Shown: piece after piece, positions 1 through 64,000 of the stretch | How the letters are laid out: each line of letters starts with the position of its first letter | How positions within the stretch are numbered: the first letter of the stretch is position 1 | Source of the DNA: Haloterrigena turkmenica DSM 5511 | Lineage (GTDB): Archaea; Halobacteriota; Halobacteria; Halobacteriales; Natrialbaceae | Assembly (NCBI RefSeq): GCF_000025325.1 | Contig: NC_013743.1 | Span: 2,108,001 to 2,172,000, forward strand | DNA length: 64,000 bases | Reading direction: 5' to 3' | The notes under the pieces: generated by a model | Seen by the model: the letters and a program-made list of their open reading frames with translations, nothing else | Told to the model about the DNA's origin: nothing | Database searches by the model: none | Made by a program: the position numbers and the translations under genes

Positions 1-68
1 AGTGATAACTAGGGAACGCAGACCAAGCTGTCCCCGAATATCATCGCTCTCCCCGTCGATCACGGCCG

Positions 69-76
69 TTTATATG
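69..76 (+). promoter_or_regulatory. TATA-box-like element before moxR
   Basis: The sequence TTTATATG is centred about 26 nt before the ATG at 99. In archaea transcription starts roughly 25 nt after the TATA centre, so this spacing predicts a leaderless or nearly leaderless transcript. This is inferred from position and composition only. Confidence 0.55.
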
Positions 77-98
77 TAAGTATCACTATGAGTGCGAC

Positions 99-1049
99 AT
101 GGATATTACCGACGCGCGCGCGGAGTGTAACGCCGTCCTCGACGCCGTCAGCGAGAGCGTCATTGCGGACCGCGAGTTCCTCGAGACCGTCCTGCTCGGC
201 GTCCTCGCGCGGGGACACGTCCTTCTGGAGGACGTTCCCGGTACCGGGAAGACCCTGACCGCGAACAGTCTGGCGTCCGCGCTCGGGCTATCGTTCTCCC
301 GGATTCAGTTCACGCCGGATCTGCTGCCGGCCGACGTGACAGGGACCCACGTGTTCGACGAGTCCGAGGGCACCTTCGACTTCACCGAGGGGCCGATCTT
401 CGCGAACGTCGTGCTGGCCGACGAGATCAACCGCGCGCCGCCGAAGACCCAGGCCGCGCTGCTCGAGGCGATGGCGGAAGGGCAGGTCACCGTCGACGGC
501 GATACGCACCAGTTGCCGCAGCCGTTTTTCGTGATCGCGACGCAGAACCCCGTCGAACAGGCCGGAACCTTCCCGCTGCCGGAGGCCCAGGTCGACCGCT
601 TTCTGGTGAAACAGTCGATCGGCTACCCCGACGCGGACGGCGAACGGGAACTGTTGCAGCGCCGACTCGGCCGCACCGAACGGAGTCCGAGTATCGATCC
701 GGTGCTGGACGGCGGCCGCGTCCGCGCGCTCCGAGAGGTCCCCGAGTCGGTCCGGGTCGACGACGACCTCGTCACCTACATCGCCGATATCGCCCGCGGG
801 ACGCGCACGCGAAATCAGGTCGACGTCGGCGTCTCGCCCCGGGGCACCCAGCGCTTGCTCGAGGCCGCGCGGGCCCGCGCCGTCGTCGCCGGCCGCGACT
901 ACGTGACGCCCGACGACGTCAAGCGCGTGGCCGGCCCCGTGTTGGCTCACCGGCTCGTGCTCACGCCCGACGCCTCGGTCGACGGCGCCTCGAAGGCGGC
1001 CATCGTCGACCGGGTGCTCGAGTCCGTCTCCGTCCCGACGCTCGAGTAG
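99..1049 (+). CDS. MoxR family AAA+ ATPase
   Basis: This 316-residue protein is a cytoplasmic AAA+ ATPase of the MoxR type, thought to act as a chaperone that assembles or activates partner protein complexes. Visible motifs are a Walker A loop (DVPGTGKT, about residues 45-52), a Walker B segment (VVLADEI, about 104-110), a sensor 1 segment (ATQNP, about 147-151) and the family signature PEAQVDRF (about 161-168). The C-terminal third is the helical lid. The length matches the family. Its usual partners (DUF58 and DUF4129 proteins) lie next to it but on the opposite strand, converging on it, so it must be transcribed separately here. The exact substrate is unknown. Confidence 0.93.
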   Translation: MDITDARAECNAVLDAVSESVIADREFLETVLLGVLARGHVLLEDVPGTGKTLTANSLASALGLSFSRIQFTPDLLPADVTGTHVFDESEGTFDFTEGPIFANVVLADEINRAPPKTQAALLEAMAEGQVTVDGDTHQLPQPFFVIATQNPVEQAGTFPLPEAQVDRFLVKQSIGYPDADGERELLQRRLGRTERSPSIDPVLDGGRVRALREVPESVRVDDDLVTYIADIARGTRTRNQVDVGVSPRGTQRLLEAARARAVVAGRDYVTPDDVKRVAGPVLAHRLVLTPDASVDGASKAAIVDRVLESVSVPTLE

Positions 1050-1139
1050 CGAGCGACCAGTGCTGACATGACTCGAGCGATCGTCCTTCGCCTGACGAGT
1101 CTCGAGCCATCGACGTCGGCTACTCTTCCGTAAAAACGA

Positions 1140-1655
1140 CTATCGCTGCAACGCTGCCAGCAGCAGTATCGCCCCGAACAGCATGGCGATCACGGCCGCG
1201 ACCGGCTGGCCGCTGGGACCGGCGATAAAGACCGCGTAGCTCCCGACGGCTGCGACTAGCCCGACGACGACCGTGGCGCCGACGTGGGGGAGCTCTGCCC
1301 TCGCCGTCGTCGCCTCCCGGCCGAGCTGGTCGCCGACCCCGATCGCGTGGTGGCCGGCGTCCCAGGCCAGCACGGTCGCGGTGACGCTCGCGAGCATCGG
1401 GACCGTCGGAATTCCCTGCACTCCGCCCGCGAGCAGCCCCGCGAGCGCGACGGCGGTGCCGATCGTGACGGCTCGACGGGAGCCCGTCCAGAGCCCGCCG
1501 CCGAGGAGTACCAGCGCGGCGGCCCCGCCGACGAGCACGAACGGGGAGTAGAGGGCACTCGAGAGCACCCCGAGGCATAACGCGACGATCGAGAGCCCGC
1601 TCGTCAGGACCGCGGGCCGATGGTCGGGGTCGACCGCGTCGACGTCGGTGCTCAC
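1140..1655 (-). CDS. DUF7519-like haloarchaeal membrane protein
   Basis: This 171-residue protein has no known function. It is mostly hydrophobic, with about five predicted membrane segments of Ala/Val/Leu/Gly-rich sequence and no obvious catalytic motif. I place the start at GTG 1655 because it overlaps the stop of the DUF58 gene by four bases (GTGA), the same coupling used elsewhere in this operon. An upstream in-frame start at 1715 would lie inside the DUF58 gene. It is the last gene of the DUF4129-DUF7269-DUF58 operon. The DUF name comes from memory of haloarchaeal operons with this order. A membrane protein in this operon is well supported, the family name less so. Confidence 0.75.
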   Translation of the reverse strand: MSTDVDAVDPDHRPAVLTSGLSIVALCLGVLSSALYSPFVLVGGAAALVLLGGGLWTGSRRAVTIGTAVALAGLLAGGVQGIPTVPMLASVTATVLAWDAGHHAIGVGDQLGREATTARAELPHVGATVVVGLVAAVGSYAVFIAGPSGQPVAAVIAMLFGAILLLAALQR

Positions 1656-3238
1656 GCCGACCACCGCCGTCGACTGCGCTCGAGCGTCGCCGCCAGCGAG
1701 TCGTCCGCCGGCCAATCGACGACCCTGATGCCCGCCCCCCTGAGCGTCGAGATGCGAGCCGCTCGTTCGACCACCCCGAGCCGTTCGCCGGGCGCGTCGC
1801 GTCCAGTCGGATCGGGACTAATAACGGTGACGAGATGGCCGTCGGCCTCGAGCAACTGCGCGGTACGCACGATGTCGTCGTCGCACAGCGGCGTGAACAG
1901 GATCACCTGCGAATCAGCGGGGATCCGCGAGCGGAATCGCTTGCGCTGGACGTACAGCATCGACGCCGACGACTCCGGCGGGGACAGTTCGAACGCGGAA
2001 TCGGTCGCGAGCAGTCGGCGGGCCGACGCTCGATGGTCGGGCCCCGAGCCCGGTGCCAGCCACTCTGTGTGCGGTCCGAAGCTGGCGAGGCCGACGTTGT
2101 TGCCGCCGGCATCCAGCGCGTCGAGCACGGCGACGGCCGCCTCGATGCTGCGATCGACCGCATGACGACCCGTCTCGTCGGGTCGACGGTACGCGTCCGT
2201 GCGCGTGTCGACGGCGAGCATCACCGTCGCCGACCGCTCCTCGCGGAACGTGACGGTCGTCAGCTCCTGACCGCGAGCCCGGCGGTTCCAGTCGATCCGC
2301 GAGAGCGGATCGCCGCGTCGGTACTCCCTCGTCGAGTGGAACTCGAGGCCCTCGCCGCCGACGTCGGTCTCGACGCGGCCGGTCAAAGGCAGCGTCAGCG
2401 ACCGCAGCGGGAGGTCGGTCTCCGCCTCGGCGGGCGGACAGCGGAGTTCGGTGTCGACGCGGATCCGCTGGACGCGCTCGGCGTCGCCGGTGAACCCTCG
2501 CGCGACGACGGCTATCGGTTCGAACGCGTGGGTGCCCTGGCGAGCGGTCACCGCGTAGGAGAACGTCTCCGTCTCGCCCGGCCGGAGCGCGGTGCCGCGT
2601 CTCGGGGAGCCGTCGGTGACGACGAGTTCCGACGGCACGCCGTCGACGAGCCGGAGATCCGGCAGGAGTTCGTCCCCGTCGTTGCGAACGCGTACCGTCA
2701 CGCGAACGGGCTCACCCGGCTCGAGGTCGTCGTCCTCGAGTTCGCGGCTGATCGAGAGCGTCGGGGTCGGCGGCCGACCGGCCCGGGCGTAGGCCGCGTA
2801 CGCGATGCCGACGACCGCCGCCAGCAGCAGCGCCGGCGACGTGACGATAACGCCGGCGCCGCCGAACACCGAGGCGACGGCGGCGACGCCTGCCCAGCGG
2901 TTCGTCTCCCGGACGCTCGAGTCGACGACGACCGATTCCGGGGCGTCTTCGGTCCCGGAATCGCCGTCTGCGGGCTCGCCGGCACCGTCGGGATCGGGGT
3001 CGGTATCGTCGTCAGTACTGTCGTCCGTCTCGGTGTCTGTGTTAGACGTAACCTCGGCAGCGGCGCCGGCTTCAGCCTCGGCAGCGTCGGGCTCAGTCTC
3101 GGCGTTCGTTCGACTACCGGTACCGACGTCGGGGCCGGACTCGGAGCGAGTCTCCGTCTCGGTTCCGGCGACCTCGCCGCCGTCGGCTCGCTCGCTCCGG
3201 CTGTCCGCCGATCGTCCGTCGTCGTCTCTGTCCGTCAT
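1652..3238 (-). CDS. DUF58 domain-containing membrane protein
   Basis: This protein of about 528 residues is the expected partner of MoxR ATPases. It begins with a long acidic, low-complexity Asp/Glu/Thr region of about 110 residues. Two close hydrophobic segments follow, then a beta-rich region resembling a CARDB/DUF11 fold, then the DUF58 domain with its signature (EYRRGDPLSRIDW) and a von Willebrand A-like strand (VMLAVDTRTD). I chose ATG 3238 because it overlaps the upstream stop codon as ATGA. The longer frame beginning at 3340 would run into the previous gene. Family knowledge: DUF58 proteins are found with MoxR and DUF4129 and are thought to act at the cell envelope. No activity has been fixed for this version. 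Confidence 0.88.
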   Translation of the reverse strand: MTDRDDDGRSADSRSERADGGEVAGTETETRSESGPDVGTGSRTNAETEPDAAEAEAGAAAEVTSNTDTETDDSTDDDTDPDPDGAGEPADGDSGTEDAPESVVVDSSVRETNRWAGVAAVASVFGGAGVIVTSPALLLAAVVGIAYAAYARAGRPPTPTLSISRELEDDDLEPGEPVRVTVRVRNDGDELLPDLRLVDGVPSELVVTDGSPRRGTALRPGETETFSYAVTARQGTHAFEPIAVVARGFTGDAERVQRIRVDTELRCPPAEAETDLPLRSLTLPLTGRVETDVGGEGLEFHSTREYRRGDPLSRIDWNRRARGQELTTVTFREERSATVMLAVDTRTDAYRRPDETGRHAVDRSIEAAVAVLDALDAGGNNVGLASFGPHTEWLAPGSGPDHRASARRLLATDSAFELSPPESSASMLYVQRKRFRSRIPADSQVILFTPLCDDDIVRTAQLLEADGHLVTVISPDPTGRDAPGERLGVVERAARISTLRGAGIRVVDWPADDSLAATLERSRRRWSA

Positions 3239-3783
3239 TCGTCGTCGTTCACCCCCGCAATTCGTGCGATCTCGGCCGCGGCGCGTCTGGCGCGGCGGGG
3301 ACGGTCGCGACGCACCGCCGTCCGAACGCGGACGCGCCACGGCGCCCAGTCGGGAATCGTATTCGTGAACTGGGCCGCCGCCAGCGGATCGTCCGTCCAG
3401 GTCCCGTCCTCGAGGGCCTCTCGGGCCTCGTCCTCGGTCAGCCCCTCCGCGAGCACCAGCGCGTCGACGGCCGCCTGCTCGAGTCGCTCGTCGAGCTTCC
3501 GTCCCTGCCGTCCGAACGTCACGACTCCCGATTCGATCGCCGCGTCGATCTCCTCGCCGGGAGTCGGCAGCTCCTGTGGCCGTTCCGGCGTCGGCAGTTC
3601 CGTCTGCCCGACGTCGGCGTGTCGGCGACCTTGCACCGTTCGAAGCCCCTGGAGGAGCGCGATCACGCCGATCACGGTCACGATCGACTCACCGAGATCG
3701 AGGGGGCCGGTCAGTTCCGGGACCGCCACGAACGCCAGACCGAGCAGGACCAGTCCGGCGCCGACTATCGCGTACTTGTTCAT
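3235..3783 (-). CDS. DUF7269-like small membrane protein
   Basis: This 182-residue protein starts at ATG 3783, directly before two hydrophobic segments (about residues 3-24 and 32-52). The remainder is soluble, contains a Glu/Ala-rich helix and ends in a very basic Arg-rich stretch. The central segment with LTEDEAREALEDGTW is the kind of conserved block that defines this haloarchaeal family. It starts 10 nt after the DUF4129 gene and overlaps DUF58 by ATGA, so it is very probably translated with them. Function is unknown. Its place between DUF4129 and DUF58 suggests a structural part of the same envelope complex. Confidence 0.78.
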   Translation of the reverse strand: MNKYAIVGAGLVLLGLAFVAVPELTGPLDLGESIVTVIGVIALLQGLRTVQGRRHADVGQTELPTPERPQELPTPGEEIDAAIESGVVTFGRQGRKLDERLEQAAVDALVLAEGLTEDEAREALEDGTWTDDPLAAAQFTNTIPDWAPWRVRVRTAVRRDRPRRARRAAAEIARIAGVNDDE

Positions 3784-3793
3784 GGGTATCCGT

Positions 3794-4768
3794 TCATCGT
3801 GTGGCTCCGTTCTCGCGGTCGCGATCGTCGTCGGCATAGGTCGCTTCGATCCGTCTGAGTAGCTCGACGGCGCGGCGCTCGCGGTCGTCCGTGACCGGTC
3901 GGTCGCCGTAGCGGACGTCCTCGAACATCGTCCGCAACTCGTCGACGTGGGACGGATCCAGCCCCGCGTCCCGCGCCGCGGCCGCGAACTCGCCGGGCGT
4001 ACTCGAGTCGGGCCGGTCGACGGAGAGCGGTTCCGTCATCTCGCGCCAGGCCCGATAGATGTCGTTCTCGAAGTCGTCGCCCTCCTCGATTCGGTCGGCG
4101 GCCTCACCGGCCGCGCGGCCGAGTGCGCCCCGCTGTACGGTGTCGTCCGGCTCCGCGACCGGGTCTGTCGATTTCTGCCCCTCGTCGTCGCCGCCGTAAA
4201 ACAGCGCCGTAACCGCTCCGACGACCGTTACCAGGAGAACGGTCAGCACGAGCAGCGAGGGCAGGGTCGGTCCGGACACGGGACCGTCGCCGTCGCCGCC
4301 GCCGAGCGGACCGCCGGATTCGTTCTCCGTGGGCGGCTGTATATCGGCCGGGGGAGCCGGCGGGTCGAGGGTTTGGGTCCCGCAGCCGCCAGTGAGGACG
4401 ACGAAGACGAGCACGACCAGCGGGAGCAAGGCGACCGAGAGCATGAGCGTCACTCTGGTATCGTACGACCGGGTCGCCAGCGCGGCGATTCCGACCGCGC
4501 CCAACACGAGCGCGAGGAACCCGAGCTCCGAGTCGAGGGCGGCGATGCACAGCCCCGAGAATTCGAACGCCTCGTCCCCTTCGGTGCCGGAATCGGCCGC
4601 CGGAGGCTCATCCTCTTCCTCGACATCGCTGGCGCCGCCGTCGGCGCCGCCGAACCCACCGCCGCTCCCGCCGTTCTCGACCATCGACGGCAACGTCGCC
4701 GCTGCGAGCACGACGGCGAGACAGCACAGGACGGCGATCGCCACGACGCGACCCGTATCTCTGTCCAC
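3794..4768 (-). CDS. DUF4129 domain-containing membrane protein
   Basis: This 324-residue protein is the first gene of the MoxR-associated operon. I chose GTG 4768 because the next residues lead straight into the first membrane segment, and the DNA just upstream is A/T-rich like a promoter. It has an N-terminal membrane segment, a low-complexity Gly/Asp/Glu loop, two more membrane segments, a Pro/Gly-rich loop and a last membrane segment. A cytoplasmic C-terminal DUF4129 domain follows (about 210-310, with YRAWREM and STPGEFAAAA). In bacteria DUF4129 is often joined to a transglutaminase core. That core is absent here, so this version is probably non-catalytic. Confidence 0.82.
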   Translation of the reverse strand: MDRDTGRVVAIAVLCCLAVVLAAATLPSMVENGGSGGGFGGADGGASDVEEEDEPPAADSGTEGDEAFEFSGLCIAALDSELGFLALVLGAVGIAALATRSYDTRVTLMLSVALLPLVVLVFVVLTGGCGTQTLDPPAPPADIQPPTENESGGPLGGGDGDGPVSGPTLPSLLVLTVLLVTVVGAVTALFYGGDDEGQKSTDPVAEPDDTVQRGALGRAAGEAADRIEEGDDFENDIYRAWREMTEPLSVDRPDSSTPGEFAAAARDAGLDPSHVDELRTMFEDVRYGDRPVTDDRERRAVELLRRIEATYADDDRDRENGATR

Positions 4769-4964
4769 GCCCGTTCTTTCTTGTAATACCTGAAATGTTT
4801 TACTCTTGACCGGACCGACGCGAACTCGCGTCGAATTCGCGGTGCCGGGGCTCGGTGCGGACGGCTCGTCGATGCGTGTCCCCTGGTATTGAATCGCATG
4901 AGGGCATCCGGTATACACTACTGCAAACACAACTCCTTTTCGCGCGCTGTCCCTCCCTCCGCAC

Positions 4965-5807
4965 ATGGGAACGGAAGACGCCGAAACCGTTGCGCCCGGA
5001 ACGTGTCCGACCGCGAACGGCATGCCGATGCTCGGGTTCGGCACCTGGCAACACGACGATCCGGACCAGTGCGTCGAGAGTATCCAGACGGCCCTCGAGG
5101 CGGGCTACCGCCATATCGACACCGCTCAGGCCTACGATAACGAGGCGGCCGTCGGCGAGGGGATCGCGGCGGCCGACGTCGACCGTGAGGACATCTTTCT
5201 CGCGACCAAGGTCTGGCGCGACAACCTCGCACACGACGACGTCCTCGAGACGACCCGCGAGAGCATCGACCGGCTCGGCGTCGACTACCTCGACATGCTG
5301 TACATCCACTGGCCGACCGGCGAGTACGAGCCCGAGGAGACGCTGTCGGCCCTCTCGGAGCTGTACGACGAGGGACTGATCGAGAACGTTGGGATCAGCA
5401 ACTTCCTGCCCGAGCAAGTCCGGGAGGCCGTCGACGTCTGCGACGCACCGATCCTGGCCAACCAGGTCGAACTCCACCCGCTGCTCCCCCAGCCCGACCT
5501 CCGAGAGGCCTGCGAGAACGCCGGCGTCGAGGTCGTCGCCTACTCGCCGATCGCCCGCGGCGAGATCTTCGACCAGTCCGAGATCCAGGACGTCGCGGAG
5601 AAACACGGCGTCAGCGAGGCCCAGGTCAGCCTCGCTTGGCTGCGCGAGAAGGGCGTCACCGCAATCCCGAAGGCGACCGGCGAGGAGCACATCCGCGACA
5701 ATTGGGCGTCCCTGACCCTCGAGCTGGATCGAGAGGACATCGACAAAATCGATAGTATCGACGAAACGCAGCGGCAGGTCGACCCCGGCTTCGCGCCCTG
5801 GAACTGA
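4965..5807 (+). CDS. aldo/keto reductase
   Basis: This 280-residue cytoplasmic oxidoreductase is expected to reduce aldehydes or ketones with NAD(P)H. It has the complete TIM-barrel family pattern: the N-terminal MLGFGTW strand, the catalytic tetrad Asp52, Tyr57, Lys82 and His115 (in RHIDTAQAYDNE, LATKVW and YIHWP), and the cofactor-binding region IPKATGEEHIRDN near residue 230. The length fits the prokaryotic AKR5-like group, which includes 2,5-diketo-D-gluconate reductase-like enzymes. The physiological substrate cannot be read from the sequence. It is divergent from the DUF4129 operon, so 4769-4964 must hold promoters for both directions. Confidence 0.93.
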   Translation: MGTEDAETVAPGTCPTANGMPMLGFGTWQHDDPDQCVESIQTALEAGYRHIDTAQAYDNEAAVGEGIAAADVDREDIFLATKVWRDNLAHDDVLETTRESIDRLGVDYLDMLYIHWPTGEYEPEETLSALSELYDEGLIENVGISNFLPEQVREAVDVCDAPILANQVELHPLLPQPDLREACENAGVEVVAYSPIARGEIFDQSEIQDVAEKHGVSEAQVSLAWLREKGVTAIPKATGEEHIRDNWASLTLELDREDIDKIDSIDETQRQVDPGFAPWN

Positions 5808-5931
5808 GACCTCTCGAGCGGTCGACATCGGCGCTAACCGCCGTCGAGGTGGAAGCGGCCGTCGATTGCGACCTGTTTCTCGCGCGGAAAATTCAGGAAA
5901 GCTTACGGTACACCGGCTTTATGGCTCGCGT

Positions 5932-6702
5932 ATGTCCACCCGCTCACGACAGCGTGGCGGTGGTGGGTTCGTCGGCGCGATCAAGGCCGACGTACAGCGG
6001 TTACACGGGGCCTGGATGGAACTCGTCTTTCCACGCCAGCGTGGCCGCGGCCACTCCGTCATGGGGAAGTGGAAGCCCGAGACCCTCCCCCAAAAGGTCG
6101 GCTACAACGCCTGGAGTATCCTCGGGCTATTCGGCTTACTGCTCCTCTACCCACTGACCGTCATCGGACTCGCAACCCGCTACTACGCGGCGAAACTCGA
6201 CTCGACGCGCACCCGCCTCGGTATCGTCGGCGTCACGGGCGTCGCGCTGCTCGGCTGGGGGCTCCTGACCGTCGCCTGGGGAGCGATGTCGTACATGGAG
6301 CAGGTCGACATCCCGATCGACTCGGTCCTCGCCGTCGCGGCGGCGAGCGGCGTCGCGACGGTGTCGACCGCGCTCGCAGCGGCGTGTACCAAGGCCGGCG
6401 GTCGCGCGGTGACGGTGATCTTCGCCTACCCGTTCGCGATGACAGCGCTGTTCCTTCCGCCGGTCGTCGCGGCCCTCGTGACGCCGTCGCTGCACCCCTA
6501 CATTCTCGACCCCAGTTACGAGTTCGCTGCCTGGGCGCTCGACAACGTCCTGACTCTCGGCGGCGTCAACGAGTACCTGCGATCGAACTACCAACTCGAG
6601 GGCGCCGCCTACGCGGCGATGTGGCTCGGCATCTCGATTCCGCTGGGCTGGTTCCTCGGGATCGTCGTCGCGCTGGCGAACCTCGTTCGTCCATCGCAGT
6701 AG
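5932..6702 (+). CDS. multi-pass membrane protein, function unknown
   Basis: This protein of about 256 residues starts at ATG 5932. A longer frame exists upstream but its extension looks non-coding. The first 50 residues are basic and soluble. Five or so hydrophobic segments follow, with a short polar connector (MEQVDIPIDS) near residue 125. A Pro-rich stretch (FLPPVVAALVTPSLHPYI) lies between later membrane segments. I recognise no enzyme or transporter signature. It stands alone between the aldo/keto reductase and a tiny membrane protein gene 80 nt downstream. The frame and composition make it a real gene. Confidence 0.75.
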   Translation: MSTRSRQRGGGGFVGAIKADVQRLHGAWMELVFPRQRGRGHSVMGKWKPETLPQKVGYNAWSILGLFGLLLLYPLTVIGLATRYYAAKLDSTRTRLGIVGVTGVALLGWGLLTVAWGAMSYMEQVDIPIDSVLAVAAASGVATVSTALAAACTKAGGRAVTVIFAYPFAMTALFLPPVVAALVTPSLHPYILDPSYEFAAWALDNVLTLGGVNEYLRSNYQLEGAAYAAMWLGISIPLGWFLGIVVALANLVRPSQ

Positions 6703-6782
6703 CCCTTTTCCGTCCGTTCAATTCTCCTGAACGGACTGCCGATTCCCGATACCATTAGGCGGCCGCTTCCCAAGGGCCGCAC

Positions 6783-6977
6783 ATGGAGTTCGACCTTCCC
6801 ACGACCGCGGCCGCGTTTATCGCCGTCATCGCGATCGGCGTCGTCGGCTTGATCGGCGCACCGATGATGACCACGAACACCGTGTTGATGATGGTCGCGC
6901 CGTCGATGATCGTGTTCGGACTGATCATGCTCGGTATCGGCATCAAACACGGCGAGTATCGCGCGACGGGCCGATAA
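6783..6977 (+). CDS. small two-pass membrane protein (DUF7333-like)
   Basis: This 64-residue protein consists almost entirely of two hydrophobic helices (about residues 8-28 and 34-54) with a short acidic N-terminus and a basic, polar C-terminus. A conserved-looking Met/Thr-rich turn (APMMTTNTVLMMV) joins the helices. It is probably a single hairpin in the cytoplasmic membrane. I recall similar tiny haloarchaeal proteins named DUF7333, but the assignment is tentative. Function is unknown. It has its own start just after an intergenic gap of 80 nt. Confidence 0.7.
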   Translation: MEFDLPTTAAAFIAVIAIGVVGLIGAPMMTTNTVLMMVAPSMIVFGLIMLGIGIKHGEYRATGR

Positions 6978-7114
6978 CGACGGCAGATCTCGGCGCTATC
7001 GCTACTGGTTCGTCGCGACCGTTACGATTTCGACCGCACCAGCGGCGGCGCTCGAGCGAACGGAACCGAAAAAACCGGTGGTGAAAACTCAGCCGGCGAT
7101 CGACCGCGAGCGGC

Positions 7115-8086
7115 CTACATGTAGCCGAGGTCGCGCAGGCGCTCCATCAGGTCCTCCTTGTCCTGGGCGCGGCCCGCGCGCTCGGTCGTTCCCTCGAGGT
7201 CCTGCAGCCAGGCGGGGTCCTCGTCGCTCTTCTCGGTGCTGACTTCGCTGCCCAGCGAGCGGAAGCCGGCGAAGTACTTCGGCGAGATCGGGATGTCCTC
7301 CTGTTCGACGCCCTCGGGGAGGTCGTCGTCGGACTGAGGCACGTGGCCCTCCTCGGGGAAGTTCTCGACGGTGTCCGGAACGACGAAGTTCCAGAAGGCG
7401 TTCCAGACGGCGGCCTCGTCGAACTGCAGGATGGGCTGGATGCGGTCGTGGGGCGGATAGATGTCCGGGTCGTGGCGCGGCGAGAAGAACGTCTCGTCGG
7501 CGCGAGCCTCCTGTTCGTCCCAGCGGACGCCGGAGATGACGCCGTCGATGTCGTGCTCCTCGAGCGCGTCGTTGAGCGCGACCGTCTTCAGCAGGTGATT
7601 GCCGACGTAGGTGTCGAGCAGGAACGGGAACTCGTCTTCCTCGTACTCGAGGATGTTCTCGACGTGGTGCTGGTTGTGCTCGGAGAGTTCGTCGATCTCG
7701 ATGTCGTCGCCCGGCTCGAGGCCGTGCTCGTCGACGTACTCGCCGACGTCCTCGTTGCGCGCATAGATGACTTCGAGGTCCCACTCGTCGGCCCAGTGGT
7801 CGACGAAGTCGTGGATCTCGTCGAAGTGCTGGTAGTGGTCGATGAACACCGCCGGCGGTACCTCAAGGTCGAAGCGGTCGGCGACCTCCTTGATGAAGTA
7901 CAGCGTGAGCGTGGAGTCCTTGCCGCCGGTCCACATCACGGCCGGGTTCTCGTACTCCTCGAGACCCTCGCGAGTGACCTCGATGGCCTTCTCGATCTTG
8001 TCCTGAATGTGGGGATAGTCCTCGGGATCCTCGCCGTCGCCGTCCTCGTAGTCGACGTCGACGTACTCGGGGAAGTTCTCGCTCAT
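7115..8086 (-). CDS. PP-loop ATP pyrophosphatase, phosphoadenosine phosphosulfate reductase family
   Basis: This 323-residue protein belongs to the adenine-nucleotide alpha-hydrolase (PP-loop) superfamily. The signature WTGGKDST lies at about residues 52-59, after a long acidic N-terminus. The downstream block SGVRWDEQEARADE and the segment with PRHDPDIYPPHDR resemble PAPS reductase and the CysD subunit of sulfate adenylyltransferase. The C-terminal Cys-containing motif needed for thioredoxin-linked PAPS reduction is absent, and I see no cysteine at all, so it should not be called a PAPS reductase. CysD-like sulfate activation or a thiolation-type reaction is more likely. No CysN, CysC or CysH gene is nearby, so the pathway is unresolved. 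Confidence 0.8.
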   Translation of the reverse strand: MSENFPEYVDVDYEDGDGEDPEDYPHIQDKIEKAIEVTREGLEEYENPAVMWTGGKDSTLTLYFIKEVADRFDLEVPPAVFIDHYQHFDEIHDFVDHWADEWDLEVIYARNEDVGEYVDEHGLEPGDDIEIDELSEHNQHHVENILEYEEDEFPFLLDTYVGNHLLKTVALNDALEEHDIDGVISGVRWDEQEARADETFFSPRHDPDIYPPHDRIQPILQFDEAAVWNAFWNFVVPDTVENFPEEGHVPQSDDDLPEGVEQEDIPISPKYFAGFRSLGSEVSTEKSDEDPAWLQDLEGTTERAGRAQDKEDLMERLRDLGYM

Positions 8087-8585
8087 GTGGTGTAATTAGA
8101 TATAATTAGGAGGGATAAACGCTTTGGGGGAGCGGAAACGTCTGTCGGAACCTGCGACGATCGGTCGGCGATTGATGATGTCGCGCGCCGACGCGGGTCC
8201 GGTTCGACGAAGTGAGTCGGGAACTGGACTTTCAGCCTCTGTACTCTGTGAACGATGGCGTCCCACTGTGATCGATGAGCGGCGTCTCGAGTCCAGTGTC
8301 CCGTGTGGTGTGTTCACTCGAGGGCCGGGACGGCGGCGTGATCGCGGCGCTGGTCGTCCGATGGGGCGGCGCAATACTTGCCACGATCGATTGCCGTCAG
8401 CACTACTGTTGGCACCGATGACCGTCGGGGCCAACGGAAGCCACCGCTGTTCGGTACGCGGGTCGTCCGAAAGTAGGCTCCAAGAATCGTTCGTCGGCGA
8501 TACGGGTTCGGCCCCCGGGTCGGCCGGGCTGCGCAGCGGTGGCGCGCGGCCGGACCGGACGGCGAACTGGACGGCGTCGTCGCGG
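8087..8585. other. intergenic stretch upstream of the PP-loop gene
   Basis: About 500 bases lie between the start of the PP-loop gene and the end of the DUF2150 gene. The 40 bases nearest the PP-loop gene are A/T-rich (TAATTATATCTAATTA on the minus strand) and are a good candidate for its core promoter. The remainder is GC-rich. Open frames here are Arg/Pro/Ser-rich, lack recognisable motifs and look like non-coding frames. I see no RNA gene. Confidence 0.5.
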
Positions 8586-9167
8586 TTACTCTTCGTCTTC
8601 CTCGACGACTTCGGGGTCGCTCATCGCGCTCTGGAGGCTGTCCAGCCCGTTGATCCACTCCGTGACGAGACCGTACTCGAGGCCCTCCGCGACGGACATG
8701 TCGAGTTCCTCGCCGTCGATGATGAGTGTGCCCGCTTGTGCGGCGTAGCCGAGCGCGGCGTCGAGATCCTCCTCGGCCTCGGCGTCGGCCGCGGCGCCGA
8801 GGTAGTCGCCGACGCTGCCCTCTTCGGCCGGGCCGCCCGCGATGTACTCCTCGGCGGCGAAGAAGACGCAGACGAGGCTCGTCTGGACGCCGTCGACGAG
8901 GATCAGTTTCTCCTCGTCCTCGATGTCGACCTCGCCGAGAACGATCTCGCGAACGTCGTTGATCTCCTCGAGCGCTTCCTCCTCGCCGAGTTCCCCGTCG
9001 TCGTAGGCGGCGACGATCTTGGCGATCGCGATCGCCGTGTCGTCCTGCAGGTTCAGCAGGAGCCGGGCCGAGTCTTCGTCCTCCGGATCGATGTCTTCGT
9101 CCTTGATGCGGCCGATCCAGTTCTGCCAGCGTTCCTCCGAGTAGAACTCGGTCGGGGGATTGCTCAT
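8586..9167 (-). CDS. DUF2150 family protein
   Basis: This 193-residue very acidic soluble protein matches the haloarchaeal DUF2150 family. Its first residues (YSEERWQNWIGRIKDEDIDPED) and the helix LLLNLQDDTAIAIAKIVAAYD are what I recognise. It appears all-helical, with runs of Glu/Asp and a conserved INDVREIVLGEVD block in the middle. No catalytic motif or zinc site is visible. The function of the family is not known. It lies 75 nt after the TatD-like hydrolase gene on the same strand and may be co-transcribed with it. Confidence 0.85.
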   Translation of the reverse strand: MSNPPTEFYSEERWQNWIGRIKDEDIDPEDEDSARLLLNLQDDTAIAIAKIVAAYDDGELGEEEALEEINDVREIVLGEVDIEDEEKLILVDGVQTSLVCVFFAAEEYIAGGPAEEGSVGDYLGAAADAEAEEDLDAALGYAAQAGTLIIDGEELDMSVAEGLEYGLVTEWINGLDSLQSAMSDPEVVEEDEE

Positions 9168-9241
9168 ACAGACACCTACACCGGCCGCTTGAAATGCCTT
9201 TCTCTACTCTACGCCGAGCTTACTGAACCGAAACGTCGGCT

Positions 9242-10093
9242 TTAGGCCCGCTCGAGCGTCGCTTCCGTGTCGATTCCGTATACGCGTTCCGGCGTCTCGA
9301 CGTGGGCGATCCGGACCGCCTCGTCGCGACCGTTCTCGAGCAGCCAGCGGACCCGACGCGGCACCGTCTTCGGCCCGAGGACGGCGCCGGGGCGGTCCGG
9401 ATCGTCGATGTAGTCGGTCTCCATTAGGAACGGCTCGCCGCGCTCGGCGGCGGTCTCGAGGCGATCCTTCTCGCTCATCACGCTCGGGATCGGGCCCTCG
9501 AGGCGACCGCTCGCGTAGTGTTTGACTACCCGATCGGACGGCAGCCCCGCTTCCTCGGCCCAGTCGGTCACCTCGGTCATGTCCTCGCTGGCCTCGGCGT
9601 GCAACTGGACGGCACAGTCCAGTTCGGCGCCGCGCTCGAAGGCTCGGCGCATGACCGCGTTCGAGGCCGCCCACACGTCGTCGTCGACCTCGTAGTGGGG
9701 CCGCCCCGACTTCAGGGCCAGCGCCTCGCCGGACTCGACGTACTCCGCGGCAACGTCGATTCCCGCCTGCATGAGGTCGCGCGCCTCGTCAGGGCTGAAG
9801 CCGCGGTCGTCGACGAGCCGCGTGATCAGTCCGGGGTGAACCCCCAGGACGGGCCAGGCCCGCCCGTCGAGTTCGCTCGAGGCCTCGTCGACGATTTCGA
9901 TCGTCCGCTCGAAGACCGCGCGGAAGTCCTCGCCGGTCTCGGCCTCGACGCCGAGATGCCAGGAGGGTTTGTTCACGACGAGCAGGTGGGTGCCGCCGAG
10001 GCGAGCGAAGTCGCGGACGGCGTCGATGCCGCGGTGGTTGTCCGGATCGAGGTGGAGGTGGTTGTCGAGGACCGGCGTCTCGTCGTCGAGCAT
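9242..10093 (-). CDS. TatD-related metal-dependent hydrolase
   Basis: This 283-residue protein is a TIM-barrel amidohydrolase of the TatD-related archaeal group (COG1099). The N-terminal metal motif is DNHLHLD (about residues 9-15). Further candidate ligands are His in VLGVHPGL, in QLHAEAS and in VVKHYASG, and Asp in ETDYIDDP near residue 218. Where many relatives have GEIGRPHY, this protein has LKSGRPHY, so a bridging acidic residue appears replaced by Lys or Ser. TatD proteins are metal-dependent nucleases. The substrate of this archaeal branch is not established. It sits upstream of DUF2150 on the same strand. Confidence 0.85.
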   Translation of the reverse strand: MLDDETPVLDNHLHLDPDNHRGIDAVRDFARLGGTHLLVVNKPSWHLGVEAETGEDFRAVFERTIEIVDEASSELDGRAWPVLGVHPGLITRLVDDRGFSPDEARDLMQAGIDVAAEYVESGEALALKSGRPHYEVDDDVWAASNAVMRRAFERGAELDCAVQLHAEASEDMTEVTDWAEEAGLPSDRVVKHYASGRLEGPIPSVMSEKDRLETAAERGEPFLMETDYIDDPDRPGAVLGPKTVPRRVRWLLENGRDEAVRIAHVETPERVYGIDTEATLERA

Positions 10094-10160
10094 GTCCGCT
10101 AGTGGGTCGGCAGACCGTGAAAAATCTCCGACTTCGCTCGGTCGCGGGATCCCGAGAGGT

Positions 10161-10382
10161 CTAAATCGCCCGTCGATACTTGCAGTGCGGGCAGTAGACC
10201 GTCCGCTGGCGGACGATCAGGAGCGACTCCCCGCACTTGCACGGGCCGCTGACGTCCACCTCGTTCGTCTCCCGAACGATCCCTCGTAGCGTGTTCTCCA
10301 GCCGAGCGATCTGCTGTTCGGCGTCGTCGAGTCGATCCTCCAGGTCGCGGAGCCGTCGAGAGTGCAGGTGGCGTCCTCTCAT
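10161..10382 (-). CDS. small coiled-coil zinc-ribbon protein
   Basis: This small gene encodes 73 residues from ATG 10382; another in-frame ATG at 10415 would add 11. The first half is a helical coiled coil (LEDRLDDAEQQIARLENTLR). The second half carries two Cys pairs (CKCG at about 49-51 and CPHC at about 64-67) spaced like a zinc ribbon. This layout suggests a DNA- or RNA-binding or protein-adaptor role, but nothing identifies a target. A much longer frame runs through this DNA in another phase and is Arg-rich and non-coding. The neighbours are a TatD-like hydrolase and a histidine kinase. Confidence 0.7.
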   Translation of the reverse strand: MRGRHLHSRRLRDLEDRLDDAEQQIARLENTLRGIVRETNEVDVSGPCKCGESLLIVRQRTVYCPHCKYRRAI

Positions 10383-10480
10383 GGGGGTCGGGCTGGACCG
10401 GCTTCTGTGATCCATGACCCGAGTAACGACTCGCGAGCGATTAAGCGTATGGGGGCAAGTGGCAAGCAGAGTGGCTGTGA

Positions 10481-11965
10481 TTACGGGTTCGGCGCTACCG
10501 CCGGAAGCATTACGGTGAACGTCGTCCCCTCGCCGGGCTCGGAGTCGACGCCGATCTCTCCGCCGTGGTTGGCGACGATCTTCCGGCAGAGCGCGAGGCC
10601 GATCCCGGTGCCGGGAAACTCCCCGATCGCGTGGAGGCGGTTGAAGACGTCGAAGATCTGGTCGTGATACTCGGGGTCGATTCCGATCCCGTTGTCCGCC
10701 ACGGTGAGTCGCCACTCGGAGCCGCGCTTCGTCGCGTCGACCTCGATGCACGGCGGCTCGTCGCCGCGATACTTGATCGCGTTGCCGATCAGGTTCGAAA
10801 AGAGCTGCTCGAGTTGGGTCCGGTCGCCGCTGACCGTCGGGAGCGAGCCGATTTCGACCGTCGCCCCGCTCTCCTCGATCTGCACCTGGTGGTCGGTGAC
10901 GACGGTCTCGACGACGTCCTCGCAGTCGACCCGCTCGAGGGTCGTCTCGCCCGTCTCGATCCGGGAGAACTCGAGCAGCCCGTCGATCATCTCGCGCATG
11001 CGGTCGGCGCCGCCGACGGCGAAGTCAATGTACTCCCGCGCGTCCGCGTCGAGGCCGTCACGATAGTTGCGCTCGAGCAACTGGAGATAGCTCGAGACCA
11101 TCCGCAGCGGTTCCTGGAGGTCGTGGGAAGCGATGTAGGCGAACCGCTTGAGCTGGTCGTTGGACTCCTCGAGCGCGTCGATCGTCTCGTCGCGTTCGGC
11201 TTTCGCCGTCGTTCGCTCGTGAAGGGTGCCCAGCATTCGATCGACCTCGCGGTCCGGACAACCGTCGTCGAAGAACTCCGACGGCGGAGTGTAGTAGAAG
11301 TTGTGACAGACGGCGCCGTCGTAGACGAGGTGTGGATGGGTCCGGACGATATCACAGAGGATCTCGGCCGGAATCACGTCTCGGTCGTACTGACAGAGGG
11401 CGATGCAGTCCGCGCCGTCAAAGAGGTCGTTGACCCGACTCTCGTACTCCATGAACTGCTCGAGGCTCGTTCCCTCGTCCAAGATCCACGTCGTCTCGGC
11501 GCTGATGCGCAGGCCCTCGTAGTCGGCCGTCGCCTCCTCGATGGCCGACTCGTAGCGGTCGAGCATGTCGTCGGGATCGAACCGGCCGTTCCTGAGATAG
11601 GTCTCCCGAACGGTGTGGAAGGTGAGCGCGCCGGTCTCCATCGCCGCGTCGACGTCGATGCCGCCGTCTTCCATCGCGGCGATCATCTCGGCTTCCGCGT
11701 GTTCGTTGACCACGTACATGCAGCGCTCGCCTCGCTCGAGGCCCTGGCGCATGAACGGGACGACGGCCGCGAGCTGCTCGTCCCGGTTCTCGTAGATCAC
11801 CGCGAGGTGTTCGTTCGGCTCGTGCTCGCCGAGGGACTCGACGGGGCCGCGAAACTCCGGGCTCGAGCGAAGGGCGTCGAGTCCGCTCTCCAGACCGAGC
11901 GGGCCGTTCGAATCACCGCTCTGGACGTCGACCGCAGTCTGTTCGTCGTGGCCGAAAGAACACAT
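10481..11965 (-). CDS. MEDS-domain sensor histidine kinase
   Basis: This 494-residue soluble kinase has three parts. An N-terminal MEDS domain (about 48-215) resembles the methanogen/methylotroph DcmR sensory family. A HisKA dimerisation helix follows, with phospho-acceptor His281 in YIASHDLQEP. The C-terminal HATPase domain has the N-box (SNLIGNAIKYR, about 390-400), G1 (DNGIGID, about 424-430) and G2 (GTGIGLAL, about 452-459). No membrane segment or receiver domain is present, so it probably senses a cytoplasmic signal and signals to a response regulator encoded elsewhere. DcmR-type domains are linked to one-carbon or halogenated-compound sensing in bacteria, but that role is not shown in haloarchaea. 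Confidence 0.92.
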   Translation of the reverse strand: MCSFGHDEQTAVDVQSGDSNGPLGLESGLDALRSSPEFRGPVESLGEHEPNEHLAVIYENRDEQLAAVVPFMRQGLERGERCMYVVNEHAEAEMIAAMEDGGIDVDAAMETGALTFHTVRETYLRNGRFDPDDMLDRYESAIEEATADYEGLRISAETTWILDEGTSLEQFMEYESRVNDLFDGADCIALCQYDRDVIPAEILCDIVRTHPHLVYDGAVCHNFYYTPPSEFFDDGCPDREVDRMLGTLHERTTAKAERDETIDALEESNDQLKRFAYIASHDLQEPLRMVSSYLQLLERNYRDGLDADAREYIDFAVGGADRMREMIDGLLEFSRIETGETTLERVDCEDVVETVVTDHQVQIEESGATVEIGSLPTVSGDRTQLEQLFSNLIGNAIKYRGDEPPCIEVDATKRGSEWRLTVADNGIGIDPEYHDQIFDVFNRLHAIGEFPGTGIGLALCRKIVANHGGEIGVDSEPGEGTTFTVMLPAVAPNP

Positions 11966-12040
11966 GTTCCCCTCTTAAAATTGGAGCGAGCATGAATCCT
12001 TCGTGGAGCGTATCAGCCGCTGAGACGGTCATTATCTGCG

Positions 12041-12511
12041 TCAGTCGCCGAGCGTGATCGCCTCGTCTGCCGCGTTCCGCAGGGCGTCCGAGCGGCCGTA
12101 CGTCCCGGGCGCGATGGCGACCGTCTCGACCCCGACGGTGCCCGCGTACTCGAGGACGGGCTTGAAGTCGGTGTCGCGGGAGCCGATCGCCAGCCGGTCG
12201 ATCGTGCCGTCGCTACAGAGTGCGGTCGCGTCGACGGCGAGTTTGACGTCGACGTCGCCGCTGGTGACGATCACCTCGAACCCGCGGGCCTCGGCGGCCT
12301 GGATGAGCCCCGGCGTCGCGTGTTCGTCGAGATAGAGCCGGATGACGCCGACGCGACCGAGGTCTCGCGCGGCGTCCCGCAGGTCGTTCAGATCGACGTC
12401 GAACTCGTCGCGGAAGACGTTCGGCCCGTCGACCAGCAATCCCACCGTCGGCTCAGTCTCGGCTGGCGGGCCTGCGAGGGTGGCGAGACGGGCGCGAACG
12501 CGGTCGAACAT
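12041..12511 (-). CDS. NYN domain (PIN-like) protein
   Basis: This 156-residue protein is a single NYN domain, a PIN-like RNase fold. Acidic residues expected at the metal site are visible in LLVDGPNVF (about residue 28), in GDVDVKLAVDA (about 90-100) and in SRDTDFKPVL (about 118). The order and spacing match archaeal proteins of the TIGR00288 type. The fold predicts a metal-dependent RNase acting on structured RNA, although activity is not shown for this group. It stands alone, with no obvious operon partner. The start ATG is well placed directly before the conserved core. Confidence 0.85.
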   Translation of the reverse strand: MFDRVRARLATLAGPPAETEPTVGLLVDGPNVFRDEFDVDLNDLRDAARDLGRVGVIRLYLDEHATPGLIQAAEARGFEVIVTSGDVDVKLAVDATALCSDGTIDRLAIGSRDTDFKPVLEYAGTVGVETVAIAPGTYGRSDALRNAADEAITLGD

Positions 12512-12617
12512 ACACTGGCCGTTTCAGCGGGCCCGAGATAGGTGTGACGGATCGGAACGAAGGGCCCCTCGAGGGCGGGACCGAGGGGAAGTGGAGGGAA
12601 ACGCGTCGGTCGATTGA

Positions 12618-12872
12618 TCCAACGTCGGCCCGGCGGTTGACATCGTCGCACCGGACACTGACCTCTTCTCGGCGGTCCCCTGGGACGACTACGCGCGGAT
12701 CTCGGGGACGTCGATGGCGGCGCCGGTCGTTGCCGGCGTCGCGGGCCGGGTTGACGCGGCCGCGGCCGTCGAGACGGCGCCGTCCCCCGGTCGCGAGGCC
12801 AAGACGGACGCGACTCGCGAGACCGACGATACCGTCTCTCCTGTGACCGCCGCTGACACGTCCGGTGAGTGA
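12618..12872 (+). pseudogene. decayed C-terminal fragment of a subtilase
   Basis: Reading the plus strand from 12618 gives a recognisable subtilase end with no start codon and no N-terminal two thirds. SNVGPAVDIVAP aligns with SNTGPEIDLAAP of the intact gene that begins at 13119, and AVPWDDYARISGTSMAAP aligns with TVPWGDYGRMTGTSMATP, including the catalytic Ser. It then skips about 35 residues in frame and rejoins at RVDAAAAVET. A TGA lies directly upstream in frame at 12615. The product cannot be an active protease because Asp and His are missing. It looks like the remnant of a tandem duplicate. Confidence 0.85.
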
Positions 12873-13118
12873 GGAACTGACTCCGACCGCGTTCCCGCTC
12901 GCTGTCTCACAGGTGCGAGAAACCGACGCCGATCGCCGTCAACGGCCGGTCAGTTGTTCTCGATCGAGCGACCCCACATAATCGAACACCTGACCATATT
13001 CTCACTTTATTAGGAGGAATATTTTCCTTCTGACAGCATTTTCGAGAGATGATATTGAACAAACCTGCCGCTGTTCGATAAGAGTTTACTAATTTCAGGA
13101 ATTGGAGACTGTCACTCC

Positions 13119-14741
13119 ATGCCACAGAGTGGTCCCCCGGACGAAGACGCGGACGACGGCTACGACAGACGAACGGTCCTGACCGGCGCCGGTACGCTCG
13201 CCGCGGGCGGGTTGATCGGCTCGAGCGGGGTGGCCAGCGCGACCCCGGAGCGCGAACCCGGGCCGAAGAAAGACGAACTCGTCGTCGGCATCTCGGCGTC
13301 GGCGCCGGACGTCGCCCGCGAGGCGCGCGCGGCCGTCCCCGGCGACGCGGACGTCGTCCACGCCAACGAGACGATCAGGTACGCGACGATCAGTTTCCCC
13401 TCCGAAACGCCGGCCCACGCCCGCGAGCGGTTCATCGAGGCGATCGAGCGGGCCGAACACGTCGAGTACGTCGAACGGAACGCGACCGTCCAGTCGTTCG
13501 GCGAACCCGACGACACCTACTACGGCTACCAGAGCGCCCCACAGCAGGTCAACTGCGAGGCCGCCTGGGGGACCACGACCGGAAGCGAGGACGTCTGCAT
13601 CGCCACTATCGATCAGGGCGTCCAGTACGACCACCCCGACCTCGAGTCGGCCGTCGACGACCGGGTGGGCGAGGACGTCGCCGGGCGCGGGAGCGATCCG
13701 TACCCGTCGGACAACGGCGAACAGCACGGGACCCACGTCGCCGGCATCGCCATCGCCGAGACGGACAACGGCCGCGGCACGGCGGGGATCAGCGACTGTT
13801 CGCTGCTGGCCGTCCGCGCCCTCGACGCGAACGGGCAGGGCTCGCTCTCGGACATCGCCGACGGGATCCAGTGGGCCGCCGACGCCGGCGCCGACGTGAT
13901 CAACCTCTCGCTGGGCGCCTCCGACGACTACCGGACGCTGACCGCGGCCTGCGAGTACGCCGAAGAGCAGGGAGCCCTGGTCGTCGGGGCCGCGGGCAAC
14001 GCGGGCGACGACGGCGTCGCCTATCCCGCCGCCTACGAGGACGTCATCGGCGTCTCGGCCCTCGAGGGCGAGTCGCTGGCCGACTTTTCTAATACGGGGC
14101 CGGAGATCGATCTCGCCGCGCCGGGAGCCGGTCTCGTCTCGACGGTCCCGTGGGGCGACTACGGTCGGATGACCGGAACGTCGATGGCGACCCCCGTCGT
14201 CGCCGGCGTCGCGGGGCTCGCGCTGTCGGCCCATCCCGACCTCTCGCCGCTGGAACTCCGCGAGCACCTCACGACGACGGCGACCGACCTCGGCCTCGAG
14301 GCGAGCGCACAGGGCGCGGGCCGAGTCGACGCGGCCGCGGCTGTCGAGACGGATCCGTACCCGGACCAGAACGCCGACGAGAGCGAGGATACGGACGAAT
14401 CCGGCGAATGCGGCGACGAAACCGTCGTCGCGAGCGCCGACGGCTCCCTCTCCGGCGGCTGGTGGGGCGAGAGCGATCGGTACATGTATCGACCTCGCAC
14501 GAGCGATCCGTGTTCGGCGACGCTCTCGCTCGAGGGTCCTTCGGGAGGCGACTTCGACCTCTATCTCAACGTCGACGGCGAGTCGCCGACGCGATGGGAC
14601 CACGACGAGTCCTCCGCGGGCGACGGCGCCAGTGAGGCGATCGAACTTGCGCTCTCGGGCGACGAGGACCTGCGCATTCAGGTCCACGCGAACACCGGTA
14701 ACGGGTCGTACACGCTGCGGATCGAGGAACGCGGTCGGTAG
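13119..14741 (+). CDS. S8 family serine protease (halolysin-like), Tat-exported
   Basis: This 540-residue secreted protease carries a twin-arginine signal (DRRTVLTG at about 16-23, then a hydrophobic stretch ending near Ala41), as is usual for haloarchaeal proteases folded before export. A propeptide/I9-like region spans about 53-128. The catalytic domain has Asp165 (TIDQG), His203 (HGTHVAG), oxyanion Asn294 (AAGN) and Ser355 (GTSMATP). After an acidic linker, a C-terminal beta domain (about 430-540) with FDLYLNV and YTLRIEE resembles a PPC-type (pre-peptidase C-terminal) domain. The upstream 100 bases are A/T-rich and contain TTTACTA about 30 nt before the ATG. A decayed relative lies just upstream. 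Confidence 0.95.
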   Translation: MPQSGPPDEDADDGYDRRTVLTGAGTLAAGGLIGSSGVASATPEREPGPKKDELVVGISASAPDVAREARAAVPGDADVVHANETIRYATISFPSETPAHARERFIEAIERAEHVEYVERNATVQSFGEPDDTYYGYQSAPQQVNCEAAWGTTTGSEDVCIATIDQGVQYDHPDLESAVDDRVGEDVAGRGSDPYPSDNGEQHGTHVAGIAIAETDNGRGTAGISDCSLLAVRALDANGQGSLSDIADGIQWAADAGADVINLSLGASDDYRTLTAACEYAEEQGALVVGAAGNAGDDGVAYPAAYEDVIGVSALEGESLADFSNTGPEIDLAAPGAGLVSTVPWGDYGRMTGTSMATPVVAGVAGLALSAHPDLSPLELREHLTTTATDLGLEASAQGAGRVDAAAAVETDPYPDQNADESEDTDESGECGDETVVASADGSLSGGWWGESDRYMYRPRTSDPCSATLSLEGPSGGDFDLYLNVDGESPTRWDHDESSAGDGASEAIELALSGDEDLRIQVHANTGNGSYTLRIEERGR

Positions 14742-14850
14742 GTAGCCGAGCGGTTCGGACTCGAGACGACCGGGCGCCTCGCGGCGAGGCACCCGTCGAA
14801 CGGGCCCGGTATCGGGAGGTCGATCGTTTGAACTTCCCTCGAGACAGCTC

Positions 14851-15114
14851 TCAGGCGTAGTGTTCTTCCAGATACTCGACGATATCGTCGCTCTCGTAGA
14901 GCGCCTCCTCCCGCTCCGTCTCGACGAGGTACGGGATCTGATCTTCACCGCCTAACTCGGTCAGCTCTCGATAGGTCCGTTCGTTGAGCACGTCGCCGCC
15001 CTCGTCGCCCGGCAACCGGGGATTGTGTACGACGTACGAGACGCCGAGCCCGGTCAGCTTCTCTCGACCTTTCGCACAATAGGGACAGCCCTCCGCTCGG
15101 TACAATTCGAGCAT
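14851..15114 (-). CDS. glutaredoxin-like / GST N-terminal domain protein
   Basis: This 87-residue protein is a stand-alone thioredoxin-fold domain. The redox motif CPYC is at about residues 10-13, the cis-Pro loop is IPYLVE near residue 63, and the end (YESDDIVEYLEEHYA) is the pattern found at the end of GST N-terminal and glutaredoxin domains. It should act as a small thiol-disulfide reductase in the cytoplasm. Haloarchaea use gamma-glutamylcysteine in place of glutathione, and a gene for its synthesis is at 50965-52053, so that thiol is a plausible partner. This is inference. It converges with the subtilase gene. Confidence 0.88.
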   Translation of the reverse strand: MLELYRAEGCPYCAKGREKLTGLGVSYVVHNPRLPGDEGGDVLNERTYRELTELGGEDQIPYLVETEREEALYESDDIVEYLEEHYA

Positions 15115-15266
15115 TTCGGTGTGTGAATCGAGACAGATCGTCGTTAAAATTTGCCTGGTGGGTCGCTTTCGAGAGGGAAACGCCCGGCTGAACGGATGCG
15201 TAGCGTGGATGCTCCCGCTCCGAGCGACGAAAAGACATTACTACTCCGCCGGCGAATCACTCGAGC

Positions 15267-16391
15267 ATGCCGCTTCAGACGCCGCCGTTGCGTGGGCTCC
15301 ACGACGAGCGTGGCGCGAAGTTCACGGAGTTCGGCGGCTGGGACATGCCGGTCGAGTTCGATTCGATCCAGTCGGAACACGCGGCCGTCCGCGAGGCCGC
15401 CGGGATCTTCGACGTCTCTCACATGGGACAGATCCACGCTACCGGGCCGGACGCGACCGAACTGATGCAACGGCTCACGACCAACGACGTGACCCGCCTC
15501 GCCGTCGGCGACTCCCAGTACGCCGCGATCACCGACGAGGACGGGACCATCATCGATGACACCGTCGTCTACCGACTGCCAAACGAGACCGACGACGGGG
15601 CTCGAGCGGACGAGGACGGCGAGCCGACCTACCTCTTCGTCCCCAACGCCGGCACCGACGAGTCGACCCACGAGCGCTGGATCACCCACCGCAACGAGTG
15701 GGACCTCGAGGCGACCGTCGACAACCGGACCGACGAGTACGCCATGTTCGCCGTGCAGGGCCCCGAGGCCGCCGACCTGGTCGACGACGCGACCGCGGAG
15801 TCGATCACCGCGCTGGACCGGTTCGAGGCCCAGTACGCGACGGTCGACGGCGTCGACTGCTGGGTCGCCCGCACGGGGTACACCGGCGAAGACGGCTTCG
15901 AACTGATCGTCCCGTGGTCGGAGGCCGAGCACGTCTGGTCGCTGTTCGACTGCCAGCCCTGCGGGCTGGGCGCCCGGGACACGCTCCGGATCGAGGCCGG
16001 CCTCCTGCTGGCCGGCCAGGACTTCGATCACGACTCCGACCCGCGGACGCCCTACGAGGCCGGCATCGGCTTCACGGTCGCCCTCGAGACCGAGTTCGTC
16101 GGTCGGGACGCCCTCGCCGAACTCGAGCGCGAGGGAATCGAGGAGAAGCTGGTCGGCTTCCAGTTGATCGATCGGGGCGTCCCACGACACGGCTACGACA
16201 TCACGAACACCGACAGCCGCGTGATCGGCACCGTCACCAGCGGCACGATGAGTCCCTCGCTCGAGCAACCCATCGGACTGGGCTACGTGCCCGTCGAGTA
16301 CGCCGAACCGGGGACGACCCTACAGGTCGTCGTCCGCGGCCAGTCCAAAAAGGCAAGAGTTGAAACGACACCGTTCATCGATACCGTATAA
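15267..16391 (+). CDS. gcvT: glycine cleavage system T protein (aminomethyltransferase)
   Basis: This 374-residue enzyme transfers the methylene group from the aminomethyl-lipoyl H protein to tetrahydrofolate and releases ammonia. The sequence is full length. It begins with the typical [24 protein letters not shown] block, contains [10 protein letters not shown] and the [11 protein letters not shown] segment, and ends with the barrel region [18 protein letters not shown]. Both termini match the family. An acidic insertion of about 15 residues (near 108-125) looks like a haloarchaeal addition. The gcvH gene follows after two bases, so the two are co-transcribed. The P-protein genes are not in this window. 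Confidence 0.96.
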
Positions 16392-16393
16392 CC

Positions 16394-16777
16394 ATGAGCT
16401 TCGACGTTCCCGACGACAGACGCTATCTGGAATCGCACGAGTGGGCACTCGAGATTGACGGCACCGTCCGAGTCGGCATCTCCGACTTCGCACAGGACGA
16501 ACTCGGTGACGTCGTCTTCGTCGAACTTCCCGATGAGGGCGACACCCTCACTCAGGAAGAGGAGTTCGGCGTGGTCGAGTCCATCAAGGCCGTCTCCGAT
16601 CTCTACGCGCCGGTCAGCGGCGAGGTCACGGCCGTCAACGACGACCTCTTCGACGCGCCGGAACTGGTCAACGACGACCCCTTCGGCGACGGCTGGATGC
16701 TCGAGATCGAGGCCGACGACGCGAGCGAACTCGACGACCTGCTCACCGCCGACGAGTACGAGGACCAGATCGCCTGA
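16394..16777 (+). CDS. gcvH: glycine cleavage system H protein
   Basis: This 127-residue lipoyl carrier shuttles the aminomethyl group between the P, T and L proteins of the glycine cleavage complex. The lipoyl-attachment Lys is Lys65 in [14 protein letters not shown], and the C-terminal block [14 protein letters not shown] is also conserved. The length is normal. It starts two bases after gcvT stops, so translation is probably coupled to gcvT. Lipoylation needs a ligase or lipoyl synthase encoded elsewhere. Confidence 0.97.
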
Positions 16778-16861
16778 GAAGCGCCGCCGACGGCCGTCGC
16801 GTTTCGTCTCCGATCATCGCCGCGTGCTCTCTCCTTTCCGTAGCGCGTCGACCCGACGCGA

Positions 16862-17572
16862 TCACTCGAGGCCGACGAGATACTCGAGCATCCCGTCGAG
16901 ATCGGTGTTCGTCACGGCCAGCGAGTAGCCGTCGATGCGGGCCAGATCGGCGGCGTGATCCCAGAGGTCTTCCTCCTCGATCCCGTGGAGGACGACCGCG
17001 TTGGGCGTCGGATTGACGACCCGCAGGGCGACCAGCGGCGACTCGCCGCGGGAAACGCCCGTAAACACCAGCACGCGGTTCGTGCTCTGCCCGTAGAGCC
17101 GGAAGAACTCCTCGCTCGAGAGGCGCGTGATCGCCTGGATGCTGTCGATGACCGTGTGGCCGCTGATGCGATCGGTGCTTCCGGCAGTGATCTGGGTCGC
17201 GTCGATATCGTCGTACAGTTTCTCGAGCGGAATCGAGGTGGCGTACTCCCGCAGGTCGTGGACGACGTCGCTGTCGAAGCCGGCCGAGAGGACCCGGCCG
17301 TACTGCCGGATGCGGTCGCCGCCTCGCCGTTCGTCGATCGAGAGCAGTCCGTCGACGAGCCGGCGGACGACGCCGATGCCGGGGCTCTCCCGGCGCCCGC
17401 TCTCGTAGTCGGAGATGACCGACGACGAGACGTCCAGCTCGGTGGCGAGATCCGTCTGCGAGATGTCGAAATCGGTACGCCACTTCCGCAAGGTCGCGCC
17501 GGGATCGTCGCTCAGCGTGATTTCCCCGGCGATCTTCTCCGCGAGTTCCCGTTTTGGCCCACGTCCGCCCAT
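16862..17572 (-). CDS. helix-turn-helix transcriptional regulator (COG1709-like)
   Basis: This protein of about 236 residues has a Cro/CI-type helix-turn-helix near the N-terminus (about 28-75, with ISQTDLATELDVSSSVISDYESGRR). A long C-terminal domain of unknown ligand follows, ending in a mixed alpha/beta region (LVALRVVNPTPNAVVLHG). I chose ATG 17572 because the sequence MGGRGPKRELAEKI is the usual archaeal start; the upstream ATG at 17599 adds nine residues. Similar archaeal predicted regulators fall in COG1709. It converges with gcvH, and nothing shows that it controls gcvTH. The upstream region shared with the DUF3054 gene is short. Confidence 0.85.
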   Translation of the reverse strand: MGGRGPKRELAEKIAGEITLSDDPGATLRKWRTDFDISQTDLATELDVSSSVISDYESGRRESPGIGVVRRLVDGLLSIDERRGGDRIRQYGRVLSAGFDSDVVHDLREYATSIPLEKLYDDIDATQITAGSTDRISGHTVIDSIQAITRLSSEEFFRLYGQSTNRVLVFTGVSRGESPLVALRVVNPTPNAVVLHGIEEEDLWDHAADLARIDGYSLAVTNTDLDGMLEYLVGLE

Positions 17573-17689
17573 ACGCGAGGGGTCGTGTGGTCGACTCAAG
17601 TAGCTACTGGAGACGCCGCGGCCCGTGACTGCATTGCATGCGGCTATTTATCACGGCATTGTGTCCCAAAGAGAACGGGCAGCGCGTAA

Positions 17690-18121
17690 CTATGCGGTCC
17701 CCTTCCGGCCTGCGACGGTCGCGTATCCGACGCGCCAGCCGACCAGCAGGAGGAACCCGAACCCCGTGATCACGAGCGGGAACGGCCAGACCGCCGAGTC
17801 GCCGAACAGTCCCTGCCGGAGGAGCAACCCGACGTTCGCCGCGCCGAGCCACACCACCGCCGTCAGCCGCGCCGCTCGGGACGGCGCCGCGCTGGCCGAC
17901 CGCGTGTAGAATCCGGCCAACGCCGCGACGACGATCCACCCAACCACGAACGGGGCGACCGTCTCGAGCGTCGAGAGGGGCTGTGCGAGCGGATTCGCCT
18001 CGTGGCTGAGCTGGCCGTAGACCAGCAACCCGGCGATCAGGCCGACGTCGCCGACGCCGAGGGCGAGCGTCGTTCGGTCGACCGCCTCGGTCCGGCCGTC
18101 CGTTCGAACTGCGGTGTCCAT
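17690..18121 (-). CDS. DUF3054 family membrane protein
   Basis: This 143-residue protein has four hydrophobic segments and matches the DUF3054 family. The start of the conserved part is LGVGDVGLIAGLLVYGQLSHE, followed by VAPFVVGWIVVAAL and the late PFPLVITGFGFLLLVGWRVGYA. I chose ATG 18121 because translation from 18232 would add a non-hydrophobic, Arg-rich tail. DUF3054 proteins are small membrane proteins found in actinobacteria and haloarchaea and have no known function. It is on the same strand as the regulator and about 118 nt upstream of it. Confidence 0.85.
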   Translation of the reverse strand: MDTAVRTDGRTEAVDRTTLALGVGDVGLIAGLLVYGQLSHEANPLAQPLSTLETVAPFVVGWIVVAALAGFYTRSASAAPSRAARLTAVVWLGAANVGLLLRQGLFGDSAVWPFPLVITGFGFLLLVGWRVGYATVAGRKGTA

Positions 18122-18279
18122 AGGTCCCTCTCGCGGCCGGATCACTATTGATGTCCCGGTTGCCGCCGTACCGTCGCGGGACGCATCTCGAGTCGGACCG
18201 GCTTCGCGGGAGACGGTGCGGGGCATCACCACTGATGCCCGACCGTTCGTCGGCTGTTTGTCAAAAGAAAACTAATTAA

Positions 18280-18284
18280 GGAGG
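18280..18284 (+). promoter_or_regulatory. Shine-Dalgarno site deciding the GTG start at 18294
   Basis: GGAGG sits nine bases before GTG 18294. An ATG three codons later (18303) would be 18 bases away, which is too far. The site therefore favours the GTG start of the zinc-finger/J-domain gene. The A/T-rich run just before it (AAAAGAAAACTAATTAA) may hold the promoter. Confidence 0.55.
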
Positions 18285-18293
18285 AATCCGAAC

Positions 18294-18986
18294 GTGGCGC
18301 TAATGGCTGTGGCCGACGACCGTCAGGCAGGCTGTGAGGGGTGTGGCCGAACGGTGCCGCTCGAGGACCTGACGACGGTGACGATGCCCGACGGCGAGCG
18401 GGTCGCGTGCTGTCCCCGCTGTGAGCCACACGCACGCGAGGCCGCGCGGAAGTGCTCGTCGCTCGACCAGCGGCGGGCCGCCTGCGACGGCTGTACCGGA
18501 ACCTACCTCGAGACCGAACTCGAGGACATCGTCCTCGAGGACGGAACCGTGCTCGCGTGCTGTCCGTCCTGTGCGAGGGAGGCACCGGAGGGCGACGCCG
18601 ACACGGCGAGCGCGGAACACGGGGAGCACGCGGCCGCCGACCGCGACGACGAGGCCGAGGGGAGCGGCGAGGAAACCCTCTGTATGCAGTGCAACGAGTG
18701 GGTTACCGCCGAACTGTTCCGCGTGACGACCATCGACGACCGGACCGAGAAGTTCTGTCCGACCTGCAAGGAGCGTGCCGAGGAAGACGGCATCGTCAAG
18801 GACGTCGACATCCGGAAGACGAACGCCCGGGAGGTGCTCGGCGTCGAGGCCGATGCGACCGACGACGAGATCAAGGCGGCCTTCCACCGACAGGTCAAAC
18901 GCGCCCATCCCGACCGGGAAAGCGGCAGCAAGTCGGCGTTCAAACTGGTCCGGGAGGCCTACGAGCGACTGACCGAAGACGACTGA
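18294..18986 (+). CDS. zinc-finger protein with C-terminal J domain
   Basis: This 230-residue protein joins three cysteine modules to a J domain. The modules are CEGC with CCPRC (about 16-42), CDGC with CCPSC (about 64-98) and CMQC with CPTC (about 125-157). All have the CxxC-x(n)-CxxC form of small zinc ribbons, so it should bind up to three zinc ions. The J domain (about 180-230) has the HPD tripeptide in VKRAHPDRESG, needed to stimulate the DnaK ATPase. A J domain at the C-terminus is unusual; canonical DnaJ has it first. An acidic linker separates modules two and three. Its client is unknown. It may guide DnaK to zinc or redox-sensitive substrates. Confidence 0.85.
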   Translation: MALMAVADDRQAGCEGCGRTVPLEDLTTVTMPDGERVACCPRCEPHAREAARKCSSLDQRRAACDGCTGTYLETELEDIVLEDGTVLACCPSCAREAPEGDADTASAEHGEHAAADRDDEAEGSGEETLCMQCNEWVTAELFRVTTIDDRTEKFCPTCKERAEEDGIVKDVDIRKTNAREVLGVEADATDDEIKAAFHRQVKRAHPDRESGSKSAFKLVREAYERLTEDD

Positions 18987-19436
18987 CGACCGCCGAACCG
19001 GAGCGGCACGGTCGGTCGCGTTGTCCGGTATCTCGGCACCTCCTTCTCGAGTCCCACCGCTCGCCCCCTAGTTATCGGCATCGGACTCGAGTGAACCGCC
19101 CTCGAGACTCGGCGAGGGGCCCGTTGAAGCGCCTTCGTGCCCGCGTGGTGGTACTCGAGGAGACCGTCGCTCTCGTCGCTCCTGGCTTCACTCGTGGTTT
19201 CTTCTCGCACACAAGCTGTCGTCCCGCGGCGTTCGTGCCGGCACCGTGATCTGTCTCGCCGCCTGATTTTCTGAACTGTCTTCCTCCTCACGGTATAACT
19301 GTATATTTGCAAACTTTCCATCGTGAACTAACCGGTGACGGCCGTCACGCTAATACGCTTTCGACGAGGCCCGCCGAGAACGAAAAAATTCCGAAAGTTA
19401 AAGTCATGCGATTATGTACGTTCAGAGAAGAACTTC
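18987..19436. other. intergenic stretch before the acidic protein gene
   Basis: About 450 bases lie between the J-domain gene and the acidic protein gene. The first half is GC-rich with only Arg/Ser-rich spurious frames. The second half (about 19265-19435) is clearly richer in A/T and includes GGTATAACTGTATATTTGC near 19290 and AAAGTTAAAG near 19398. It is a likely promoter region for the gene starting at 19437 and may also fire leftward. I see no RNA gene. Confidence 0.5.
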
Positions 19437-20441
19437 ATGACTGATAGTACGATGAACGCAAATTCGGGTGAGGGCGCGCTCGACGTCGGGGGGGCCGACG
19501 AGCTGTTCGGCGACCTCGAGGAGGAATCGCTCGAGGAGGGGGCCGCCGATGGGGAGTCGTCCGACGAGACGGCCGAGGGGGCCTCGAGCGGGGCGGGCGC
19601 ATCCGAGACCGTCGAAGATCAGACGGCTGCCGCGGTCTTCGGGCAACTGCAGGACTCCGTGGCCGACACCGCCGATATCGACGACGTGCTCGAGGACGAG
19701 AGTCCGGACGACATCATCGCGAGCGCGGACGAGCCGGAGCCGGCCGCCGAATCGGTCGACGACGACCTGCTCGTCGACGAGGACGCGCTCGAGGATCTCC
19801 TGTTGACGGATCGGACCAAAGACGAGGAGTTCCTCTGGGTCGAGACCGACGACGGGACGTCCGACGCTGACGACGAAACCGACGAGTCGTCGAACGCGGC
19901 GTCCGATGACGCCACCACCGACGCTGATGCCGATAACGACGTCGAGATGGACGATCGCGGTTCGGAGCCGTCGATGCTCGAGTCCAACGAGTTCGAACCG
20001 ACGATCGATTCCGACGGCGACGCCGAACCGACGCCGCTCGAATCGGATGACGGCGATAGCGACGAGAGTGCCGTCGAGACGGGCGATCACGACGGCGACA
20101 CCGCGTCGACCGAGACCGAAACCGACGCCGACGCTGATTCCGACGCCGAATCGGCGGCCACATCGACGGACGTCGCCCAGCCCCTCGAGGCAGACGACAG
20201 TTCGTCGGCCTCGGTCGATGACATGACGACCGACGATGCCGCAGAAGCGCCGGACACCGAGACCGAGACGGCGGCCGAACCCGCCGAGTCGACGGCCGCA
20301 GACGAAGTAGGCGACGAAGCGGACGTCGAAGAGACCTCGATCGCTCCCGACGAGAACACGGACGTTCCCGCGACGACGGACGACGACGGCTCCGGCGGCC
20401 TGCTCGGCTGGCTGCGCTCGAAGCTCGGTGGCCTGTTCTAA
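19437..20441 (+). CDS. highly acidic low-complexity protein, function unknown
   Basis: This 334-residue protein is made largely of Asp, Glu, Ser, Thr and Ala, with no membrane segment or signal peptide. Three parts stand out. The N-terminal block includes GGADELFGDLEEE. A middle block (about 60-140) is more ordered (TAAAVFGQLQDSVADTADIDDVLEDE, then DALEDLLLTDRTKDEEFLWVE). After about 170 disordered acidic residues the protein ends in a short amphipathic helix (GGLLGWLRSKLGGLF). I chose ATG 19437 because the upstream frame to 19335 is basic and unlike the rest. I do not recognise the family. The tail suggests attachment to a membrane or partner. Confidence 0.8.
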   Translation: MTDSTMNANSGEGALDVGGADELFGDLEEESLEEGAADGESSDETAEGASSGAGASETVEDQTAAAVFGQLQDSVADTADIDDVLEDESPDDIIASADEPEPAAESVDDDLLVDEDALEDLLLTDRTKDEEFLWVETDDGTSDADDETDESSNAASDDATTDADADNDVEMDDRGSEPSMLESNEFEPTIDSDGDAEPTPLESDDGDSDESAVETGDHDGDTASTETETDADADSDAESAATSTDVAQPLEADDSSSASVDDMTTDDAAEAPDTETETAAEPAESTAADEVGDEADVEETSIAPDENTDVPATTDDDGSGGLLGWLRSKLGGLF

Positions 20442-20578
20442 CGGTCGACTCACCCGCGACGCCCGCACTACGTTTCGTTCTCTTCGATCCGTTCGATGAT
20501 TCGGTCTCGACTTGATTCAATCTCGAGTCGATCGCTCTGCGCTCTTCGCTCGAGTTTCCGCGCCCGTGGACGTGCTGG

Positions 20579-20731
20579 CTAACACGCCGGATGCCACGCG
20601 AGATCCTCCCGGCGGACCGTGTACGGACGGCTCCCGCACTCGGGACAGCCGGTCCCCCCGCGGTCCATATCCGGCCGTTCGGGGATCGTATGCGCGGTTC
20701 CACACTCGTCACACACGATGCTGACGGGCAT
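20579..20731 (-). CDS. 50-residue zinc-ribbon protein
   Basis: Reading the minus strand from ATG 20731 gives a 50-residue protein ending in TAG at 20579. It has two Cys pairs, CDEC (residues 7-10) and CPEC (29-32), separated by 18 residues, and ends in HPAC. This is a classic small zinc ribbon. The conserved-looking segment [12 protein letters not shown] lies between the pairs. Many haloarchaeal genomes encode such tiny zinc proteins; some affect swarming, biofilm or stress responses, but this one cannot be assigned a role. It lies between the acidic protein gene and sucD, on the same strand as sucCD. A spurious longer frame covers it on the other strand. Confidence 0.75.
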
Positions 20732-20920
20732 ACACGAACGGACGGCCGGCTCCCGCAAGGGGGTGTTGCCGGGATCTGCGCGTTCCGACGAGTCGACGTG
20801 CGCTACGGCTGCGCGACTGCTCGGCCGAGATGCGCAGAAGCACTCGAAAAAACGGCGGCCGAAACCGACGACGATCGGTCCTCGAGTCGCGACTCGAGAG
20901 ATTCCCGACCGATCGCGGCG

Positions 20921-21793
20921 TTACGCGAGGAACTCTTCGATGTGGTCGGCGACTTCCTCGGGCGTGTCGCCGACGGGGACGCCCGCGTCGTTGAGGGCGC
21001 TGATCTTGCTCTCGGCGGTCCCGGTCCCGGAGCCGGAGACGATGGCGCCGGCGTGGCCCATCCGCTTGCCCGGCGGGGCGGTGCGGCCGGCGATGAAGCC
21101 GGCGACCGGCGTGTCGACGTAGTCGTCGATGAACGCGGCGGCCTCCTCCTCGTCCTCGCCGCCGATTTCGCCGCACATGACGATGGCGTCGGTGTCGGGG
21201 TCGTCCTCGAACAGCTCGAGGGCGTCGACGAAGTCGGTGCCGATAATCGGGTCGCCGCCGATACCGATGGCCGTCGTCTGCCCGATGCCGCGATTGGTCA
21301 GGCTGTCGACGACCTGGTAGGTCAGCGTCCCCGAGCGGGAGACGAGTCCGACGTTCCCCTCGGCGAAGATGTTACCGGGGAGAATGCCGAGTTTGGCCTC
21401 GCCGGGGGTGATGAGACCTGGACAGTTCGGACCGATGAGTCGGGTGTCGGTCTCGGTGAGGCGCTTGTTGACTCGAGCCATGTCCTGGGTCGGAATGCCC
21501 TCCGTGATCGCGACCGCGAGGTCGAGATCGGCGTCGAGCGACTCGAAGACGGCGTCGCCGGCGAACGCCGGCGGGACGAAGATGACCGAGGTGTCGGCGT
21601 TCTCCTCCTCGACGGCCTCGTGGACCGTGTCGTAGACGGGAACGCCCTCGACCTCTTGACCGCCTTTGCCGGGGACCGCGCCGGCAACGACGTTGGTGCC
21701 GTACTCCATCATCTGCTTGGCGTGGAACTTGCCTTCCCCGCCGGTGATGCCCTGTACCACGACGCGCGTGTCGTCGTCGACTAGAACGCTCAT
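20921..21793 (-). CDS. sucD: succinate--CoA ligase, alpha subunit
   Basis: This 290-residue subunit works with SucC to convert succinyl-CoA to succinate while making ATP or GTP in the citric acid cycle. It has the N-terminal CoA-binding domain ([14 protein letters not shown] at about 11-24) and the domain with [19 protein letters not shown]. The phosphorylated active-site His is His247 in [13 protein letters not shown]. The length is normal. Its ATG overlaps the sucC stop by one base (TAATG), so translation is coupled. Confidence 0.97.
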
Positions 21794-22941
21794 TATTCGT
21801 TCACCTCCCCAGCGTACTCGACTGCACGCTGTACCGCATCCTCGAGGGTCTGTTCGACCGTCACGAGGTCTTCGTTGAGAATTTCCATGCCTTCCTCCCA
21901 GTTGGTGCCGGCCAGTCGAACGACGACCGGCTTGGGGATCTCGTCGAACTGCTCGAGCGCTTCGTTGATCCCGCGGGCGACCTCGTCGCCGCGCGTGATC
22001 CCGCCGAAGATGTTGAAGACGACCGAATCGACGTTGTCGTCCGAGAACACCATGTCGAGCGCGTTCGCGATGCGCTCGGCCTTCGCGCCGCCACCGACGT
22101 CGAGGAAGTTAGCGGGCTCGCCGCCGTAGTGATCGACGAGGTCCAGCGTCGTCATGACGAGACCGGCGCCGTTGCCGATGATGCCGACGTTCCCGTCCAG
22201 ACGGACGTAGTCGAAGTCGTACTCGTCGGCCTTCTGCTCGAGTTCGTCGCCACCTGCAGCCTCCTCTTCCATCTCGGCGAGTTCGGGCTGGCGGAACAGC
22301 GCGTCCTCGTCGATGTTCATCACGGCGTCGGCCGCGATGACCTCGTCGTCGCTGGTGACCATCAGCGGGTTGATCTCGGCGTCGGAGCCGTCGCGGTCGT
22401 CCCAGAGCTGGTAGAGCGTAGTGAGGACGCTCGAGACGTCACGTGCGATTGATTGATCGACGCCCGCGTCGTAGACCGCCTTGCGGGCCTGATACGGGTG
22501 CATTCCGAATGCGGGATCGATGTGCTCGCGCGCGATGGCGTCGGGGTCCTCCTCGGCGACCTCCTCGATGTTGACGCCGCCTTTCGTCGAGACCATCGCG
22601 ACGGGCTTGCCCTCGCCGCGGTCCATCGTGATCCCCACGTAGAGTTCGTTAGTGAAATCGACCGCTTCCTCGACGAGGACGCGATCGACGTGGTAGCCCT
22701 TGAGATCCATCCCCAGAATCTCGTCGGCCGCCTCGCGCGCTTCGTCCTCGTCCTCGACGAGTTTGATTCCGCCGGCCTTGCCGCGGCCGCCGACTTGTAC
22801 CTGCGCCTTGATCGCGACTGGATACCCGATCTCCTCGGCCGCGGCGACCGCGCCGTCGACGTCGGAGGCGAGTTCTGATGCCGGCGTCGGGATGCCGGCG
22901 TCGGCGAAGACCTGCTTCGCCTGGTACTCGTGCAATTTCAT
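21793..22941 (-). CDS. sucC: succinate--CoA ligase, beta subunit (ADP-forming type)
   Basis: This subunit of about 382 residues carries the ATP-grasp nucleotide-binding domain and the CoA-ligase domain. Clear marks are the start [17 protein letters not shown], the ATP-grasp loop [14 protein letters not shown] (about 47-60), DAEINPLMV near residue 215 and the phosphate-binding GNGAGLVM plus [13 protein letters not shown] in the second half. The start could be ATG 22947 or 22941; I prefer 22941 because relatives begin directly before KLHEYQ. It is the first gene of the sucCD operon. The 200 bases upstream are more A/T-rich and should hold the promoter. Confidence 0.96.
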
Positions 22942-23162
22942 AGCCATTCGAACGGCCGTTCCGACCTTGCTTAAATCCTGTTAGTTTCCACTCGCGACGG
23001 AAAATCGATCGATGACCGGAAACTCCATCGCGTTCGTCCGAGTCGAACGTCTTTCCAGCCGACTCCTTTGTGGAGATTTTCAACTAGGGGCGGTAAACAG
23101 CTTTCCACTCGTCCGAACTCATCGGCACTTTCCTCCCCCGAGTACCCGATTTTGTAATTCGA

Positions 23163-23747
23163 TCAATCGTCGGCGAACGTGGACTCGTCGGGCGGGGAAG
23201 CGCTGTGATTCCGGCCGTCTCCGTTCGAATCCGCCTCCGGCGTCTCCAGGCGCGCGACGTCGACGATCAACACGTTGTCGGTCGGCTGGATGGCGTCGAT
23301 CACGCCCGCCAACAGCAGCTCCGTTCCGGGGGAGATCCCGACCGCGATCGTGTCGCCCTCGTCGAACTCCTGGACGGACTGCTGGAAACGGAGGTGTGCC
23401 CGACACAGGTCAGGGTGGTGGACGTTCGTAAAGCGAACCTCGTCGACGACCGCGTCGGCACGGTCGAAATCGCGGGCCAGCACGCTCGGTTCGGGATCCT
23501 CGTCCGGTCGTCGGCCGAGCACCGAGTACGCGATATCGGTCGGCCGGTATCCACCCTTCGGTCCCCGAACCCCTTCGACCAGATTCAGCTCTCGGAGGTG
23601 GCCCATCTGCCGGCGGACGCTCTCGGTCTCGAGCCCGAGTTCCGCCGCGATAGTTTTCGCCCGCACGGGAGACTCGATCGACTGATACTCGTTGACCAGC
23701 GCAGTCACCGTCCGTCGCTGCGCCGTCGTCAACGTAATCTCTGCCAT
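23163..23747 (-). CDS. winged-helix transcriptional regulator
   Basis: This protein of about 194 residues has an N-terminal winged helix (about 5-70), with the recognition segment AELGLETESVRRQMGHLRELNLVEGVRGPKGG split across helix and wing, similar to Rrf2/HrcA-type domains. The C-terminal part (about 80-175) is a beta-rich domain of unknown ligand, with VHHPDLCRAHLRFQ and DTIAVGISPGTELLLAGVID. I chose ATG 23747 because the sequence starts cleanly at MAEITLTTAQRR; 23762 would add five residues. It has its own transcription unit and is divergent from the UbiA gene. The targets are unknown. Confidence 0.85.
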   Translation of the reverse strand: MAEITLTTAQRRTVTALVNEYQSIESPVRAKTIAAELGLETESVRRQMGHLRELNLVEGVRGPKGGYRPTDIAYSVLGRRPDEDPEPSVLARDFDRADAVVDEVRFTNVHHPDLCRAHLRFQQSVQEFDEGDTIAVGISPGTELLLAGVIDAIQPTDNVLIVDVARLETPEADSNGDGRNHSASPPDESTFADD

Positions 23748-23937
23748 ACCGGAAGTAGTCAACGCCGCTACTTATCCGTGCGGGTGCGCGGAGACACCGA
23801 GTGAACCGGTCCCTCGAGACGCGGTATCACCTCACGGAAACACCCCCTCGAGTCGAGGCGATCGGCCCGTTTCGGGGCCGTTCGGTCCGTGCCAACACAG
23901 CATTCAAGCGTCTTCCATCCCACGTTTTCCCACGGTC

Positions 23938-24825
23938 GTGGCCGAACCCGTGAGCAATTCGATCGCATCGCGCCGAACTCGACGCTGGCTGTCGTCGCTC
24001 CAGTCGGCCCTCCGCCTGTTCGTCCACAGTAACCTCTTCATTTCGCTGTCGACGACCAGCGTCGTCGTCACGACGCTCGTCCTCGCGGAGTTACCTCTCG
24101 AGGCGCTCCCGCTCTTTATCGTCTTCGCGACCACGCTGTTCGTCTACACCGTCAACCGATTCACCGACCTCGAGGAGGACGAGCGAAACGTCCCGGACCG
24201 CGCCTCGTTTACGAAACGGTACGGTCGACTGCTGCTCACCGCGGGCGTTGGCCTGTACGTCGTCGCCATCGCCGTCGCCGTTGCCCTCGGACTCCCTGGA
24301 GCGATCTATCTCTTTCTCCCGCCAATCGTCATTCTGCTCTACTCGGTCGGCGGGATCAAGCGGGTCTTCCTCGTGAAGAACCTGTTCGTCGGGTTCGCCT
24401 GGGGCGGTATCCCGCTGGGCGTCGGCTACTACTACTACGACCGCCTCTGGACGCTCGAAATCCTCGCGTTCGCGGTGTATCTGACGGCGATGATAACCGT
24501 CGCGGCCGCCGTCTTCGACATCAAGGACATCGAGGGCGACCGCCAGGAGGGGATCGCGACCGTTCCGAATCGGTTCGGGACGGCCGCGACCCGTCGCTAC
24601 TCCCAGGCCGCGAACCTCGCGATCGCCGCGGCCGTCGTCGCGCTCGTCGCCGGGAGCGACCTCCCCCTCGAGTTCCTCTCCCTGCTCGCGATGAACGGCT
24701 ACGTCGCCTGTTACATCCCCTTCGCGACGCCCGATCGCGGGCCGCTGTACTACGGGTTCGTCGTCGACGGTGAGCACGTCTTCCTGGCGGCCGTCGTGGT
24801 CGGACTCGAGTGGCTGGTCTGGTGA
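23938..24825 (+). CDS. UbiA family prenyltransferase
   Basis: This protein of about 295 residues is an integral-membrane prenyltransferase with about eight hydrophobic segments. The first Asp-rich motif appears as NRFTDLEEDERN (about 75-86) and the second as DIKDIEGDRQEG (about 195-206), which bind the Mg-diphosphate of the prenyl donor. UbiA enzymes attach prenyl chains to quinone or lipid head groups. In haloarchaea members make menaquinone and archaeal ether lipids, and this one cannot be assigned to either. The start is uncertain: GTG 23938 is used here and GTG 23950 is also possible. Frames further upstream are Pro/Arg-rich and non-coding. Confidence 0.85.
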   Translation: MAEPVSNSIASRRTRRWLSSLQSALRLFVHSNLFISLSTTSVVVTTLVLAELPLEALPLFIVFATTLFVYTVNRFTDLEEDERNVPDRASFTKRYGRLLLTAGVGLYVVAIAVAVALGLPGAIYLFLPPIVILLYSVGGIKRVFLVKNLFVGFAWGGIPLGVGYYYYDRLWTLEILAFAVYLTAMITVAAAVFDIKDIEGDRQEGIATVPNRFGTAATRRYSQAANLAIAAAVVALVAGSDLPLEFLSLLAMNGYVACYIPFATPDRGPLYYGFVVDGEHVFLAAVVVGLEWLVW

Positions 24826-24899
24826 GCAGTGGCGGGCCGCAATGTGGACCCGTGCCTTCTGATTTATGGGCTTCTACGGTATATGATAACACTTGGACC

Positions 24900-25211
24900 A
24901 TGTCCGACCAAGTTCACGAGCAAGAGCTCGAGGACTTCCTCATCCTCCGCGATCTGGACGAGACGATCACCGAGACGGAACTGGAGGCGGCCGGCGAGCA
25001 ATCCGGGGAGGCGCTGGCGACCCTCCGAGACGAGGGCGTCGACATTCGGTGGGTCGAATCCGAGGTGCTGACCACCGAGGACGGCGACGTCACCGGGACG
25101 TTCTGTCACTACCGGGCGGAGAGCGAGGCTGCCATCCGCGAACACGCCGACCGCGCCGGACTGCCGGCGACGCGCATCGATCGGCGTGGAGAGCCCCTCG
25201 AGGGCGAATAG
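24900..25211 (+). CDS. DUF4242-like small protein
   Basis: This 103-residue acidic protein matches the DUF4242 family of small ferredoxin-like alpha/beta proteins, some of which bind nickel in bacteria. The recognisable parts are FLILRDLDETITETELEAAGEQS at the start and TGTFCHYRAESEAAIREHADRAGLP near the end. A Cys-His pair (residues 68-69) is suitable for metal binding. I chose ATG 24900, since the frame upstream is unlike the family. It follows the UbiA gene by 74 nt and may be read through from it. Confidence 0.8.
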   Translation: MSDQVHEQELEDFLILRDLDETITETELEAAGEQSGEALATLRDEGVDIRWVESEVLTTEDGDVTGTFCHYRAESEAAIREHADRAGLPATRIDRRGEPLEGE

Positions 25212-25336
25212 CCCGCACCGATCGCGGACGAACCGTCGGTGACGCGTCCGCACCAATCGTCGTCTTCGTTGTCCGGCGCGGGTCGTGAAACGCGCGTTCG
25301 GACGAGCAAGACACTTACCATCGTTGGGAAAAGCCG

Positions 25337-25801
25337 TTGTATGGGAACAACCCATCACCGGCGTATCTCGTCGCGACGATTGTCGCGGCAGTCCTGGGGG
25401 TCGTTGGAGTGTGGCTCCCGCGGGTTCGGAAGCGTCCGGCCGGCTACAGGGACGGACGGCCGATCTACACCGCAGAATACGTGTCGGGCATGGAGACCGG
25501 CCTTCACGGCATCGACCCGTTCGTCGTTTTGCTCGTCGTAGCCGTCGTCGGCGTCGCCGTACTAGCCCGATACCGACCCTGGCGACCGGATATTGCACTC
25601 GTCGGCGCTGGCGGACCGTTGCTCTTGCTGTTCGGCAACGCCTTCTACGACTACTGGTCGGTCGAGCGGTATGCGGTCGAACCGGGGTTGTACCTGCTGC
25701 TCGTCAGCGGGTTCCTGTTCGTTCTCATCGGTACTGGTGCGCTTCTCAAACGGCGGCTGGTTCCCGGTACGGCTCACGGTCGTGACGCGCGAACCGGGTG
25801 A
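25337..25801 (+). CDS. four-pass membrane protein, function unknown
   Basis: This protein of about 154 residues has hydrophobic segments at about 10-27, 59-80, 86-104 and 118-140. Between the first two is a conserved-looking block (RPAGYRDGRPIYTAEYVSG). It ends with a short basic tail. The start is uncertain: the frame opens with TTG at 25337, immediately before the first membrane segment, and I see no better ATG or GTG. I do not recognise a family. An overlapping frame in another phase is Arg-rich and non-coding. Confidence 0.6.
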   Translation: MYGNNPSPAYLVATIVAAVLGVVGVWLPRVRKRPAGYRDGRPIYTAEYVSGMETGLHGIDPFVVLLVVAVVGVAVLARYRPWRPDIALVGAGGPLLLLFGNAFYDYWSVERYAVEPGLYLLLVSGFLFVLIGTGALLKRRLVPGTAHGRDARTG

Positions 25802-25907
25802 TTCGAACGCGTGATTGTCCCGAGTTCGGAACTCGAGCTACTGGCTACCGATCGCCGATCGAAAACGCGGTCGCTGCTCGAGTCGTCGGCCGCAGGCGAC
25901 GGAGCGC

Positions 25908-26135
25908 TCAGTCCCGGTCGGCGTCGCTCCAGTCGCAGTCCTGGCACTTCCAGCCGGTGACGAGCTCGGTGACCGACGGCATGTAGGTCACCTCGAGGAC
26001 GTTGCCGCCGCAGTCCGGACACTCCCGGTCGGCCTCCTCGATGGAGTCGACCTCCATGACGGAGTCGCCTTCGACCATCTCGGCCAGTTTCTCGGCCGTA
26101 ACCATTCGCCCCTGAACGACGCGGTTCTCGCTCAC
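25908..26135 (-). CDS. DUF5795 family zinc-ribbon protein
   Basis: This 75-residue protein starts at GTG 26135, giving SENRVVQGRMVTAEKLAEMVEG as the N-terminal part, which I recognise as DUF5795. A zinc ribbon follows, with CPDC (about 39-42) and CQDC (about 65-68). Starting at 26174 would add a Pro/Arg-rich extension with no similarity. The family is haloarchaeal and has no known function. It converges with the membrane protein gene upstream and lies 106 nt before the divergent tRNA-Leu gene. Confidence 0.8.
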   Translation of the reverse strand: MSENRVVQGRMVTAEKLAEMVEGDSVMEVDSIEEADRECPDCGGNVLEVTYMPSVTELVTGWKCQDCDWSDADRD

Positions 26136-26240
26136 GGTCGGCGCTACCCGGTGTGGGCCCCTAAGCGTTTTCAACGCCGGTCGCGCTCCGCGCTCGAATC
26201 GGACGATTTAACCCGGAGAGGCGACAATCCGCCACTGCGT

Positions 26241-26323
26241 GCGAGGGTAGCCAAGCGGCCAACGGCGGCGGACTCAAGATCCGCTCGTGTAGACGTTCAA
26301 GGGTTCGATTCCCTTCCCTCGCA
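26241..26323 (+). tRNA. tRNA-Leu (anticodon CAA)
   Basis: This 83-nt sequence folds as a class II tRNA. The acceptor stem pairs GCGAGGG (26241-26247) with CCCTCGC (26316-26322), with discriminator A at 26323. The anticodon loop CTCAAGA contains CAA at 26275-26277, reading UUG. A long variable arm (about CCGCTCGTGTAGACG) and a T-arm with GGTTCGATTCC follow. The class II form and the anticodon identify leucine. The 3' CCA is not encoded. No intron is visible. Confidence 0.95.
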
Positions 26324-26495
26324 TCGTATGCGGTGCGAAAGCACCGGTAAAGATGCGGAAGATCAACACGGAGCGATCTTCCCTCGCAAACTTCTCCGCG
26401 CCGCTCGAGACGACCAGCCGCGGCCCTCTCTGACGGCGGCTCGTCTGGCACGCTCCTGCGCAATAGACATGTTCATTGGTAACGTATATCACCAC

Positions 26496-26906
26496 ATGGA
26501 CACCCATATTCTCGTGCCGTTCGACGGGTCACGGCCGGCCCGTCACGCGCTTGAACACGCGCTCGAGAACTTCCCGGACGCGGAGATCACGGTCCTGACG
26601 GTGATCGACGAAGTCGGGTATTCGTCCGAGCACCTGGCGTCCGAGGAGACGGGACAGCTGTTCGCGAGCGCGAAACGACGGCTGGAAACCGCCGAGGCGA
26701 TCGCCGACGAGTGCGGCGGTTCGATCCGCTGTGTCGCCGATATCGGCCCGACGTGCAAGACGATCACCGAGTACGCCGAGGTTGCGGACGTCGATCACGT
26801 CGTTATCGGGACCCACGGCCGAACGGGACTCTCTCGAATTATCGTCGGGAGCGTCGCCGAAACCGTCATTCGGCAGAGTCCGTCACCCGTCACGGCCGTC
26901 AAGTAG
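26496..26906 (+). CDS. universal stress protein (UspA family)
   Basis: This 136-residue protein has the complete single-domain UspA fold. It begins THILVPFDGSRPARHALEHAL and contains the C-terminal nucleotide-binding motif GTHGRTGLSRIIVGSVAETV, in which G-x2-G-x9-G-S/T predicts ATP binding. The start is ATG 26496, directly before the first strand. Such proteins are common in haloarchaea and respond to starvation or stress. Two more UspA domains occur fused to a permease at 42406-44718. Confidence 0.93.
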   Translation: MDTHILVPFDGSRPARHALEHALENFPDAEITVLTVIDEVGYSSEHLASEETGQLFASAKRRLETAEAIADECGGSIRCVADIGPTCKTITEYAEVADVDHVVIGTHGRTGLSRIIVGSVAETVIRQSPSPVTAVK

Positions 26907-27215
26907 CGGTTCGAGGGCGATTTTCAGTTCGTCAGCCCGTTCCGGTCGTCTTTCCCGTCGCGACTCGCGGACCCTCCTCGGACCACTGGAGCCGATCGAT
27001 GCGTCCGCTGTCCCACGCTCGGCTCCCGGCCCGAGCGGAACCTCGAGTATTTACGTCCGAAGAGCCACTGTCTGGACAACCGAAAGACGCGCTGTCTTTC
27101 ACATGCCGTCCTCGACGACGCGATCGAATCCGTCGGTCGCGGTCTCGAGGCGGTCCGTAGCGGCCGACGGCGGCTGCTGCGACGTGTGAACGGGCTGCTA
27201 TGATCGGCATTTCCC
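26907..27215. other. intergenic stretch before RNase J
   Basis: About 309 bases separate the UspA gene from the RNase J gene. Open frames on both strands are rich in Arg and Ser and show no family motif. I see no tRNA-like or repeat structure. It should contain the RNase J promoter, but no strong TATA element stands out. Confidence 0.45.
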
Positions 27216-28565
27216 ATGGAAATCGAAATCGCAACAATCGGCGGCTACGAGGAAGTCGGACGGCAGATGACTGCGGTCCGTGCGGGTAACGACATCGTCA
27301 TCTTCGACATGGGGTTGAACCTGTCGAAGGTACTGATTCACGACAACATCCGTACGGAAGGGATGCACAGCCTGGATCTGATCGACATGGGGGCGATCCC
27401 CGACGATCGGATCATGAGCGACCTCGAGGGCGACGTGAAAGCGATCGTCCCGACCCACGGCCACCTAGACCACATCGGCGCCATCTCGAAGCTGGCCCAC
27501 CGGTACGACGCGCCGGTCGTCGCGTCGCCGTTCACGATCGAACTCGTCAAGGGCGAACTCGCGGACGAACAGAAGTTCGACAGCGGGAACGACCTCGTGA
27601 AGATGGACGCCGGCGAGACGATGTCCATCGGCGACTCCGGCAAGGTCGAACTCGAGTTCGTCAACGTCACCCACTCGATCATCGACGCGATCAACCCGGT
27701 TCTCCACACGCCCGAAGGCGCGGTCGTCTACGGACTGGACAAGCGGATGGATCACACGCCCGTCATCGGCGATCCGATCGACATGAAGCGGTTCCGCGAG
27801 ATCGGCCGCGAGGGCGAGGGCGTCCTCTGTTACATCGAGGACTGTACCAACGCCAACAAGAAGGGGCGCACGCAGTCCGAGAACGTCGCCCGCGAACACC
27901 TTCGTGACGTCCTCTACAGCATGGAGGACTACGACGGCGGCATCGTCGCGACGACGTTCTCGAGTCACATCGCCCGCGTGAAGAGCTTAGTCGAGTTCGC
28001 GAAGGACATCGGCCGCCAGCCCGTCCTGCTGGGCCGCTCGATGGAGCAGTACTCGGGGACGGCGGAACGCATGGGCTTCGCCGAGTTCCCGGACGACCTC
28101 GGCATGTTCGGGCACCGAAACTCCGTCGACCGCACGTTCGAGCGCATCATGAACGAGGGCAAGGAGGACTACCTGCCCGTCGTCACCGGCCACCAGGGCG
28201 AGCCCCGCGCGATGCTCACCCGGATGGGCCGCGGCGAGACCCCCTACGAACTGGACGACGGCGACAAGGTCGTCTTCTCGGCCGGCATCATTCCGGAGCC
28301 GACCAACGAGGGCCAGCGCTACCAGGCCGAGAAACTGCTCGGCATGCAGGGCGCGCGGATCTACTCCGACATCCACGTTTCGGGTCACCTCCGTCAGGAG
28401 GGCCACTATGAGATGCTCGACGCCCTCCAGCCCAAACACGTCATCCCCGCTCACCAGAACATGAAGGGGTTCTCGGGGTACGTCGACCTCGCCTCGAATC
28501 AGGGGTACAAACTCGGACGCGATCTCCACGTCACGTGTAACGGGAACCTCATCCAGATCGTCTGA
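27216..28565 (+). CDS. rnj: archaeal RNase J (beta-CASP 5'-3' exoribonuclease)
   Basis: This 449-residue enzyme degrades RNA from the 5' end and is a main archaeal mRNA-turnover nuclease. It has the metallo-beta-lactamase motif HGHLDH at residues 81-86, with Asp and His ligands in the later FVNVTHSI and EDCTNAN regions. The beta-CASP domain follows (about 200-390), with [20 protein letters not shown] and the late SDIHVSGHL and PAHQNMKGF motifs. The full family length is present with no N- or C-terminal truncation. It is monocistronic here. Confidence 0.95.
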
Positions 28566-28825
28566 TCGGGCCCGCCGCGTCCTCGAGCGCGATCCGTTCG
28601 TGAGTCGCGTCTCGACACACGTTCCGCTCGAGCGACGCGAGTTCGTACGCCCGGACGGGCCGATACGGTGGGTCCCCCTCCCTCGCGTATGTAAACCTGA
28701 CGTTTTATCGGCCATCGATCGTCAAAACCTCGCTTTGGGTTCGAAAATTCACACCTCGAGAGCGTCTTCTCCGGCGGGCGGACGGCCGTATCATTTACGA
28801 GTTGGAGGTGTCAATCGGGACGGCA

Positions 28826-29035
28826 ATGGGTGAGAGAGCCGAAATCGTCGAGCTGGTCGGGAACTCGACCGAATCGTGGGAGGACGCCGTACAGAACGCG
28901 ATGGACGCCGCCGACGAGACGATCGATCACGTCAGCGGGGTCGAGATCGAGTCGGAGCGAATCGATCGCGAGGGGAGGGAGACCGAACGGTACGTTGTCA
29001 CGCTCGAGGCCTCGATCGTCCCGGAGGGTCGCTGA
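28826..29035 (+). CDS. dodecin (flavin-binding)
   Basis: This 69-residue protein is a dodecin, which forms hollow dodecamers that bind flavins and stores riboflavin or lumichrome in haloarchaea. The sequence follows the family: ELVGNSTESWEDAVQNAMDA at about 9-28, which includes the flavin-stacking Trp and the Gln, then HVSGVEIES and YVVTLEASIVPEG. I chose ATG 28826; an upstream in-frame start at 28802 is not needed. CATTTACGA about 30 nt before the ATG may be a TATA-like element. Confidence 0.95.
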   Translation: MGERAEIVELVGNSTESWEDAVQNAMDAADETIDHVSGVEIESERIDREGRETERYVVTLEASIVPEGR

Positions 29036-29148
29036 AAGGGCCGTCTGCCGGTCGTCGTCGCCCTCGGCGTGCGCCGCGTCTCGGTTTCGATCGCTTCGGA
29101 CGGATCGGAGCCGGCTCGGACCGGCCGCAGGCTGGTCTGCGACCGCGG

Positions 29149-30126
29149 TCAATCGTCCCGCGGCGGCGGCGAATAGTTGCCGCGGGCGAACCTGCCAAAG
29201 CACAGTTCGCGAAACGAGAGCACGTAGTTTTGCTCCTGGTACTCGCGTTCGACCGCCTGGAAGTAGTTGACGACTGTTACGAGCAACACGCCGCCGATGG
29301 TGTTCCCGAGGAGCACGGGGAGGGCGAAGTCGACCGCGCCGGTCGCGAGCGCCAGTTCGCCGCGGAAGACGAGAAACAGTACTTCGGTCGTCGAGACCAC
29401 GCCGTGATAGAGGTTCCCCAGCGGGATCGCGAGGAAAGCGATATACACGAGTACCAGCCGCGACGTCGTATCCTGAGACGCGTAGTCGAGCCAGACGACG
29501 CCCGCGACGATCAGGCCGGCGAACATCCCCTTGAAGAAGAGGCTCCACCACGGCGTCGCGATCCCCTGCTCGGCGATACCGACCGCCGTGGACATGACCG
29601 GTGGGGAGAAGACGCCCGTGTTCGCCAGCACGTACGCGCCCAGCGCGCCGCCGACCAGGTTTCCGAACAGGACGATCGTCCAGACGGTCAGCAGCGCCGG
29701 AATACTCGCCAGTCGCTCGAGGACGAGCGCGACCGGCGGCAGCGTGTTCTCGGTGAACAGCTGGTAGTCGCCGATGATGATGTAGACGAAGCCGAGCGGA
29801 TAGAGGAGCGCGCCGACGATGGGTGCGCCGCCGGTGCCGTCGGTCAGCGACGCGTAGAGCATGAACGTCAGCGTGATCGCGAAGCCCGCCGCCAGCGCGC
29901 TGAAAAACAGCTCCCGGATCCCGGTCGTGATCTCGTCGTCGGCCGCGGCGACGATCCGGTGGAAGATTTCGTCCGCCGAGAACCGGTCGCGGACGACGGC
30001 GCCGGCGGCCGGAACCCCGCGCGAGGACTGCTCGACGGCCTCTCGGATCGTCTCGTCGTCGAGTGCCTCCTCCGCCTCCGGCTCGTCTCGCCCGCGAGTC
30101 TCGCGGGACTGCTCATCGGCGCTCAT
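29149..30126 (-). CDS. formate/nitrite transporter (FNT) family channel
   Basis: This 325-residue integral-membrane protein belongs to the FNT family of pentameric channels for small anions such as formate, nitrite and hydrosulfide. A cytoplasmic N-terminus of about 75 acidic residues precedes six hydrophobic segments. Family marks include GFVYIIIGDYQLFTENT near the second helix, VLFGNLVGGALGAY, and the sixth-segment PVLLGNTIGGVLLVTVVNY. The long N-terminal tail is typical of haloarchaeal members. No formate dehydrogenase or nitrite reductase is nearby, so the anion is unknown. It is 91 nt upstream of the MFS gene's 3' end. Confidence 0.9.
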   Translation of the reverse strand: MSADEQSRETRGRDEPEAEEALDDETIREAVEQSSRGVPAAGAVVRDRFSADEIFHRIVAAADDEITTGIRELFFSALAAGFAITLTFMLYASLTDGTGGAPIVGALLYPLGFVYIIIGDYQLFTENTLPPVALVLERLASIPALLTVWTIVLFGNLVGGALGAYVLANTGVFSPPVMSTAVGIAEQGIATPWWSLFFKGMFAGLIVAGVVWLDYASQDTTSRLVLVYIAFLAIPLGNLYHGVVSTTEVLFLVFRGELALATGAVDFALPVLLGNTIGGVLLVTVVNYFQAVEREYQEQNYVLSFRELCFGRFARGNYSPPPRDD

Positions 30127-30217
30127 GGTGGCGAGTACGCGATGGGCCGAATAAAGCTGTCGTCACACGGGTGAAATGAACACTCCTGTCCATCGCCGGC
30201 GACCGGCGCGGCGCCGA

Positions 30218-31372
30218 TCACCACTCGGTGAGCGCGTCGGGACCGTGAAACCGCGCCAGCACGACGAGAAACGAGCCGACGCCGGTCAGCGCGAACGCGC
30301 CGCCGACGTAGAACACCGACGCCATGCTCACCTCGTACATCAGCCAGCCGCCGAGCAGCGGCGCGACGACGCTCCCGGGCCGCCAGATCAGTTCGCGGAT
30401 CCCGAAGCTCGAGGCGACGCCGCCGTCGTCGGTCCCCTCGTCGGCGAACAGCGCCATGCTCGCGGGTTCGCGGAAGCTGTCCGCGACGCCGAGCAGCCCC
30501 GAGAGCGCGACGAGCGGCAGGAACGCCGGCGAGACGGCGCCGAACACCGGTACCTGCGCCGGCAGTCCGAGCCCCGTTCCGATCGCTGGCGAGAACGGGA
30601 CGACCAGCGCGACCGCGAGGCCGCCGTAGGCCAGTCCGCCCGACGCCGCGGAGACGCCGGCGTATATCGGCACCCACGTCCGGACGAGCGTGACCGCGAA
30701 CGCGTACTGGAAGCGAAACGTCGAGAGCGTGAGGATCCGCCGGTTGAGCGCCAGATCGGCGAACGGAAAGCCGCGAACCCGCGTCTCGTCGGGCTCGAGG
30801 GAGACGACCGTTCCGGCCCACGCGACGAGCACGATCGCGACGATGATCGCGAAGATCGGGCCGAAGCCGAACGTCTCGTAGAGCGTTCCCGCGCTGAGAC
30901 TCCCGAGGATCGACGCGGCGAAGCTGGCGGCGTTGGCTTTGCCGATGTAGTTCGCCCGCGTCCCGACGTCGGCGAGTTGCCCGACGAGCGAGAGCGTCAT
31001 CAGCCCGGTCCCCGTGACGACGATTCCCTGGAACCCGCGGATCGCGATGAACGAGGCGCTCGAGTCGGCGAACGGGAACAGCGCGTAGACGACGACGCCG
31101 AGTCCGAGCACGGCGAGCAACACGGTCCGCTTGTCGAAGCGGTCGCCGGCCCAGGCGATCGGAACGACCGCGAGCGTCTGGGCGAAAGTAAACCCCGTCG
31201 TGTAGAGGCCGACGATCAGGCCGGCGCTGATCGTCAGCCCGAGGACCGTCGTGTCGGTCGGATCGAGGGCGTTGATGTAGTACGGCAGGAGCGTGATCAG
31301 CGTGACGAAGCCGAAGCCCTCCGCGAACCGGGCGAGGTAGAGCGACAGGAACTGCAGGCGGTCCTCGTTCAC
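30218..31372 (-). CDS. MFS transporter
   Basis: This 384-residue protein is a twelve-helix major facilitator transporter. I use GTG 31372 because VNEDRLQFLSLYLARF leads straight into the first helix; the long frame upstream to 31744 overlaps the divergent macro gene. Typical features are FITLITLLPYY-like helix 1, the MFS loop region DRFDKRTVLLA between helices 2 and 3, and a second half beginning near SLEPDETRVRG. Substrate is unknown; it could be a drug or metabolite exporter. It is divergent from the macro-domain gene. Confidence 0.85.
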   Translation of the reverse strand: MNEDRLQFLSLYLARFAEGFGFVTLITLLPYYINALDPTDTTVLGLTISAGLIVGLYTTGFTFAQTLAVVPIAWAGDRFDKRTVLLAVLGLGVVVYALFPFADSSASFIAIRGFQGIVVTGTGLMTLSLVGQLADVGTRANYIGKANAASFAASILGSLSAGTLYETFGFGPIFAIIVAIVLVAWAGTVVSLEPDETRVRGFPFADLALNRRILTLSTFRFQYAFAVTLVRTWVPIYAGVSAASGGLAYGGLAVALVVPFSPAIGTGLGLPAQVPVFGAVSPAFLPLVALSGLLGVADSFREPASMALFADEGTDDGGVASSFGIRELIWRPGSVVAPLLGGWLMYEVSMASVFYVGGAFALTGVGSFLVVLARFHGPDALTEW

Positions 31373-31492
31373 GGCGGCCGTTTCGGAAGCACCGAAAAAG
31401 CGGTTTCGAACCGGTGCTCGAGGAGGGCGCGGTGATGTGGGCTCCCGATCCGCGCGAACGGATTTTAGGAACCGGACGCCGTACCGACGCGT

Positions 31493-32059
31493 ATGGAGTT
31501 CACCGTCGTACGGGGCGACATCGCCGCACAGTCCGCCGACGCGCTCGTCAACGCCGCCGGCACGTCGCTGCGGATGGGCAGCGGCGTCGCGGGAGCGCTC
31601 CGGCGAGCCGCGAACGGTCCGATCAACGACGAGGCGATGGAGCAGGGGCCGGTCGACCTCGGCGGGATCGCCGTCACCGACGCCTACGATCTCGACGCCG
31701 AGCACGTCATCCACGCGGCGGCGATGCCCCACTACGGGGTTCACGAGACTCCATCGGAGTCTCGTGAGCTAACCAGAACCGGAGGTTCTGGTGCTGACGG
31801 CCGCGCGACCGAGGAGAGCATCCGCGAGGCGACCCGGAACGCGCTCGAGCGGGCCGACGAACTCGGCTGCGAGTCGATCGTGATCCCCGTGCTCGGCACC
31901 GGCGCCGCCGGTTTCGAGTTCCGATCGGGCGCCCGGTTCGTCTGCGAAGCGGTCCGGGACTACGAGCCGTCGTCGCTGACCGACGCCCGTGTGATCGCCT
32001 ACGACGGTCGCGAGTACGACGAACTCGAGTCGGTCGCCGAGTCGGTGCGGTCGTCGTGA
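31493..32059 (+). CDS. macro-domain protein with in-frame palindromic insertion
   Basis: This 188-residue protein is a macro domain, which binds ADP-ribose and in several members removes ADP-ribose from proteins or nucleic acids. The ligand-loop motifs are VVRGDIAAQSADALVNAAG (about 5-23), SGVAGALRRAA (about 29-40) and the loop VPVLGTG-like IVIPVLGTGAAGF (about 134-146). At residues 83-101 a stretch (VHETPSESRELTRTGGSGA) interrupts the normal run from PHYG into DGRATEES. It is encoded by two back-to-back DNA palindromes. The stretch lies between strands, so the fold may survive. The upstream region is shared with the divergent MFS gene. Confidence 0.88.
   Translation: MEFTVVRGDIAAQSADALVNAAGTSLRMGSGVAGALRRAANGPINDEAMEQGPVDLGGIAVTDAYDLDAEHVIHAAAMPHYGVHETPSESRELTRTGGSGADGRATEESIREATRNALERADELGCESIVIPVLGTGAAGFEFRSGARFVCEAVRDYEPSSLTDARVIAYDGREYDELESVAESVRSS
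31741..31792. repeat. tandem pair of DNA palindromes inside the macro gene
   Basis: The first palindrome pairs TCACGAGACTCC (31741-31752) with GGAGTCTCGTGA (31756-31767) around a 3-nt loop. The second pairs ACCAGAACC (31772-31780) with GGTTCTGGT (31784-31792) around a 3-nt loop. Both arms are perfect. The pair lies in an insertion of about 57 nt, in frame with the macro gene. Such double hairpins resemble the ends of IS200/IS605-type or palindrome-associated elements in haloarchaea. Confidence 0.85.
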
Positions 32060-32141
32060 CGACCGGCGGCTCCGACCCGTCCTCGAGCGCCGTCGATCCG
32101 AATGGTAACGTCTTTTCACGCCGTCGCCCGGACGAATCATC

Positions 32142-32954
32142 ATGAGCAAACACGACGAGGGTGCCGGTCGGGCGAGCGTCGCGGTCCACGCCGCCCGCGC
32201 CGGGGCTGACGTCGCCGCGGGCTCCTTTCGCGGCGAACTCGAGGTCGACCACAAGGACGGCAAGACCGACGTCGTCACGCAGACCGACCGCGAGGCCCAG
32301 CGGCGCGTGATCGAGGTGATCGAGGCCTCGTACCCGGACGAGCCGGTCGTCGGCGAGGAGGACGACGCGCTGAAGGCGGTCCCCGAGACGGGACCGGCCT
32401 GGATCGTCGACCCCATCGACGGGACGAACAACTACGTCAACGGGATCCGCGCGTTCGGGACGGCTGTCGCCGCGGTCCGCGACGGCGACCCCGTCGCCGC
32501 GGCCACCGTCTGTCCCGCACTAGGGGACACCTATCGCGTCGGACCGACGGGCGCCGTTCGCAACGGCGACCCCCTCTCGGTCAGTGACTGCGCCGATCCC
32601 GAGGCTGCGACCGTCTGCCCCACCTACTGGTGGGACTTCGACCAGCGCGACCAGTACGCCGCGGCGGTCCGCGGCCTCACCGACCGTTTCGGCGACGTCC
32701 GCCGCTTCGGTTGCGCCCAGCTCGAGCTCGCGATGGTCGCGTCGGGCGCCCTCGAGGGAACGATCACGAACCTGCGGGCCAACCCGTGGGACACCGTCGC
32801 GGGCGTCGCGCTGATCCGGGCGGCCGGCGGAACCGTGACGGATCTCGAGGGGAACCGCTGGCGCCACGACAGCGAGGGACTTGTCGCCTCGAACGGAGCG
32901 CTCCACGACGAACTCCGCGCCGCCGCACGGGCGATCGACGAGGGCGGCGACTGA
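32142..32954 (+). CDS. inositol monophosphatase family protein
   Basis: This 270-residue enzyme is a Mg-dependent, Li-sensitive-type phosphatase that could hydrolyse inositol monophosphate, fructose-1,6-bisphosphate or 3'-phosphoadenosine phosphate. Metal-site motifs are GEEDDA (about 71-76), the signature WIVDPIDGTNNYVNG (about 87-101) and the late NPWDTVAGVALIRAAGG (about 206-222). The length is normal. The DUF63 gene begins 75 nt downstream on the same strand. Archaeal members often act on more than one substrate, so the exact one is not predicted. Confidence 0.93.
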   Translation: MSKHDEGAGRASVAVHAARAGADVAAGSFRGELEVDHKDGKTDVVTQTDREAQRRVIEVIEASYPDEPVVGEEDDALKAVPETGPAWIVDPIDGTNNYVNGIRAFGTAVAAVRDGDPVAAATVCPALGDTYRVGPTGAVRNGDPLSVSDCADPEAATVCPTYWWDFDQRDQYAAAVRGLTDRFGDVRRFGCAQLELAMVASGALEGTITNLRANPWDTVAGVALIRAAGGTVTDLEGNRWRHDSEGLVASNGALHDELRAAARAIDEGGD

Positions 32955-33029
32955 CGGCGTCGGGATCCGACCGGCGTCCGATGCAAAAAAATCGGAAACG
33001 GTAAGCGGCCCCCGTACAGCTACTCCCGC

Positions 33030-34154
33030 ATGGACGAGTACATCGAACGGTACGGGGCCGAGCGACTCTGGACCGCGACCGTCGCTCTCCTCGCCGCCGC
33101 CGTGGCGCTTGCTGCGGTCCTCTTCCCCCAGCGCATCTACGTTGACCTCATCTGGCAGTACTACTGGGGCCCGGTCGTCGCAGACGCCCACGGCTGGAGC
33201 TGCGTCGCCTGGGCGGACGGGAATCCGGTCCACTGTAGCGAGGTCGGTCCGAACGCCGGACCGACCGCCGAGCCCGGCTACACGTTCGTCTCCTACGCGG
33301 GCTACATTCCGACGCTCGTTCTGATGGCGATCGGGATCCTCTTCCTGGTTCGCCGCCTCGAGATCGAGCGCTACCGCGCGGGGTTCTTCGCGCTGTTCCC
33401 GTTCATGCTCTTCGGCGGCGCCCTGCGGGTCGTCGAGGACACGAGCGTCGCCGCCTACCGGGAGACGGGCGAACTCATGATGGAGTTGCCGTGGATCGGC
33501 TTCCTGATCAGCCCGCTGATCTACTTCACCGTCGCCCTCCTCACGGTGATCACCGTCGTCGTGGCGGTCTGGCTCGACCGGACCGACCGCGTCTCGGGCT
33601 ACGAGTACCCGCTCGCGGCGATCGGGACGGCCTACCTGACGCTCACGCTCGCCTATCTGGGGTACGCGTCGACGCAGCCGTACGCGGACTTCCATCCGCT
33701 GCTCCTGCTGACGACGCTCGTCGGCGCGACCCTCGCCACGGCGATCACCTGGCTCCTCATCGGGGAGTTCGCCCCCGAGATCAACCGGGGAACGGAGTAC
33801 ATGGGTGTGGTCGTCATCTGGGCCCACGCGGTCGACGGCGTCGCGAACGTCATCGGCCTCGACTGGGCGACCGCCTTCGGCCTCGAGCACAACCTCACGC
33901 CGAAACACCCCATCAACGGGGCGATCGTCGACATCACCGGCTCGGTGTTGCCTCCCAACGTCGTCGACACCATCGGCGCCGCCTGGCCGTTCCTGCTCGT
34001 GAAACTCGTCGCCGCCACGTTCGTCGTCTGGGTCTTCAACGAGGAAATCTTCGACGAACAGCCGCGCTTCGCCATCCTGATGCTGATCACCGTCGTCGCC
34101 GTCGGCCTCGGTCCCGGGACGCGAGACATGCTCCGGGCGACGTTCGGGGTCTAG
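33030..34154 (+). CDS. DUF63 family membrane protein
   Basis: This 374-residue protein matches archaeal DUF63, a family of multi-pass membrane proteins without assigned function. About eight hydrophobic segments are visible. Recognisable conserved pieces are [12 protein letters not shown] near residue 130, [17 protein letters not shown] and the late [14 protein letters not shown] and [12 protein letters not shown]. The pattern of charged residues inside helices (His, Asp and Glu) suggests an enzyme or transporter, but none has been shown. It may share a transcript with the IMPase-like gene. Confidence 0.92.
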
Positions 34155-34241
34155 ACGCCGCGGCGGCGATTCGGTCGCTTCCTCGAGGAGCGAGGAAACG
34201 GAAACGGCTACGGCGCCTACCTGACAACCGATAGGGTAGTG

Positions 34242-35186
34242 ATGCAAGCCTACTTGTTCGTTCACTTCAGGGAGAAGCGGACGCCGGACGGTGAGCAGGT
34301 GTACTTCGGGATCAGCGAGGACGGGTTTCACTGGGAGGCGGTAAACGGCGGCGCCCCCGTCCTCTGGAGTTACGAGGGAGACAAGGGAGTCCGGGACTGT
34401 ACGATCACCAGAACGACCGACGGGAGGTTCGTGATACTGGGGACGGACCTCAGTCTGGCCTACGGGATGCCCAATCAGTACGACGGCTCGTGGGAAGAGA
34501 TCACTCGCAACGGGAGTAACTCGCTGGTGATGTGGGAGTCCGAGACCCTGACCGACTGGTCCGACCAGCGGATGGTCGAACTCGGAGACGAGGCGTTCGG
34601 CTGCCTCTGGGCGCCGGATATCACCTACGACGGAGCGAACGACGAGTACATCGTTCACTGGTCGTCAGCCCACCGCAGCGACGATTTCGAGGAGAAAGCG
34701 ATCTACTACGCGCGGACCGAGTCGTTCGCGGCGTTCTCGGAGCCGGAACTGCTGTACCGGAAACCGGACAGCGGCGTCATCGACTCCGCGATGTACGAGG
34801 AGAACGGATCGTACTACTGTTTCGTGAAAAGCGAAGCGAACCCCGCCGGGATCATCCTGCTGAAGGCCGACCGTCCCACCGGGCCGTTCACCCGGGTGAC
34901 GACGTTCGACCGCACCATGGAGGGACTGGAGGGCGAGCGGTACGAGGCGCCGACCGCCGTGCGACTCGAGGACGGCCGGTGGTGCCTATTCGTCGATTAC
35001 TTCGGCGGCAGCCCGGAGACCCAGGGCTACGTCCCGTTCGTGGCGGAGTCGCTGGAAGAGGAGTTCGTGCGCGCCGACGACGAGTTCTCGTTCCCCTACG
35101 GGTTCAAACACGGCACGGTGCTCCCGATCACGGCCGAGGAGTACGACCGGCTGAAGGCCTACGAGAAGGATCCGTCGGAGCGATAG
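34242..35186 (+). CDS. glycoside hydrolase family 43-like protein
   Basis: This 314-residue protein looks like a five-bladed beta-propeller glycosidase of family GH43, whose members release arabinose or xylose from plant-type polysaccharides. The blade repeats with YFGISEDGFHWE, LWAPDITYD (the WAPD motif) and YEAPTAVRLEDGRWCLFVDYFG fit this. An acidic base position is possible at Asp in VRDCTITRT. There is no signal peptide, so it would act inside the cell or on short imported sugars. I use ATG 34242; a GTG lies three bases earlier. It is the only carbohydrate gene here, next to a lower-GC stretch, which may mean gene transfer. Confidence 0.8.
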   Translation: MQAYLFVHFREKRTPDGEQVYFGISEDGFHWEAVNGGAPVLWSYEGDKGVRDCTITRTTDGRFVILGTDLSLAYGMPNQYDGSWEEITRNGSNSLVMWESETLTDWSDQRMVELGDEAFGCLWAPDITYDGANDEYIVHWSSAHRSDDFEEKAIYYARTESFAAFSEPELLYRKPDSGVIDSAMYEENGSYYCFVKSEANPAGIILLKADRPTGPFTRVTTFDRTMEGLEGERYEAPTAVRLEDGRWCLFVDYFGGSPETQGYVPFVAESLEEEFVRADDEFSFPYGFKHGTVLPITAEEYDRLKAYEKDPSER

Positions 35187-35469
35187 GCGATGCTGAGTTC
35201 GTCGGTTCCGCAGGGCGATCTCCGGCGGTCGGATTCTATAACGTAGTTGGTAATATAATTTATTTATCTAGATTGGGATGTGAAAATCGCGTTCAGTATA
35301 GATGAAGGCGTTACCGGAGCGGGTATCTACCTCTCTGACAGCTGCCAGCAATGGCGTGCTGACTACAAAGGAAGTTTCCATCAGAACGGGATTCGACCCT
35401 ATGTGCCAGTACCTATCAACAAGGGATGTGGGACCCAAGCCAGCCCAACAGTGAGCGCACTCGCTGCGT
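35187..35469. other. A/T-rich intergenic stretch
   Basis: These 283 bases separate the GH43 gene from the DUF4386 genes. The first 90 bases include a very A/T-rich run (TAATATAATTTATTTATCTA near 35251). Frames on both strands are short and show no known motif. The base content departs sharply from the neighbouring genes. It may be a decayed mobile segment, but no transposase or terminal repeat can be recognised. Confidence 0.5.
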
Positions 35470-36225
35470 TCAGCTGGCCGGGTCGTGACGGTGCTTGTCG
35501 TCCGCTTGGTGAGTGACCTCATCAGAGGTATCAATGTGTTCCGGGTGCCGGTAGAGGAATACTCCGACGGCGACGACCCATATTACACCCGGGATCAATC
35601 CGGTCTGGAAGGCCATCGACATGTCGGAGTACCCATGGGCTTGTACGATCGCGAAGGAAAGCGCTCCGATGCTGGCGACAGCGCTCAACCAGCCCATGCC
35701 GCTGAACCAGTTGAGACGAACCACCGACTCTGCGCTGGCAAAAAACGCCCCCGCGAAGAGCCCCGCCGCGATGCCAAACATGAACCACTGAATACTGAAG
35801 AGCCCACCTTCGATCTGCCGAACTGCGAAGGCCGTCTCGTAGAGCAATTCCTGTTGTTCGGGGTCCGCCGCCGCCCATCGATCAACCATGACCCCAAGCG
35901 CAACGCCGTCAACCGCGGCGAAGATGGCGTAGACGCCCGCACACACCATCATTGCCGCACCGCCAAGGGTCGCCCATACCCCGGCAACGTCCCTGCGGAG
36001 CCGGAATGCTAGGGCGATGATTGCAGCAGCCATCAAGAGGATTCCGAGGAGTTCCCCCAGGTGGTAGACAGCCCAATATGATTCAACTGCGTAGTCCGAG
36101 AAGGCTTCGTGCGTATGGTGCGGCGGCGTCCACGGGTGTAAGTATGCCGACACGCCATAGATCACGAGTCCTGATATTGCGGCTACGGCCCCGACCTTCG
36201 AGAAATACCGTTCAGACGGAGTCAT
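35470..36225 (-). CDS. DUF4386-like membrane protein
   Basis: This 251-residue protein has about seven hydrophobic segments. It is a close relative of the gene upstream: both contain a DGxAL-xx-xVDRWA block, then QELL and AFAVRQIEGG. I chose ATG 36225 because it overlaps the upstream gene by 14 nt and starts just before RYFSKVGAVAAISG, matching LYRVGAVAAILG of its neighbour. The longer frame to 36363 is in a different phase from that gene's conserved part. DUF4386 proteins are membrane proteins of unknown role in bacteria and archaea. The codon usage is less GC-biased than in surrounding genes. Confidence 0.8.
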   Translation of the reverse strand: MTPSERYFSKVGAVAAISGLVIYGVSAYLHPWTPPHHTHEAFSDYAVESYWAVYHLGELLGILLMAAAIIALAFRLRRDVAGVWATLGGAAMMVCAGVYAIFAAVDGVALGVMVDRWAAADPEQQELLYETAFAVRQIEGGLFSIQWFMFGIAAGLFAGAFFASAESVVRLNWFSGMGWLSAVASIGALSFAIVQAHGYSDMSMAFQTGLIPGVIWVVAVGVFLYRHPEHIDTSDEVTHQADDKHRHDPAS

Positions 36226-37051
36226 CGATCTCCCCCGATTGAGTAGCATCTCCTTCAATACTGCGAGCCCGTGGTTCGGAAGGATGAGTGAGCTGTCGGC
36301 GACTGCTCTGGAACAGGTATCGTCCGACGAGACCGATCCAGAGCAATGCAAGCAGATTGCCAAGAACGCCCACTCCGAACAAGAACCCCATGCTCCCCGA
36401 GTGCCCCGTTATTTCTCCGAACGGGTCGAGCGCGAGGACGACACCTAACACAACTGTTAGCGGGCCTGCTGCTATGCCCAGCATACCCAACCAGTTCGGA
36501 GCCACATCGTCGATGACGAGCGCAACGCCGTAAACGAGGATAGTAAGCCCTAGTCCTACGACAAACATGGCCAGAACGGCGCCTTCGATTTGTCGAACGG
36601 CGTACGCTCCCTCGAACAACAATTCCTGAGACTCGGCGGATGTCTCTGCCCACCGATCCACCAGCAGTTTGAGGGCGATGCCATCGATCGCTTGAAGAGC
36701 GGCGGCCAGCGTCAGACTCATCACCGTTCCTGCTGCCCCCAGTACGGCCCATCCCGCAGCACGTCCGACGCGCATCCGCCAGGATAGTACCAGCAAGGCA
36801 CCGAAGATGAGAGCAAATCCGAGGAATTCGAGCAAGTGTGCCAGCACCCAGTACTCGTGAGCGGCGTAGTCGGCGAACGCTACGGGCGGGTTTCCGGGCT
36901 CACTCTGCGGGTGAAACTGATCCGAGGCTTGCCGTCCAATCTGAATGGCGACGCCAAGTATGGCTGCAACGGCCCCCACTCGATACAATTGAGTGTCAGA
37001 TGACGGAATCGATTCGGTCGGCACCAGTCCGGTCTCGTCTGCCGCGGTCAT
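36212..37051 (-). CDS. DUF4386-like membrane protein (tandem paralogue)
   Basis: This 279-residue protein is the upstream partner of the gene ending at 35470. It has about seven hydrophobic segments and the shared block DGIALKLLVDRWAETSAESQELLFEGAYAVRQIEGA. The N-terminus is soluble for about 20 residues and the C-terminus is a polar tail of about 35 residues. The pair is clearly a tandem duplication, translated together through a 14-nt overlap. Function is unknown. It is less GC-rich than the genes at either side, which suggests arrival by transfer. Confidence 0.8.
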   Translation of the reverse strand: MTAADETGLVPTESIPSSDTQLYRVGAVAAILGVAIQIGRQASDQFHPQSEPGNPPVAFADYAAHEYWVLAHLLEFLGFALIFGALLVLSWRMRVGRAAGWAVLGAAGTVMSLTLAAALQAIDGIALKLLVDRWAETSAESQELLFEGAYAVRQIEGAVLAMFVVGLGLTILVYGVALVIDDVAPNWLGMLGIAAGPLTVVLGVVLALDPFGEITGHSGSMGFLFGVGVLGNLLALLWIGLVGRYLFQSSRRQLTHPSEPRARSIEGDATQSGEIDDSV

Positions 37052-37496
37052 ACCCGGTTCACCCCTGCAAAGTGATCATCGATGAGTTCGGTGTTCCCTG
37101 TAGCTATCTCTACTTCAACTTGATAACGGATCAGTTGCGTCTTCCCCACATATTTGGTCAATGATGGCATTATTTCTTCCAATTATAATGCTCAACTCGA
37201 CAGATCCCTCTTTTAATATGAGTCTGTTGCGAGCACTGGTATTCCTATATGACGCGCTCTGTGTTAGATGTTACCAAACACCAAGAAAAACAGGGATCTC
37301 ATGAGAGATTTGTGCCCTGTATTCAGCATGACTCCCCGGACATCATTGAAAAACTGTCAGGAACCTCAACGGTATGTCCGCAGACGCACTTACCGAATTG
37401 CCCACTCAGTTCAGGTATAATTCTGAATAAAGAAATCGCGCTACGATCCACTGTTAATCGGTATGCTTTCAAGAGAAACTAGAAAAGAACAACGCG
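37052..37496. other. A/T-rich stretch between DUF4386 and trkA
   Basis: About 445 bases of lower-GC DNA. A 77-codon open frame (37249-37482, plus strand) exists, but it has no membrane segment, no known motif and an ordinary random-looking composition, so I do not call it a gene. The segment must contain promoters for the leftward DUF4386 pair and the rightward trkA. It may be part of an acquired segment that includes the DUF4386 genes. Confidence 0.45.
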
Positions 37497-38174
37497 ATGT
37501 ATCTCGTCATCGTTGGGGCCGGCGATATCGGGACGCCGCTCATCGATATCGCGACCCGCTCGGGCAACGAAGTCGTCGTTATCGAGAACGACCCCGAACG
37601 GGCCGACCGGGTCGCTGGTGAGTACGACTGCTTAGTTCTCAACGACGATGCGACGGCCCACGGCGCTCTCAGGGACGCCGGGATCGAGCGAGCGGACGCG
37701 CTGATCAGCACGACGGACCGGGACGCGATCAACATCATGGTCTGTCTGCTCGCGAAGGAGCACGATGTCCCCTCGATCGTCTCGGTCGTTCACGACCCGG
37801 AGCACATGAACGTGTTCCGCCAGATCGGCGTCAACACGATGGAGAATCCACAGGAACTCATCGCCGAATACCTCTATCGATCGGTGGATCGCCCGGCGAT
37901 CGTCGACTACATGCGAATCGGCGAGGAGGCGGAAGTGTTCGAGATCCGGGTCACGGAAGGCGCACCGATCGCCGGGAAGACGCTCATCGAGGCCGCAGAC
38001 GAGGATCTGCTCCCCGACGACGTCCTGATCGTCGCGATCGAACGCGAGGGTCAGGATCCGCCGATCACGCCGAGAGGGAGGACGAGGATCGAGGCCGACG
38101 ACTTACTGACCGTCTATTCGGCGTTCGGTGCGGCTCCCGAACTCACTACCGTATTCGGTCACACCGAGGACTGA
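37497..38174 (+). CDS. trkA: TrkA-type potassium channel regulator (single RCK module)
   Basis: This 225-residue cytoplasmic protein has one TrkA-N Rossmann domain (MYLVIVGAGDIGTPL at about 1-15, with IENDPERAD at about 31-39) that should bind NAD(H) or ATP. A TrkA-C domain (about 140-220) ends with GRTRIEADDLLTVYS. One module means it must form dimers of the octameric ring that gates TrkH. The trkH gene follows on the same strand, 133 nt later, so they are likely one operon. Confidence 0.92.
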   Translation: MYLVIVGAGDIGTPLIDIATRSGNEVVVIENDPERADRVAGEYDCLVLNDDATAHGALRDAGIERADALISTTDRDAINIMVCLLAKEHDVPSIVSVVHDPEHMNVFRQIGVNTMENPQELIAEYLYRSVDRPAIVDYMRIGEEAEVFEIRVTEGAPIAGKTLIEAADEDLLPDDVLIVAIEREGQDPPITPRGRTRIEADDLLTVYSAFGAAPELTTVFGHTED

Positions 38175-38307
38175 ACGCCATGAGGTGCGAACCGAATGCA
38201 CGAGACGCCGACGTTCGATATCCACAGTACTCGGCGAGCAGCGGGCCGCGCACGTCCCGTCGGCGTTTCGACGGGCGGGCGAACGCAGATCGGACGGTGA
38301 TGGACGG

Positions 38308-39858
38308 ATGAACGAGGCGCTGGAAACGATCGGCCGGGACTTGGGCCGCATGTTCGAGGCGCTGGCCGGACTGCTGTTCGTCTCGCTGCTCGTGCCGCTC
38401 GTCTGGGGCGAGTACTGGGCGATCCCGGCGCTGGCCGTCTCCGGGCTGGTACCGTTCGCCATCGGCTACAGCCTGACCTCGCGGTTTCGCGAGGCGACCC
38501 GGCCCGGAAAGCTTCACGGTATGATCATCGCCGCCGTCGGCTGGCTCTGCGTCGCGATCTTCGGATCGCTGCCGTTCTTGCTCATCGCGTGGACGGTCGA
38601 ACTCGGCGTCCCGCTCCTCGAGACGCCGTCCCGGACGTCGACGCTCGCGGCGTTCACCGATCCGCTCAACGCCCTGTTCGAGAGCATGAGCGGCTTCACC
38701 GGAACCGGACTGACGATGACCGACAACGAGGAAGTGCTGCCGCGGACCCTCCAGTGGTGGCGCTCGTTCATCGAGTGGGTCGGCGGCGTGGGCGTGATCG
38801 TCCTCACCACGGCGGTTCTCTCCCGCCCGGGGAGCGGTTCCCTAACCCTCTACGAGAGCGAGGCGCGCTCGGAACGGATTCACCCGAGTATCGTCTCGAC
38901 CGTCCAGACGATCTGGTGGATCTTCCTGCTGTTCACGTTCGTCTCGATCCTCCTGCTGTGGGCCGTCGGGATGCCCCTCTGGGGCGCGATCAATCACGGA
39001 ATGACCGGGCTCGCGACCGGCGGGTTCTCGATTACGGACAACTCGATCGCGACCTACGATAGCGCCGCGATCGACTTCGCGCTCCTGCCGGTCATGCTCC
39101 TCGGAAGCATCGCGTTCCCGGTGCACTACCTCATCCTGCAGGGCGATCTGCGAAACCTCTATACGGACCTCCAGACGCGATGGGTGTTCATCTACATGAG
39201 CCTCGGCACGCTCGCACTCACGATGTTCGTATACGCCGCTGGCACGTACGATACCCTATTCGGAGCGTTCCGATACGGTTCGTTCCAGTTCGTCTCGGCG
39301 GCGACCTGCGCCGGCTTCCAGACCGCCGTCGATGCGACCAACGTGGCGCTTGGCCGATGGCCAATTCAGGCCCAACTCACCGTGACGTTCGGCATGGTCA
39401 TCGGCGGCGCGGCCGGGTCGACGGTCGGCGGGATCAAACTCATCCGGGCGCTGACGCTGCTGAAAGGGATCCGGTTCCGTATCGCAGACGTCTTCTACCC
39501 CGAAAGCGCCGTTCGACGGCTGAAAATCAACGGTCGCAGCCTCAACGAGCGGGAACTCCGCCAGGAGTTCGAGGAAGCGGCGATCATCGCCACGCTCTGG
39601 TTCGTCTTCCTCGCCGTCGGGACGTTCGTGCTCCTGCTCATCCTTCCGCCGGGCGAGTACACGCTCGAGAACGTCTTCTTCGAGGTAGCGAGCGCGCAGG
39701 GCAACGTCGGCCTTTCGGCGGGGATCACCGGTCCCGAATCGCTGCCGACGCTCGGCAAGATCACGTTCCTGTTCAACATGTGGATCGGCCGCCTCGAGAT
39801 TATCCCGGTGCTGGTAACGCTCCGGGCGGTGTTCGATCGCGGGGGGCTCTACCAATGA
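38308..39858 (+). CDS. trkH: TrkH family potassium uptake protein
   Basis: This 516-residue membrane protein is the pore subunit of a Trk/Ktr potassium system. Its four pore loops can be seen: FESMSGFTGTGLT (about 125), TGLATGGFS (about 235), ATCAGFQTA (about 332) and SAQGNVGLSAG (about 467). Each holds the selectivity-filter Gly. About twelve hydrophobic segments surround them. I chose ATG 38308, since the frame upstream to 38128 overlaps trkA and is Arg-rich. A 67-codon gene overlaps its stop (ATGA). Confidence 0.94.
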   Translation: MNEALETIGRDLGRMFEALAGLLFVSLLVPLVWGEYWAIPALAVSGLVPFAIGYSLTSRFREATRPGKLHGMIIAAVGWLCVAIFGSLPFLLIAWTVELGVPLLETPSRTSTLAAFTDPLNALFESMSGFTGTGLTMTDNEEVLPRTLQWWRSFIEWVGGVGVIVLTTAVLSRPGSGSLTLYESEARSERIHPSIVSTVQTIWWIFLLFTFVSILLLWAVGMPLWGAINHGMTGLATGGFSITDNSIATYDSAAIDFALLPVMLLGSIAFPVHYLILQGDLRNLYTDLQTRWVFIYMSLGTLALTMFVYAAGTYDTLFGAFRYGSFQFVSAATCAGFQTAVDATNVALGRWPIQAQLTVTFGMVIGGAAGSTVGGIKLIRALTLLKGIRFRIADVFYPESAVRRLKINGRSLNERELRQEFEEAAIIATLWFVFLAVGTFVLLLILPPGEYTLENVFFEVASAQGNVGLSAGITGPESLPTLGKITFLFNMWIGRLEIIPVLVTLRAVFDRGGLYQ

Positions 39859-40058
39859 CGCTCCGCGAGATACCGGTTGTCGGCGAACTCCTCGAGTCGG
39901 GCGCGGAGGATCGAGTCTTCGATACCCTCTTGCTGATCGGTCCCGGTATCATCCTCGTTATCGCTCTCCTCGGCCGATCCCCGCTCACGCTCGGTATCGC
40001 GATCGGCTATCTCGTGTTCTTTCTCGCGTACGTCCTCTATCGAGGCGTACAGCACTGA
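39855..40058 (+). CDS. 67-residue membrane protein coupled to trkH
   Basis: This gene starts with an ATG overlapping the trkH stop codon as ATGA, so it is almost certainly co-translated with trkH. The protein is 67 residues. The first 23 residues are polar and acidic (LREIPVVGELLESGAEDRVFD), then two hydrophobic helices (about 25-40 and 44-62) end in YRGVQH. It resembles a small accessory subunit in layout, comparable in size to KdpF of Kdp systems, but the sequences are unrelated as far as I can see. No family recognised. Convergent with the second trkH gene. Confidence 0.8.
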   Translation: MTLREIPVVGELLESGAEDRVFDTLLLIGPGIILVIALLGRSPLTLGIAIGYLVFFLAYVLYRGVQH

Positions 40059-40179
40059 GGGCGGCGGGATCGATCCTCACAGCACGCAGACGGAAGTTTC
40101 GGCGCTCGTATCCCGTATGAATCGTCGTCAGACAGTCGGCCTGCACGCCGTCGCTCGAGACGGCTCCCGCTCGAGCGCC

Positions 40180-41724
40180 TCACCGCTTCCAGAACGCCCC
40201 GGTGAACAGCACGAGCGCCGGAATGATCTCGAGGCGGCCGATCCACATGAGGAAGATCATCACGAGTTTCGAGGTCACAGGGAACTCGCGGTAGCTACCG
40301 AAGGGGCCGAGGTCGCCGAAGCCCGGACCGATATTCCCGATCGTCGCGATGCTGGCGCTGATGGCGTCGATCGGCTCGAGCGAGACCGCGCCGCGGGTCG
40401 AATCGACGGCGATGAACACCGTCGCGATCACGAAGATGAACAGGTACAGCAGCGTGAAGCCGAGAACGCCGCGGATGACGTCCTCGTCGACGACGTAGCC
40501 GCCGAGCCGAATCGGCTGGACGGCCTCGGGGTGGGCGGCGGTGAACAGCTCCCGGCGGGCGACTTTCAGGACGACCAGCCAGCGGATGATCTTGACGCCG
40601 CCACCGGTCGAGCCGGCGCAGCCGCCGATGAACATCGCGATCAGGAGGACGGTCTGTGCGATCGGGTCCCACTGCGCGAAGTCGCTCGTCGCGTACCCCG
40701 TCGAGTTCAACAGCGAGACGGTCTGGAAGGCCGCGTGGCGCAGAGCGCTCTCGCCGTATCCCTCGGTCGCTCCGCCCAGTTCGCCCAGCGCTGGGGCGCT
40801 GCCGCTGTAGAGCAACGCGGCCACGATCGCGGTCACGACGGCGATCGCACCCGCGTAGGCGCGGAACTCGGTGTTCTGGAAGAGTCGTCGCGGTTCGCCG
40901 TCTAAGACGTACCAGAACAGCGCGAAGTTGGTCCCGGCGACCGCCATGAAGGGAATGATGATCCACTGAACGACCGCGGAAAACGCGGCGACGCTGTCGG
41001 CTTCGGGCGAGAACCCGCCGGTCGGAAGCGTTGTAAATCCGTGGGCGACCGCGTTGTAGAAGTGCATGTTCGGCGCCAACCCGACGAGATGGAGGCCATA
41101 GAGGAGTCCGATGAGAAGGATCGTGAACCCGAAGTAGACGAGCCAGAGGATGCGAGCCGTTTCGGCGATCTTCGGCGTCAGCTTCTGTAGCTCTGGCCCC
41201 GGCGCCTCCGAACGGATCAGCTGCGCGCCGTTGACCGCCAGCTCCGGCAGGATCGCGATCATCAACACGATGATCCCCATCCCACCGAGCCACTGGGTGA
41301 GCTGGCGCCACATCATGAGGGCGTGGGAGTGCTGTTCGACGGAGATCGCGGCCATCACGGTCGCTCCAGTCGTCGTGAATCCGGACATCGACTCGAACAG
41401 CGCGTTCACCGGATGTCTGAGCGCGGATTCGGTTCCGTAGCCGGCGATGAGATACGGGATCGCACCGACGACCGCGACCACGAGCCACGAGATCGCGACC
41501 AGCAGCAACGCTTCCCGGGGACCCAGATCGGAATCTGGATCGGGATCGAGTCGTTCGAGTCCGTACCCGATGGCAACGACGATCCCGATCGTCGCCACGA
41601 ACACGAAGATATCCTCCTGATAGACGACGGCGACGACGAGCGGCACGAATAGCGTCAGGGCGAGATACTTGAGTACGGTACCAGTCAGCGCGAGGCTCGC
41701 CTGCCAATCGACTCGTATATTCAT
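40180..41724 (-). CDS. trkH: TrkH family potassium uptake protein (second copy)
   Basis: This 514-residue protein is a second Trk pore subunit. Its pore loops are ESMSGFTTTGAT, HGFTTLPTGGFS, LLNSTGYATSD and SIATIGNIGPGFG, and the C-terminal end GRLEIIPALVL matches GRLEIIPVLVT of the other copy. I chose ATG 41724, because a longer frame to 42204 has an unrelated Arg/Thr-rich extension. Overall it is more like canonical TrkH/KtrB than the first copy, so the two may differ in affinity or partner. Its regulator is probably the two-module TrkA at 44772-46106, on the same strand but separated by other genes. Confidence 0.94.
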   Translation of the reverse strand: MNIRVDWQASLALTGTVLKYLALTLFVPLVVAVVYQEDIFVFVATIGIVVAIGYGLERLDPDPDSDLGPREALLLVAISWLVVAVVGAIPYLIAGYGTESALRHPVNALFESMSGFTTTGATVMAAISVEQHSHALMMWRQLTQWLGGMGIIVLMIAILPELAVNGAQLIRSEAPGPELQKLTPKIAETARILWLVYFGFTILLIGLLYGLHLVGLAPNMHFYNAVAHGFTTLPTGGFSPEADSVAAFSAVVQWIIIPFMAVAGTNFALFWYVLDGEPRRLFQNTEFRAYAGAIAVVTAIVAALLYSGSAPALGELGGATEGYGESALRHAAFQTVSLLNSTGYATSDFAQWDPIAQTVLLIAMFIGGCAGSTGGGVKIIRWLVVLKVARRELFTAAHPEAVQPIRLGGYVVDEDVIRGVLGFTLLYLFIFVIATVFIAVDSTRGAVSLEPIDAISASIATIGNIGPGFGDLGPFGSYREFPVTSKLVMIFLMWIGRLEIIPALVLFTGAFWKR

Positions 41725-41891
41725 ACTCTCAGGCCTGGCTCCGCTCGAGCCAGAATCATGGTCGGGGGAACTCGACGTCACTACATAATTCCACTGAAGT
41801 GGTTTGATCACGGAGACCGCCCGGAGTCGCCGGAAGACGCCGATCGCCGTCGCGGTCGAACGTACGGATCGCGACCATGTCAACCGGCCAT

Positions 41892-41898
41892 CTATATA
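41892..41898 (+). promoter_or_regulatory. TATA-box-like element before a small membrane gene
   Basis: CTATATA is centred about 29 nt before ATG 41924 and fits a leaderless archaeal promoter. The 200 bases between the second trkH and this gene are A/T-enriched and must contain a divergent promoter for trkH. Confidence 0.55.
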
Positions 41899-41923
41899 CG
41901 CTCGCCGCGTAGGTTCGGCCGGC

Positions 41924-42160
41924 ATGGCTCGACTTCCAAGCGTCCGGCACCCGGCCTCGTTCTTCGACGTCTTCACCGTCACTGCCGTGTCGATCGTCGT
42001 CGTCGCGGTGGTGCTGACAATCTGGCACGGGACGTTCGTCCGCACCGAAATGGGCGTATTCACCGTCCTCCTCTTCGGCTGGGTCGCCTGGGCGGTCAAT
42101 CGAATCCTCGAGGAGTCGGTCCAGCGATCGGACCGTACGCGGCGCGACTCGAGGCGCTGA
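41924..42160 (+). CDS. 78-residue two-helix membrane protein
   Basis: This protein has two hydrophobic helices (about 18-38 and 46-61), a short basic N-terminus (MARLPSVRHPASFFD) and an Arg-rich tail. It starts at ATG 41924 with a TATA-like element at the correct distance. It is transcribed divergently from the second trkH and is followed by a 245-base gap before the APC-UspA gene. Small membrane proteins lie beside both trkH genes in this region, but the two small proteins are not obviously related. Function unknown. Confidence 0.7.
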   Translation: MARLPSVRHPASFFDVFTVTAVSIVVVAVVLTIWHGTFVRTEMGVFTVLLFGWVAWAVNRILEESVQRSDRTRRDSRR

Positions 42161-42405
42161 GCCGATTCGCGGACTCGAGACTCGTCTCGGCGGCTGGGCG
42201 GCAAACGAACCAGTTAAGGCGCGTGTCCGACATCGCCCGAGTATGTCCGAACAGTCCTCCATACGGCGAGGACTCTCGGTATCGCCGCGTCCCGTCCGCG
42301 TTCGCGGTCAGTGATGGGGCGGGTCGAACGCCGGACATCACTTACTACTACAATGAAACGAAGGCTACTGAACGCGTTCACCGGAAGACCAGCGGGGGGG
42401 AACCG

Positions 42406-44718
42406 ATGAGCGGGAGCGACGAGGAACTCGCCAAGGACCTCGGACCGCTCGCCGCGCTGACGATCGGCGTCGGGACGATGATCGGCGCGGGGATCTTCGT
42501 TCTCCCCGGGGAGGCCGTCGCGGATCTCGGCCCGCTGGCGTCGCTGGCGTTCGTCATCGGCGGCGTGATCGCCCTGTTCACGGCGCTCTCGGCGTCCGAA
42601 CTCGGCACGGCGATGCCCGTCTCCGGCGGCGCCTACTACTACGTCAATCAGGGACTCGGGCCGCTGTTCGGCTCGATCGCCGGCTGGGGGAACTGGATGG
42701 GGCTGGCGTTCGCCTCCGCGTTCTACATGTACGGGTTCGGCGAGTACGTCAACCAGTTCGTGACCGTCCCGGCGTTGACGCTCGGTCCCGTCGGCCTCGA
42801 GTCGGCCCAGTTGATCGGGCTGGTCGGCGCCGCCTTCTTCATCACCGTCAACTACGTCGGCGCGAAGGAGACCGGCCGGTTACAGAACATCATCGTCGTC
42901 ACGTTGGTCGGTATTCTGGGCGTCTTCACGCTGTTCGGTCTCATGAACGCCGATCTGGAGACGCTCCGCCCCGTCGATCCCTTCGGCTGGGCGCCGCTCC
43001 TCCCGGTGACGGGGCTCGTCTTCGTCTCCTACCTCGGGTTCGTCCAGATCACGTCCGTCGGCGAGGAGATTCAGAACCCCGGCCGGAACTTACCGCGGGC
43101 GGTCATCGGGAGCGTCGTCATCGTGACCGTGATGTACGCGCTGATCCTCCTGACGGTGCTCGCCGCCGTCGAGACCGAGGTCGTCGCGAACAACGAGACC
43201 GCCGTCGTCGACGTCGCGCAGATGCTGATGGGGCCGATCGGCGCCGCCGCGCTGCTGTTCGGCGGGCTGTTGGCGACCGCCTCGTCGGCGAACGCCTCGA
43301 TCCTCGCGTCCTCGCGGATCAACTTCGCGATGGGTCGGGACAAGCTCGTCTCGCCGAAGATCAACGAGATCCACCCGCGGTTCGCGACGCCGTATCGCGC
43401 GATCGCGATCACGGGCGCGCTCATCCTGCTGTTCATCGCGCTGGGTAACCTCGAGATGCTGGCGTCGGCCGGCAGCGTCCTCCACCTCATCGTCTACGGG
43501 CTCCTCAATATCGCGCTGATCGTCTTCCGCGAGGCGGAACCCGCCGGCTACGACCCCGATTTCGAAGTCCCATTGTATCCCATCACGCCGATCCTGGGAG
43601 CGGTGCTCTCGCTCGCGCTGATCGGATTCATGGAACCGACCGTCATCCTCCTCTCGATGGCGTTCGTCGTGTTCGGTCTCGTCTGGTACCTCGGCTACGC
43701 CCGGTCGGAGATCGAATCGCAGGGCGTGCTCGCCGACTACGTCCTCGAGCGATCCGACGAACTCCCCGACGCGGCGGTGTCGGCGACGACGGCGGTCAAA
43801 CCGGAGGGCGGCGACTACCGCGTTATGGTCCCGCTCGCGAACCCCGCCCACGAGAAACACCTCATCACCCTCGCCTCCGCCATTGCGGACCAGAACGACG
43901 GGACGGTCGTCGCCGTCAACGTCGAGAAGGTCCCCGACCAGACGTCGCTGACGGCCGCACGCGACCAGCGGGACCACGAGGCGGCCGAACACCTGGTCGA
44001 GCAGGCGCGAGCCGACGCCGAGACGTACGGCGTCGACGTGGAAACCCACGTGGTTCTCTCGCACCGCGGCGTCGAGGAAGTGTTCGACGCCGCCACGCGC
44101 TACGATGCCGACGTCTGCGTGATGGGCTGGGGTCCGGACTCGCTGGGATCGTCGGGCCGCGTGGAGAGCAGGACCGACGAACTCGCCCACTCGCTGCCGT
44201 GTGACTTCCTCGTGTTTCGGGACCGCGGGTTCGACCCGTCCCGGATCCTCCTCCCGACCGCGGGCGGTCCGGACTCCGACCTCGCGGCGGCCGTCGCGCG
44301 CTGTCTGCGCGATCAGTACGACGCCGAGGTGACCTTACTCCACGTCGCGGACGATCCCCAGCAGGGACGCGCGTTCCTCGAGTCGTGGGCCGACGAACGC
44401 GACCTGTCGGACGCGACGCTCACCGTCGAGACGGGCGACGTCCAGCGCAGCATCGGCGACGCGGCAGCGGACGCGACGCTGCTGGTCATCGGCGCGACGG
44501 AGAAGGGCCTGCTCTCGCGGGTCGTTCGCGGCTCGCTCGTGCTCGACGTCCTCGAGGACGTCGACTGTTCGGTACTGCTCGCCGAGAAGCGCCACAAACG
44601 CTCGGTTCGCGAGCGGATATTCGGATCCGGAAGCGGCAATCGAAGCGACGCGGAGACGGGCGTGACGACGGAGCCGTCGACGCCGGATCCCGAGTCCGAG
44701 ACGACGAGAACGGACTGA
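42406..44718 (+). CDS. APC amino-acid permease fused to two UspA domains
   Basis: This 770-residue protein joins an amino-acid/polyamine/organocation permease (about 1-455) with two universal-stress-protein domains (about 470-605 and 610-740). The permease starts with LGPLAALTIGVGTMIGAGIFVLPG, the substrate-binding helix 1 signature, and ends near YLGYARSEIE. The first UspA domain begins YRVMVPLANPAHEKH and the second ILLPTAGGPDSD. A polar, acidic tail follows. Such fusions are known in haloarchaea and suggest nucleotide-dependent control of transport. I use ATG 42406; the frame upstream to 41758 overlaps other genes. It lies between two trk loci, which suggests a shared response to osmotic stress. 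Confidence 0.92.
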   Translation: MSGSDEELAKDLGPLAALTIGVGTMIGAGIFVLPGEAVADLGPLASLAFVIGGVIALFTALSASELGTAMPVSGGAYYYVNQGLGPLFGSIAGWGNWMGLAFASAFYMYGFGEYVNQFVTVPALTLGPVGLESAQLIGLVGAAFFITVNYVGAKETGRLQNIIVVTLVGILGVFTLFGLMNADLETLRPVDPFGWAPLLPVTGLVFVSYLGFVQITSVGEEIQNPGRNLPRAVIGSVVIVTVMYALILLTVLAAVETEVVANNETAVVDVAQMLMGPIGAAALLFGGLLATASSANASILASSRINFAMGRDKLVSPKINEIHPRFATPYRAIAITGALILLFIALGNLEMLASAGSVLHLIVYGLLNIALIVFREAEPAGYDPDFEVPLYPITPILGAVLSLALIGFMEPTVILLSMAFVVFGLVWYLGYARSEIESQGVLADYVLERSDELPDAAVSATTAVKPEGGDYRVMVPLANPAHEKHLITLASAIADQNDGTVVAVNVEKVPDQTSLTAARDQRDHEAAEHLVEQARADAETYGVDVETHVVLSHRGVEEVFDAATRYDADVCVMGWGPDSLGSSGRVESRTDELAHSLPCDFLVFRDRGFDPSRILLPTAGGPDSDLAAAVARCLRDQYDAEVTLLHVADDPQQGRAFLESWADERDLSDATLTVETGDVQRSIGDAAADATLLVIGATEKGLLSRVVRGSLVLDVLEDVDCSVLLAEKRHKRSVRERIFGSGSGNRSDAETGVTTEPSTPDPESETTRTD

Positions 44719-44771
44719 CGACGGGTTCTTCACTCCCTCACGGAGCCGGTTCGCTGTCTCATCGGTTCACC

Positions 44772-46106
44772 TCACAGCGCCGCCGACACTTCGTCGAGGG
44801 CGGCCGCGTCGACGAACAGCACGATGTGGTCGCCGGCCCGTGGGACCGTCGTCCCGCGGGGCGTGACGAGGTCGCCGCCGCGAGAGATCGCGCCGATGAC
44901 GACGCAGTCGGGCAGCTCGGCCATCGACTCCGCGATCTCTCGACCCGTCAGGGCACTCTCCGGTCCGAGCTCGACCTCGATGACCTCGGCGCGGTCGTGT
45001 TCTAACATCGCGATCTTCTCGGTCTGATCCGTCCGCGTAAAGCGGACGATCTCCTCGGCGGTCTCCTCGCGGGGGTTGATCGCGACGTCGATCCCGACGG
45101 CCTCGAAGAGGTCGGTGTACTCGGTGTTCTCGATGATCGCGACCGTCCGATCGACGCCGACTCGGTGGGCTAGCAGACAGACCAGCAGGTTCTTCTCGTC
45201 GCTATCGAGGGCGGCGACCACGATGTCGGCCTCGTCGATGTGCTCGCGGGTGAGGAAGTCGGTGTCGGTCGCGTCGCTCTGCATGACGAACGTGTCCGGT
45301 AGCGCCTCGGCCATCTCACGGGCGCGCTTCTCGTCCCGTTCGATTAGCCGCGGCTCGAAACCGTGAGCCTCGAACTCGCGGGCGGCCTGGAAGCCGATCT
45401 CGCTGCCGCCGACGATGACCACGTCGTCGGCGCTCGAAGTCGTGTCCGGAACCATCGCCATGGCGAACTCCTTGACGGAGCTGGGGCTCCCGATGACGAC
45501 GATCCGGTCGCCGGCGCGGAACTCGGTGTCGCCGCGGGCGACGATCAGTTGCTCCTCACGGAAGACGGCGGCGAACGTCATCGAGTCGTACCGGTCGGCC
45601 TCCTCGACGCGTTTGCCGACCAGCGGGCTCTCCGGACCGATCTCGAACTCGGCCATCCTGACGAGGCCGCCGGCGAACGTCTCGACGTCTTGGGCCCGCG
45701 GGAAGCCGGAGATCCGGAAGATCGTCTGGGCGACCAGCAGGTCCGTACAGACCATGAAGTTCACGCCGAAGGCGTTCTGTGACCCCTCCCACGTGTTCAG
45801 CAGCGTTCGCCGTCGGACGCGCGCGATGGTGAACGCGTCGCTGGCGGTCTTGGCGGTGCCACAGATGACGATGTTCGTCTCGTCGCTATCGGTACAGGCG
45901 ACGACCAGATCCGCGCGCTCGAGGCCGGCTTCCCGCAGCGTCTCGAGTTCCGTCCCGTCGCCCTGAACCGAGAGCACGTCGTAGGAGTACGTGATGTCGT
46001 CGGCGAGTTCGGGATCGCGTTCGACAACCGCGACGTCGTGGGTATCCGCTAAGTTCGCGGCGATCATCTGGCCGACCTGCCCCGCGCCGACGATCAGTAC
46101 GTACAT
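44772..46106 (-). CDS. trkA: TrkA potassium uptake regulator (two RCK modules)
   Basis: This 444-residue protein has two successive TrkA-N/TrkA-C modules. The first Rossmann motif is MYVLIVGAGQVGQMIA (about 1-16) and the second is VVIVGGSEIGFQAA (about 232-245). Each is followed by an acidic residue for the ribose (VERD and IERDEKR). This is the form that assembles as a tetramer on a TrkH dimer in bacteria. I chose ATG 46106; the upstream frame to 46319 is Arg-rich. The 222 bases up to nop5 hold divergent promoters. Confidence 0.94.
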   Translation of the reverse strand: MYVLIVGAGQVGQMIAANLADTHDVAVVERDPELADDITYSYDVLSVQGDGTELETLREAGLERADLVVACTDSDETNIVICGTAKTASDAFTIARVRRRTLLNTWEGSQNAFGVNFMVCTDLLVAQTIFRISGFPRAQDVETFAGGLVRMAEFEIGPESPLVGKRVEEADRYDSMTFAAVFREEQLIVARGDTEFRAGDRIVVIGSPSSVKEFAMAMVPDTTSSADDVVIVGGSEIGFQAAREFEAHGFEPRLIERDEKRAREMAEALPDTFVMQSDATDTDFLTREHIDEADIVVAALDSDEKNLLVCLLAHRVGVDRTVAIIENTEYTDLFEAVGIDVAINPREETAEEIVRFTRTDQTEKIAMLEHDRAEVIEVELGPESALTGREIAESMAELPDCVVIGAISRGGDLVTPRGTTVPRAGDHIVLFVDAAALDEVSAAL

Positions 46107-46296
46107 CGCTGGGACCTCCGTCGCTTGTACATCCTTCTCGGACGTTTTCGGGGCGGACCGATAGGCGTTTCGACGATCGGTCACCACCCCGGAATGTCGG
46201 TAACGCAGTCGAAACCGCTCCGCTCGAACGATCGCGACGCGCCGTCTCCGCTTCCCTCCCGCTCGGCGCGTACGGACCTCGGCGTCGTTCGAGAAC

Positions 46297-46304
46297 GCAT
46301 ATAC
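46297..46304 (+). promoter_or_regulatory. TATA-box-like element before nop5
   Basis: GCATATAC is centred about 28 nt before ATG 46329, at the spacing expected for a leaderless transcript of the nop5-flpA operon. Confidence 0.5.
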
Positions 46305-46328
46305 GACCGCGGCCTCCAAGGTGAAGAC

Positions 46329-47216
46329 ATGACTGACAGTGCCGGAGCGGACGACGGCTGGTTCGGGGCCCTCGAGTCCGACGGTCCCGAGGCGGCCGCG
46401 ACGGCGGTTCGCGAGGGGGCCGCCGACGAGCCCCGCGACTGGCCCGCGCTCGCGGTCGAAGCGGGGGTCGTCGGCGACGAGGACGACTACTACGGCGCCC
46501 TACGAGCTGCGACGACGGCGGCGGCGAGGGCGGCGGTGACCGAGCGCGAGGCGGCCGACGACCGCCAACTCGTCCACGCGGTGCGCGCGATGGACGACTG
46601 CACGCGGACCGCGAACGAGCTCGCCGAACGGCTGGCCGAGTGGGCGGGAACCGTCGACCCCGACGCCGGCACGGGCGTCGACTACGCCCGCGAACTGGCG
46701 AGTCGAGACGAGACGCCCGACGCAGCGCCGGACGCGCTCGTCTCGCTGGCCGAGCGCATCGCCGGCCTCGCCGACGAGGCCGACGAACTGCGCGAGTACG
46801 TCGAGCGGACCGCGCCGACGGTGGCGCCCAACCTCGCCGCCATGGCCGACCCCGTCCTCGCGGCGCGGCTGATCTCGCTGGCCGGCGGGCTCGAGAGCCT
46901 GGCCAAGAAACCCAGCGGCACGGTTCAGGTGCTTGGCGCCGAGGACGCGCTCTTTGCCCACCTGCGCGGGCACGCCCCCTCGCCCAAACACGGGATCATC
47001 TACACGCACGACGCGGTCCGGGGCACCCACCCCAACGAGCGCGGCTCGGCGGCCCGCGCGGTGGCCGGCAAGCTCGCCATCGCCGCCCGCGTCGACCACT
47101 ACTCGGGCGAGTTGAAGCCCGAACTCGAGGCCGAACTCGAGGAGCGCATCGAGAAGATTCAGGCGCGGACGGACGACGGCGCTGGCGACGAAAACGGAGG
47201 TGACGACGATGAGTGA
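46329..47216 (+). CDS. nop5: Nop5/Nop56-like C/D box RNP protein
   Basis: This 295-residue protein is the archaeal scaffold of C/D box snoRNA-like particles. It binds the guide RNA with L7Ae and fibrillarin to direct 2'-O-methylation of rRNA and tRNA. The C-terminal Nop domain is clear: GTVQVLGAEDALFAHLR near 200 and HGIIYTHDAVRGTHPNERG near 222, with ARAVAGKLAIAARVDHYSGEL and the Glu-rich tail ERIEKIQART. The N-terminal half is shorter and more acidic than in other archaea, as in other halophiles. flpA overlaps its last codons. Confidence 0.93.
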   Translation: MTDSAGADDGWFGALESDGPEAAATAVREGAADEPRDWPALAVEAGVVGDEDDYYGALRAATTAAARAAVTEREAADDRQLVHAVRAMDDCTRTANELAERLAEWAGTVDPDAGTGVDYARELASRDETPDAAPDALVSLAERIAGLADEADELREYVERTAPTVAPNLAAMADPVLAARLISLAGGLESLAKKPSGTVQVLGAEDALFAHLRGHAPSPKHGIIYTHDAVRGTHPNERGSAARAVAGKLAIAARVDHYSGELKPELEAELEERIEKIQARTDDGAGDENGGDDDE

Positions 47217-47844
47217 GGACCTTCCGGATGGCGTCGAGCGCCGCGCGTTCGACGGAACCGACCGCCTCGCCACCCGCGGCGAACCGGTCTACGGCGAACC
47301 GACCGACGGCGAGTGGCGCGCGTGGAACCCGAACCGCTCGAAGCTCGGCGCGATGCTCGAGTTAGGCATGGACACCGGCCTCGAGGGCGGCGAGACGGTC
47401 CTCTATCTGGGCGCCGCGAGCGGAACGACCGTGAGCCACGTCGCGGACTTCGCCGGCCCGACCTACGCCGTCGAGTTCGCCGCGCGGCCCACTCGGGACT
47501 TGCTCGAGGCGGCAGAGAGCCGGCCGCGGCTCTTCCCGCTGCTCAAGGACGCCCGGAAGCCCGAGACGTACGCCCACGTCGTCGAATCGGACGTCGACGT
47601 ACTCATTCAGGACGTCGCGACTCGGGGGCAGGCAAGGGTGGCCCTCGAGAACCGGCGCTTTTTGGCCGACGACGGACGGTTGTTGCTGGCCGTGAAGGCC
47701 CGGAGCGAGGATGTGACCCGGGAGCCGACGGCCGTCTTCGAGGACGTTCGGGAGGAACTCGAGGAAGGGTACGAAATCGTGGAGACCGAACGGCTCGAGA
47801 CGTATCACGCGGACCACCTCGGGATCATCGCGCAGCCGCGATGA
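47209..47844 (+). CDS. flpA: fibrillarin-like rRNA/tRNA 2'-O-methyltransferase
   Basis: This 211-residue enzyme is the SAM-dependent catalytic subunit of the C/D box methylation particle. The SAM-binding strand ETVLYLGAASGTTVSHVAD is at about residues 61-79. Downstream motifs VDVLIQDVA and the catalytic-lysine region LLLAVKARSEDV are in the usual order. I chose ATG 47209 because GGAGG (47196-47200) lies eight bases upstream; a GTG at 47200 is less likely. It overlaps the nop5 stop by eight bases, so the subunits are made together. Confidence 0.95.
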   Translation: MSEDLPDGVERRAFDGTDRLATRGEPVYGEPTDGEWRAWNPNRSKLGAMLELGMDTGLEGGETVLYLGAASGTTVSHVADFAGPTYAVEFAARPTRDLLEAAESRPRLFPLLKDARKPETYAHVVESDVDVLIQDVATRGQARVALENRRFLADDGRLLLAVKARSEDVTREPTAVFEDVREELEEGYEIVETERLETYHADHLGIIAQPR

Positions 47845-48270
47845 GAGAAGGTATGGACCACCGCTGCTGGCCCGTGAAATAGATTCGGCGGCTCTGATAA
47901 CCGACACAGCGCGCCGAACGCTTCGCCGGTGCCTGTGGGACCGCCGCGCTCGAGTCCGCCGCACTCGCGGCGGTCGATCGCGGAGTGGAAGCGGACTGAC
48001 CGGGGCACGAAATCGGGATTCGAAGCGGTGTTCTGACTGCGCCTCGAGCATCGAGAACGATCCGCCCAGAGGCTGGTAGCTCCGCGATGACTGTGCGGTC
48101 GCGAGCAGTGGCGCGCGGATCGCGTAATCGACCGGTCGCGATCGGCGTCGATCACGATGCGAAGCGACCGTCCGACCCCGGCCGAACAGCTATCGCGTCC
48201 GCTCCCAGTAGCGAACGGGAACGAGAGAGGAGTTGCGATCCCTCGTCTCGTTCGCTTCGACGTCTCTCGG
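47845..48270. other. intergenic stretch between flpA and the DUF7282 gene
   Basis: About 426 bases between two convergent genes. Frames on both strands are Arg/Ser-rich and have no motif. I see no RNA gene, insertion-sequence end or long repeat. It should hold transcription terminators for both genes, but no long T-run stands out. Confidence 0.45.
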
Positions 48271-48822
48271 TTACTCGGACGTCTCGTTCATCTCGTCCTC
48301 GAGCGTGATCATCGCGTCGTCGGTCACCGGTTCATCGTCACTCGTGTAGGGGTCGTCGGCCTCGGGGAACTCGTACGTCTCGTTGTCGTTGGTGTCCTGA
48401 TGGGCCATCGCGATCAGGACCTGGCTCTCATTGAGGGACTCGTTGAGTTCAACAGTCACGTTCTCGTTCTCACCGGGGTCCAGGTAGGTAGAGTTACCCA
48501 GGACCGCTCCGGTCTCGTACTCCTCGGAGAGGTTCGTGACGGTCTCGTTCTCGTCCCCATCGACGGGCGCGGCCGCGTGAATGACGGCGAAGCCGCCCTC
48601 GGGCAGCGTGGTGTTGTTGACCGTGACTGCCGTCCCGTTGGACGTCTGGTTCTCGAACGTCACTGTGGCCGTTTCGTTCTCCGTCTCGTTGTCTTGGGTC
48701 GTCGTGCCGGCGTCGGTCGCGGCGAACGCGAGGCTCGCCCCCGAGAGGAGGACGAGCGCCGCGACGACCGCGACGCCGATAGTTCGTGTACGTGGCATCG
48801 GAATCATCGATTTCACTGTCAT
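48271..48822 (-). CDS. secreted DUF7282-like protein
   Basis: This protein of about 183 residues has a Sec-type signal peptide: basic MPRTRTIG at about residues 9-16, then AVVAALVLLSGASLAFAA. After processing it is a small, very acidic surface protein, about 145 residues long, rich in Asn-x-Ser/Thr sites (about a dozen NxT/NxS), so N-glycosylation is likely. The central segment (FENQTSNGTAVTVNNTTLPEGGFAVIHAA) matches DUF7282, a beta-sandwich domain common in haloarchaeal secreted proteins. The start could be 48822 or 48798. Function is unknown. Confidence 0.8.
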   Translation of the reverse strand: MTVKSMIPMPRTRTIGVAVVAALVLLSGASLAFAATDAGTTTQDNETENETATVTFENQTSNGTAVTVNNTTLPEGGFAVIHAAAPVDGDENETVTNLSEEYETGAVLGNSTYLDPGENENVTVELNESLNESQVLIAMAHQDTNDNETYEFPEADDPYTSDDEPVTDDAMITLEDEMNETSE

Positions 48823-49215
48823 AATTCAACAAAAACCGGACGTTTCGTTCGAGCGTTTCACGAGTAGAAACGTCCGAATTCGCCGGACGGGACGATCGTG
48901 GTAAGAGAGCTGTTCCGACCGTTAGTCTCGCAATCAGGAGCGTAACATCGGGTTCCACTGCGGAGACGTCTCGAGGGAGTCCCCGAATCCACACCAGCGT
49001 TCGAGACGGGTTTGAGACGGACAGGAGTCCATGTATCCTCCGGCGGAACTCACGGGCGTTCCGATCGGCCTCGTGATCGCTGAGAGGGCGTGTCGTCGGG
49101 ACGCTCTGAGTTCGGGAGTACCGCCCCCTCGATGAGCACGGTCGCCCGGTCACGGCGGCGAACGGTGGCGTACCCAACAAAGAATATAAGCGACTTCGTC
49201 GTACGCAGCCGTGGT
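48823..49215. other. divergent promoter region with TATA-like element near 49183-49190
   Basis: About 393 bases between the leftward DUF7282 gene and the rightward acyl-CoA ligase gene. AATATAAG at 49183-49190 is 26-33 nt before the ligase ATG and is a good TATA candidate. An A/T-rich segment just upstream of the DUF7282 start (near 48825) may be its promoter. No convincing gene or RNA is visible in between. Confidence 0.5.
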
Positions 49216-50808
49216 ATGTCACAGCACCCCACAATTGGCGACACCTTAGAGCAAACGGTCGACCGCTATCCCGACCGCGACGCGATCGTCTATCCCCGCA
49301 AGGATCAGCGGTGGACCTACGCCGAGTTCGACGAGCGCGTGAACCGGCTGGCGAACGCGCTGGCCGACCGCGGAATCGAGAAGGGAGATCGGGTCGCGAC
49401 GGTGCTGCACAACGGGTCGGAGATGGCGCTGACCGTCTACGCCTGCGCGAAGCTCGGCGCCGTATTCACCCCACTGAACTTCCGCCTGCCGGCGGGCGAG
49501 ATCGAGTACATCGTCACCGACGCCGAAGCTGAGCTGGTCCTGTTCGAGTCCGAGACGCGGGAGGCGGTCGAGGGGGCGCGACCGAGCCTCGAGACCGTCT
49601 CGGAGTACGTCTATATCGACGACGACCGCGAGGAGGCCCCGGAGTACGCGACGGGGTTCTACGACCTCCTCGAGTCGGGCTCTACCGACCGACCTGACGT
49701 CCACGTCGAGGAGGACGACGTCTACGCCTTCATCTACACCTCGGGGACGACGGGTCGGCCGAAGGGCGTCGTCCACGAGCACCGCAGCATGGTGGAACAT
49801 AACCTGCTGTGTATCGCGGAGTTGGACCTCACCCGCGACGACGTCGGGCTGTCGATCATGCCGCTGTACCACTGCGCCGAACTCCACTGCAGCCTGTTCG
49901 CGAGGGTCCACCGCGGCGCGACGAACGTCATCCACCACGAGTTCGACCCGGAGGCGGCCCTCGAGGCGATCGAAGCACACGGCGTGACGGTCCTCTTCGC
50001 GGCGCCGACCGCGTGGAACGCGCTGTCGCTGACCGCCGCCGAAACCGACGTCGACGTCTCGTCGCTCCGGATCGGGCTCTACGGCGCGGCGCCGATGCCC
50101 GAGCGGGTACTCGAGAACTGCATGGACCACCTCTGCGAGGACTACGTTCAGGCCTACGGGATGACCGAAATCGGCCCTGCGGGAGTCTTTCAGCCCCCCG
50201 AAGATCAGGTTCCGAAGCAGGGATCGGCCGGTCTGCCCGCGCTCAACCACCGCGTGCGCGTGGTCGACCCCGACGCCGATCCGGCCGCCGCGGTCGAGAC
50301 GGGCGAGATCGGTGAGATTCTGATTTCGAGTCCGTGTACGATGCGCGAGTACTGGAACCGACCCGAGGCGACCGCGCGATCCCTGCGCGAGGCCGACGGG
50401 ACGACGTGGTACTACACCGGCGACCTGGGCTACCGCGACGAGGACGGCTACCTCTTCGTCGTCGACCGGAAGGACGACATGATCGTCTCGGGCGGCGAGA
50501 ACGTCTACCCGGCCGAGGTCGAGGACGTACTGTTCGCCCACGACGCCGTCGAGGAGGCGGCCGTCGTCGGCGAACCCGACGAAGAGTGGGGCGAACGGGT
50601 CGTCGCGTACGTCGTCGTCGACGGCGTCGACGCGGCCGCTCTCGACGAGTTCGTCCTCGAGAGTGACCGGCTCGCGGACTTCAAGCGCCCGCGGACGTAC
50701 TACTTCGTCGACGAACTGCCCAAGAACCCAAGCGGCAAGATCCAGAAGTTCAAGCTTCGCGAGGACGAGGCGGACGTCGATCCCGAAAGCGAGACCGTGG
50801 CGTCGTAA
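49216..50808 (+). CDS. AMP-dependent acyl-CoA synthetase/ligase
   Basis: This 530-residue enzyme activates a carboxylic acid to its acyl-CoA through an acyl-AMP intermediate. The ATP-binding motif is YTSGTTGRPKGVVHEH near residue 175. YGMTEIGPAG is near 313, the hinge region GDLGYRDEDGYLFVVDRKDDMI is near 402, and the catalytic Lys lies in PSGKIQKF near residue 511. The length fits the medium- and long-chain fatty-acid group, although short or aromatic acids are also possible. It starts at ATG 49216 and has its own promoter. No beta-oxidation genes are next to it. Confidence 0.93.
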   Translation: MSQHPTIGDTLEQTVDRYPDRDAIVYPRKDQRWTYAEFDERVNRLANALADRGIEKGDRVATVLHNGSEMALTVYACAKLGAVFTPLNFRLPAGEIEYIVTDAEAELVLFESETREAVEGARPSLETVSEYVYIDDDREEAPEYATGFYDLLESGSTDRPDVHVEEDDVYAFIYTSGTTGRPKGVVHEHRSMVEHNLLCIAELDLTRDDVGLSIMPLYHCAELHCSLFARVHRGATNVIHHEFDPEAALEAIEAHGVTVLFAAPTAWNALSLTAAETDVDVSSLRIGLYGAAPMPERVLENCMDHLCEDYVQAYGMTEIGPAGVFQPPEDQVPKQGSAGLPALNHRVRVVDPDADPAAAVETGEIGEILISSPCTMREYWNRPEATARSLREADGTTWYYTGDLGYRDEDGYLFVVDRKDDMIVSGGENVYPAEVEDVLFAHDAVEEAAVVGEPDEEWGERVVAYVVVDGVDAAALDEFVLESDRLADFKRPRTYYFVDELPKNPSGKIQKFKLREDEADVDPESETVAS

Positions 50809-50964
50809 TCGACGCGTGACGGCGGGGCGACTCGAGACGAATCGAACGGACGTCTCGAGACCGCAGTCGTCGCTGATCCGCGAGTCACGCGGTTCGAACG
50901 GCGGCAGGGACCGACGCTATCAAGTCCGTACGGTATTTACCGTCGCGGGCGAAAACGGCAGACG

Positions 50965-52053
50965 ATGGAACGCGGGTCCCGGGATTCGTTTACGCGCATG
51001 GGAACGCTGGGAATTGAAGAGGAGTGTTTCGTCGTCGACGACGACGGCCGGCCGACCAGCGGCACCGACGAACTCGTCTACGAACACGACCCGCCCGAGA
51101 TCCTCGAGGGACGGCTCGACCACGAACTGTTCAAGTTCGTCATCGAGACCCAGACGCCGCTGATCGAGGACCCCGCGGACAGTCGTGAGACGCTGCTCGA
51201 GATCCGACGGGCGCTGGTCGACCACGCCACCGACCACGGCTACCGAATCGCCGCGGCGGGGCTGCATCCGCTAGCGAAGTGGCAGGAGCTCGAGCACGCC
51301 GAAAAACCGCGGTATCGGTCGCAACTCGACCGAATCCAGTACCCGCAACACCGGAACACGACGGCGGGCGTCCACGTTCACGTCGGTGTCGACGACGCCG
51401 ACAAGGCGGTCTGGATCGCCAACGAACTGCGCTGGTACGTGCCGATCATCCTTGCGCTCTCGGCGAACTCACCGTACTGGAACGGGTACGACACCGGGCT
51501 CCAGTCGGCCCGCGCGAAGATCTTCGAGGCACTGCCGAACACGGGAATGCCGACCTACTTCGAGGACTACGAGGCCTTCGACCGGTTCGAGCGCCGGATG
51601 CTCGAGACCGAGTCGATCGAGGACCGGGGGGAACTCTGGTATGACGTACGGCCCCACACCGCCCACGGCACTGTCGAACTGCGGACGCCGGACGGGCAGG
51701 CCGACCCCGGGATCGTCCTCGCGTTCGTCGAGTACGCCCATGCTCTCGTAGAGGCGCTGGCCGAAGAATACGAGGACGGCGCCGACGGCTACGGCCGAAC
51801 GCACCGCCGCGAACTGCTCGACGAGAACAAGTGGCGGGCGATCCGCCACGGCCACGAGGCCAGCCTCATCGACCGCGAGATGGAGGGGACAATCGACCTC
51901 GGCGAACTCGTCGACCGCGAGTGCGAGCGCTTGGGAATCGACGGCATCAAGCGCGTCTACGAGCGCGACAGCGGGGCCCAGCGACAGCGGCGTCTGCTCG
52001 AGGAGGAGGGTCCCGACGCCCTCTGCGAGTCGCTGCTGCTCGGGACCGAGTGA
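50965..52053 (+). CDS. gshA: glutamate--cysteine ligase
   Basis: This 362-residue enzyme makes gamma-glutamylcysteine, the main low-molecular-mass thiol of haloarchaea, which lack glutathione synthetase. It belongs to the GCS2 family. Family marks are [17 protein letters not shown] at about 14-30, the catalytic region [16 protein letters not shown] at about 131-146 and the late [17 protein letters not shown] at about 282-299. The length is close to bacterial YbdK-type members (about 370). The upstream 156 bases are GC-rich without a strong TATA. It is monocistronic. Confidence 0.92.
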
Positions 52054-52172
52054 GCACGTCACCGCCTGATTTCGCCTGGGTCGGCCGCTCGTGCCGACCG
52101 ACAACAGTTCGTGATACTGACTCCCGCAAAGGTTTACCACTGTAGGAAACCTGGTCTCGGATGAGAGGACAT

Positions 52173-52877
52173 ATGGCTTTAGATGACACTGACGAGCGAC
52201 GGGAAGGCGACGCGAGCGGCCGCCCGCGCGACGACTCGGACGATCCGTTCGACGAATCGGCCCTCGAGTCCGGCGGGGAGGACCCGGCGGAGCCTCGAGA
52301 CGAGGGCGATCGAGCGGCTGCCGTCGAGGAGGTCGACGGCCGGATCGTCGATCTGCTCTCGTGGATTCTGGATACGGAGACCCGCGCGAAGATCTACGTC
52401 CACCTGCTGGCCAACCCGGGCAGCACCTCCGAGGAGGTCGCCACGGGGACCGGTCTCTATCCGAGCACGGTCCGGGAGGCGCTGGCGGAACTCCACGACG
52501 AGGAGCGCGTGAACCGGGAGAAACGCGCCAGCGAGGGCGCCGGCAACAACCCCTACGAGTACACGGCCATTCAGCCGAGCGAACTCGTCGGCGGCGTCGT
52601 CGATCAGGTCCAGCAGGAGCTGAACACCATCTTCACGCTCGATCGCCTCCTCGATCGCCGCGGGGGATCCGCGTACGGTCTCGAGGGCGGCAACGAACCG
52701 GTGACGATCACCGTCGACGACACCGAGCCGCCGGAGCCCGCCGCGACCGGCGCGTCCGAGACGTCGCGCTCGGGTTCCGACGACACCACCTCCGCGGGGC
52801 GCGACGCCGACTCGGCCGACCCAGCCGACGAGGACGACGCGACCGAGTCGTCGTCTGATCCCGGCCCCGAGGAGTAA
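52173..52877 (+). CDS. winged-helix DNA-binding protein with acidic tails
   Basis: This 234-residue protein has a winged helix in the middle (about 65-135). It includes LLSWILDTETRAKIYVHLLANPGSTSEEVA and the recognition part GLYPSTVREALAELHDEERVNREKR. A helix that may dimerise follows (VVDQVQQELNTIFTLDRLLDRR). Both ends are long and disordered: the first 60 residues and the last 70 are rich in Asp, Glu, Ser and Pro. I chose ATG 52173, four codons after an upstream ATG. Such proteins are usually archaeal transcription regulators. No target is known. Confidence 0.85.
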   Translation: MALDDTDERREGDASGRPRDDSDDPFDESALESGGEDPAEPRDEGDRAAAVEEVDGRIVDLLSWILDTETRAKIYVHLLANPGSTSEEVATGTGLYPSTVREALAELHDEERVNREKRASEGAGNNPYEYTAIQPSELVGGVVDQVQQELNTIFTLDRLLDRRGGSAYGLEGGNEPVTITVDDTEPPEPAATGASETSRSGSDDTTSAGRDADSADPADEDDATESSSDPGPEE

Positions 52878-52934
52878 CGTCGCCGCGAAACCGTCGCCGG
52901 CCACTCGTTGCCCCAGTTCTCTCGACTTCTCGCC

Positions 52935-54038
52935 TCAGTCCTCGAGCGTCAGCACGGCCGGCCGCTCGAGTTCCAGTTCGAACTCGACGGCGCTGGCGGT
53001 CGTCGTCGGCCAGTTGTCCGTGTCCGTCAGCGACTCGACCTCGTCGGCGGTGACGAGGTGGGTATCCTCGCTTTTCGCGCCCTCGACGGTCGGATTCCAG
53101 GCGTAGGCCATCGGCGCCGTCACCGGTGCGTCGTGGTCGGGCGTCGCGATCCACTCTCGGCCGGCGAAGCCGGCGGCGCCGCCCTGGTGGTGTCGCTCCC
53201 ACTCACCCGCGTAGCCGAGCGCGTCGTAGGCGTCCTGAATCGCCGTGAAGACGTCGCCGGCCGTGCCGTCGTCGCCGGCCGCCGCCCGCGTCGCCGCCAG
53301 CGCCGTCGTCTCGACGCGGGCCGCGGTCGCGTGTCGCTCCTCGAGCCACGACGGCGGATCGAAGGCGACCGTTCGCGTACAGCTCGCGTGGAGGCCGGCT
53401 CGCTGGGTCGTCACCGAGACGAGCGCGTAGTCGCCGAGTTCGGCCTCGGTCGGCGTGTAGTGGCGGTACCGCTGGGCGCGTTCGGAGCCGCCGACGAGGA
53501 CGACCGGCGCCTCGACGTCCCGGGCGGAGAGTGCGACCCGCAGGGCCGACGCGACCTCGTGTTCCGTGTCCTCGGCCCGGAGTTCCCGACAGACCGACTC
53601 GACGGCGGCGGCCGTCTCCTGTCCCAGCCGTCGGTAGCGCTCGCGGTCCCGTTTCGTCAACGGCTGCCGGAGCGGCGTCGGATCGACGCGCTCTAAGCCC
53701 GGCACGTCGACATCCGCGGCGGCCCGTTCGCTGGGGTCGACGCGGGCAGCGATGGCCGCTTCGAGCGACGAGTCGTGCCACGGGAACTGCTCGACCGACA
53801 CCTCGTTGGCGTCGAGGTCCGGCAGCTCCTCGGCGGTGATGCGATCGGCTTCGATGGTGTCCGTCACGACCCTGAGTGTCGTCCCGTCGTAGCCGACGGC
53901 GGCGACGCCGGCGTCGGTCTCGCGGTCGACGACGTTGTTCCCTCCGGTCAGCCAGGCGAACGAGTTCGGCCGGGCGAACCAGACCGAATCGAGGTCGTTC
54001 GACTCGAGGTAGGCCTCGAGGCGCTCGCGTTTCTCCAT
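52935..54038 (-). CDS. M24 (Xaa-Pro peptidase/creatinase-like) family protein, degenerate active site
   Basis: This 367-residue protein has the two-domain creatinase/M24B layout: an N-terminal domain (about 1-120) that starts RLEAYLESNDLDSVWFARPNSFAWLTG, and a C-terminal pita-bread domain. The metal ligands of M24 peptidases (two Asp, one His, two Glu) are mostly missing. The Asp positions carry VSVTT and ASCTR, the first Glu position is AWNPTVEG, and only the His (HHQGG) and last Glu (KSEDTHLVT) remain. It is therefore unlikely to be a metallopeptidase and may be a creatinase-like or non-catalytic relative. I chose ATG 54038, the only ATG beside the conserved start. Confidence 0.85.
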   Translation of the reverse strand: MEKRERLEAYLESNDLDSVWFARPNSFAWLTGGNNVVDRETDAGVAAVGYDGTTLRVVTDTIEADRITAEELPDLDANEVSVEQFPWHDSSLEAAIAARVDPSERAAADVDVPGLERVDPTPLRQPLTKRDRERYRRLGQETAAAVESVCRELRAEDTEHEVASALRVALSARDVEAPVVLVGGSERAQRYRHYTPTEAELGDYALVSVTTQRAGLHASCTRTVAFDPPSWLEERHATAARVETTALAATRAAAGDDGTAGDVFTAIQDAYDALGYAGEWERHHQGGAAGFAGREWIATPDHDAPVTAPMAYAWNPTVEGAKSEDTHLVTADEVESLTDTDNWPTTTASAVEFELELERPAVLTLED

Positions 54039-54220
54039 GCCGAGTGCTGGCGTGGCCGACTCTTGAATGCGGCGAACGCGAAGCCGTCGGTCGCGGTGAG
54101 CGTCCATTCGGTGGGAGCCGTAATCGAGCGCAGTTCGGGGGTTAGCACCCCGATTCCAGCGCGGTAAGAACGACTCGGGTAACCTAAGTACGGGCCGTCC
54201 TAAGCCATCGTCGAACGTCC

Positions 54221-55096
54221 GTGTCGACCAACAGTCAGACCTCTCGTCCGGTAGTTCGTCCGCTGATCGAACGGTTCGGCTTTCCGCATCTGCTCGCGGT
54301 GACGCTCGTGATGGTCGCGGCGACGATCCTGCTCGGCATCGCCGCGAAGGCGACCGGGTCGGGTCTTGCCTGCGAGGCCAACTGGCCCCAGTGTGACGCC
54401 GGCCCGTACAACCTGCTCCCGGCGAACCTCCCGAGTTTCTACGAGTGGTTTCACCGCTTCGTCGCCATGTTCGCCGGCTTCGCGATCATCGGGACGGCCG
54501 TCGCCGCCGTTCGTCTGCCGGACGTCGACCGTCGCGTCGCCGGGCTCGTCGTCGCCGGACTGGTGCTGACGCCGATTCAGGTCGCCCTCGGTCGCGAGAC
54601 CGTCACGACGTACACGATGGACATTCTCGGACTCCACTTCTGGACGGCGATCTCGATCTTCGTGGTGTTTACCGTCGCGACCGTCCTCGTCTGGGCGCCG
54701 CGGCTGACGGCGGGTCACGTCACCGGCGCGCTCACGGTAGGCGCGATCGCGCTTCCGGTTCACGTGGTGGTCAGCCCGACGGTGATCAGCGACATCACGA
54801 CGTACGGCCCGTCGATGCAGATGTTCCAGTACGGCGTCACACTCGTCATCCTCGCGTCCGTCATCGTCGCCACGATCATCGGCCGCCGCCGGTTCGACGA
54901 GCGTCGACTGACCGCGTTCCTGAGCGCGACGGCGGTGCTCGCACTCGCCGTCACCTACCTCGGCCGACAGGCCGTCAACCCCGCGTTCGACACCCTCTAC
55001 GCTGTCGGCGCCGGCGTGCTCTTCATTGCATTCCTCGCGGGCGTCGGCCTGACGCGCCGCGCCTCGAGGACGTCGCAGACACCGGTGTCCCGATAA
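54221..55096 (+). CDS. ctaA: COX15/CtaA family heme A synthase
   Basis: This 291-residue integral-membrane enzyme converts heme O to heme A for terminal oxidases. It has eight hydrophobic segments. Candidate heme-ligand His residues are in FYEWFHRFVAMF (about residue 79), ILGLHFWTAIS (about 137) and ALPVHVVV (about 178). The cysteine pair found in some bacterial members is reflected in GSGLACEANWPQCDAGP (about 46-62). It starts with GTG 54221. It indicates an aa3/ba3-type oxidase elsewhere in the genome. Confidence 0.93.
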   Translation: MSTNSQTSRPVVRPLIERFGFPHLLAVTLVMVAATILLGIAAKATGSGLACEANWPQCDAGPYNLLPANLPSFYEWFHRFVAMFAGFAIIGTAVAAVRLPDVDRRVAGLVVAGLVLTPIQVALGRETVTTYTMDILGLHFWTAISIFVVFTVATVLVWAPRLTAGHVTGALTVGAIALPVHVVVSPTVISDITTYGPSMQMFQYGVTLVILASVIVATIIGRRRFDERRLTAFLSATAVLALAVTYLGRQAVNPAFDTLYAVGAGVLFIAFLAGVGLTRRASRTSQTPVSR

Positions 55097-55139
55097 TAGC
55101 GGTCACGTTTTTCTGCCGTTCGTCGCTGCTCTAACCCCA

Positions 55140-55631
55140 TCAGCCGAGCGTCGCGACGATTCCCGCTCCCGCGAGGACCGCCGCGACCCCGACGCCCAAC
55201 AGGGCGTAGTTGGCCAGCGGGTTCGCCGCCCGGGTCACCGCGAGCGTGTAGCGGCGACTCGAGAGGGGTCAGAGCGGACGGATCCCCATCGGCGTCAGCG
55301 CGTCCGCGAGGAGATGCGAGCAGATCGAGAGCGCGCCGACGAGGAAGGCGAAACCGACGAGGCCGGCACCGAAGAGGGGAGAGTCGGCGCCGACGAGCGT
55401 CGCGGAGATTCCGGCGAGACCGGCGCCGACCAACAGGGCAAAGGCCAGCGAGTGGGTCGGGCCGCGGTGCTCGACGAGCGGCACTCGCTGGTCGCAGTCG
55501 GGGAGCGTCGAGAGCGCGACGCAGGCGAGCGCGCCGAGTATCGCCGCCGTCTCGTGTCCGCCGAGGGCGACGGCGGTACCGAGCGGGGCGTACGCCACCA
55601 GCGCCGTCCCGTAGTGGCCGGCCTGATACAT
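55140..55631 (-). pseudogene. YdjM/DUF457-like membrane metal-dependent hydrolase gene interrupted by TGA
   Basis: From ATG 55631 the frame encodes 120 residues of a YdjM/DUF457-type membrane protein with YQAGHYGTALVAYAPLG, a D-x-D like LPDCDQRVPLVEHRGPTHS metal motif and HLLADALTPMGIRPL. A TGA stop (55271-55269) follows. The same reading frame then continues without break for 42 more codons (PLSSRRYTLAVTRAANPLANYALLG and on) to a TGA at 55140. That stretch is the usual C-terminal end of the family. The TGA stands where relatives have Trp in RPLWPLSS, so a single TGG-to-TGA change explains it. It may be a true nonsense mutation or a sequencing error. Confidence 0.8.
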
Positions 55632-55946
55632 ATATTCGGCGACACTCTGTGACGAACAATAAACACACCGCTGTAGAGACCGGTCATCCACCGTTCCCGA
55701 ATCAGTTCGGTCGCGACCGACTCCTTCGTCCACCGATCGACTCGAGCTTCGTTAGATAGTTGCCAGCATTTAAATTACTTCGATACCGAACCCGCCAATT
55801 CTTGTAAGCACCTGTGGATGTTTCACCGACGATCCCTCCATGTACTCCGCTACCGGACGGACGGCGAGCGCATCGAGTCGGTCGAATCGAGTTCGACGAA
55901 CGGACCGCGACGGGCCCGCCGGCCCGTCGACAGCGCGGAGCGAACG

Positions 55947-56666
55947 ATGAGTCTCGTCGCGACGGTCGTGGTCCCGGCGGCGGAGTTCCCGCTCGGATCG
56001 ATGCTCGAGATGGACGAGGACGTGACGCTGACCGTCGAGACGACGGTCCCGACCAGCGAGTCGGTCGTCCCGTACGTCTGGGCGCCGGCCGACGTCGCCG
56101 ACGACATCCTCGACAGCCTCGAGTCCGACCGGACGGTCGCCGCCGTCTCGATCGTCGACGAACTCGACGATCACGTCCTCGTCAAGATCGCGTGGAACGA
56201 CCGGGTCAACGGCGTCCTCGAGTCCATCCGCGAGCGCGACGTGATCGTCACGAGCGCCGTCGGCACCGAGACCCGCTGGACGTTCCGCCTGCGGTTTCCG
56301 TCCTCCGAGGACCTGTCGGCCTTCTACAGCAGTTGCCTCGAGCGGGATATCTCGATCGAACTCGTCCGCCTCCACGAGACGGACGGGCCGAGCGGCGGGC
56401 GCGGGTTCGGGTTGACGACGGCCCAGCGGGAACTGCTGGTCGCCGCCTACGAGGCCGGCTATTTCGACGTCCCGCGGCGAACCACCTTGGTCGAACTGGG
56501 CGACCGCCTCGACGTCTCCGACTCGGCGGTCTCGCAGCGGCTGCGCCGCGGCCTGGCGGCGCTCATCGGCTCGACGATCGCGGTCGCGGCGGATGACGAC
56601 GGACCGGCATCGCTCTCGGGTCGACTGGACGAGGAACTCGAGGTCGAAACGCGGTCGGATCCGTGA
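55947..56666 (+). CDS. HTH-10 (Bat-like) family transcriptional regulator
   Basis: This 239-residue protein has the haloarchaeal bacterio-opsin-activator layout. The N-terminal domain (about 1-150) starts SLVATVVVPAAEFPLGSMLE and is typical of Bat-like proteins. The HTH-10 DNA-binding domain is near the C-terminus (about 160-220), with LTTAQRELLVAAYEAGYFDVPRRTTLVELGDRLDVSDSAVSQRLRRG. I chose ATG 55947; the frame upstream to 55818 is Arg/Ser-rich. No PAS or GAF sensor domain is present. Target is unknown. The 5' region is shared with the YdjM-like pseudogene. Confidence 0.92.
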   Translation: MSLVATVVVPAAEFPLGSMLEMDEDVTLTVETTVPTSESVVPYVWAPADVADDILDSLESDRTVAAVSIVDELDDHVLVKIAWNDRVNGVLESIRERDVIVTSAVGTETRWTFRLRFPSSEDLSAFYSSCLERDISIELVRLHETDGPSGGRGFGLTTAQRELLVAAYEAGYFDVPRRTTLVELGDRLDVSDSAVSQRLRRGLAALIGSTIAVAADDDGPASLSGRLDEELEVETRSDP

Positions 56667-56849
56667 CTCGCAACTCGAGTGGGACGGCCGTTTCGCCGCC
56701 GGTGCCGCATCGTGAAACGCTGGTTCTGCGGTTCGGATCGTCGTGAAGCAGGTGCTCGGCGACGCCCGTATCCGCCCGTCTGCAAGGGTGAAGCGGTCTC
56801 CGATCTCCCCTCGAGTTCTCCGTCGCCACGGCCGGTCGGAGGACGAACG

Positions 56850-56856
56850 TTTATCC
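56850..56856 (+). promoter_or_regulatory. TATA-box-like element before the DUF389 gene
   Basis: TTTATCC is about 26 nt before ATG 56879, consistent with a leaderless transcript. Confidence 0.5.
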
Positions 56857-56878
56857 ACGGTATGATGGACGTGACCCC

Positions 56879-58195
56879 ATGCGGCTCGTGGAAATACTTA
56901 TTTCGAAGCAACAGCGCGAAACCGTCGAGGAGACGCTCGAGAACGAAGGTCTCGATTTCACTCTCGTCGAGGAGCAGAGCCGCGACGAACCCTCGGTCGT
57001 CATCACGTTCCCGTTACCTGCGCCCGCGGTCGAACCCGTCCTCGACGAACTCCGAGACACGGGACTCGACGAGGATTCCTACACCGTGATCGTCGAGGCG
57101 GAAACCGTCGTCTCCGAACGGTACGACGAACTCGAACAGCGATACGCTCAGAACACCGCACGGATCTCCCGCGAGGAGCTGCAGGCGGAAGCGAAGGACC
57201 TCACCCCCACGTTCAGCACGTACCTCGTCATGACGATTATGAGCGTGCTCGTCGCGACCGCCGGTCTGCTCCTCGATTCGCCGGCGGTCGTCGTCGGATC
57301 GATGGTGATCGCACCGCTGATCGGTCCCGCGCTCGGCGCGAGCGTCGGCACGGTCATCAACGACCGCGCGTTGTTCCGTCGCGGAATCAAGCTCCAGGTG
57401 CTCGGGCTCGGTGTCGGCGTCGTCACCGCCGCCGGCTTCGCGGTCGCCGCTCGGACGACCGGACTCGTCTCACCGATGATCGACATCTTCGAAATCTCGG
57501 AGATTCAGGGCCGGCTCACCCCCGATATTCTCTCGCTCGTCATCGCGGCCGGCGCCGGCGTAGCGGGGGCGTGGACGCTCACCGCCGGCACGTCCGCCGC
57601 CCTCGTCGGCGTCATGATCGCTGCAGCGCTCGTTCCGCCCCTGGGAGTCGTCGGCATCGGTCTCGCGTGGGGGCTCCCGGAGGTCGCGCTCGCCGCGGGC
57701 GTCCTCGTCCTCGTAAACATCCTCACGATCAATATCACCAGCCTCGCCGTTCTCTGGTACAAGGGGTATCGTCCGGACAACTGGTTTCAACAGGACGAAG
57801 CTCGCGTCGCCACGAAGAAACGCGCCGTCGCACTCGCCGTTACGATCGTCGTCCTTTCGGGATTCCTCGGCGCCGTGACGTACGACACCTATCGAACCGG
57901 GGTCTACGAGGAGAACGTCAACGAGGACGTGGCGGCCGTTCTCGATTCACCCGAGTACGCCGAACTCACGCTCATCGACATCACGGTCGAGTACACCGAT
58001 CCGGTCCCACTCCGCCAGCCGGAACGCGTCGTCGTTCGAGTCGGCTATCCGGTCGGCACCGAGCCGCCGCGGATCAGCGACGAGATACGATCCCGAGGGA
58101 GCGTCCGCGCCGAGTCGGCGTTTCACCTGCCGACCGGACCGCTCGTCGACTCTCACCGCGCCGAGGTGGTCGTCTACTACGTTCAGAGGGGATAG
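56879..58195 (+). CDS. DUF389 (TIGR00341) membrane protein
   Basis: This 438-residue protein matches archaeal TIGR00341/DUF389. The N-terminal 95 residues form a soluble domain (RLVEILISKQQRETVEETL). A linker follows and then seven or so hydrophobic segments (about 115-320) with conserved GSMVIAPLIGPALGASVGT and ALVGVMIAAALVPPLGVVGIGLAWG. A C-terminal soluble domain of about 85 residues completes it. The glycine-rich motif in the membrane suggests transport, but the role is not known. The start ATG is supported by TTTATC about 26 nt upstream. Confidence 0.92.
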   Translation: MRLVEILISKQQRETVEETLENEGLDFTLVEEQSRDEPSVVITFPLPAPAVEPVLDELRDTGLDEDSYTVIVEAETVVSERYDELEQRYAQNTARISREELQAEAKDLTPTFSTYLVMTIMSVLVATAGLLLDSPAVVVGSMVIAPLIGPALGASVGTVINDRALFRRGIKLQVLGLGVGVVTAAGFAVAARTTGLVSPMIDIFEISEIQGRLTPDILSLVIAAGAGVAGAWTLTAGTSAALVGVMIAAALVPPLGVVGIGLAWGLPEVALAAGVLVLVNILTINITSLAVLWYKGYRPDNWFQQDEARVATKKRAVALAVTIVVLSGFLGAVTYDTYRTGVYEENVNEDVAAVLDSPEYAELTLIDITVEYTDPVPLRQPERVVVRVGYPVGTEPPRISDEIRSRGSVRAESAFHLPTGPLVDSHRAEVVVYYVQRG

Positions 58196-58392
58196 ATTCG
58201 ATGCTCGCGCCGCGAGAGACGCATCCTGTTTCGGTGCGCCGCTCCGCCCATCGCCGGGAGTCAGTCGACCACTTCACGGGAGTTCCCACAGCCTAGACTC
58301 GATCGCTCGGGACTCTGTCCTCGAGATCGATCCTGCGGAATCGCCTGCGAGTAACCGGGGCGGTTAAGCCGCTCGATAGACTTTCGACAGCC

Positions 58393-59025
58393 GTGAAGAA
58401 CGTCACAGAGCGGACGAGCAACCCGTTCGGACTGCGACCGCCGTTCGATCGGACCGGACCCGACGAGCGGACCGCCGTCTTCGGCTACGGCGACGCCAAC
58501 GCCGACTTCCACCTGATCGGCGACCACCCCGACGTCCACGGCGGGCGGTCGACCGGCGTGCCGTTCACCGGAACCGAGTCCGGCGTCGCGATTCAGGAGG
58601 TCGCTCGCGCGGTCGGCTTCGCCGACGGGCCGTTCGACCGACCCGACCTCGAGAACCTGTACTGCAGCTACATTCACATGTGCTGTCTGCCGGCCGGGGA
58701 GACGCCGAGCGACGAGTCCTACGCCGACCTCGAGCGGTTCTTCGATGCCGAACTGCGGGCGATCAACGCCCACATCCTGCTACCGGTCGGCGAGCGGGCG
58801 ACCGATCACGTCCTCCGGGAGTACACCACGCAACGGCACCGGATCGACCTCGATATGGCCGCCCTCCACGCTACCGAGATCCGCGGGCGGGGCTTCCTGA
58901 TCGTCCCGATTCGGGAGCCGACCGAGTGGGAGGACACCGACGACGAGGCGATCGTCGCGCGACTCGAGGCGATCCTGGGGCGGGATTACCGCCAGACGAA
59001 GGGCGTCGCGACGCTGGTCGGCTGA
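58393..59025 (+). CDS. uracil-DNA glycosylase superfamily protein
   Basis: This 210-residue protein fits the UDG-like superfamily that haloarchaea annotate as uracil-DNA glycosylase family. The first motif region is FHLIGDHPDVHGGRSTGVPFTG (about 37-58), which replaces the usual GEAPG and is followed by the PF-G element. The late strand ILLPVGERATDHVL (about 127-140) matches the HP-S region in position. A Cys-rich patch (YCSYIHMCCLP, about 88-98) is unusual and could bind metal or iron-sulfur. Its activity on uracil is not assured. The start GTG 58393 is well placed; a palindromic GCGGTTAAGCCGC lies about 20 nt upstream. Confidence 0.8.
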   Translation: MKNVTERTSNPFGLRPPFDRTGPDERTAVFGYGDANADFHLIGDHPDVHGGRSTGVPFTGTESGVAIQEVARAVGFADGPFDRPDLENLYCSYIHMCCLPAGETPSDESYADLERFFDAELRAINAHILLPVGERATDHVLREYTTQRHRIDLDMAALHATEIRGRGFLIVPIREPTEWEDTDDEAIVARLEAILGRDYRQTKGVATLVG

Positions 59026-59252
59026 GAGCGGATCTTCAGACGCCCGCGAATTCTGACTGAGACGGAACCCGATCGGAACGCCACTCGAGAACGAATCCTC
59101 TGTCGCCCTGATGCTAGCAGTAGTTGGTAATACGGTTTCGTTATTCAGCGTCGGAACCAACATGATCCCTATAGGGACAGTGGAAAATTGCTGTTCTCCG
59201 TGATCTGACCGGTCCGCCGAGATTCGTAGTTACGGCCACTTTCAGCGACTGG

Positions 59253-60533
59253 TTAGCGTACTCGTAGCGCATCCAGTGCGTCGGCAGCGTTCAAGCGACC
59301 CGCACCGAGGTCGTCGTCGTTTTGCCCATTGACGAGATCGGCGCCATTCTTGATGGCCTGTTCAACCTGACGCGCGTTAGCGTCGGGGGCGACCTCGTGG
59401 ACGAGCGCAGCGGCGCCGGTGACCTGCGGGGCCGCCATCGACGTCCCGGCTGCCCACCCGTAACTCGGGCCGGGGAGTGTCGAAAACACGAGGTTGTGCG
59501 GGTACGGCCATGGAGTGTCCGTGCTCTCGGTCTTCTCACTTGTCTCGTACCCGCCGCCCGGCGCCCCGACGGCGATGTCATTAGAGCCGTAGTTCGAGTA
59601 GAATGCTCGGAGGTCGTCCGGACCGGTGGCGCTGACGCTCATCGCGCCGGCGACGCTGCTCGTGAGGTGGAAGAACCCGCCTTGCTTGAGGTTCGCGTCC
59701 TCGTTACCAGCACTCGCGGAGACAAGCAGCCCTCGGCGGACCACGTTATTAACGGTCTTCTCGCGGGCGGCGCGGAGTCCCCCGGCGTTGGCCTGCGGAG
59801 GGTAGGGCCCCGCCCCGAGGCTGATGTTTGCTACGTCGGCACCTTGGTCGGCGGCATACTCTAGGGCCAGCAGAATATCGCTCGCAGACGCGAACAAGTC
59901 ACCCTCTTCCGGGAACACCCGCAAGTTTAGGATGGTGGCGTCCGGTGCCATTCCAGTGACGCTCCCGCCCTGAGCGGCGGCGATCCCCGCGACGTGAGTT
60001 CCGTGCCAGTGTACCTGCCCACCGTCGCCGGCGGTCACGTCACCGTCGATGATCGCGGCGCTATTATTGGTGTCCACGTTCTGGAGGTCCGGGTGGCTCG
60101 CGTCAATCCCCGTATCGATGACCGCGATCGTGGAACCGTCCCCAGTCGCCGTTTGATGGGCCCGCCTTACGTCGGTGACGTGCTTGTCCCACTGGCGATC
60201 CCAAAAAATGGGCTCGTCGAAGTGTTCGTCAGCCGGTTCGGTCGCCACCGGCTCCTCCAGGGCGAATAAGACGTCTCGTGCGGCCGTTCTGACACCCCGG
60301 ATTCCTTCGAGATCATCAACTGCATCTTCTCTGCCGACGGCAACTACCACAGCACCGCCAGCGAGCACGTTTTTGATTGCGAATTCCGCGGCCTCAAGAC
60401 GATCACGGGCACGATCGTTTTCGACGGTAACGATATACCGAGCATCGCCCTCAGCACTTGCGAACCCCGCGAACGTTAGTGATACACCCGTTGCACCAAT
60501 ACCCTTGAGTACCGATCGCCTGTTTAGTTCCAT
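59253..60533 (-). CDS. S8 family serine protease with Tat signal
   Basis: This 426-residue secreted protease has a twin-arginine signal (LNRRSVLKGIG at about 3-13, then TGVSLTFAGFASA). A short propeptide-like region (about 32-100) precedes the catalytic domain, with Asp140 (VIDTG), His177 (HWHGTHVAG), Asn277 (SAGN) and Ser365 (GTSMAAP). It ends soon after the domain (LNAADALDALRVR), without the C-terminal beta domain of the subtilase at 13119. I chose ATG 60533; another ATG at 60566 would precede a non-signal extension. Its base composition is lower in GC than the neighbouring genes, and A/T-rich DNA flanks it on both sides, so it may have been acquired. Confidence 0.93.
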   Translation of the reverse strand: MELNRRSVLKGIGATGVSLTFAGFASAEGDARYIVTVENDRARDRLEAAEFAIKNVLAGGAVVVAVGREDAVDDLEGIRGVRTAARDVLFALEEPVATEPADEHFDEPIFWDRQWDKHVTDVRRAHQTATGDGSTIAVIDTGIDASHPDLQNVDTNNSAAIIDGDVTAGDGGQVHWHGTHVAGIAAAQGGSVTGMAPDATILNLRVFPEEGDLFASASDILLALEYAADQGADVANISLGAGPYPPQANAGGLRAAREKTVNNVVRRGLLVSASAGNEDANLKQGGFFHLTSSVAGAMSVSATGPDDLRAFYSNYGSNDIAVGAPGGGYETSEKTESTDTPWPYPHNLVFSTLPGPSYGWAAGTSMAAPQVTGAAALVHEVAPDANARQVEQAIKNGADLVNGQNDDDLGAGRLNAADALDALRVR

Positions 60534-61125
60534 GTTCACACACCCCAAATGGGGTCTTTTAGACATCGAACTTCAGATATATAAGTAAAATGTAGTTTAT
60601 GGGTGGGAAGATAACAGGTAGAGGTCCCTATAGCGTTTCTCCGTCAATCCCGACTTCAGCGGTGATGGGCGTCTGCTTACTCTTTTGATTGTAGGAGAAG
60701 ACTAATTTTTAGAACGATGGCTAATCGCAGTTAGCCGATTCATTACCCTTCTCGTACTTAGTCGGCGGGCGGATTGGGACTGGGTCACACGAGACCGTTC
60801 TTTGTTGGAAGATCTCCGCTGAATACGCGCCCGGTATTCAGCATGACGCGACGTCCCTCACTCGAACCGGATAGAACCCCCGCCGGTCAATACGCATACG
60901 TAGTTACTGGTCCGGTTGGTTTCAGTCGCATTGCGAAATCACGCTACTATTCAAGTAATTCTCTCTCCCCATACGTCCGGCGATGGATCGCCGCTCTCGG
61001 AACGAATCGCTATCCCAGCATCTCGAGCGAGAGCGACTGCAGCAACAATCGACGGAGAAACGGAACAATTCGCATGTCGGTACTCGAGCGAACGGATCGA
61101 CCGCTCGACTCGCCAGCTGAAGTGT
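60534..61125. other. A/T-rich stretch upstream of the second subtilase
   Basis: About 590 bases between the subtilase start and the end of the membrane J-domain gene. The first 60 bases include TATATAAGTAAAA near 60577 on the plus strand, a candidate promoter region for the subtilase. An inverted repeat CTGAATAC/GTATTCAG lies near 60819-60841. Short frames on both strands lack motifs. No RNA gene or transposase is recognisable. The region is clearly less GC-rich than the genome average in this window. Confidence 0.45.
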
Positions 61126-62430
61126 TCACCACCCGAAGTGTTTCCGGATCGTCGCCCGCAGCGGCAGCCCCAGACCTCCGACGATCGGGAGGACGACGAG
61201 CGCCGCGAGATCGACCGCGAGCGTCGCCGCGTCCGCGGCCGCGACCCCGAAGCCGACCAGCGGGGCGAGCACGGGCAAGACGTACAGGTACGACGGTTTC
61301 CAGCCCGGGCCACGTCTGGTGTGGCGGACGATGACGGCGAACAGCATCGGCATGAGCACCGCGCCGGCCAGCAGCGGGCCGCCGACGAGGACGGTCGTCG
61401 CGGTGACCGCGAGCGCGACCACGATCGTCTCGTCGATCGACACCGGTCCCCAGGTGTCGCCGTCTCGGTAGGCGCGCACGCCGAGCAGCGTCAGGAGCGT
61501 CAGGCCGACCGCACCGGCCAGCGCGGCGTACCACATCGTTCCCTCGAGCGGCGGCGCGACGAGCTCGAACGCCGTCAGATACGTGACGCTCGAGTCGATC
61601 CCGTAGCGCCCGCTCGAGAGCGTCGTCGCGAGGGCGTCGGGATCGGTTCCGGCGGCGGCCAGTTCGACTCGCAGGGCCTCGAGGCCTGACTGGTTGGCCG
61701 ACGCGAAGTGGCCGAGCCCGGAGAGGTAGACGACGACCGACAGCCAGATCAGCGGCAGCGAGAAGTTCTGGCGGCGCCACCAGCGGACGACGGCGTTGTC
61801 GCCGAACCCGCCGGGTTCGGACTCCGCGCTCGCGTCGGCGTTCGATGCGGACGTTCCCGTGGACCCCGTCGTTCCTGTGGTTCCCGTCGTCGTTCGGCCC
61901 GCCGTCCTCGTCCCGGTCGAACCGGTCCCAGTCGTCCCACTGGTCCCCGCGGCATTCGAACTCGACGTCGTGCCCGCACTTGCGCTCGATCCCGCTGTCG
62001 ACGCGCTCGAGGCGGCGCCCGCACTCGCGCCGGTGCTCGACCGCGAGTCCGTCGTCGACGTCGATCCGCTCTCCCCGGCCGCCGACGCGCCCGAGCCTGC
62101 CCCCGCGGTCGCCGTCGCTCGCTCCGGTTCCTCGTCGGCGTCCGACGTCTCGTCGCCCGAATCGCTCGACTGCCAGACGTCCGCCGAGGGGAGGCCGCTG
62201 GTTCGTTTCGCGACGTAATCCTCGTGACCGAGGCGGTCGTAGGCCTGGCGCTCGACCGGATCCCCGAGGATGTCGTAGGCTTTCTTGACCGCCGTGAACT
62301 GCGCTCGAGCCCGGTCGTCGTCGTTGTGGTCGGGATGGTAGACGCGCACCTGCTCGCGGTAGGCGGTCTTGATCTCGTCCTGGGAGGCGTCGGCAGGAAC
62401 GTCGAGAAGGTCGTAGAAATCCTCAGTCAT
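61126..62430 (-). CDS. membrane-anchored DnaJ-domain protein
   Basis: This 434-residue protein begins with a J domain (about 3-70) that has the HPD tripeptide in VYHPDHNDDDRARAQF, so it should stimulate a DnaK ATPase. A long linker (about 75-215) is low complexity, rich in Ser, Thr, Gly and Ala. The last 190 residues hold about six hydrophobic segments. It therefore tethers a J domain to the cytoplasmic face of the membrane. It lacks the zinc-finger and C-terminal domains of true DnaJ. The role may be recruiting DnaK to membrane proteins. It overlaps nothing and lies 144 nt after the dinB gene. Confidence 0.9.
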   Translation of the reverse strand: MTEDFYDLLDVPADASQDEIKTAYREQVRVYHPDHNDDDRARAQFTAVKKAYDILGDPVERQAYDRLGHEDYVAKRTSGLPSADVWQSSDSGDETSDADEEPERATATAGAGSGASAAGESGSTSTTDSRSSTGASAGAASSASTAGSSASAGTTSSSNAAGTSGTTGTGSTGTRTAGRTTTGTTGTTGSTGTSASNADASAESEPGGFGDNAVVRWWRRQNFSLPLIWLSVVVYLSGLGHFASANQSGLEALRVELAAAGTDPDALATTLSSGRYGIDSSVTYLTAFELVAPPLEGTMWYAALAGAVGLTLLTLLGVRAYRDGDTWGPVSIDETIVVALAVTATTVLVGGPLLAGAVLMPMLFAVIVRHTRRGPGWKPSYLYVLPVLAPLVGFGVAAADAATLAVDLAALVVLPIVGGLGLPLRATIRKHFGW

Positions 62431-62573
62431 GTGGGAGTTAAGGGAGTGTGTTGTCGGATGTGTGTTGTCGTCTCGACATATAATTATCGTGTCGTTCGGT
62501 GCAGGATGGTACCTCTCGTCGCTCCACCCAATTGATTATTTCGGCTGCGATGACCGTTCGGACTGGAAGACGT

Positions 62574-63905
62574 TCACCGATCGACGAAATCGGTCAGCGA
62601 GGACTGCCCGTCTTCGGGGTCTCGAGCGGCGTTCGGCGACGCCGGTTCGTCGCCGTCGCCCGAGTCGGACGTAGACTCGGGGTCGCTGTCGCTCGAGTCG
62701 TCGTCTGTCGCCCCGCCGCCGTCGGCGCGTCGCTCCCAGCCGTCGAGGCTGGCCTGATCGGCGGCCGCGAACTCGAGGTTGGCGACCCGGACGCCGACCT
62801 TGCGGACGGGGTCGGTTTCGAACTCGGTGAAGAGGTCGCGGGCGATGCGTTCGACGAGGTCGGGGTCGTCGACCGGCCCGGAGAGGGATCTCGCGCGCGT
62901 GTTGACGTCGTACGGCGGCAGGACGGCCTTGACGCCGACGGTTCGGTACAGCGCCCCCTCGCGCCGGGCGCGGTCGGCGACGGCCGACGCGAGCGTCTCG
63001 ATCTGCTCGTACTTCGGCTCGGGTTCCGAGACGGGGTCGGCGGACGCCGATTCCCGCGAGAAGCTCTTAGGTTCGCCCTTCGGTTCCACCCGACGGTCGT
63101 CGTCGCCGCGGGCGCGGTCGTACAGCTCCCGACCGCGCTCGCCGAAGGCCTCGACCAGCGGCTCCGGATCGGCGGCGGCGACGTCGGCCGCGGTCTCGAG
63201 GCCCATCTCCCGTAACTCGCGGGCCGTGACGGGACCGACGCCGTGGAGCAAGTCGACCTCGAGCGGGGCCAGGAACTCCCGCACTTCGCCGGGGCGGACG
63301 ACCGTGAGGCCGTCGGGCTTGTCGAAGTCGCTGGCGATCTTGGCCGCGCTCATCGTCGGCGCGACGCCGACGCTGACGGTGACGCCTACCTCGCGGCGGA
63401 TGCGATCCGTGATGTGGCGGGCGAAGCCGTCGGCGACCTCCCAGGCGGTGCGCTCGGTCACGTCAAGATAAGCCTCGTCGATGCTCACCTCCCGCACGAC
63501 GTCGGCGCAGTCGTGGAGGATGTCGCGGACCTCGCTCGCGACCGACTCGTAGTAGTCCATGTCGACGGGGCGGTAGAAGCCGGTCTCCTCGCGGGTCAGT
63601 TCCGGATCGTGGTCGTCGGCGTCCGGATCCAGAGCGGCGCGTCTGGGTAGGTGCTCGAGGGCCGTCGAGATGGCTTGGGCACTCTCGACGCCGAACTCGC
63701 GCGCCTCGTAGCTGGCGGTGGCGACGGCGCCGACGGTCTCGCCGGGTTCGTATCCCATGCCGACGACGACGGGTTCGCCCCGCAGGGCGGGCTCGCGCAG
63801 CCGCTCGCAGGAGGCGTAGAAACAGTCGGCGTCGACGTGACAGACGATGCGGTCCTCGTCGTCGTCATCCGCCTCGACGCCCGGCAGCCGCGGCCCCTCG
63901 GACAT
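62574..63905 (-). CDS. dinB: DNA polymerase IV (Y family, DinB)
   Basis: This 443-residue enzyme is a Y-family translesion polymerase. Catalytic metal residues are in HVDADCFYAS (about 23-32) and in EVSIDEAYLDV (about 139-149, Asp143 and Glu144). HhH and thumb elements (LLHGVGPVTARELREMG, about 219-235) follow, then the little-finger domain (about 300-390). After an acidic Ser/Asp-rich linker, the final residues GQSSLTDFVDR resemble a PCNA-interacting PIP box (QxxLxxF). The acidic N-terminal and linker regions are typical of halophiles. The start is ATG 63905; about 95 bases upstream remain in the window and would hold its promoter. Confidence 0.96.
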   Translation of the reverse strand: MSEGPRLPGVEADDDDEDRIVCHVDADCFYASCERLREPALRGEPVVVGMGYEPGETVGAVATASYEAREFGVESAQAISTALEHLPRRAALDPDADDHDPELTREETGFYRPVDMDYYESVASEVRDILHDCADVVREVSIDEAYLDVTERTAWEVADGFARHITDRIRREVGVTVSVGVAPTMSAAKIASDFDKPDGLTVVRPGEVREFLAPLEVDLLHGVGPVTARELREMGLETAADVAAADPEPLVEAFGERGRELYDRARGDDDRRVEPKGEPKSFSRESASADPVSEPEPKYEQIETLASAVADRARREGALYRTVGVKAVLPPYDVNTRARSLSGPVDDPDLVERIARDLFTEFETDPVRKVGVRVANLEFAAADQASLDGWERRADGGGATDDDSSDSDPESTSDSGDGDEPASPNAARDPEDGQSSLTDFVDR

Positions 63906-64000
63906 TCGTCTACTGGGGGGTTCGCGCGAATCGTTGTGAACGTTGTGTCCGCGCTCGTCCGTCGTTCGATCGGCGACCCGCGAGCGTCGGTCGGAGTTAT

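Follow-up and report, generated by a model that had tools for sequence, protein, structure and literature searches.

A macro-domain gene in this haloarchaeal genome contains two short palindromes which lie back to back and are translated as part of the protein. The question raised by the locus is whether this segment is an old part of the macro protein, a piece of a known transposon, or a mobile sequence of its own kind that resides in a working gene. The third answer is favoured here. With a probability of about 0.82, the segment belongs to a non-autonomous haloarchaeal miniature element that is dispersed in many copies and consists of two abutting hairpins, running from GTT to GAC and measuring 51-60 nt.

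The insertion in the macro-domain gene

The features of the locus are listed in Table 1, with positions counted in the window, i.e., the whole 64-kb stretch of DNA that was analysed.

Table 1. Positions of the macro-domain gene, the double-hairpin element and its junctions in the window
Feature	Position	Strand	Description
Macro-domain gene, host of the insert	31493..32059	+	188 aa; Pfam Macro PF01661, E=1.1e-24
Possible recombination tract	31694..31831	+	Host DNA closer to L012 from the other macro clade than to L005, the sister gene
Left junction GGG	31736..31738	+	GAC in 10 of 12 host genes compared
Double-hairpin element	31739..31795	+	57 nt, in frame; encodes VHETPSESRELTRTGGSGA, residues 83-101
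Hairpin 1	31739..31769	+	GTTCACGAGACTCC-ATC-GGAGTCTCGTGAGC
Linker TA	31770..31771	+	YA in relatives
Hairpin 2	31772..31792	+	ACCAGAACC-GGA-GGTTCTGGT
Right end of element, GCT	31793..31795	+	GAC in most relatives
Right junction GAC	31796..31798	+	First host codon past the insert

Re-measurement of the arms confirmed the two perfect, adjoining hairpins with triloops and stems of 12 and 9 bp that had been described by the sequence-only reading. The arms of hairpin 1 (31741-31752 and 31756-31767) are 12 nt each and 100% complementary across a gap of 3 nt, and they can be extended to 14 pairs (31739-31752 with 31756-31769) if one T.G pair is included. Those of hairpin 2 (31772-31780 and 31784-31792) are 9 nt each and pair perfectly, likewise across 3 nt. 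Hairpin 1 is the sole hairpin of the window with a stem of at least 12 bp and a loop of 3-5 nt, where 0.05 are expected per window from Markov-1 simulations. Adjacent hairpins of at least 9 bp occur in the window only as this pair, and 0 such pairs were seen in 40 simulations.

The open reading frame continues through the element, and the inserted peptide is polar, in frame and stop-free in all macro carriers. Macro homologues were found by protein search in 116 of 125 family genomes. Among 30 aligned homologues, five have 57 extra nt between codons 82 and 83 and 25 are empty, including the closest relative of the window gene, from the same genus (G023). The empty allele reads CACTACGGG directly followed by GACGGC, and the filled allele reads CACTACGGG, the 57 nt and then GACGGC. 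Macro homologues with solved structures in the PDB, which are bacterial, are also devoid of the insert, with only about two residues at this position in the macro domain of TTHA0132. An AlphaFold model of the macro protein from a two-sequence input was too poor for use (mean pLDDT 54.5).

The 57-nt segment is a clean in-frame insertion in the macro gene. The addition of 19 codons to an unbroken ORF and the lack of these residues in haloarchaeal relatives had both been proposed; both were borne out, the latter by the alignment. The proposed span of 31739-31795 is exactly the inserted segment and exactly the match of a covariance model in the window (57.8 bits, E=2e-13).

Relatives of the element in haloarchaeal genomes

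Exact searches located the 57-mer at the macro site only, and the exact pattern of hairpin 1 recovered macro copies only among 392 genomes of the order. An element confined to a single site, as suggested by the exact-pattern search, was overturned by relatives found with covariance models. The first model, built from the five macro inserts, gave about 130 matches in 68 of the 125 family genomes. It also revealed that the macro copy is not alone in this genome: another element lies in a HalOD1-domain gene adjoining a recombinase gene which we take from its sequence to be radA. With a second model, the count for this genome at E<0.002 rose to about 13, and the window contains only one of these copies. 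The many copies that would speak for a mobile element were found in part: many relatives occur at unrelated sites, but they share the architecture and part of the sequence, and the exact 57-mer stays with the macro gene.

The relatives measure 51-60 nt and follow one plan, GTTC-stem-loop-stem-GAGC, YA, A[TC]CAGA-stem-loop-stem-TCTG[AG]T, and a terminal GAC or a variant of it. The stems covary strongly, with a covariation score of 0.465 vs 0.149 after shuffling. Of the cells, 92.9% were paired vs about 39% when slid by one, and two-sided changes were seen at all 12 pairs of helix 1 in the broader set. Relatives are present at many unrelated sites with both stems covarying, and those in intact genes are divisible by three and read as polar peptide.

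A pattern scan of GTDB genomes placed nearly all listed matches in Halobacteria, Halorubrum foremost. Non-haloarchaeal matches (Pseudomonas, Bacteroidales and Robinsoniella) scored 19-26 bits without hairpin 1 and were used as a yardstick for chance. Two pattern matches in viral contigs scored poorly when the full model was applied, at 22 and 10 bits, and had no proper hairpin 1; no link to viruses was found in the viral contigs scanned.

Two further features were observed. In Halorubrum (loci L162-L241), copies of 55 nt are numerous and always bordered by the same flanks (AGGC..GACGTAAG); they are apparently intergenic and inside a longer repeat. A region of this genome near C1:461700 (L042, ~1350-1750) is dense in short triloop hairpins of varied stems, which are unlike the double-hairpin unit.

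Host genes with filled and empty alleles

At four loci, members of one genus differ in whether the element is present. In ArgG, 54 nt are present in three genomes from three genera (G030, G049 and G104), and all other parsed family loci are empty, including that of a 99%-identical congener (G048). Within the genus of the window, an a/b hydrolase carries 51 nt in G000 and G025 and is empty in congeners G026 and G027, and LeuRS carries 60 nt in G000 and is empty in congener G025. The LeuRS and hydrolase copies score 32-39 bits, little above the chance yardstick, and their membership is based mainly on the filled and empty alleles. The copy in methylaspartate ammonia-lyase matches an exact 18-aa gap in comparison with solved structures, and gaps at the insert were also found against PDB homologues of the 2'-5' RNA ligase (ThpR), acyl-CoA dehydrogenase and TrpRS. 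These seven genes and the macro gene have independent evidence of insertion. In-frame position is given by context alone for the HalOD1 gene, two Halorarius genes, presumably a P-type ATPase and an aspartoacylase-like gene by our own reading of their sequence, and a Halomarina Rieske gene, where the copy lies between RD and GEIVCPKHG.

Copies of 56 nt in this genome break the frame. One of them (L318:1501-1556; C1:1705729-1705784) splits the HGGG motif of an esterase/lipase between FFHG and GGF and shifts the frame, and this gene is probably inactivated. Two DDE-transposase genes (L314 and L319; C3:113989-114044 and C4:80568-80623) are likewise frameshifted by 56-nt copies. As frameshifting copies exist and intact genes are those that are recognised, the bias towards in-frame copies is partly one of ascertainment. 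The proposal that a miniature mobile element can reside inside a coding gene gains support from the unrelated in-frame sites and from the filled and empty alleles within one genus.

Some loci stand apart. A trpB-like ORF with a 60-nt double hairpin (L064:1-1611, G011) was dropped as an in-frame insert since the ORF ends 17 codons after the element, and it is possibly a truncated gene. The LeuRS copy (C1:1253560-1253619; L331 vs L334) lies in the 3' arm of an older 7-bp hairpin (GAGGTGC CAC GC/ACCTC, with the slash at the point of entry), and the loop around this insert differs in length among the congeners (L331 vs L334).

Relation to IS200/IS605 elements

The hairpins had also been likened to the ends of IS200/IS605-type elements, and the segment might then be what is left of an IS200/IS605-IS1341 transposon, or a version of it reduced to the palindromes of its ends (PATE). 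Similar double hairpins are indeed found in tnpB, where tnpA and tnpB meet, and close to the right ends of IS605 elements, three loci (L069, L080 and L128) carry the unit followed by GTCTTCAGGCGCAGGAGGATGTCAA, and PATEs with near-terminal palindromes are known from Haloquadratum (PMC3119063). However, the subterminal palindrome of the intact tnpA-tnpB elements in the family is ACCTCCGTCTTTAGGCGGAGGTCAAG, which differs from the double hairpin. The latter is internal to these elements, with many copies in tnpA and tnpB, and runs antisense across the tnpA stop, while in-gene copies are bounded by GTT..GAC and have no IS right-end tail. Descent from such an end is unlikely, and the comparison with IS ends was given up. 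An IS605 end or a tnpB guide-RNA terminus was dropped as an identification of the unit, given its internal, antisense position in tnpA-tnpB and the cellular genes that carry it without the right-end tail.

The antisense double hairpin covers the tnpA stop and the tnpB start at L286:1847-1905, L297:1847-1905 and L291:1447-1505, and in the IS605-type elements it encodes the last TnpA residues (QRQQNS). Five genomes (L063, L066, L068, L094 and L103, 1501-1559) share the position of an apparent in-frame insert in the N-terminal part of IS1341-type tnpB. A search for Y1 TnpA (PF01797) gave matches in 14 of 20 other genomes, none in congeners G024, G025 and G026, and in this genome a single fragment that is interrupted by a stop. 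No transposase is tied to the element by these matches, which counts against its mobility.

History of the macro copy

The segment could also be a loop by which the macro protein was extended long ago, and which was then passed on vertically with many losses or copied between homologues by recombination, with the hairpins being incidental. The same site is filled in five carriers, the region is variable in length among macro domains (cf. TTHA0132), and in this genome the insert is bordered by what resembles a recombination tract. Yet a near-identical architecture recurs at unrelated sites in more than 10 other genes, the silent sites of the stems are conserved far beyond the gene, and congeners differ in the presence of the element at other genes. 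The old loop is largely refuted by relatives at unrelated loci with empty orthologues, and we consider it improbable. Against mobility, an ancient copy that was lost several times, or recombination, could account for the filling of one site in several genera.

The carriers are scattered over the macro gene tree, where five label changes are needed and five are forced by well-supported branches. The window gene falls into one macro clade and the other four carriers into the other clade. Informative sites are split 4 vs 11 between L005-like and L012-like inside the tract of Table 1, and 62 vs 23 outside. Because the Fisher test (p=0.0009) applies to an interval picked after inspection and the scan-corrected permutation gave p=0.06, arrival of the macro copy by short-tract recombination with an insert-bearing homologue, not by fresh transposition, is rated as likely, not proven.

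Among the macro copies, 1 of 15 silent positions is variable in the stems vs 88 of 133 in the flanking parts of these genes, and variable columns make up 3 of 46 in the stems vs 8 of 11 in the unpaired parts (p=1.4e-5). Since the silent sites of the stems hardly vary, either the nucleic-acid structure and not the peptide would have been kept in these copies, or the copies are recent.

Conserved stems would also be expected of a functional RNA or DNA element selected in place, e.g., a scaffold resembling the TnpB guide RNA or a regulatory structure of the mRNA. The silent sites of the stems are conserved, and many IS1341-type tnpB genes have this fold at their 3' end, the region that encodes guide RNAs. 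But no Rfam family was matched, the sole weak match being HgcC on L049 far below the cut-off, and the host genes are functionally unrelated, with patchy presence even among close species, which makes such a function very improbable. Selection of the inserted peptide itself, e.g., for salt adaptation or as an interaction loop, is hardly credible: the peptide is polar and its frame is kept in all carriers, but the unpaired columns of the macro copies vary freely whereas the stem columns including silent sites do not, pairing is preserved from gene to gene although the peptide changes, and the 56-nt copies break genes. An archaeal BHB-type intron is disfavoured by the constant length and frame of the insert and by its freedom from stops in all carriers.

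Insertion site and proposed movement

The element lies directly after GAC in 10 of 12 in-frame host genes (p about 5e-11 vs local GAC codon use). Neither the macro site nor the LeuRS site shows a duplicated target; because the left flanks of both are not GAC, the terminal GAC is assigned to the element and not to a target repeat. The same geometry, with entry 3' of a short target, is established for the single-strand Y1 transposition of IS608 and ISDra2. We infer that the element moves as single-stranded DNA hairpins and would enter 3' of GAC while ending in GAC itself, in the manner of Y1/HUH transposition, which duplicates no target. Entry after GAC together with the terminal GAC would point to mobilisation in trans. 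Copies that come to lie in frame between codons in surface loops would be tolerated and persist, because the sense frame is stop-free and encodes a hydrophilic loop, and out-of-frame copies would kill the gene. The reading as a mobile element is supported by the comparison of sequences.

Otherwise equal hairpins carry their loops in both orientations, with 24 reverse-complement pairs vs 3 reverse-only and 5 complement-only. The null obtained by column shuffling was badly matched (observed 24, null mean 30), and the contrast between loop pairs is taken as an observation only. Reverse-complement loops were seen at orthologous sites in ArgG (GGAC/GTCC; L113, L120 and L129), the hydrolase (ATCC/GGAT; L339 and L340) and the macro gene (GTC/GAC; L043 and L045). 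Loop inversion would fit hairpin processing or template switching, and selection for stable GNA loops on either strand is also possible. A wider proposal, put forward tentatively, is that translatable selfish hairpins might occur throughout Halobacteria, move without a known (Y1) transposase, target GAC codons and thereby come to lie mostly between codons, flip their loops during DNA hairpin processing and steadily add loops of about 18 residues to essential enzymes.

Comparison with known palindromic elements

Rickettsia palindromic elements are short palindromes that lie in frame in many unrelated protein genes and add peptides to them, with no transposase identified (PMC10969869, PMC3733652). 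The haloarchaeal element is also inserted in frame in unrelated protein genes, a likeness in description. Rickettsia palindromic elements differ from it in being bacterial and about 150 bp in first reports, whereas the haloarchaeal element has 51-60 nt, two hairpins and a position after GAC.

REPINs, or REP doublets, are similar in having two hairpins within tens of nt, in being dispersed and in being thought to be moved in trans by the Y1 transposase RAYT (TnpA-REP) (PMC3116915). REPs have a GTAG head and are mainly extragenic, in contrast to the haloarchaeal ends of GTT..GAC and the many intragenic copies. The inverted REP hairpins with GTAG heads were not found in the haloarchaeal unit, whose heads are GTT/GTC and whose hairpins are only loosely similar when inverted. 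In Archaea, only the IS200-type TnpA and no RAYT class have been reported (PMC6006769).

CGTC-tagged REPs are without a dedicated transposase, include intragenic copies and have been reported from five bacterial phyla only (PMC3733652). On its other strand, haloarchaeal hairpin 2 starts with GTC, or CGTC with the flanking base, followed by AT. However, CGTC-tagged REPs have loops of 4-5 nt and a CCA tail, in contrast to a TGG tail and loops that are mostly of 3 nt in the haloarchaeal unit. Hairpin 1 also departs from the CGTC pattern, and the macro copy ends in GCT, not GAC. An unpaired CGTC with a CCA tail was not found, as CGTC is reached only via the borrowed flanking base and the tail is TGG.

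PATEs and SMRs of Haloquadratum are haloarchaeal palindromic elements which have no transposase and cause no target duplication, and SMRs, of which the mobiliser is unknown, often lie inside IS605-type elements and PATEs (PMC3119063). SMRs measure about 80-110 bp and have terminal inverted repeats, unlike the element of 51-60 nt, and PATEs differ by near-terminal palindromes with 20-50 bp beyond them. Neither was found reported as an in-frame coding insert in that source (PMC3119063). No report of an archaeal in-frame palindromic family was found in the literature searched, of partial coverage, which is weak evidence of novelty. By analogy, the element would best be filed as an archaeal counterpart of the Rickettsia palindromic elements and REPINs, formally a member of neither.

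Significance for haloarchaeal genomes and proteins

Judged from these comparisons, the element appears to be a small selfish sequence by which working proteins are lengthened by about 18 residues. In-frame selfish palindromes are best known from Rickettsia, where their movement and their effects on proteins are hard to learn. With sister species that either have or lack the insert, and with hosts as well understood as ArgG, LeuRS, TrpRS and methylaspartate ammonia-lyase, both become testable in haloarchaea, which are culturable and often manipulable. Annotation is affected as well, since conserved genes can harbour a mobile insert, and the element may be an added source of new surface loops in proteins.
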